DNA of 22,867 nt, taken from positions 1 to 22,867 of IMG/VR virus record IMGVR_UViG_3300028844_005808; one strand, written 5' to 3'. The position numbers and the translations under genes are program-made. The notes under the pieces were generated by a model. It made no database searches, had not been told where the DNA came from, and saw only the letters and a list, made by a program, of their open reading frames with translations. Within the stretch, counting starts at the first letter, position 1, and each line of letters begins with the position of its first letter. Shown here piece after piece: positions 1 to 22,867 of this stretch. The DNA comes from a virus.

Positions 1-41
1 GCGTGCCGCGATTTGCGCGAATTTAACAGCGTTCAAAAAAA

Positions 42-125
42 CCGACCTTGGCCCCCCCCGCCCCGCCTAGCTCATATCAGGGGGTTCCCTCAAAATTTTA
101 GCAATTCCCAGCGGCCAACGGTCGG
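42..125. repeat. Imperfect inverted repeat flanking a poly-C tract
   Basis: CCGACCTTGGCC at 42-53 is the reverse complement of GGCCAACGGTCGG at 113-125, apart from one extra C at 119. The two 12-base arms enclose about 59 nt that include the run of eight C and an AGGG/CCCT mini-stem around 80-90. This could fold as a cruciform or an RNA stem with one bulge. Function is unknown: candidates are a regulatory RNA structure, a protein-binding site or a replication/packaging signal. Confidence 0.5.
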
Positions 126-143
126 ACCCCGCAAATCAGTAGC

Positions 144-178
144 TATTAGTGATTGCAATTTCAGTAATTAGGCATAAA
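144..178 (+). promoter_or_regulatory. Weak candidate promoter in an AT-rich island
   Basis: The AT-rich segment between about 131 and 182 contains TTGCAA (153-158), TAATTA (165-170) and CATAAA (173-178), plus the palindrome ATTGCAAT (152-159). None of these gives a well-spaced sigma70 promoter: TTGCAA to CATAAA is only 14 bp. It is listed because it is the most promoter-like composition ahead of the operon, but a phage-specific or activated promoter would not be recognisable here. Confidence 0.2.
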
Positions 179-262
179 GTTACCACCGTTGCGCGAAGGG
201 TTTTGTTTGTTGGGCCCGCCGCCGCTCCGCAACTTCCCTCTAGTGTGGAGCGCGCGCGTAAC

Positions 263-297
263 TGGGTGGGTGGTTTTGGTCATTCACCACCCACCCA
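263..297 (+). promoter_or_regulatory. Strong hairpin just upstream of the first ribosome binding site
   Basis: TGGGTGGGTGGT at 263-274 pairs perfectly with ACCACCCACCCA at 286-297, giving a 12-bp stem with an 11-nt loop. It ends 11 nt before the GAGGTG ribosome site (309-314) of the gene at 319. No T-run follows, so it is not a standard intrinsic terminator. The G-rich arm with the loop has four G tracts (two of three, two of two), so a two-tier quadruplex is an alternative fold. A role in mRNA processing, stability or control of translation of the first gene is inferred from position. Confidence 0.6.
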
Positions 298-318
298 CAA
301 CTTATCGCGAGGTGCCAG

Positions 319-810
319 ATGCTCCCCTACGATGTGATCGCTTTGGCCAGCAAGACGTGGGGCGTACCCAGCGAGGAATTGCTTGCGCTGGGCACCTGGC
401 TGCACCCGGATGTAAAGCGCCTGCGCCCGGAAGAACGCCCAACTGGCCAACCGGCACTTGGCCTGCAGCGCTTTGTCCTGACTTATTTCATTTACCTGCA
501 GACCGACCGCCACCCAGCCTCGCGTGCTGACGAGCGGTACGATGGCAATTTCTGCCGCACCAGCAGGATCATGGGCTACAAGGAACACACTTCGGTGCGC
601 TGGGCCGTGCGCCGCGTCCTCGAACTGCTTGATCGCGGCGACCCGCAGACAACGGCTCTGTGCCAGCAACTCGAAACCGCGATTGCAACCGCTTCCGAGC
701 CACGGCCCAAATTCCAGCCCCCCGCCATGGACTGGGATCTGGCCATTGAGGCCGAGCGTCGCAGGCGTCGGCCCTACGCCCGGCGCATTACGCCTCGTGT
801 GTATGTATGA
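319..810 (+). CDS. DnaA domain IV-like helix-turn-helix protein
   Basis: This 163-residue protein resembles the C-terminal DNA-binding domain (domain IV) of the bacterial replication initiator DnaA. An N-terminal helical stretch (about residues 5-24) reads like the start of domain IV. Residues 50-93 follow the DnaA pattern and end in GYKEHTSV (87-94 region), which matches the DnaA signature GGRDHTTV, with H90, T91 and V93 conserved and R98/R99 after it. There is no AAA+ ATPase part, so it cannot itself be an initiator. The C-terminal third is charged and arginine-rich. It starts with ATG after GAGGTG (309-314) and heads the late operon. It may bind DnaA-box-like sites in phage or host DNA to regulate replication or transcription; this role is inferred. 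The stop overlaps the next start (ATGA at 807-810). Confidence 0.75.
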   Translation: MLPYDVIALASKTWGVPSEELLALGTWLHPDVKRLRPEERPTGQPALGLQRFVLTYFIYLQTDRHPASRADERYDGNFCRTSRIMGYKEHTSVRWAVRRVLELLDRGDPQTTALCQQLETAIATASEPRPKFQPPAMDWDLAIEAERRRRRPYARRITPRVYV

Positions 811-1064
811 AGCGGCGCGAAATCCTTGAAGCTGCGGCTGATCTGGTCGAGGGCGCACGGCAGGAGCAATACGGCGCATGGTCCGATAATGCCGCCAATG
901 TCGCGACCATCTGGTCGATCCTTTTGAACACACAGGTCACCGCCCGCCAGGTCGCGCTTTGCATGGTGGGCCTGAAGCTGGCGCGTCTCAGGCATGGCCC
1001 CGACGCTGATTCGTGGATTGACCTGGCTGGCTACTCGGGACTTGGCGGGGAGATTGACGAATGA
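807..1064 (+). CDS. DUF6378-like phage protein
   Basis: The 85-residue product has the hallmarks of the small family I know as DUF6378, common in tailed phages: an N-terminal helix with RQEQYGAWSDN, a middle helix with WSILL, then VALCMVGLKLARLRHG and DSWIDLAGY near the C terminus. It is a full-length, soluble, helical protein. The biochemical function is not established; the fold of acidic helices has invited comparison with MazG-like nucleotide pyrophosphohydrolases, but the E-rich metal site is not evident here. The start is inside the previous stop (ATGA), and its own stop overlaps the next start in the same way (1061-1064), so translation is probably coupled. Confidence 0.75.
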   Translation: MKRREILEAAADLVEGARQEQYGAWSDNAANVATIWSILLNTQVTARQVALCMVGLKLARLRHGPDADSWIDLAGYSGLGGEIDE

Positions 1065-1204
1065 CTGATGAAAAGACCCCTGAAGTAGAGACCTGCGAGG
1101 ATTGCGATGGCGACGGCGTGGTGACGTATGCGGCTGGCGGGTATGCCAATTACAGCCCATGGGTGCAGCACCGCACCCGTCCTTGCCCGACTTGCAACTA
1201 TTGA
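1061..1204 (+). CDS. 47-residue zinc-ribbon protein with DnaJ-like CxxCxGxG
   Basis: This short frame starts with ATG at 1061, overlapping the previous stop by four bases, and ends at 1204. It encodes 47 residues. Residues 12-19 read CEDCDGDG, the CxxCxGxG knuckle of the DnaJ zinc domain, and residues 42-45 are CPTC near the C terminus. The four cysteines (C12, C15, C42, C45) could bind one zinc ion. The segment between them is rich in Gly, Tyr and Asn. Such mini zinc-finger proteins are frequent in phage early or late blocks and have no general assigned role. The tight coupling on both sides and the motif support a real gene. Confidence 0.7.
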   Translation: MTDEKTPEVETCEDCDGDGVVTYAAGGYANYSPWVQHRTRPCPTCNY

Positions 1205-1551
1205 CAAGAAAGCGCGTCATTCCGCAGGAGCCGTCGCCTGATTCTGGCTGGCTGCAGGAAGTAGAGGCCGTGGCCGCTTTCGAGATCACTGATGTCTTGA
1301 CTTGGGGGGCTGACGGCAGCGTGCAGGTAACCCCATCGTCACAACTGAGCGCCAGGGCCCGGAAGGCTATCAAGAAGTTCAAATACAAGCAGACCGCTGA
1401 TGGCTTTGAGATTGAGGTAGAGGCCCACGACAAACTCAGCGCCAACCGACAATTAGCCAGGGCCGAGGAACGTGGCGGGCTTAACAGGCCAGGGTTCTTT
1501 GGTTTGACAATCGTTGGTCCGAAGGATGCCGCAGATGAAGTGGATCAGTAA
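1201..1551 (+). CDS. Terminase small subunit-like protein lacking the N-terminal HTH
   Basis: Residues from about WLQEVEAVAAFEI to the KL..NRQLARAEE segment match the central and C-terminal part of Terminase_2-type small subunits: a helix around VAAFEITDVLTW, a lysine-rich RKAIKKFKY strand, a TADGFEIEVE segment, then the DKLSANRQLA helix that ends the family's conserved region. TerS oligomerises, recognises the packaging site and hands DNA to TerL. The usual N-terminal helix-turn-helix is missing, and the sequence upstream in frame does not supply one. I chose TTG at 1201, which overlaps the preceding TGA (TTGA), giving 116 residues. GTG at 1270 after GGAA is an alternative. The upstream extension to 1102 would run through the zinc-ribbon gene in another frame and is unlikely. 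Confidence 0.65.
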   Translation: MTRKRVIPQEPSPDSGWLQEVEAVAAFEITDVLTWGADGSVQVTPSSQLSARARKAIKKFKYKQTADGFEIEVEAHDKLSANRQLARAEERGGLNRPGFFGLTIVGPKDAADEVDQ

Positions 1552-1771
1552 GATACTGTTGCAGTTGCGTGAGGCTGAAGGCATGTCTCGCATTGAATTG
1601 GAAGCTATCAGTGGCGTCTCGTATGCAACGATCTATCGATACGAGCGCGGCCTGACCTGCAATGTAAAAAACCTGCAGGCGCTGCTCAATAGCATGGACC
1701 ACGAGCTGGAAGTTGTGCCGCTTGACACTGCGTATGAAGTTCCGCTGAAGGCGTCACAGCTCGATGGCTAG
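1535..1771 (+). CDS. XRE/Cro-type helix-turn-helix protein
   Basis: This protein of about 78 residues is a single XRE-type helix-turn-helix: LREAEGMSRIELEAISGVS forms helices 1-3, YATIYRYERG is the recognition helix region, and LQALLNSMDHELEVVPL is the typical ending of small phage regulators. I prefer ATG at 1535, about nine bases after AAGG (1522-1525); ATG at 1526 and TTG at 1514 are alternatives. It overlaps the TerS-like gene by some 17 bases and overlaps TerL by eight. It may be a transcription regulator of the late genes. Because it lies between a TerS that lacks its DNA-binding domain and TerL, it could alternatively supply DNA binding to the packaging complex; that idea is inference. 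Confidence 0.75.
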   Translation: MKWISKILLQLREAEGMSRIELEAISGVSYATIYRYERGLTCNVKNLQALLNSMDHELEVVPLDTAYEVPLKASQLDG

Positions 1772-3317
1772 GGCCAATCCTGATCACTCCCCGCGTCGCA
1801 AGCGTGGCGGGCCAGATCCCATCGCGCTGGACAACCTGACAGCCGATTTCTCCAGCTCCCCAACGGTGTTCAAGTTTCTGGCCGACAGTAAAAGCTTTTT
1901 CCGTGGGCTGATGGGTCCGGTCGGGTCCGGCAAGTCCTACGCCGCCGCCACCGAGATCTTCCGCCGGGCCAGTGAGCAGGAGCCGTCACCAGTCGACAAT
2001 ATCCGCTACACGCGCTTTGCCGTGATCCGCAACTCCTACCCGGAACTCAAGACCACGACGCTCAAGACCTGGAATGAGTTGTTCCCGGAAAACCAGTGGG
2101 GGCCGGTTCGCCTGTCGCCGCCCATAACACACCACCTGAAACTCCCGGCGCGTGATAAATTTCCAGGCTTGGATTGCGAGGTTATTTTCCTGGCGCTCGA
2201 CCAGCCAAAGGATGTGCGCAAGCTGCTCAGCCTTGAGCTTACTGGTGGCTGGGTGAATGAGGCCCGTGAGCTGCCATTATCCATCATACAGGGCTTGACG
2301 CATCGTGTTGGCCGCTATCCACCCAAGAGCAGGGCGGGGGCTACGTGGCGTGGCATATGGGCCGACACCAACCCCATGGATGACGATCACTGGTGGCACA
2401 AGATTTCTGAGAAGGAACCTGTGCGCGGCAAGTACAAGTGGACTTTCTACAAGCAGCCACCGGGCATGATCGAGGTGAGCGCTCTTGAAGAAAGCAGCAC
2501 ACCAGCGGCTGGCAAGCATTGGCTCGCCAACCCCAAGGCCGAGAATGTTGCGAACCTGCCAGAGGGCTACTACGAGCAGCAGCTTGGCGGCAAGGAACTC
2601 GATTGGATTCAGTGTTACGTCGGTGGCCAGTATGTCTTCGTCAAAGAGGGTCGCCCGATCTGGACCGAGTACGATGACGTGACCATGTCAGTCGAAGGTC
2701 TGGACCTTGATGAGAATGCCCCGATTATTGTGGGCCTTGACTTTGGCCTGACGCCTGCTGCCGTTTTTGGCCAGCGCAGGCCGGACGGAGCCTGGCGGGT
2801 ACTGTACGAACTGATATCTGATGACATGGGACTGGAGCGTTTTGGTCAGCTCCTGCTCTACGAGTTCAACACCCGCTTTCGTGGCTGCACGCCAATCATC
2901 TGGGGCGACCCGGCAGGCGGGGCCCGTGACCAGATCTTTGAAGTCACGGCCTTTGACCATCTCCGCACGCTGGGCCTGAATGCCAAGCCAACGGCCTCGA
3001 ATGACTTTCAGGTGCGTCGTGAGGCGGGCGCTGCCCCAATGACCAGGCTGGTGGGCAAAACCCCTGGCCTGCAGGTTGACGCATCCTGCAAGCGGTTACG
3101 CAAGGCTTTAGCGGGCGGTTATCATTTCAAGCGCGTTGGCATTTCCGGCGGGTATGACAGGTTCCGGGATGTTCCCAACAAGGACCAGAACAGCCATGTC
3201 GGAGATGCTTATGGTTACCTCATGTTGGGCGGTGGCGAACACCGCCGTCTGACGCGCGGCAGCTTCGCGGCCAAACAGGGCATGATCCAGGCACCGATGA
3301 ACTTCAATGTCTTTTAG
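1764..3317 (+). CDS. terL: Terminase large subunit (packaging ATPase-nuclease)
   Basis: TerL docks on the portal, pumps DNA into the prohead using ATP and cuts concatemers. The 517-residue protein is full length. Walker A is GPVGSGKS at residues 51-58. The Walker B-like/catalytic carboxylate region is GGWVNEARELP (161-171), preceded by a hydrophobic strand and E158. DTNP at 201-204 is the coupling motif. The RNase H-like nuclease domain has its three acidic positions at D326 (GLDFG), D382 (WGDP) and D481 (VGDAYG). This pattern fits the T7-like/Terminase_6-type group. ATG at 1764 lies inside the XRE gene, so the two are probably coupled. The last 11 bases overlap the next gene's first possible start. 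Confidence 0.95.
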   Translation: MARANPDHSPRRKRGGPDPIALDNLTADFSSSPTVFKFLADSKSFFRGLMGPVGSGKSYAAATEIFRRASEQEPSPVDNIRYTRFAVIRNSYPELKTTTLKTWNELFPENQWGPVRLSPPITHHLKLPARDKFPGLDCEVIFLALDQPKDVRKLLSLELTGGWVNEARELPLSIIQGLTHRVGRYPPKSRAGATWRGIWADTNPMDDDHWWHKISEKEPVRGKYKWTFYKQPPGMIEVSALEESSTPAAGKHWLANPKAENVANLPEGYYEQQLGGKELDWIQCYVGGQYVFVKEGRPIWTEYDDVTMSVEGLDLDENAPIIVGLDFGLTPAAVFGQRRPDGAWRVLYELISDDMGLERFGQLLLYEFNTRFRGCTPIIWGDPAGGARDQIFEVTAFDHLRTLGLNAKPTASNDFQVRREAGAAPMTRLVGKTPGLQVDASCKRLRKALAGGYHFKRVGISGGYDRFRDVPNKDQNSHVGDAYGYLMLGGGEHRRLTRGSFAAKQGMIQAPMNFNVF

Positions 3318-3861
3318 GGGCTACTCGCTGGTATCGTTCTCGCGGATTCACGCTATGGCCATCAGGCATGATGAGCATCAGGAGAAGATCGCCATAAGCA
3401 TGCCTGATTATGTGGCCCGCATCGCAAGCCAGGCTGAGGTGGGCTTTGCCCACACGCTGCTGTATCGGGGGCGCGTACTTGCGTCCTTTGGCGTTGCACG
3501 CAGTGTCCCTGGTGTCGGTGAGGCATGGTTGATGCACGACATTACCGCCATTGATCACAGCGCGTTCCTGGCGCGTCTGGCTCGCTCATACATGGCCCAG
3601 ATACCCGAGGCCATGGAACTGCGTCGTGTGCAGTGCTTGGTGGCCTGTTCAAATGTGAAAGCCGTTCGCTTTGCAGAGTGGTTATACTTCCGGCGCGAAG
3701 GCGTCCTCCGCGAGTTCGGTTACGCTGACCACGCGATAATGGCGAGGTTTTATAATGTCCGGCATAGTCTCCAGTCCGAAAGCTCCCAAGCCAGATCCCT
3801 CGATTGCAGCAGCGCAACTTCTGCAGGAAAAGAATTTGGCGAAACAAGAGGCTCGGCTTGA
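3307..3861 (+). CDS. GNAT-like/T7 gp13-like protein
   Basis: The order of segments is that of a degenerate GNAT acetyltransferase of the type often found beside podoviral terminase and related to T7 internal protein gp13: HTLLYRGRVLASFGV (strands), GEAWLMHDITAID, then CSNVKAVRFAEWLYFRREGVLREFGYADHAIMARFY. The glycine-rich acetyl-CoA loop (R/Q-x-x-G-x-G/A) is not clear, so catalysis is doubtful; a virion or assembly role is more likely. It has 184 residues from ATG 3307, which overlaps terL; ATG 3355 is an alternative, and neither has a clear ribosome site. After about residue 150 the Ser-rich tail is read in a different frame from the next gene over 107 bases and looks like a read-on extension rather than a conserved domain. 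Confidence 0.7.
   Translation: MSFRGYSLVSFSRIHAMAIRHDEHQEKIAISMPDYVARIASQAEVGFAHTLLYRGRVLASFGVARSVPGVGEAWLMHDITAIDHSAFLARLARSYMAQIPEAMELRRVQCLVACSNVKAVRFAEWLYFRREGVLREFGYADHAIMARFYNVRHSLQSESSQARSLDCSSATSAGKEFGETRGSA
3741..3747 (+). promoter_or_regulatory. Ribosome binding site inside the GNAT-like gene
   Basis: GGCGAGG lies seven bases before ATG 3755 and fixes the start of the small basic head protein inside the upstream coding frame. It supports the view that the 107-base overlap is real and that the downstream gene is translated independently. Confidence 0.6.
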
Positions 3862-4000
3862 TGAGCGAGAACGCAGTGAGCAGAGCATGATTCAATCTCG
3901 CCGCCGCGCACGCAGGCAAGGTGGCCTGCGCCTGCTGCTTTCACCTGACCGCGAAGACCCCATGACCGGGCTCCAGGATACACTGGGCAACTCGACTTGA
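3755..4000 (+). CDS. Small basic head-region protein
   Basis: The 81-residue product begins with a proline/lysine-rich segment (SPKAPKPDPS) and continues with a charged helix (about residues 18-45). It ends in an arginine-rich patch followed by GGLRLLLSP and a short polar tail. Small proteins with the same plan, a Pro-rich start followed by RRRARRxGG and a hydrophobic patch, are common immediately upstream of podovirus portals, where they have no agreed function. The location suggests a role in portal or head assembly. The start has a good ribosome site inside the GNAT-like gene. Its stop overlaps the TTG start of the portal gene (TTGA at 3997-4000). Confidence 0.7.
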   Translation: MSGIVSSPKAPKPDPSIAAAQLLQEKNLAKQEARLDERERSEQSMIQSRRRARRQGGLRLLLSPDREDPMTGLQDTLGNST

Positions 4001-5538
4001 GACAACCCACAGAGGCAATTCTCAAGCGCTCGGACAAGGCTTACGCCCGCAAGGATCAATGGCGCGGGATCGTTGAGGATTGTTACGAGTTTGGCCTGCC
4101 GCAACGCAATTTGCTTGATGGCAGCTACGAGGGGCATGCGCCCGGCCAGTCCAAACAGGAACGCGTCTTTGACTCAACGGCGGTGACTTCGACACTGGCC
4201 TTTGCCAACCGTATTCAGTCAACGCTGTTTCCACCTTATCGCAACTGGTGCCGCCTTGTGGCAGGCGACATGATTCCAGAAGAGCAGCGCGATGACGTGC
4301 AGCGTGCGCTGGATATTTACAACGAGACGTTTTTCAACGCGCTGCGTCAGACCAATTTCGATCTGGCCATGTCAGAGTTCCTGCTCGATCTCTGCGTTGG
4401 CACGGCGGTTATGCTGGTGTTGCCAGGCGACGAAAGTCGGCCCGTGCGCTTCGAGACCGTGCCCGCGTCGTTGGTGGCGCTGGAAGAGGGGCCGCATGGC
4501 AAGATCGATAATGTCTATCGCAAGATACGCCTGAAGGGCGAGGCCATCATCCAGCAATGGCCAGACGCAAAGTTTGATGACGCCTTTGCCCGTCGAGTGG
4601 AAGACCACCCCGCGGACGATTTCGACTTGCTTGAGGCGACCGTTTTTGTGCCTGCTGATGGTTACTATTGCTATCATGTGATCGAACCAAAGACCCGCAC
4701 TGAAATTGTCTACCGCGAGATGGCCAAGACGCCATGGGTAGTGGGGCGCTACATGAAAGTGGCGGGCGAGATCTACGGGCGCGGGCCTCTTGTCTCGGCA
4801 TTGCCTGATATCAAAACACTCAACGCCACGATGCGCATGGTTCTCCAGAATATGTCGCTGGACCTTGGGAACATGTGGACAGCCGCTGATGACGGCGTGC
4901 TAAACCCCAACACCATCACGATTACGCCCGGCGCAATCATACCAGTGGCTCGCAACGGTGGCCCGCAAGGCCCAAGCCTTATGCCACTGCCGCGCTCTGG
5001 CCAGTTCAATTCGTCGCAAGTCAATATCGACAGGCTGGTTATTTCCATCAAGAAGACGCTGCTCGATGACACGCTGCCGTCGGACACAATGTCAGCACGC
5101 TCTGCAACCGAAGTGCAGGCTCGCATGAGCGAGCTGGCCAGCAATATGGGAGCGGCCTTTGGGCGTTTGATTGCCGAGGTTATGCTACCGATCGTGGACC
5201 GCACGCTGCAGGTGCTCGATCAGCAGAACCTTATCGATCTGCCGCTACAGATTGATGGCCAGCAAGTCAAGGTAGTGCCCATCTCGCCATTGGCCAAAGC
5301 GCAAAACAGCAATGAGCTGGAAGGCGTGCTTCAGTTTACGCAGATGATGCAGGGCCTTGGGCAAGCTGGAATGATGGCCGTCAATGTCGACGGACTGATT
5401 GCATTTGTCGCTGATCGCCTTGGTGTGCCTGCGCGTGTTGTTACCACGAAGGAAGAGCGGCAGCAGATTATGGCTGAGGTCGCTTCTGTGGCCCAGCAGG
5501 GAATGCAGCAGCCTGAAGAAGGCGCGCCGCTCCAGTGA
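3997..5538 (+). CDS. Portal (head-tail connector) protein, T7 gp8-like
   Basis: The dodecameric portal sits at the unique capsid vertex, docks the terminase and later the tail. The 513-residue length and pattern fit the head-tail connector family: an N-terminal helix with KRSDKAYARKDQW, the early PQRN motif, and the late signature ARSATEVQARMSELASNMG (about residues 366-384) followed by GRLIAEVMLPIVDRTLQVL. The C terminus is acidic and Gln-rich (QQGMQQPEEGAPL). No in-frame ATG near the start fits the family, so I take TTG at 3997. It shares its last two bases with the preceding TGA and has no strong ribosome site, implying reinitiation. Its stop overlaps the GTG start of the next gene. Confidence 0.92.
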   Translation: MRQPTEAILKRSDKAYARKDQWRGIVEDCYEFGLPQRNLLDGSYEGHAPGQSKQERVFDSTAVTSTLAFANRIQSTLFPPYRNWCRLVAGDMIPEEQRDDVQRALDIYNETFFNALRQTNFDLAMSEFLLDLCVGTAVMLVLPGDESRPVRFETVPASLVALEEGPHGKIDNVYRKIRLKGEAIIQQWPDAKFDDAFARRVEDHPADDFDLLEATVFVPADGYYCYHVIEPKTRTEIVYREMAKTPWVVGRYMKVAGEIYGRGPLVSALPDIKTLNATMRMVLQNMSLDLGNMWTAADDGVLNPNTITITPGAIIPVARNGGPQGPSLMPLPRSGQFNSSQVNIDRLVISIKKTLLDDTLPSDTMSARSATEVQARMSELASNMGAAFGRLIAEVMLPIVDRTLQVLDQQNLIDLPLQIDGQQVKVVPISPLAKAQNSNELEGVLQFTQMMQGLGQAGMMAVNVDGLIAFVADRLGVPARVVTTKEERQQIMAEVASVAQQGMQQPEEGAPLQ

Positions 5539-5792
5539 ACAATTGGGACGACCTCTTGACACCGCCGGGCGTTGCCGCGCCTTCACCGACTGAGGAAGTC
5601 GACAGAATGTACGCGCAGGTGTTTGGCACCAAGTCTGGCAGGAAATTACTGACGCACCTGCGAGCGCAAACCATCGAGCAGCCAACCTGGTATCCCGGTG
5701 AGGAAGCCAGCCATGGTTACGCCCGCGAAGGGCAGAACAGTTTGGTGCGCGAAATTGAGCGTCGAATCAAACGAGCAAGGAACTTTACATGA
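5535..5792 (+). CDS. Bbp19-like small phage protein
   Basis: The 85-residue product has the conserved core of a family I associate with Bordetella phage BPP-1 Bbp19: RMYAQVFGTKSGRKLLTHLR, then QPTWYPGE, then YAREGQNSLVREIERRI at the C-terminal end. These proteins are encoded between portal and scaffold in many podoviruses and are presumed to act in head assembly, but I know of no mechanism. The start is GTG at 5535 in a GTGA overlap with the portal stop; the end makes an ATGA overlap with the scaffold gene. The length is normal for the family. Confidence 0.8.
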   Translation: MNNWDDLLTPPGVAAPSPTEEVDRMYAQVFGTKSGRKLLTHLRAQTIEQPTWYPGEEASHGYAREGQNSLVREIERRIKRARNFT

Positions 5793-6589
5793 TTGATGAG
5801 CAGGAAGACGCCGCCAGTGCTGGCGAGCCGGAGACCCTGTTAAATGTCTCCGCCACCGAAGAGCCCACAGAGAAACCCAATGATGATCCGCCGCACATTA
5901 TCCAAGAAACTGACACGCTTGTACCGGAGCCGCAGGCTGTGGCCGATAACGGACGCCCTGCATACATTGAAGACCGCTTTTTTAAGGATGGGAAGGTGGA
6001 TGTTGAGGGCTTGGCGGGCGCTTACAAGGAACTGCGCAGCTTTATGGACAGCGGCAAACACAAGGCTCCGAAGGACGGTCAATATGATCTCACGTCTATC
6101 GAAGAACTAGATGCGGAGAGTCCGCTTCTCGAAGGCTTCCTTTCTTTGGCCCGTGATAAGGGCTTATCGCAGGACGCAGTTGAAGACATTACGCGATTCT
6201 TCGTCTCGACCCAGGGAGAGGAAGCACTCCAGCAAAGAATTGACCGCGACGAAGAAATGAAAAAGCTTGGACCCAATGGGCGCAATCTGATCAAGCTCAA
6301 TGAGGATCATCTCAAGCGCCTGCACACTTCCGGCATTCTGACCAAGGCTGAGCTGGAAGAGGCTGCAAACATGACGCAGACCGCAACAGCGCTTTCTGTG
6401 ATGAACAAGCTTCGCATGATCGGTCACGAGCCGACCATTCCTGGCGGCAGCATCTCACAGCCAGAGACCATCACAGTTGACGATATCAGCAACATGGTCG
6501 CTGACGCTAAGTACGCTAACGACCCGGCCTATCGGAAGATGGTCGAGCGCAAGGCGTATGAGGCTTACGGCGAGGCCCCACCAGCTTAA
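5789..6589 (+). CDS. Scaffolding (capsid assembly) protein
   Basis: Scaffold proteins nucleate the prohead and leave before DNA fills it. The 266-residue product has the usual features: a long acidic N terminus (Glu, Asp, Pro-rich, residues 1-60), a DRFFKDGKVDVEGLAGAYKELR segment (split here as a helix around residues 60-80), a KAPKDGQYDL linker, a central charged helix LGPNGRNLIKLN, and a C-terminal conserved part with a final basic/aromatic helix (YRKMVERKAYEAYG). The position directly before the capsid gene fits. ATG at 5789 follows AAGGA (5777-5781) and overlaps the previous stop. Confidence 0.88.
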   Translation: MIDEQEDAASAGEPETLLNVSATEEPTEKPNDDPPHIIQETDTLVPEPQAVADNGRPAYIEDRFFKDGKVDVEGLAGAYKELRSFMDSGKHKAPKDGQYDLTSIEELDAESPLLEGFLSLARDKGLSQDAVEDITRFFVSTQGEEALQQRIDRDEEMKKLGPNGRNLIKLNEDHLKRLHTSGILTKAELEEAANMTQTATALSVMNKLRMIGHEPTIPGGSISQPETITVDDISNMVADAKYANDPAYRKMVERKAYEAYGEAPPA

Positions 6590-6731
6590 TCAAATATGAA
6601 ATGGCGGTTAGGCAAGCGGTGTTAAACTCTGCTCGCTGACACTCGGCCTGCCGACCGGCGCATTAAAATGCGGCCCCTTCATGTTTGGGACACCCGTCAA
6701 ACCATTCCAAACATCATAAAGGAGCATTGAT
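6590..6731 (+). promoter_or_regulatory. Leader region of the capsid gene with two hairpins
   Basis: This 142-bp gap is one of the few long gaps in the operon. A hairpin at 6657-6675 pairs GGCGCATT with AATGCG(G)CC, with one bulged G. A second at 6681-6714 has an eight-base stem, ATGTTTGG with CCAAACAT, and an 18-nt loop. Neither is followed by a T-run. Then AAAGGAG (6718-6724) gives a very strong ribosome site seven bases before ATG 6732. A capsid gene needs far more product than its neighbours, so a local promoter, an RNase-processed 5' end or a stabilising leader are all plausible. I see no good sigma70 -10/-35 pair in it. Confidence 0.6.
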
Positions 6732-7592
6732 ATGGCTACTATCAGTCCAGCCTTTGTCACTCTGTTCGATGCGGAAGTGAAGCAAGCCTACCAGGCCGCT
6801 AGGGCCTTGGCTGGGATTGTCCGCGAGAAAAGTGCCCAAGGCGCAAATATCGTCAAATTCCCGAAGCTTGGCAAAGGTGTTGCCAGCGTGCGCACTCCGC
6901 AGGCTGACGTTTCGCCCATGAATACCGCGTACTCGCTCGCGAGTGCCACGATGACCGATTTCATTGCCGCCGAATACAGCGACCTGTTCGATCAGAGCCA
7001 CGTTAATTTTAATGATCGCTCTGAACTGGTTACTGCTGTGGGCAACGCAATCGGACGCCGCATGGATCAGGTTGCTATTGACGCACTTGATGCTGCGACC
7101 GCAATCGCTGTTGCCAATACGGTTGCCGAAGACGGCAGCAGTGGCTCGGCTTCCGACCTTAACACTGGTAAAATTCGAGCTGCCAAGAAGGCATTGGACG
7201 CTAATAACGTCCCGCCCGAAGACCGCTGTTTGCTGATCCACGCAAACAACCTGTCTTCGTTGCTGGCTCAGACTTCCGCCACATCCAGTGACTTCAACAC
7301 GATCCGCACTCTGGTTGATGGCTCGCTATCTACCTGGCTCGGGTTCAACGTGATCACGATTGGTGACCGCGATGAAGGTGGCCTTACGAAGGATGGCTCG
7401 AGCGACCGTTCGACTTATGCCTTTCATAAGAATGCCGTGGGCCTGGGCATGAGCATGAACCAGCGAACTGAAGTGAACTACGTGCCTGAAAAGGTCTCGT
7501 GGCTGGTCAGTTCGATGTTTGGTGCGGGTGCCATTGCCATCGAAGATGGCGCGACAGGTGGCATTGTCAAAATCACCTGTAGGGAGGCCTGA
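6732..7592 (+). CDS. Major capsid protein
   Basis: The 286-residue product lies after scaffold and has an HK97-type capsid pattern. The N-terminal arm is FVTLFDAEVKQAYQAARAL. It is followed by a strand with VKFPKLGKGV, the long spine helix region (ELVTAVGNAIGRRMDQVAIDALDAATA, read here as a helix at about residues 95-125), the P-domain helix TGKIRAAKKALDANNVPPEDRCLLIH, and the C-terminal strands YAFHKNAVGL and WLVSSMFGAGAIAIEDG. The IHANNLSSLL motif is frequent in podoviral coats. It has the strongest ribosome site in the window. There is no frameshift site of the T7 10A/10B kind that I can identify; the next gene has its own ribosome site. Confidence 0.92.
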   Translation: MATISPAFVTLFDAEVKQAYQAARALAGIVREKSAQGANIVKFPKLGKGVASVRTPQADVSPMNTAYSLASATMTDFIAAEYSDLFDQSHVNFNDRSELVTAVGNAIGRRMDQVAIDALDAATAIAVANTVAEDGSSGSASDLNTGKIRAAKKALDANNVPPEDRCLLIHANNLSSLLAQTSATSSDFNTIRTLVDGSLSTWLGFNVITIGDRDEGGLTKDGSSDRSTYAFHKNAVGLGMSMNQRTEVNYVPEKVSWLVSSMFGAGAIAIEDGATGGIVKITCREA

Positions 7593-7595
7593 GCG

Positions 7596-7877
7596 ATGGC
7601 TTTTTCACGAGATGGATGGGGCCCATGGGGCGGTCAGAGTCGTAAAGGCTCTGCCCCACAGGCCTGGCTGTACACCACAACCGATGCAAAGACGGTTGTG
7701 GATGCGGCAGGTTACTTCAACGGGGTCTCTGATGATGTCGCGGTGCATGACGTTATCTACTCTGTTGGTAGTACCGGCGGAACGGCAACGGCTACGCTGC
7801 ATGTGGTGCTGAGCAACGCATCAGGTGTCGTCGACGTTTCTGACGGTCTTGCCATTACGATGACAGACTCCCGATAA
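7596..7877 (+). CDS. Small capsid-associated (head decoration-like) protein
   Basis: This 93-residue protein follows the capsid gene at once, with GGGAGG (7582-7587) eight bases before its ATG. Its core, YTTTDAKTVVDAAGYFN, then DVAVHDVIYSV, then VLSNASGVVDVS, is a well-recognisable beta-rich family found next to the capsid gene in many podoviruses and some marine phages. The function is not firmly assigned; head decoration or a minor structural role fits its place and its strong ribosome site. It is followed directly by a terminator-like hairpin, making capsid and this gene a high-expression unit. Confidence 0.7.
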   Translation: MAFSRDGWGPWGGQSRKGSAPQAWLYTTTDAKTVVDAAGYFNGVSDDVAVHDVIYSVGSTGGTATATLHVVLSNASGVVDVSDGLAITMTDSR

Positions 7878-7880
7878 AAC

Positions 7881-7912
7881 GTGGTGCGCGGGGGGCTTCG
7901 GCTCCCCGCCAC
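7881..7912 (+). terminator. GC-rich UUCG-loop hairpin after the capsid unit
   Basis: CGGGGGGC (7889-7896) pairs with GCTCCCCG (7901-7908) around a TTCG loop, closed by a C-G pair as in very stable cUUCGg tetraloops. GTGG (7881-7884) can extend the stem with CCAC (7909-7912) past a four-base bulge. It is followed by a weak pyrimidine stretch (ACTTCCTTTG) rather than a clean T-run, so it may end only part of transcription or protect the 3' end of the capsid message. Confidence 0.65.
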
Positions 7913-7932
7913 TTCCTTTGCTGCGAGGGCAC

Positions 7933-8556
7933 ATGGCCACTGGCGATACCAAGCTTTCAATATGCTCGGACAGTCTCATTATGCTTGGCTCGTCACCGCT
8001 CTCATCGTTCTCTGAGGGCACTGACGCAGCGCAGATTACCGACCGGCTTTACGACGATCTTCGTGACACGATCCTGCTTTGCTACCCCTGGTCGTTTTCA
8101 CTTAAGAAAATACAGCTAGCCCGCAGCGTTGACGCGCCGACGACCGAGTGGCGTTACAAATACCCGCTTCCCTCAGACATTCTTGGCAGTGGCCCCCGCG
8201 CGCTATTTACAAGCAGCGACGTTGGCGCACGCCCGGTTACTGATGGCTGGGCCATTTACGGCTCGGACATTCAAACCGACCTGACGACAATTTATATCTC
8301 TTACCAGCACAGCCCGTCAGAAGATGTGCTGCCAGCCTATTTTGTGCAGCTCCTGAAATACTGGTTGGCATGGCATATAGCCGAGCCGGTAACGGACCAG
8401 ATCATCAAGGCAGAGTATTACCAGAGCCTGGCCGTGGGCAGTCCCAGCGAGAACATGAGGGGCGGGATGATGCGTCAGGCTATGCAGATCGACGGCTCAA
8501 CCCGACCTGTACAGGCCTTTACCGACTTCCCCTTACTCGCCGCGCGCGCGTCTTAA
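7933..8556 (+). CDS. Tail tubular protein A (gp11-like adaptor)
   Basis: This is the head-to-tail adaptor ring of T7-like tails. The 207-residue product shows the family layout: LSICSDSLIMLGSSPLSSF near the N terminus, TDRLYDDLRDTILLCYPWSF (about residues 40-58), then YKYPLPSDILG, a beta-strand region ending in ISYQH, and the helical part YFVQLLKYWLAWHIAEPVTDQ. The C-terminal FTDFPL is also usual. I chose ATG 7933 because the family starts there and GAGGG lies just before it, although the spacing is short; a TTG at 7918 would add five residues. The nozzle gene follows after three bases. Confidence 0.88.
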   Translation: MATGDTKLSICSDSLIMLGSSPLSSFSEGTDAAQITDRLYDDLRDTILLCYPWSFSLKKIQLARSVDAPTTEWRYKYPLPSDILGSGPRALFTSSDVGARPVTDGWAIYGSDIQTDLTTIYISYQHSPSEDVLPAYFVQLLKYWLAWHIAEPVTDQIIKAEYYQSLAVGSPSENMRGGMMRQAMQIDGSTRPVQAFTDFPLLAARAS

Positions 8557-8559
8557 CGC

Positions 8560-10542
8560 ATGTCTAGGGTCGTCCGTATCCAGACCGATTTTATCAACGG
8601 TGAGATTGATCCGTTGCTGCGCGCCCGCATTGATCTCAAGCAATATTATTCTGCCCTGCAGACTGCGAGCAACGTATTCATTCTGCCACAAGGCGGTGTG
8701 AAGCGACGTGATGGTTTGAAATTTGTATCGCAGCTTCCAAGTGCCGCTGCCCCGCAAAACGGCGTTCGACTGATCCCGTTCGAGTTCAATACGTCAGACA
8801 GCTATATGTTTTGCCTGACCCATCAGCGCATCTACATCTTTCGTGCTGGCGCTCTCGTGACAAATATCAATGGCACGGGCAACGACTTTCTTGCCGTGAC
8901 CACGCTGACTTCGGCGATGTTATCGACCGTGCGTCATGCGCAAAGCGCCGACACTATGATTTTACTGCATGAGGATCTAGCGCCGCTATCCATCGTGCGT
9001 GGCGCGTCACACACTGCCTGGACGCTCGCAACAATTTCGTTCAGCAACCCGCCGCAGCATGCGTTCACGCTATCGACCAGCAGCCCATCAGCCACCCTGA
9101 CGCCATCAGCAGCTAGTGGGAACATTACCGTCACCGCTAGCGGCAGTGTTTTTGCATCGTCAAATGTCGACCAGTATATCAACCTGACCACCAGCTTTGG
9201 TCGGCTGCGAATTATCGAGTTCATCAGCGCCACAGTTGTCAAGGCCTTCGCTGAAGTCCCACTGTTTGACACGACCGTAGTGGCGTCGGGCAACTGGCAA
9301 CTTGAAACCGGCTATGAGGACGCGTGGTCGGCCTCGAAGGGCTACCCAAAGTCTCTGACCTTTCATGAAGGCCGTCTTTATTTTGGCGGGGCCAAGTCGC
9401 TTCCCACAACCTTCTGGGGCTCTGTCGTAAATGAGTTCTTTAACTTCGACTTTGGCGAGGCCAGTGATGACCGCGCGCTGCAGGCCACGATCACGACCGA
9501 AAGCCTTAATGCAATTGTCGATATCTTTTCCGGTCGCGACCTGCAGATTTTCACGACTGGTGGTGAGTTCTACGCCCCACAATCAACCAACAATCCAATC
9601 ACCCCAAGCAACCTGGCTGTGCGCTCGGCAACCCGCAACGGCGCTAAGATTGGTGTGCCCGTTGTAGGCCTGGACTCAGGCACGATGTACATCCAGCGCC
9701 AGGGCAAGCAGCTCAATGAGATGGCGTTTACCGACGCAGAATTGAGTTACACCTCAGCAAACATTTCGCTGCTATCAGGCCACTTGCTCAAGTCTCCTGC
9801 TGACATGGCAATTCGTCGCGCTACCAGCACAGAAGAGGCCGACCGACTGTTTATTGTCAACTCAACTGACGGGTCGATGGCGGTGTTCTCACTGCTTCGT
9901 TCGCAGCAGGTTGTCGCGCCATCGAGCGTAACGACTGATGGTGAGTTCGAGGCCGTCGCGGTCGACGTTGATTCCATTTACACGGTCGTCAAGCGCACCG
10001 TGGCGTCAACTGCAGTCTATTACGTCGAGGTCTTTGACGCCTCGCTACACACTGACTCAGCAGTCTTTAGCAGTTCGGTCGCAAGCACGGGCACTGCGGC
10101 CCACCTGGCAAGCGAGACGCTAGACGTTATTGTGGACGGCAATGTGCAGGCGCAGAAAACTGCAAATGGCAGCGGCGTTGTAACCTTCGACCGCGCGTCC
10201 GCAACCAATTTTGAGATTGGCCTGCCATTCACCCTTGCGGTCAAGACGATGCCGCTAGATCCACGACTTCAAAGCGGACCAATCAAGGGCTTCAAGAAAC
10301 GTGTTGTCCAGGTCAACGCCGATGTGTTCGAGACGCAGGCAATGTCAATTAACGGTCAGCAGGTTGCCTTTCGCCATTTTGGTGAAGATGTCCTCGACAA
10401 ATCTGTGCAGCCATTTACCGGCGTGAAGAAGGTTGGGCCTTTGCTCGGCTTTGTTGACGAAGGCACCATCGAGGTAACACAGAGCGCTCCGCTCGACATG
10501 ACGGTTCTAGCGCTCGATTACCAACTGTCAGTGGGGCAATAA
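8560..10542 (+). CDS. Tail nozzle protein (tail tubular B-like)
   Basis: The 660-residue protein has the conserved N terminus of podoviral tail nozzle proteins: FINGEIDPLLRARIDLKQYYSAL is the region around residues 12-33, followed by NVFILPQGGVKRRDGLKFV. The phrase LTFHEGRLYFGGAKSLPTTFWGS (about residues 265-290) and SLNAIVDIFSGRDLQIFTTGGEFY are beta-propeller segments. The last third is a beta-rich platform with FKKRVVQVNADVFETQAM. It forms the tube that carries fibres and DNA. It starts with ATG at 8560; no ribosome site is visible, so translation may depend on the adaptor gene ending three bases before. No sign of truncation. Confidence 0.88.
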   Translation: MSRVVRIQTDFINGEIDPLLRARIDLKQYYSALQTASNVFILPQGGVKRRDGLKFVSQLPSAAAPQNGVRLIPFEFNTSDSYMFCLTHQRIYIFRAGALVTNINGTGNDFLAVTTLTSAMLSTVRHAQSADTMILLHEDLAPLSIVRGASHTAWTLATISFSNPPQHAFTLSTSSPSATLTPSAASGNITVTASGSVFASSNVDQYINLTTSFGRLRIIEFISATVVKAFAEVPLFDTTVVASGNWQLETGYEDAWSASKGYPKSLTFHEGRLYFGGAKSLPTTFWGSVVNEFFNFDFGEASDDRALQATITTESLNAIVDIFSGRDLQIFTTGGEFYAPQSTNNPITPSNLAVRSATRNGAKIGVPVVGLDSGTMYIQRQGKQLNEMAFTDAELSYTSANISLLSGHLLKSPADMAIRRATSTEEADRLFIVNSTDGSMAVFSLLRSQQVVAPSSVTTDGEFEAVAVDVDSIYTVVKRTVASTAVYYVEVFDASLHTDSAVFSSSVASTGTAAHLASETLDVIVDGNVQAQKTANGSGVVTFDRASATNFEIGLPFTLAVKTMPLDPRLQSGPIKGFKKRVVQVNADVFETQAMSINGQQVAFRHFGEDVLDKSVQPFTGVKKVGPLLGFVDEGTIEVTQSAPLDMTVLALDYQLSVGQ

Positions 10543-10543
10543 A

Positions 10544-11113
10544 ATGACGATGACAGCCGTACTTATCGGCTCTGCAGCTTTCAGTGCGGTAGGCAAGATC
10601 CGTGAGGGGCAGGCCCAGAAAGCCCAAATGGACGCTGCTGCCCAGCAGGTTGAAATACAAGGGCGCAGCCAAAAACTGCAGATGCGTCAGCAGGCAATTC
10701 AGAGCCGACAGCAAAGCGTAAACGTGCTGGAAAAGGTGCGGCGCAACCTGTCGACAGTCAACGCATATGCCAGCGCGGGCGGGCTCAATCCTTTCTCTGG
10801 CAGCACTGGCAGTCTGATGACCACCAACCTGGCTCGTGGGGCCAGAGACTTTTACGCCTCGATGGATGCCGTCGATATGGCCACCCAGAATATGGAGATC
10901 GCACAGGGCGCGGCTTCGTATCAGGCCCAGATTTACAGAAGCGCTGGCAAGAATGCTCAGCGGCAGGGCTATTTCAATGCGGCTGCGAGCCTTGGGCAAA
11001 ACGCCTATAGCGCATATGACGCAGGTCTTAACCCATTTGGCGGCGGCAGTAGCACTCCAACAGGACCTAACGTCCGTCCATTGCCCGGCCAGTCATACGG
11101 GTCATATTACTAA
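10544..11113 (+). CDS. Internal virion (ejection) protein, gp14-like
   Basis: The 189-residue product begins with a short hydrophobic, Ala/Gly-rich segment (TAVLIGSAAFSAVG), then has an alanine/glutamine-rich helical stretch (about residues 20-65, QAQKAQMDAAAQQVE). A conserved VNAYASAGGLNPFSGS motif follows, and the C terminus is Gly/Pro/Ser-rich. This plan is that of the small ejection protein of T7-like phages, which goes into the outer membrane or periplasm to build the DNA channel. The start is one base after the nozzle stop, and the stop overlaps the next ATG in TAATG (11111-11115). It is the first of the run of ejection proteins. Confidence 0.82.
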   Translation: MTMTAVLIGSAAFSAVGKIREGQAQKAQMDAAAQQVEIQGRSQKLQMRQQAIQSRQQSVNVLEKVRRNLSTVNAYASAGGLNPFSGSTGSLMTTNLARGARDFYASMDAVDMATQNMEIAQGAASYQAQIYRSAGKNAQRQGYFNAAASLGQNAYSAYDAGLNPFGGGSSTPTGPNVRPLPGQSYGSYY

Positions 11114-14100
11114 TGGCCCGCATGCCGATATACCAGGAGACTGGCGCGCCAGCAGTCACCCCCATAACGCCACCCACCGTTGATCAGGCTGGGCTGCGGA
11201 TGCAAACCGCTGGGTATACAAACCTGGCTGAAGCATCCCAGCGCGTCGTCGACTTTGCCCTGGCAGAGAAAACACGCCAGTCCGAAGTGGCGGGTGCTGC
11301 CGAAGGCGCTCGCAACCCATTTGGCGTGCTGGACGAATTGGAAGGTAAGGTGTTGCCGACTGCGTATGACCGCAGCGCCCTCGACACTGCAACACGGTTT
11401 GCCGTAGCAAAGATTGGCAACTCCACAGAGTTGCAGATTTTGACCGCCATTAGTGACGCGCAAGAAAACGGTCTCGACCCGGCAGATCTCAACGCCAGAA
11501 TTTCGGGCATTATAAGCGGTGCCTCAGACGCGACTGGCTCAGTAAGCCCTGACGCTGCGGGCGCTCTGATGATGGAATTGCGCTCCTACGCAGCCGCAAA
11601 CAGCCTGCAATACCAGGGGAATTACCTGAAACTGCAGGAAGCTGAAAACCTTGATGAATGGAAGGTTGGTGTGCCTGGCGTTTTTGTGGAGATTGCGTCA
11701 CTTGTAAGGCAGGGCAATCTAGAAGGGGCCAATAATAGGCTTAAAACATTTGAGGAAAATGCCACTGACCTGGGCATTGATTCCGCACTTATAACTGAAC
11801 AGTTGTTCAAGATGAAACAGGAGATAGCGCTTGCCAACGTGGAAACCATGTTCGCGAATGCTGATACTTTTGAGCAGCGCAACGAAATAAGGGAGCTAGT
11901 GTTTAACGCTGCTTATGGTGACGGGCGAGACGAATTACTTGACGGCTTAAACCAGACGCAAATTGAAAGCCTGATTGGCACGCTTGGAAATCTAGAAGCT
12001 CAAAATCAGGAAGGTTTTGGAGTGTCGGCGGATCAAGCCATGCTCATGATTGAGCAGCAGGTGCGAGCAAACGACGTAGATGGCGCACGCCTGTCCCTGG
12101 AAGAATTCGAAAGACAAGCTGTGGAATCTGGCGTTTCGCCAGTTGTTTTGGCCGAGCGGATGCTCGACATGAGAGCCAAAATAGATATTGCTCACGTCGA
12201 AACTTTGTTTGCGCGGGCCCTTACCATTGAAGATAAAAACAAAATTAGAGAAATGCTACGCGAAGCCGCCTACGGGTCTGGCGAAAGCAATTTGGTTGAT
12301 AATTTATCGCATGGGCAAGTTCGCGCTCTGATAACCCGACTGGGCAACATAGATCTTAGTGAGGAGATTGCGGCTGCAGAGGCCGCTGAGGCCGCAGCCG
12401 ATGAAATCGTTGATAATGTTGAGAAACAAGTTGAGGTTTTATCTGACCTTGCCAGAGGTGAGATTGAATTAAGTGGTGTCGTTACCCCAGCTACGATGGG
12501 CAAACTTGATACGTATTTATCAATGCTGCCAGAGGCAGAAGCATTCGATATAAGATTGAGGCTTAATTACGAAAAGGAGATATACAATTATCCTACTGAA
12601 ATTCCAAATAATATAATTTACGGCAACCCTAACTCAATTTTAGACGACCTTAATAATCGATATAATAGAAGCAACATTACGACGTACGAGCAGGGGTTAA
12701 TACAGGACGCGATAACACGCTTCCAAACTATTAGGGACGCGCAATTAACTGAGTTCAATGAGGATCAACCAAAATACATTCAGGATTATCTGCAAAAGCA
12801 GATCGACGCCGGTATCCCAGCGTTTAGGGATGCTGCAGCCCTTGCTATAGACGGTGACTCAACTGCGTGGCTTAAAATTCAGGAAGACGCGGGCCTGCCG
12901 CTGAACCAGCAGACAATCGTTCCTGTTCAGTTTATGAGTATGCTGTTGGAAACTATACTTTCCGGCGAAGACCCGTCCGGGGCTAAGGTTGATGGCACAC
13001 CTCTCGTCGGCTACCTGGATGAACTTACATCAAACTCACCAGACAACCTGGTGCTCTTTCAAAATGCAATAAGGCTGGCTGGCGGTAACGACGATTTGGC
13101 TCTGGCTGTAGAATTGTACGGCGAGACTGGTGCACTTGCAGAAATCTTTAACGCATATGTTTGGGGAACGACCAACGATGCCGATGCGGCATTGAAGGAC
13201 GTAGTTCCCGACACTTACACGTCAGTAGGCGATTACCGGAATGCTGTTCGAGAAAAGGTGTTTGATGCATTCGAACCACTGTTTCAATCGTATATCAGCG
13301 CTGGTGCCGACCAGGGTCTCGTAACCCAAAGGGCTACGCAGTTTACGAACGCTGTAATGACTGCCCTTGCGAGAGACGGAAGTTTAGAACCTGACAACCT
13401 CATCAAAGCTATGGTTGGGCATTTTAGTAATTATGAGTTTTACGATGGGGCAGTGGAACCTGGCGACAGAGGCATTGTTCTTTATGTTTCATCTGACCAA
13501 CCTAACTTCCGACTGCCTACAGAATTAACCCATCTTATAGATCAGATTACAGATGACCAAAATAGCATTTCCGCACAGATCGATAATGGCCAGGTGCAGC
13601 TTACTGTTCCTCCTTTAGTACCTCAGCTACTTAATCTTGGACCTGAAGGTGGCAGAGGAAATGTCAGAAGTAATGAGATGTTCCCAGAAGTAACTGTGGA
13701 AATGTCGGAATTAGAACTGGGGCTTGTGAAATATCATCGTGAGCAGCTCACAAATGGCACTTACTTAGACGACGATCAAGGCATGACATCTGTCAATATT
13801 ATGGGTGTAACGGGTCCAAATGGCGACATATACAACGTCCCAGGCTTTGCTGACGGCAGACGGCTTACGGAACAAGAGGCATTTGACAACGCGGCAGCAA
13901 TGGGATGGGACAACTTCCAGTCATACCCTGCCGACTCAACCGTGCCTAATGACGAACATCCAGCCAACCTCGCAGCTCAGAGAATTCACGAACAAATAGA
14001 CATAGACGGCCAAGAGTTTTTATCGGTTTTGAATGAGGCAAGACGCCAGAGCTATAAAGGCTGGACGGATTTAGTTATCGAAGACGGCTACTGGGGCAAT

Positions 14101-14196
14101 GTCGATGACGGCACGTTGCGGCTGTTTCTGGAGGGCCATGTGGTACTCGACGCTAATGGCAATTTTATTGACATTGCCATTCCGTCTGGCAACTAG
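11113..14196 (+). CDS. Large internal virion (ejection) protein, gp15-like
   Basis: This 1027-residue, mostly helical protein occupies the gp15 place between the gp14-like protein and the membrane-active ejection protein, and probably lines the DNA channel in the periplasm. Residues 1-60 resemble the N terminus of many such proteins (PTVDQAGLRMQTAGY). Residues 198-293 and 317-412 are an ungapped tandem duplication, about 40% identical by eye, both containing NVET/HVETxFA and NAAYG/EAAYG. An Ala/Glu-rich coil follows at 418-435. Around residues 893-965 (NVPGFADGR, RIHEQ) lies a small domain of a type often appended to phage ejection or transglycosylase proteins. No transglycosylase active site is seen. 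The section from about 11,700 to 13,800 is much richer in A+T than the rest of the window. Confidence 0.8.
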   Translation: MARMPIYQETGAPAVTPITPPTVDQAGLRMQTAGYTNLAEASQRVVDFALAEKTRQSEVAGAAEGARNPFGVLDELEGKVLPTAYDRSALDTATRFAVAKIGNSTELQILTAISDAQENGLDPADLNARISGIISGASDATGSVSPDAAGALMMELRSYAAANSLQYQGNYLKLQEAENLDEWKVGVPGVFVEIASLVRQGNLEGANNRLKTFEENATDLGIDSALITEQLFKMKQEIALANVETMFANADTFEQRNEIRELVFNAAYGDGRDELLDGLNQTQIESLIGTLGNLEAQNQEGFGVSADQAMLMIEQQVRANDVDGARLSLEEFERQAVESGVSPVVLAERMLDMRAKIDIAHVETLFARALTIEDKNKIREMLREAAYGSGESNLVDNLSHGQVRALITRLGNIDLSEEIAAAEAAEAAADEIVDNVEKQVEVLSDLARGEIELSGVVTPATMGKLDTYLSMLPEAEAFDIRLRLNYEKEIYNYPTEIPNNIIYGNPNSILDDLNNRYNRSNITTYEQGLIQDAITRFQTIRDAQLTEFNEDQPKYIQDYLQKQIDAGIPAFRDAAALAIDGDSTAWLKIQEDAGLPLNQQTIVPVQFMSMLLETILSGEDPSGAKVDGTPLVGYLDELTSNSPDNLVLFQNAIRLAGGNDDLALAVELYGETGALAEIFNAYVWGTTNDADAALKDVVPDTYTSVGDYRNAVREKVFDAFEPLFQSYISAGADQGLVTQRATQFTNAVMTALARDGSLEPDNLIKAMVGHFSNYEFYDGAVEPGDRGIVLYVSSDQPNFRLPTELTHLIDQITDDQNSISAQIDNGQVQLTVPPLVPQLLNLGPEGGRGNVRSNEMFPEVTVEMSELELGLVKYHREQLTNGTYLDDDQGMTSVNIMGVTGPNGDIYNVPGFADGRRLTEQEAFDNAAAMGWDNFQSYPADSTVPNDEHPANLAAQRIHEQIDIDGQEFLSVLNEARRQSYKGWTDLVIEDGYWGNVDDGTLRLFLEGHVVLDANGNFIDIAIPSGN
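11704..12348 (+). repeat. Internal tandem domain duplication in the gp15-like gene
   Basis: The two copies are 11704-11991 and 12061-12348, each 96 codons, with a constant offset of 119 residues and no gap. Landmarks shared at the same offset are VR-G-A near the start, VET-F-A, IRE, AAYG and LGN at the end. I count 39 identities of 96 by eye. The DNA copies have diverged too far to be recent, so this is an old duplication kept for function. Confidence 0.8.
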
Positions 14197-14198
14197 TC

Positions 14199-16067
14199 AT
14201 GGGCCAGCCATACGTTCCTACGCTTGGTAAAGACGACCCATACTCGCGCGCTATGGGCCTTGGCATTCCCCAGCCCGGTCGCTTTGAGTCAATGGCCACG
14301 TCGGCTTTAACCATGCTTATAGAAAGCCCAACACAATTCCTGCGTGAGCAGCTCTTCAACGTCCAATTTCTGGAAGGCGAAACCACCGCGCCACCAGACA
14401 CCTTCGGCATGCAGGGCCCAGGGCCGGGTGGCCCGATGGGGTCCCTTGACCGAGGTTATAACTCTCCGCTTGTTCAAGAAGCACGGGCACCGGAGCTTGA
14501 GCGGCTGGCTGCTGAGAACCCACTTATTGCAGCGCATGAACTAAACAAAGAATTTGAGCTAATCGACCTGTCGTTTGATCAGCCTACAACCCGGCTGCAC
14601 GCAAACTATTTGGCAGAGCGGCGTATAAGGCAGTTGCGGCTCGAGGCTATTATTGCGGCTGGCCCGCAAGACGCGACGCAAATTACACTGAACCTGATTG
14701 CAGGTTTTGGCGCTGCTTTGACTGACCCGATCAATGTGGCCTCTGCATTTCTTCCAGTAGTCGCCACGGCAAGGGCGTTTACAACGCTACAAAGGATTGG
14801 CCAGTTTCTGCCGGGTGGGAGAACGTCAAGAAGGGCGCTTCAGGGCGCGGTTGAAGGCGCTGTTGGCGCAGCGGCCGTTGAGCCATTCATTTATTTGGGA
14901 GCGGCCGACACTGGTTGGAATTACACTGTTTACGATAGCATGCTGAATATCGTCTTTGGCGCTGGGGGAGGCACTATTTTGCAACCAGTTGCTGGCAAGG
15001 TTGGTGATATTAGCGATGCCCGAGGACGCGCGGCATCAGTGCGCTACGAGACTAACTTTAGAACTGTCATTGCCCAGATTCTTGAAGGCCGACCAACTGC
15101 CGTCAGTCCTGTTGTCAACCCCCCAACCCCGCGCGCTAGAACGCCCATCGAAGCTGCAGTTGATGCTCCTTCTCCTGTCGCTGCGGCTGATGCCCCTTCT
15201 CCTGGCGCTGCAGTTGATGCTCCTTCTCCTGTCGCTGCGGCTGACGCCCCTTCTCCTGGCGCTGCAGTTGATGCTCAACCAGCAAATGTCGACACCTCAT
15301 CAGTACCTGTGCTGAGCGACGCAGGTGAAGTCATTGCGTACACGCGCATTGATGAGGCCGCAGTTGCTGCGCGCGGCACCCCAAACGCGCAGGTTCTGCG
15401 GACGCCTGACGGTCGCTTAATCGTGGCAGTGCAGCGCGCTGACATTGTGCCCACAAGGCACAAACGGCATGCCACAGAGGCCGAGGCTGATGCCGCTGTT
15501 GTCGCGGCAAGAAAGAAAGACCCGGACCTACAGGTCGTGCCTATACGCAACAAGGCCACGGGTGAAATTGAGGAATATGGCTTTGCTCGCGGCGTGACGG
15601 CTGATGAGGCGCTGGCCATGCGTCAAGGCGCGTCGCCGGTTGACGGCCCTATGACGCTAGATGACTTTTCCGACGCTGGTCGGGCAGAAGTTGAAGCTGC
15701 AAGCCAGCGGATGATTGATGATGCCGGGCCTGACGGCCCTATGACGCTAGATGACTTTTCCGACGCTGGTCGGGCAGAAGTTGAAGCTGTAAGCCAGCGG
15801 ATGATTGATGATGCCGCGACTAATCGCAGCCAACAGACCACAGACCAAACTGCCGAGCAGGCGGCGAACAACGAGCGTTTGGCAGGCACTGAGATAGAGC
15901 CGAGCGTTGCTGATATCGAGCAGGAGATCGCTGCTGCAGAAGTGGCGAGCGACGGCAAGACAGACGCCGACCTTGCGAGGCTGCGGGAGATGGATAAGGA
16001 CATTGAAGATGCGAAGAATTACGAGGCCGTTTTGAATGAAGCGCTGGTCTGCCGGAGGGTTGGCTAA
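14199..16067 (+). CDS. Membrane-active ejection protein, gp16-like N-terminal part
   Basis: The 622-residue product follows the gp15-like gene after two bases. Residues 160-195 hold a hydrophobic, Ala-rich region with LTDPINVASAFLPVV, and residues 208-225 hold EGAVGAAAVEPF, a phrase typical of phage DNA-ejection proteins that insert into the inner membrane. Then come a Pro/Ala linker made of 9-residue repeats (319-359), a SNase-unlike mixed domain with a RKKDPDLQVVPI segment, and two copies of a 30-residue acidic module (482-541). The end is a Glu/Ala-rich helix. A transglycosylase motif is not visible, unlike T7 gp16. Its TAA overlaps the ATG of the 819-residue partner, which suggests they act as one ejection apparatus. 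Confidence 0.72.
   Translation: MGQPYVPTLGKDDPYSRAMGLGIPQPGRFESMATSALTMLIESPTQFLREQLFNVQFLEGETTAPPDTFGMQGPGPGGPMGSLDRGYNSPLVQEARAPELERLAAENPLIAAHELNKEFELIDLSFDQPTTRLHANYLAERRIRQLRLEAIIAAGPQDATQITLNLIAGFGAALTDPINVASAFLPVVATARAFTTLQRIGQFLPGGRTSRRALQGAVEGAVGAAAVEPFIYLGAADTGWNYTVYDSMLNIVFGAGGGTILQPVAGKVGDISDARGRAASVRYETNFRTVIAQILEGRPTAVSPVVNPPTPRARTPIEAAVDAPSPVAAADAPSPGAAVDAPSPVAAADAPSPGAAVDAQPANVDTSSVPVLSDAGEVIAYTRIDEAAVAARGTPNAQVLRTPDGRLIVAVQRADIVPTRHKRHATEAEADAAVVAARKKDPDLQVVPIRNKATGEIEEYGFARGVTADEALAMRQGASPVDGPMTLDDFSDAGRAEVEAASQRMIDDAGPDGPMTLDDFSDAGRAEVEAVSQRMIDDAATNRSQQTTDQTAEQAANNERLAGTEIEPSVADIEQEIAAAEVASDGKTDADLARLREMDKDIEDAKNYEAVLNEALVCRRVG
15153..15275 (+). repeat. 54-bp tandem repeat encoding a Pro/Ala linker
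   Basis: Copy 1 is 15153-15206, copy 2 is 15207-15260 and a partial third is 15261-15275. Copies 1 and 2 differ at one base (GAT/GAC). Each unit is itself two diverged 27-bp halves coding AAVDAPSPV and AAADAPSPG. The unit is a multiple of three, so gain or loss keeps the frame. It probably forms an extended flexible linker. Confidence 0.9.
15641..15816 (+). repeat. 90-bp direct duplication, nearly identical
   Basis: 15641-15726 and 15731-15816 agree over 86 bases except for one change (C at 15700, T at 15790). The repeat spacing is 90 bp, 30 codons. The module begins DGPMTLDDFSDAGRAEVEA and ends with MIDDA. The almost perfect identity, including third codon positions, indicates a recent duplication or gene conversion. 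Confidence 0.93.
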
Positions 16068-18526
16068 TGCCGTCAACGACTGAATGCATAGCGCGCCTGC
16101 GCAAAATAAAGCCTGATATTACGGATGCCGAGATTGAGGCCGCGTTTGACGATGTTGACAACATCCTTACACGCACAGGTCATAGCGGGCAGGAGCGACA
16201 CGCCAGAGACCTCATCAAGGACAAATCGTACGAGGCGTACCTGCAAGCGTTAATTCTCAAGCGCGACTTTTTGGCCAACCGTGCCAAAGCTGCTGAATTG
16301 CTGGCCTCTGTTGAAGGTGCAAAAACTCCTGGCGATGGCGTCTCCGAAACACTGGCCGGATCGAATACGCCCCGCGCTGGTAAAATTACGTCGGTTGAGA
16401 CCCGTCAGAAAGCAATCGAAGCTGACCTTGCGAGTCAACTGGTGGAGAAGCTCGACAAGGCGGGGCTGACAGGAGTGTTTGCGCGCGGCGAGCTGGACCG
16501 TCAGATCTCAATGGAAATGTTTGAGATGCGGCCAGGCGGCACGCCGGGAATTTCAGGCAGTAAAGACGCGCGAAAGATTGCTGAGATCCTCAAGGGTATT
16601 AATGATCAATCGCTCAGAATGCTGAATGACGCTGGCGCATTTATCCGTAACATGGACGGCTATATCGTTAAGCAATCGCACAGCCAGGATAAGTTGCGCC
16701 GGTCCACCTTTGACGAATGGCTCGCTACGATTGAGCCTTTACTGGACCCAAGAACCTTTGATGAAATGGCTGGCCCGCAGACGCCCGCACGGCGCAGGGA
16801 GTTTCTGCAGGAAATACACACGGCGCTAGCGTCTGGCATTCACATCAAGTCAACAGGCGATAGCGCTGATGCGTTGTCTGGTTTCAAGGGCCCTGGCAAC
16901 CTCGCCAAAAAGATCAGTCAGGGGCGTGTCATTCATTTCAGGAATGGCGCTGCCTGGCACGATTACAACGCCAAGTATGGCGTTGGCAATCTAAGTGCTG
17001 CCGTGATGTACGGCATAAGAAATACGGCCAGAAGCGCAGGTTTGATGCGGGTCTACGGCACCAATCCGCAGAACGCATTTGAAACATTGCTGACGAAGCT
17101 GAGGGAAACACACAGAAGCAACAGCAAATTCGTCGCCAGTTTGGAAAGCTCAACACTGAGATGGCAAATGGCCGTAGTTGACGGCACTGTGGATCAGGTC
17201 GGTGGAAGCGCGACTTTCGCTGCAATTGCCCACACCATTCGCTCAGTGCAATCCATGGCCAAGCTGGGAATGGCATCGCTTTCCTCGTTTGCAGATTTCG
17301 GATTGGCGGCGGGCGAACTGCGGTTTCAGGGCAGCGCAGGTGGCCGTGTGTCATCACTTAAGGGCATGGCGAGCGGTCGGCGGAGCACTGAGTTTCGGGC
17401 GGCTGCGGACAGTCTTGGCGTCGGTCTCGACGGGACACTGGGCCATATCGCATCGCGATTTAGCACTGAGGGCGATGTGCCTGGCCGCATGTCGAAGATG
17501 ATGACCACGTTCTTCAAACTGAACGGTTTGCAGTGGTGGACGGACTCGCTCAAGCGCGGTGTTGGTGTGCAGATGGCTTATGACCTGGCAGTTGCCGCAA
17601 CCCGCACGTTTGACGCCATGGACCCAAAGCTTCGAGGATTACTGCAGCAGTATGACATTAACGCGCGTGAGTGGGACGTCATTCGGCAGGCCCCGCTAAA
17701 GATGGCTGATGGGCGGCGTTATCTAAGCCCTGACGGCATTGCCGATCTGAGTGACGATGTCATTGCCAACTATCTTGGCAGGACAGATGCGTCAGCAAGC
17801 ACGCTGCGCCGCACGCGCGACGACCTAAGCCAGCGCTTGCGCGGGTACATTATGGATCGCGTTGACTACGCGGTTATCACGCCGGGTGTACGTGAGCGCG
17901 CCTACATGACGGTGGGAAAGCAGCGCGGGACGATTGGCCGTGAAATGGTGCAAACCCTTATGCAGTTCAAAGGGTTTCCACTGTCAGTAATCATGCGCAC
18001 GTTGGGCCGGGAAGTTTATGGGCGCGGCAACTGGAAGAAAGGCGTCGCGCCTATCGTCGGGCTTATGGTGGAGCTGACGGCACTCGGTTACATCGCAGAT
18101 TCCGCCAAGCGCGTTTTCAAAGGTGAGGAACCGAGAGACCCAAGGCTATGGAAGACGGTCTTGGCGTCATCGCTGCAGGGTGGCGGGCTTGGTTTGTTTG
18201 GCGATTACCTATTTGCCGACCTGAATAGATATGGGTCGAGCGCTCTGTCTTCTATTGCCGGACCAACATTTGGCACAATCAACGATCTCATGGGGGTTTT
18301 GAGCGGGCTTACGCAAGAGGGTGAGTTCCAGGGAGCTAAGCTTGCACGCCTTGGAATTAATAACACGCCGTTCATTAACCTGTTTTATACGCGGGCCGCG
18401 CTTAATTATTTGTTCCTCTACCAGATACAGGAATCGCTGAGCCCTGGGTATTTAGGCAGAACCGAAGACCGCCTCAATGAGCAAGGTAGTGGTCGGCTAT
18501 GGCCAATGACCATGGCGTTTGACTAG
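16067..18526 (+). CDS. Large internal virion protein, gp16-like C-terminal part
   Basis: This 819-residue protein starts at ATG 16067 inside the preceding stop (TAATG). Its N-terminal 50 residues form a short helical module (CIARLRKIKPDITDAEIEAAF). The later half matches the conserved C-terminal part of large podoviral internal proteins: ITPGVRERAYMTVGKQRGT, LMQFKGFPLSVIMRTLGRE (about residues 625-645), and then a chain of hydrophobic helices from about 655 to 750 (VAPIVGLMVELTALGY, SSIAGPTFGTINDLMGVL), then NNTPFINLFYTRAALNYL. It probably crosses the inner membrane during DNA ejection. Together with the 622-residue protein it adds up to 1441 residues, about the size of one T7-like gp16. The stop is followed by a 61-base gap before the fibre gene. 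Confidence 0.78.
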   Translation: MPSTTECIARLRKIKPDITDAEIEAAFDDVDNILTRTGHSGQERHARDLIKDKSYEAYLQALILKRDFLANRAKAAELLASVEGAKTPGDGVSETLAGSNTPRAGKITSVETRQKAIEADLASQLVEKLDKAGLTGVFARGELDRQISMEMFEMRPGGTPGISGSKDARKIAEILKGINDQSLRMLNDAGAFIRNMDGYIVKQSHSQDKLRRSTFDEWLATIEPLLDPRTFDEMAGPQTPARRREFLQEIHTALASGIHIKSTGDSADALSGFKGPGNLAKKISQGRVIHFRNGAAWHDYNAKYGVGNLSAAVMYGIRNTARSAGLMRVYGTNPQNAFETLLTKLRETHRSNSKFVASLESSTLRWQMAVVDGTVDQVGGSATFAAIAHTIRSVQSMAKLGMASLSSFADFGLAAGELRFQGSAGGRVSSLKGMASGRRSTEFRAAADSLGVGLDGTLGHIASRFSTEGDVPGRMSKMMTTFFKLNGLQWWTDSLKRGVGVQMAYDLAVAATRTFDAMDPKLRGLLQQYDINAREWDVIRQAPLKMADGRRYLSPDGIADLSDDVIANYLGRTDASASTLRRTRDDLSQRLRGYIMDRVDYAVITPGVRERAYMTVGKQRGTIGREMVQTLMQFKGFPLSVIMRTLGREVYGRGNWKKGVAPIVGLMVELTALGYIADSAKRVFKGEEPRDPRLWKTVLASSLQGGGLGLFGDYLFADLNRYGSSALSSIAGPTFGTINDLMGVLSGLTQEGEFQGAKLARLGINNTPFINLFYTRAALNYLFLYQIQESLSPGYLGRTEDRLNEQGSGRLWPMTMAFD

Positions 18527-18564
18527 TCATTCATTTCTGACGCTTACCGGCCATAGGGTCACGC

Positions 18565-18582
18565 TATAATTATTTTGAGGAG
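18565..18582 (+). promoter_or_regulatory. Perfect TATAAT box and ribosome site ahead of the tail fibre gene
   Basis: In the 61-base gap there is an exact TATAAT at 18565-18570. A -35 at 17-bp spacing would be CTTACC (18542-18547), only three matches to TTGACA. A start site about seven bases downstream would fall on the GAGGAG ribosome site (18577-18582, five bases before ATG 18588), leaving almost no leader. So the ribosome site is solid, but the promoter is doubtful. Confidence 0.4.
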
Positions 18583-18587
18583 TCGCC

Positions 18588-20102
18588 ATGGCTGATTATC
18601 CAATAACCGCAGTTGACCGCCGGGTAGTTTACTCGGGCTCGGCTGGCACCGGGCCCTATGCATTCAGCTTTCCCGTGCTGGTCCAGACGGACCTTGCCGT
18701 GTACGTCAACTCGACCTTAAAAACGTTGTCGACGCACTACACGGTCAGCATTAATTCATCAACAGGCGCTGGCACTGTGACGCTGGTAGACGCTGCATCA
18801 GGCTCTGACACGGTCACGATTGTCGGCGCGCGTGCCATTCAGCGCACGACGGACTTTGTAACAGCCGGTGACCTGCTTGCATCGTCACTGAATGTTGAAC
18901 TCGACAGCCAGACTATCTTTGCCCAACAGGTGTCAGAGGATGCTGACCGCGCCATCAAGGCTCCGGTTACTGACCCCACAAGCATTAACATGACGCTGCC
19001 AGCCAAGGCTGATCGTCTCGGCAAGATACTGGGTTTCAACTCATCGACCGGCAACCCCGAGGCCACGACCGGTCGGGTCTCTACCGTTACAGTATCGACC
19101 TCGACCGTTGGCGCTGGCGGAAGCGCGACGGGATCTGCGTCCTACACCGAAAGCACGGGCGCTCTAGCCCTTGCCCTTGGCATCCCGACCGGCGCGACTG
19201 GCTCGACTGGGGCGGCAGGTGCTGATGGCGTGTTCACAGCCATTGCCTCTGAGTCAGAGGCGACGACTGGTAGCAACAACACCAAGGGGATGACACCTCT
19301 GCGCGTCAAGCAGGCGGTCGATAGCTATGGCCTGCTGGGTGCCAACAACTTATCTGATGTTGCCAACGCGGGAACTTCGCGGACGAACCTTGGCCTGGGC
19401 ACAATGGCGACGCAGGCAAGCGGCTCTGTCTCGATCTCCGGCGGCAGCGTCACTGGTATTACTGACCTGGTAGTCGCTGATGGCGGCACGGGTGCCAGCT
19501 CGTTTACCGCTAATGGCGTACTTCATGGCAATGGCACTTCAGCCGTTGGTGTGACGGCAACCGGCAGTAGCGGTCAGGTGCTTACATCGAACGGCAGTGG
19601 GTCTGCGCCCACGTTCCAGGCAGGCGCAGGTGGTATTCAGCTTGCCACCATGCAGGCCAGCACCAGCGGCACAAGCATCGACTTCACCTCGATTGCAGCA
19701 GGAACGAAACGCATCACCATCATGTTCGCAGGCGTTTCCACGACCGGAACCAGCGATGTGATTGTGCAGCTAGGTGACTCGGGAGGCGTTGAGGCTACCG
19801 GCTATAGCGGCAACAATGTTGACTCGACCCAAAGCGGCGGTGTCGTCAACAACACAGGATTCATCCTCAATAATCTGCAAGGCGCGGGTGACGGCGCTGA
19901 TGGAGCGGTGACGTTGACGCTCATGGACGCCGATACGTTTTTGTGGGTTATGACCTCCACAATGTCTGATGACGCAAGTACGAATGTCTTCTGGACCTCT
20001 GGCACCAAGACACTCTCAGCCGAGCTGGATCGGGTTCGCATCACGACAGTCACTGGCTCGCAGACCTTCGATGGCGGCGCAATCAATATTGCTGTGGAGT
20101 GA
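18588..20102 (+). CDS. Tail fibre protein with T7-type N-terminal domain
   Basis: The 504-residue fibre binds the host surface. Residues 1-145 fit the T7 tail-fibre N-terminal domain that attaches to the tail: VVYSGSAGTGPYAFSFPVL, then HYTVSINSSTGAGTVTL, TDFVTAGDLLASSLN and AQQVSEDADRAIKAP. A short collagen-like stretch (GIPTGATGSTGAAGADG, 198-214) and repeats of Asn-Leu-Ser-Asp/VADGGTGAS follow (253-305). Residues 350-504 form a beta-rich tip domain (SGTSIDFTSIAAGTKRITIMF, LDRVRITTVTGSQTFDGG) shared by many phage fibres. Separate leader and strong ribosome site suggest its own expression level. No chaperone or host-range switch is visible beside it. Confidence 0.9.
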   Translation: MADYPITAVDRRVVYSGSAGTGPYAFSFPVLVQTDLAVYVNSTLKTLSTHYTVSINSSTGAGTVTLVDAASGSDTVTIVGARAIQRTTDFVTAGDLLASSLNVELDSQTIFAQQVSEDADRAIKAPVTDPTSINMTLPAKADRLGKILGFNSSTGNPEATTGRVSTVTVSTSTVGAGGSATGSASYTESTGALALALGIPTGATGSTGAAGADGVFTAIASESEATTGSNNTKGMTPLRVKQAVDSYGLLGANNLSDVANAGTSRTNLGLGTMATQASGSVSISGGSVTGITDLVVADGGTGASSFTANGVLHGNGTSAVGVTATGSSGQVLTSNGSGSAPTFQAGAGGIQLATMQASTSGTSIDFTSIAAGTKRITIMFAGVSTTGTSDVIVQLGDSGGVEATGYSGNNVDSTQSGGVVNNTGFILNNLQGAGDGADGAVTLTLMDADTFLWVMTSTMSDDASTNVFWTSGTKTLSAELDRVRITTVTGSQTFDGGAINIAVE

Positions 20103-20106
20103 TCTA

Positions 20107-20199
20107 ATGATAGCCGAGGCACAAGACAAATTGCGATGCAAGTGCGGGGGCGTAAAGCCCTGCCAATGCGAGGCTAAGCGGCCTGGGCCAAAAACGTGA
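20107..20199 (+). CDS. 30-residue cysteine-rich micro-protein
   Basis: ATG at 20107 follows GGAG (20096-20099) at a spacing of seven bases, a good ribosome site lying in the end of the fibre gene. The product is 30 residues, with a CxCx5CxC cluster (C11, C13, C19, C21) and a basic tail (KRPGPKT). It could bind zinc or another metal. The tight fit between the fibre stop and the next start (GTGA overlap at 20196-20199) supports a real gene. I do not recognise a family and would not assign a function. Confidence 0.6.
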   Translation: MIAEAQDKLRCKCGGVKPCQCEAKRPGPKT

Positions 20200-20471
20200 C
20201 TGGCCTTATCGGCCTGACACTGGCCGCAACAATGCTGGTGAGTTCCGACCTGGAGTGTCGCACCAGCATTGAGGAGTGGGATACCTTCCTGCTAACTCGT
20301 TTTGGCGAACAGCCATTGATGCAAGGCACCAGTATGGCAGGCTATGATTACTGGTTTTATCGCGGGGCCGAGAGTTGGACTGTCGTTGTCTACGATCTCT
20401 ATCGGGGCAACGGTTACTGCACGAGCATTCACATGACTGGCAAGCTCACTGAGCCTGGCGTCATCCTGTGA
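20196..20471 (+). CDS. Small exported protein of the lysis region, function unknown
   Basis: The 91-residue product starts with a hydrophobic segment (GLIGLTLAATMLVSS, residues 3-17) followed by polar sequence, which resembles a Sec signal peptide, though it lacks the usual N-terminal positive charge. No lipobox is present, so it is not a clear outer-membrane spanin. The rest has two cysteines (C21 and one near residue 76), W-D-FLLTRFGEQP, a GTSMAG turn and SWTVVVYDL. This matches a group of short exported proteins seen in phages and marine bacteria with a Cys pair and an SWTxxV core. GTG start in a GTGA overlap; it lies between the fibre and the holin genes. No function can be given. Confidence 0.65.
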   Translation: MTGLIGLTLAATMLVSSDLECRTSIEEWDTFLLTRFGEQPLMQGTSMAGYDYWFYRGAESWTVVVYDLYRGNGYCTSIHMTGKLTEPGVIL

Positions 20472-20689
20472 CCAAAAAGACCGCCAGCGATATGGCGTTA
20501 GATGCGCTGCAGCTCATCGCCCGTCACGAGCAGGAATGTGGCTTGCGTTGGGGCGAGGCGACTGCGGAACTTAAACATCTGAGAGAACAAGTGGAGCGGC
20601 ATGGCAAGCGCTGGGAGCGTTTGGCCTGGCTGCTCATTGGATCTATGTGCGCGATGGCGACTGCGGTCGTGACCAAGGCATTACCGTGA
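20468..20689 (+). CDS. Small coiled-coil protein with C-terminal membrane anchor
   Basis: 73 residues: a charged amphipathic helical N-terminal half (DMALDALQLIARHEQECGLRWG, read in two parts, then LKHLREQVERHGKRWER) and a single C-terminal transmembrane segment (LAWLLIGSMCAMATAVV, about 52-68). This plan, a soluble helix followed by one TM near the end, is like XhlA-type haemolysin/holin partners or other membrane-tethered lysis helpers. The start is GTG in a GTGA overlap with the exported protein. The next gene starts one base after the stop. A lysis role is inferred from context. Confidence 0.6.
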   Translation: MTKKTASDMALDALQLIARHEQECGLRWGEATAELKHLREQVERHGKRWERLAWLLIGSMCAMATAVVTKALP

Positions 20690-20690
20690 C

Positions 20691-20993
20691 GTGGAGTTGC
20701 CACTTGAAATTCTCATCGCTCTGGCCGGTGGCGGCGGGTCTGTCATCGTGGCTTGGGGCGTGGCGCAACAGAAGCTTTCAACCATTGCCGCTGCGTTGCA
20801 CGACATTGAAAAGCGCTTGAGGGAGCTTGATGGCAGGCTCGATAAGACTGAGGGCAAGACCGGGCTGATAGAGAATAGGCTGGGCGTGATCGCTGCGATG
20901 AACTCGCCCGAGGCCATGGCGCGCTCCAATCGGGAGTTGGCAGGCGTCTTGAAAGATATTCAGCATCTACAAGCGGAGATTAGGAAGCCCTAA
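20691..20993 (+). CDS. N-terminally anchored coiled-coil protein, possible i-spanin
   Basis: 100 residues with an N-terminal hydrophobic segment (LEILIALAGGGGSVIVAW, about 4-22) and then a long charged coiled coil (residues 25-60 and 80-97, KLSTIAAALHDIEKRLREL and similar). An inner-membrane anchor plus periplasmic coiled coil is the topology of Rz-type inner spanins, which disrupt the outer membrane after holin and endolysin act. I could not see a nested lipoprotein partner. The GTG at 20691 has no strong ribosome site and follows the preceding stop by one base. The stop overlaps the holin ATG (TAATG). Confidence 0.55.
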   Translation: MELPLEILIALAGGGGSVIVAWGVAQQKLSTIAAALHDIEKRLRELDGRLDKTEGKTGLIENRLGVIAAMNSPEAMARSNRELAGVLKDIQHLQAEIRKP

Positions 20994-21493
20994 TGGACTG
21001 GAAGCAAGTCGTATCTTCAATTGCGCCCATACTTGGGACGGCAATCGGCGGGCCGGTCGGCGGCATAGCGGTAAAAGCGCTGACAGAAGTGTTTGGTCTG
21101 CCATCAAGCGCGTCTGATAAGGAGTTAGATCGCGCCTTGAACGACGCAACACCCGAGCAACTCGCTGCCCTAAAGCAGGTTGAGGCCGATTTCAAAGTGC
21201 AGATGAAAGAGCTGGACGTGGACGTGACCCGCATCCACGCATCAGATCGCGATAGCGCTCGCAAGCGCCAGATGACGGTCAAGGATAAGGTTCCTGCGCT
21301 CCTCGCTGTGCTGACCATGACTTCGTTCTTCGGCTATATCGGCGGCGTGACTTTTTGGTCACATGCTGTGATGGCTGACCCCGGATTTCTGAACCTGGCC
21401 ATTGGCTGGCTGGGTGGCACCAGCAGCACGGTCATTGCTTACTACTTCGGCTCTAGTGCAGGCCAAGATCGAATGCAGGGTGCCCCCAAATGA
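20993..21493 (+). CDS. Holin of the 3TM/GTA type
   Basis: The 166-residue product resembles the three-TM holin family known from gene transfer agents and many phages. It has an N-terminal hydrophobic helix APILGTAIGGPVGGIAVKAL with the GGPVGG motif, then an acidic/basic middle helix with LKQVEADFKVQMKEL and DRDSARKRQM (about 60-100), and two C-terminal TM segments (VPALLAVLTMTSFFGYIGGV and LNLAIGWLGGTSSTVIAYYFG). It should permeabilise the inner membrane to release the endolysin. AGGAAG (20981-20986) lies six bases before ATG 20993. Its end overlaps the endolysin ATG. Confidence 0.82.
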   Translation: MDWKQVVSSIAPILGTAIGGPVGGIAVKALTEVFGLPSSASDKELDRALNDATPEQLAALKQVEADFKVQMKELDVDVTRIHASDRDSARKRQMTVKDKVPALLAVLTMTSFFGYIGGVTFWSHAVMADPGFLNLAIGWLGGTSSTVIAYYFGSSAGQDRMQGAPK

Positions 21494-21918
21494 ACAAGCT
21501 GGAACTCGACCGCGTGGTCGAAAGCCTTTGCGATGAAGAGGGCTACCGCCGGTTTTCATACCTCGATCATCTCGGGTATGAGACCGTGGGGATAGGCCGC
21601 TGCATCGCAGAGGGCGCGGGCTACGGCATCGATGAGGAGGAAGCGCTCTATCTGCTCCGGCGCGATGTTGAACGTGTCACAGGTGCGTGCAAATTGGCGT
21701 TTGATTTCTGGGACGAGATGTCGGGCAATATCCAGGCGACAATGGTTGAGCTTACTTTCCAAATGGGCCTGTCAGGCTATCGCAAGTTTCGTAAGCATCA
21801 TTACGCCCTTGGACGCGGCGACTTTGCGACGGCGGCTAAGGAGTTGCTGAACAGCAAGTTCGCGCGGCAGACGCCTGCAAGGGCCCAACGGATGGCGGCG
21901 CGCATCCTCGACGGATGA
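21490..21918 (+). CDS. Endolysin, T4-type lysozyme (GH24)
   Basis: This 142-residue muramidase cleaves peptidoglycan at lysis. The family's catalytic arrangement is intact: E17 in EEGYR, D26 in YLD and T32 in ETVGIG, i.e. E-8 residues-D-5 residues-T, matching the T4 lysozyme triad. The later helices carry the usual FQMGLSGYRKF and RGDFATAAKELLNSKFARQTPARAQRMA. No signal peptide or SAR segment is seen at the N terminus, so release depends on the adjacent holin. The start overlaps the holin stop (ATGA), and the stop overlaps the nuclease gene start in the same manner (21915-21918). Confidence 0.93.
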   Translation: MNKLELDRVVESLCDEEGYRRFSYLDHLGYETVGIGRCIAEGAGYGIDEEEALYLLRRDVERVTGACKLAFDFWDEMSGNIQATMVELTFQMGLSGYRKFRKHHYALGRGDFATAAKELLNSKFARQTPARAQRMAARILDG

Positions 21919-22235
21919 GGCCAGATACCCATATCCTGGGCGACGTTTGCGAGGCCATTGCTGTAAAAGAACTGACGGCCCAAGGGTATTTTGTGTATAC
22001 CACCAGTCAGGGCACGGGGCCTATAGACATTGTGGCACTGGCACCGGGCGGTGAGTTATTGCTGCTCGATGTGAAGTCGGATTCCCAAAGGGTCAACCTC
22101 GGAGGCAAAAGGCCGACGCGCATCTATCGGAAGCGGTCGGCCCTGCAGAAAAGGCTCGGGGTAATGATCTGTTACGTTAACGCCGAGACTGAAATGATCT
22201 TTATCCAGGCTCCTGAGCAACAGGCCCGGACCTGA
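21915..22235 (+). CDS. PD-(D/E)XK nuclease, Hjc-like
   Basis: 106 residues with the compact PD-(D/E)XK pattern: GDVCEAIAVKELTAQG (E13 in the first helix), GPIDIVAL with D38, then LLLLDVKSD with D52-V-K54. Residues 77-92 (LQKRLGVMICYVNAE) are the final helix and strand. It is closest by eye to small Holliday-junction resolvase-like or VRR-NUC-type proteins. A late phage enzyme of this sort could resolve branched DNA before packaging, as T7 gp3 and T4 gp49 do, but that role is inferred. D in the E-x-K position (DVK) still fits the active site. It overlaps a gene on the other strand by 35 bases (22201-22235). Confidence 0.75.
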   Translation: MRPDTHILGDVCEAIAVKELTAQGYFVYTTSQGTGPIDIVALAPGGELLLLDVKSDSQRVNLGGKRPTRIYRKRSALQKRLGVMICYVNAETEMIFIQAPEQQART

Positions 22236-22867
22236 CAATTATACTTTTCCGGCGCTTGGCTTCGCTAGCTGATCGGTTGATAACAGAGGCCGGACGGGCA
22301 GCTTGGTCGCCCCACTCTAGCGTCATGGGCTTGTCCAAAGGCTTCCCCAGATAAGGCTCATCAGTGTTGGTGATATCACCCCAGAAAGACAGTACGACTG
22401 CACGCTTGTGGCAACCCATAACCTGCTTCATGTGAATTTGCGCGAGGGCTTCAGACTTCTCCAGCTTTTTACGCGTCTCGATAATCTCCCAGAGCGCGAG
22501 GGCTGATCGTGCGTTCTCGCCAGTCAACTCGAGCGGCGGCTCACTATCGTCGCTCTGCGGATAAAACTGAGCGCATTCTTCATTATCCATGGGCGCTAGC
22601 CATTGCCTGAATTTCGACCTGTCTTCGAGGCTGCGGTAATGCTCAACGCGGTCATTGAAATCCCACGCGTCTGCCAGAATCTTGGCTTGCATTACAGCTT
22701 CAGGCGCAAGTAGGTAAACAAAGAAGTCAGTAGTCGGGCGATAAACAAAAAGTGCCGACCATTTATATCCAGTGCATGCCATCAGGGCCTGACACTGAAG
22801 GGCCCCGCGAGCAGGATCTGGCCGCTCGGTGGGTCTTACCTGCGTCAACTTTGCCTCTGCCACACCG
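22201..22867 (-). CDS. C-terminal part of a YqaJ/RecB-like PD-(D/E)XK nuclease (partial)
   Basis: This - strand gene enters from the right edge and ends with TAA at 22201. The visible part, about 222 codons, has no convincing start: GTG at 22863 is in frame but a Gly-Val-Ala-Glu-Ala-Lys run continues to the edge, so the 5' end is outside. E-A-K there could be the E-x-K of a PD-(D/E)XK site. GALQCQALMACTGYKW and the LFVYRPTTDFFVYLL strand resemble the Q-x-Q helix and following strand of YqaJ/lambda-exonuclease-like recombinases. AKILADAWDFNDRVEHY is the expected later helix. The last 60 residues are charged and basic. It converges on the late operon and overlaps the nuclease gene; it is probably part of a recombination/replication arm. 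Confidence 0.55.
   Translation of the reverse strand, partial: GVAEAKLTQVRPTERPDPARGALQCQALMACTGYKWSALFVYRPTTDFFVYLLAPEAVMQAKILADAWDFNDRVEHYRSLEDRSKFRQWLAPMDNEECAQFYPQSDDSEPPLELTGENARSALALWEIIETRKKLEKSEALAQIHMKQVMGCHKRAVVLSFWGDITNTDEPYLGKPLDKPMTLEWGDQAARPASVINRSASEAKRRKSIIVRSGPVAQEPG

Follow-up and report, generated by a model that had tools for sequence, protein, structure and literature searches.

A tandem domain duplication in a probable gp15-like ejection protein of a short-tailed phage known from environmental DNA

RESULTS AND DISCUSSION

A short-tailed phage carries a genuine tandem duplication of a domain in what is probably a gp15-like tunnel protein, one of several changes in module number in this family; a longer injection tube is a plausible outcome, and adaptation to the host is unproven. 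The whole stretch of DNA analyzed, hereafter the window, is a virus record of 22,867 bases (IMGVR_UViG_3300028844_005808) from a phage known from environmental DNA only.

ORF A contains two abutting copies of a 119-residue module

The best ungapped self-diagonal of ORF A lies at an offset of 119 and pairs residues 176 to 309 with residues 295 to 428, with 46 of 134 positions identical and a BLOSUM62 score of 224. The second-best diagonal scores 38, and the best diagonals of 200 shuffled proteins average 39 with a maximum of 51, so that the similarity is far above background and the duplication at this spacing, proposed in the initial annotation, holds. The repeat unit, which we call module X, is 119 residues long and the two units abut, with copy 1 spanning residues 176 to 294 (11638..11994, + strand) and copy 2 residues 295 to 413 (11995..12351, + strand), together window positions 11638-12351. 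They are identical at 44 of 119 residues (37% at the amino acid level and 49% at the nucleotide level), values from which we conclude that the duplication is not a recent one; in blastp the two units match each other with an E value of 1e-27. The region noted earlier, 11704-12348, corresponds in frame to residues 198 to 412; its two cores of about 96 residues (198 to 293 and 317 to 412) are identical at 39 of 96 positions and each carries the VET-F-A, IRE, AAYG, and LGN landmarks described for it, but they are parts of a longer unit. When the whole of ORF A was compared with itself by blastp, only the full-length match was reported and the internal repeat was unlisted, which we put down to the program's handling of nested matches since the two units alone do match.

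Both copies are also recognized from outside the window. An HMM of X built from 14 relatives, with the window excluded, matches copy 1 at residues 193 to 289 (23.8 bits, iE 1e-7) and copy 2 at residues 296 to 377 (14.4 bits, iE 9e-5). Neither copy is more than 25% identical to the X of any of the 21 relatives compared, against 37% between the copies themselves, as a tandem duplication requires, and in a tree of X sequences, which includes one row with a very long branch (L137), the two window copies are sisters with support of 100/99. The tandem duplication in ORF A is thereby confirmed.

Gene order and the fold of a relative point to a gp15-like protein

The window holds a podovirus structural cluster in the order terminase, head-tail connector, tail tubular A slot, tail tubular B, gp14-like ORF, ORF A, ORF B, ORF C, and fibre. 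The tail tubular A slot is occupied by a tail protein (7918..8556, + strand; phrog_394, E 1.5e-27), after which come tail tubular protein B, the nozzle (8560..10542, + strand; phrog_376, E 1.7e-128), and a gp14-like internal virion protein of 189 residues (10544..11113, + strand; phrog_418, E 4.5e-5), for which Pfam T7_gp14 at 25.9 bits narrowly misses its cut-off of 27. ORF A, with 1027 residues (11113..14196, + strand), directly follows and is in turn followed by ORF B (14199..16067, + strand; 622 residues), which matches phrog_3003, a family of unknown function, at E 1.4e-20, by ORF C (16067..18526, + strand; 819 residues), which matches phrog_684 at E 1.7e-176 and is annotated in Pelagibacter phages as "putative internal virion protein," and by the fibre (18588-20102). 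A nozzle, a gp14-like ORF, and then ORFs A, B, and C form the gene order expected around a gp15-like protein. Two large ORFs lie downstream of ORF A (14199-18526) where T7 has only gp16. Within ORF B, 90 nt (30 residues) are duplicated in frame and in tandem at 15641-15820, and at 97% identity this duplication is apparently recent; a 27-nt repeat array at 15153-15287 encodes an Ala-Asp-Ala-Pro-Ser-Pro-type linker.

ORF A has no match in Pfam, PHROG, or NCBIfam. T7 gp15 (PDB 7k5c, 6yt5, 7eyb) shares with it the position after gp14, but at 747 residues it is shorter than the 1027-residue window protein and shows no detectable sequence similarity to it, and no sequence-profile match between the two was found. 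The predicted model of ORF A is poor, with a pLDDT of 47.5 overall and of 57 to 89, by blocks of ten, in residues 31 to 300; in Foldseek it gives no match at E <= 0.001, designed helical proteins coming out on top. Its N-terminal residues 54 to 243 nevertheless align with gp15 residues 60 to 259 (Z 8.2, 184 residues).

The model of the single-copy relative L005 is better (pLDDT 80.9), and its best Foldseek match among 350,542 PDB chains is T7 gp15 (7k5c_A, E 1.5e-3, probability 0.92; the next match is at 9.3e-2), with TM-scores of only 0.15 to 0.17 and an rmsd of 27. VIA aligns residues 55 to 727 of L005 with residues 60 to 701 of gp15 over 410 residues (rmsd 20.6) at a Z of 7.0, a value in the range that the tool calls common for helical proteins and which unrelated helical chains also reach. 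Like gp15, the L005 protein is modeled as a mostly helical rod, and their alignment keeps to the chain order from near one end to near the other. The models of ORF A and L005 also both match the octameric ejection protein of Pectobacterium phage PhiM1 (8vb2_E) and chains of the cyanophage A4 pre-ejectosome (9k2v); the PhiM1 protein is described in PMC11440229 as carrying a lysozyme-like domain, whereas none was found in ORF A. Because the fold scores are modest, the case for gp15 rests on the Foldseek rank, the end-to-end order, and the gene position taken together, and on this combination ORF A is probably gp15-like. The name that the initial annotation gave the protein is thus supported by position and by the fold of a relative and finds no counterpart in sequence profiles.

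The helix order predicted for the two copies is similar, copy 2 being modeled only at a pLDDT of 37 to 61. Copy 1 has helices at residues 203 to 219, 224 to 249, and 253 to 268 and a long helix at 281 to 322, and copy 2 at 329 to 338, 343 to 368, 372 to 389, and 392 to 409 and a long helix at 416 to 447. The helices at 224 to 249 and 253 to 268 recur at 343 to 368 and 372 to 389; the others correspond less exactly. In the L005 model, X is formed by helices at 206 to 218, 223 to 248, and 252 to 263 and a long helix at 275 to 315, and a following module, Y, by helices at 322 to 335, 338 to 357, 362 to 378, and 382 to 408, in an order similar to that of X. In the near one-to-one numbering of the L005-gp15 alignment, the gp15 hinge (305-306) falls between the two modules, with X just ahead of it and Y directly behind. 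We tried X and Y as one sequence family and rejected this (hhalign probability 1.9%), only the helix order being alike.

Module number has changed repeatedly among relatives

Searches of viral contigs and phages with ORF A alone found no relatives, and the L005 homologue searched against phages likewise found nothing, so tail tubular B and N-terminal profiles served to collect them; a search with ORF C gave no viral loci, and one with the portal gave none in viral or genome contigs. One tail B search kept its best 80 matches, and the set is a sample. Among the matches listed, 216 loci have tail B, and 170 of these have an ORF of at least 400 residues in the gp15 slot, picked by position and size and not by homology, of which 114 are distinct and 101 complete. 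Exact duplicates were removed and near-identical ORFs retained (such as L129/L130, L143/L144, and L124/L141), a cut contig may count twice, and the window is not among the 114.

Of these 114 distinct ORFs among the matches listed, 23 match X or Y below an iE of 0.01, the remaining 91 not being scorable; X is matched in 21 (iE <0.01) and twice in none. The first ∼290 residues of ORF A are common to relatives at 23 to 35% identity. A profile of 15 relatives, made without the window, aligns its positions 2 to 288 with window residues 1 to 288 (156.0 bits) and aligns a second time, through positions 195 to 361 of its X-to-Y part, with window residues 313 to 492 (13.1 bits), which indicates that a single copy in the relatives corresponds to two in the window. 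Counting copies in related phages, a check suggested with the initial annotation, thus gave one X in each scorable relative against two in the window.

The window protein differs from its expanded relatives in that it repeats X and they repeat Y. The uncultured relatives L129/L130, L005/L124, L144/L146, L052/L148, and L074 have the same cluster and the same N-terminal ∼290 residues, and each has a single X, together with one Y in L129/L130 and L005/L124, two in L144/L146 and L052/L148, and three in L074. The L074 protein (contig positions 5265-6230) has its three Y copies in tandem at residues 312 to 420, 426 to 521, and 529 to 633. Two Y copies are found by HMM in L146 and L052, the second Y of L144 is seen by alignment to L146 (291 to 413 against 292 to 407, z 43.5), and in L148 the halves of the stretch 300 to 546 resemble each other (z 7.2). 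The tail B tree joins the window to the single-X pair L129/L130 (100/99), and on it the expanded state takes five changes, at least four of them forced by well-supported branches; the count is approximate as tail B and ORF A may differ in history. Whatever the count, the window's gain of X and L074's gain of Y are separate events, and as far as these sequence comparisons go, the gp15-slot protein of this phage group has undergone repeated changes in module number. The nearest relative by tail B (L002, 80%) is not scorable, its contig ending 129 residues into ORF A.

Y was not detected in ORF A, and residues 414 to 1027 have no significant match in any relative. The window protein is thus unlike T7 gp15 both in having X twice and in a C-terminal part matching nothing found. 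Methylophilales phage MEP301 (gp26) and the Pelagibacter phages HTVC and Skadi have a cluster order similar to that of the window, and tail tubular B of MEP301 is 49.8% identical to the window's; their gp15-slot proteins have no significant X or Y. L003 and L136 reach ∼985 residues without an extra X or Y. A C-terminal stretch matching phrog_3108, of unknown function, is present on the gp15-slot proteins of L136 (8578-8934) and L144 (12170-12637) and absent from the window protein.

ORF A lies in a fast-diverging part of the cluster

In matches at E 1e-3, the window and L130 are 84% identical in the capsid, 75% in the best piece of gp12, and 49% in gp14, against 36% in residues 1 to 175 of ORF A, 31% over 81 residues in X copy 1, and 26% in ORF C; X copy 2, ORF A residues 414 to 1027, and ORF B have no match at this threshold. 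Judged from these identities, ORF A lies where the cluster diverges most quickly, with ORFs A, B, and C changing far faster than the capsid and tail genes.

Third-position GC content (GC3) is 0.62 over the first 175 residues of ORF A and drops to ∼0.46 beyond them (11638-14196), the 14 other ORFs examined lying between 0.53 and 0.70. The relatives L134 and L003 also show a drop (0.57 to 0.48 and 0.44), and L130, L124, L074, and L144 show no clear one; since two of the six relatives have a similar drop, it is weak evidence that the downstream part of ORF A is foreign or recombinant.

A proposed longer tube and its alternatives

On our preferred reading, ORF A would be the equivalent of T7 gp15, a mostly helical rod that is packaged in the virion and, once ejected, lines the passage of the DNA through the periplasm, and its body would contain a series of helical-bundle modules linked by long helices that neighboring modules share. 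T7 gp15 is described in PMC8954989 as having a hinge at 305/306, a height of ∼200 Å, and a width under 30 Å, and X would sit at the end of the stretch that matches the rigid N-terminal part, just before this hinge. X would have been copied by an in-frame tandem duplication, either in the window lineage or in a phage from which the downstream portion of the gene was acquired, and the second copy would add a storey to each protomer, so that the assembled tube would be longer by about one module (∼37 Å). This figure is a crude scaling by arithmetic on published values, applying ∼642 resolved T7 residues over ∼200 Å to 119 residues. The long helices between modules hint at axial stacking, and a longer periplasmic tube from an extra module is plausible; we infer that copy 2 folds like copy 1, stacks along the axis, and lengthens the tube, and any advantage of this would be inferred in the same way. 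Because the fold evidence is modest, we give this reading a probability of about 0.5.

More tentatively, the gp15-like tunnel proteins of this group may be modular rulers: the periplasmic tube would be built of stacked helical bundles, and lineages would make it longer or shorter by gaining or losing complete storeys in tandem, X in the case of the window and Y in that of L074, L144/L146, and L052/L148. If true, this would help to explain the large size variation of gp15 homologues, which range from 431 to 982 residues among 14 phages (PMC8954989). How the injection tubes of short-tailed phages are fitted to envelopes of different depth is an open question, and natural one-, two-, and three-module variants within one family would allow a direct test of module number against tube length. 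We searched titles and abstract openings, not exhaustively, and found none on module duplication in ejection proteins.

The strongest alternative, which we consider rather unlikely, is that the second X is tolerated and provides no useful tube length, ejection genes duplicating and diverging readily and the additional bundle being neutral, forming a bulge, or making contacts between protomers. The tandem duplication and repeat array in the adjoining ORF B, the fast divergence of ORFs A, B, and C relative to the capsid and tail genes, and the identity of only 37% between the X copies would all fit such a history. The open frame is however kept in both copies, both are still recognized by the X profile of the relatives, and gains of whole modules recur in other lineages.

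It is improbable that ORF A is another ejection protein of the cluster and not the gp15 equivalent, with the module lying outside the tunnel wall. The lack of any database or T7 gp15 profile match and the presence of three large ORFs in place of the gp15 and gp16 of T7 would be compatible with this, as would the naming of the slot protein as lysozyme or structural lysozyme in related records, but ORF A comes directly after the gp14-like ORF, L005 has T7 gp15 as its first-ranked Foldseek match, and the VIA lists also include the ejectosome chains 9k2v, 8vb2, and 7eyb. PMC8954989 notes that most gp15 homologues are identified by their size and syntenic position and that they may bear lysozyme domains.

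Least probable is the proposal of the initial annotation that module number is adjusted to host envelope depth, which independent whole-module gains in several lineages would fit as selection on length, but against which stand the wide differences in gp15-slot size among phages of one host strain and the fact that the module-bearing loci have no known host. In seven cultured phages of Pelagibacter HTCC1062 this protein has 580, 589, 606, 709, 749, 902, and 977 residues (HTVC010P, with a gp15 slot annotated in fragments, was left out of the count), and host alone therefore does not fix its length. Part of the spread is explained by hydrolase domains, since two of the longest proteins carry C-terminal domains, a lysozyme domain in Skadi-4 and an SLT domain in HTVC024P (L070 and L219), in a Pfam scan that covered the set except for Lederberg, Baldr, and HTVC034P. 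Adaptation of module number to the host envelope is so far not supported. An internal duplication in the Skadi-4 protein (score 61) is not claimed, the maximum of 30 shuffles being 59.

ORF A is also strongly acidic, with a net charge of -92, or -9.0 per 100 residues; the median of the relatives is -0.7 and the lowest value among the 114 is -6.7. A short ORF at 5789-6589 in the window equals ORF A in acidity per residue.
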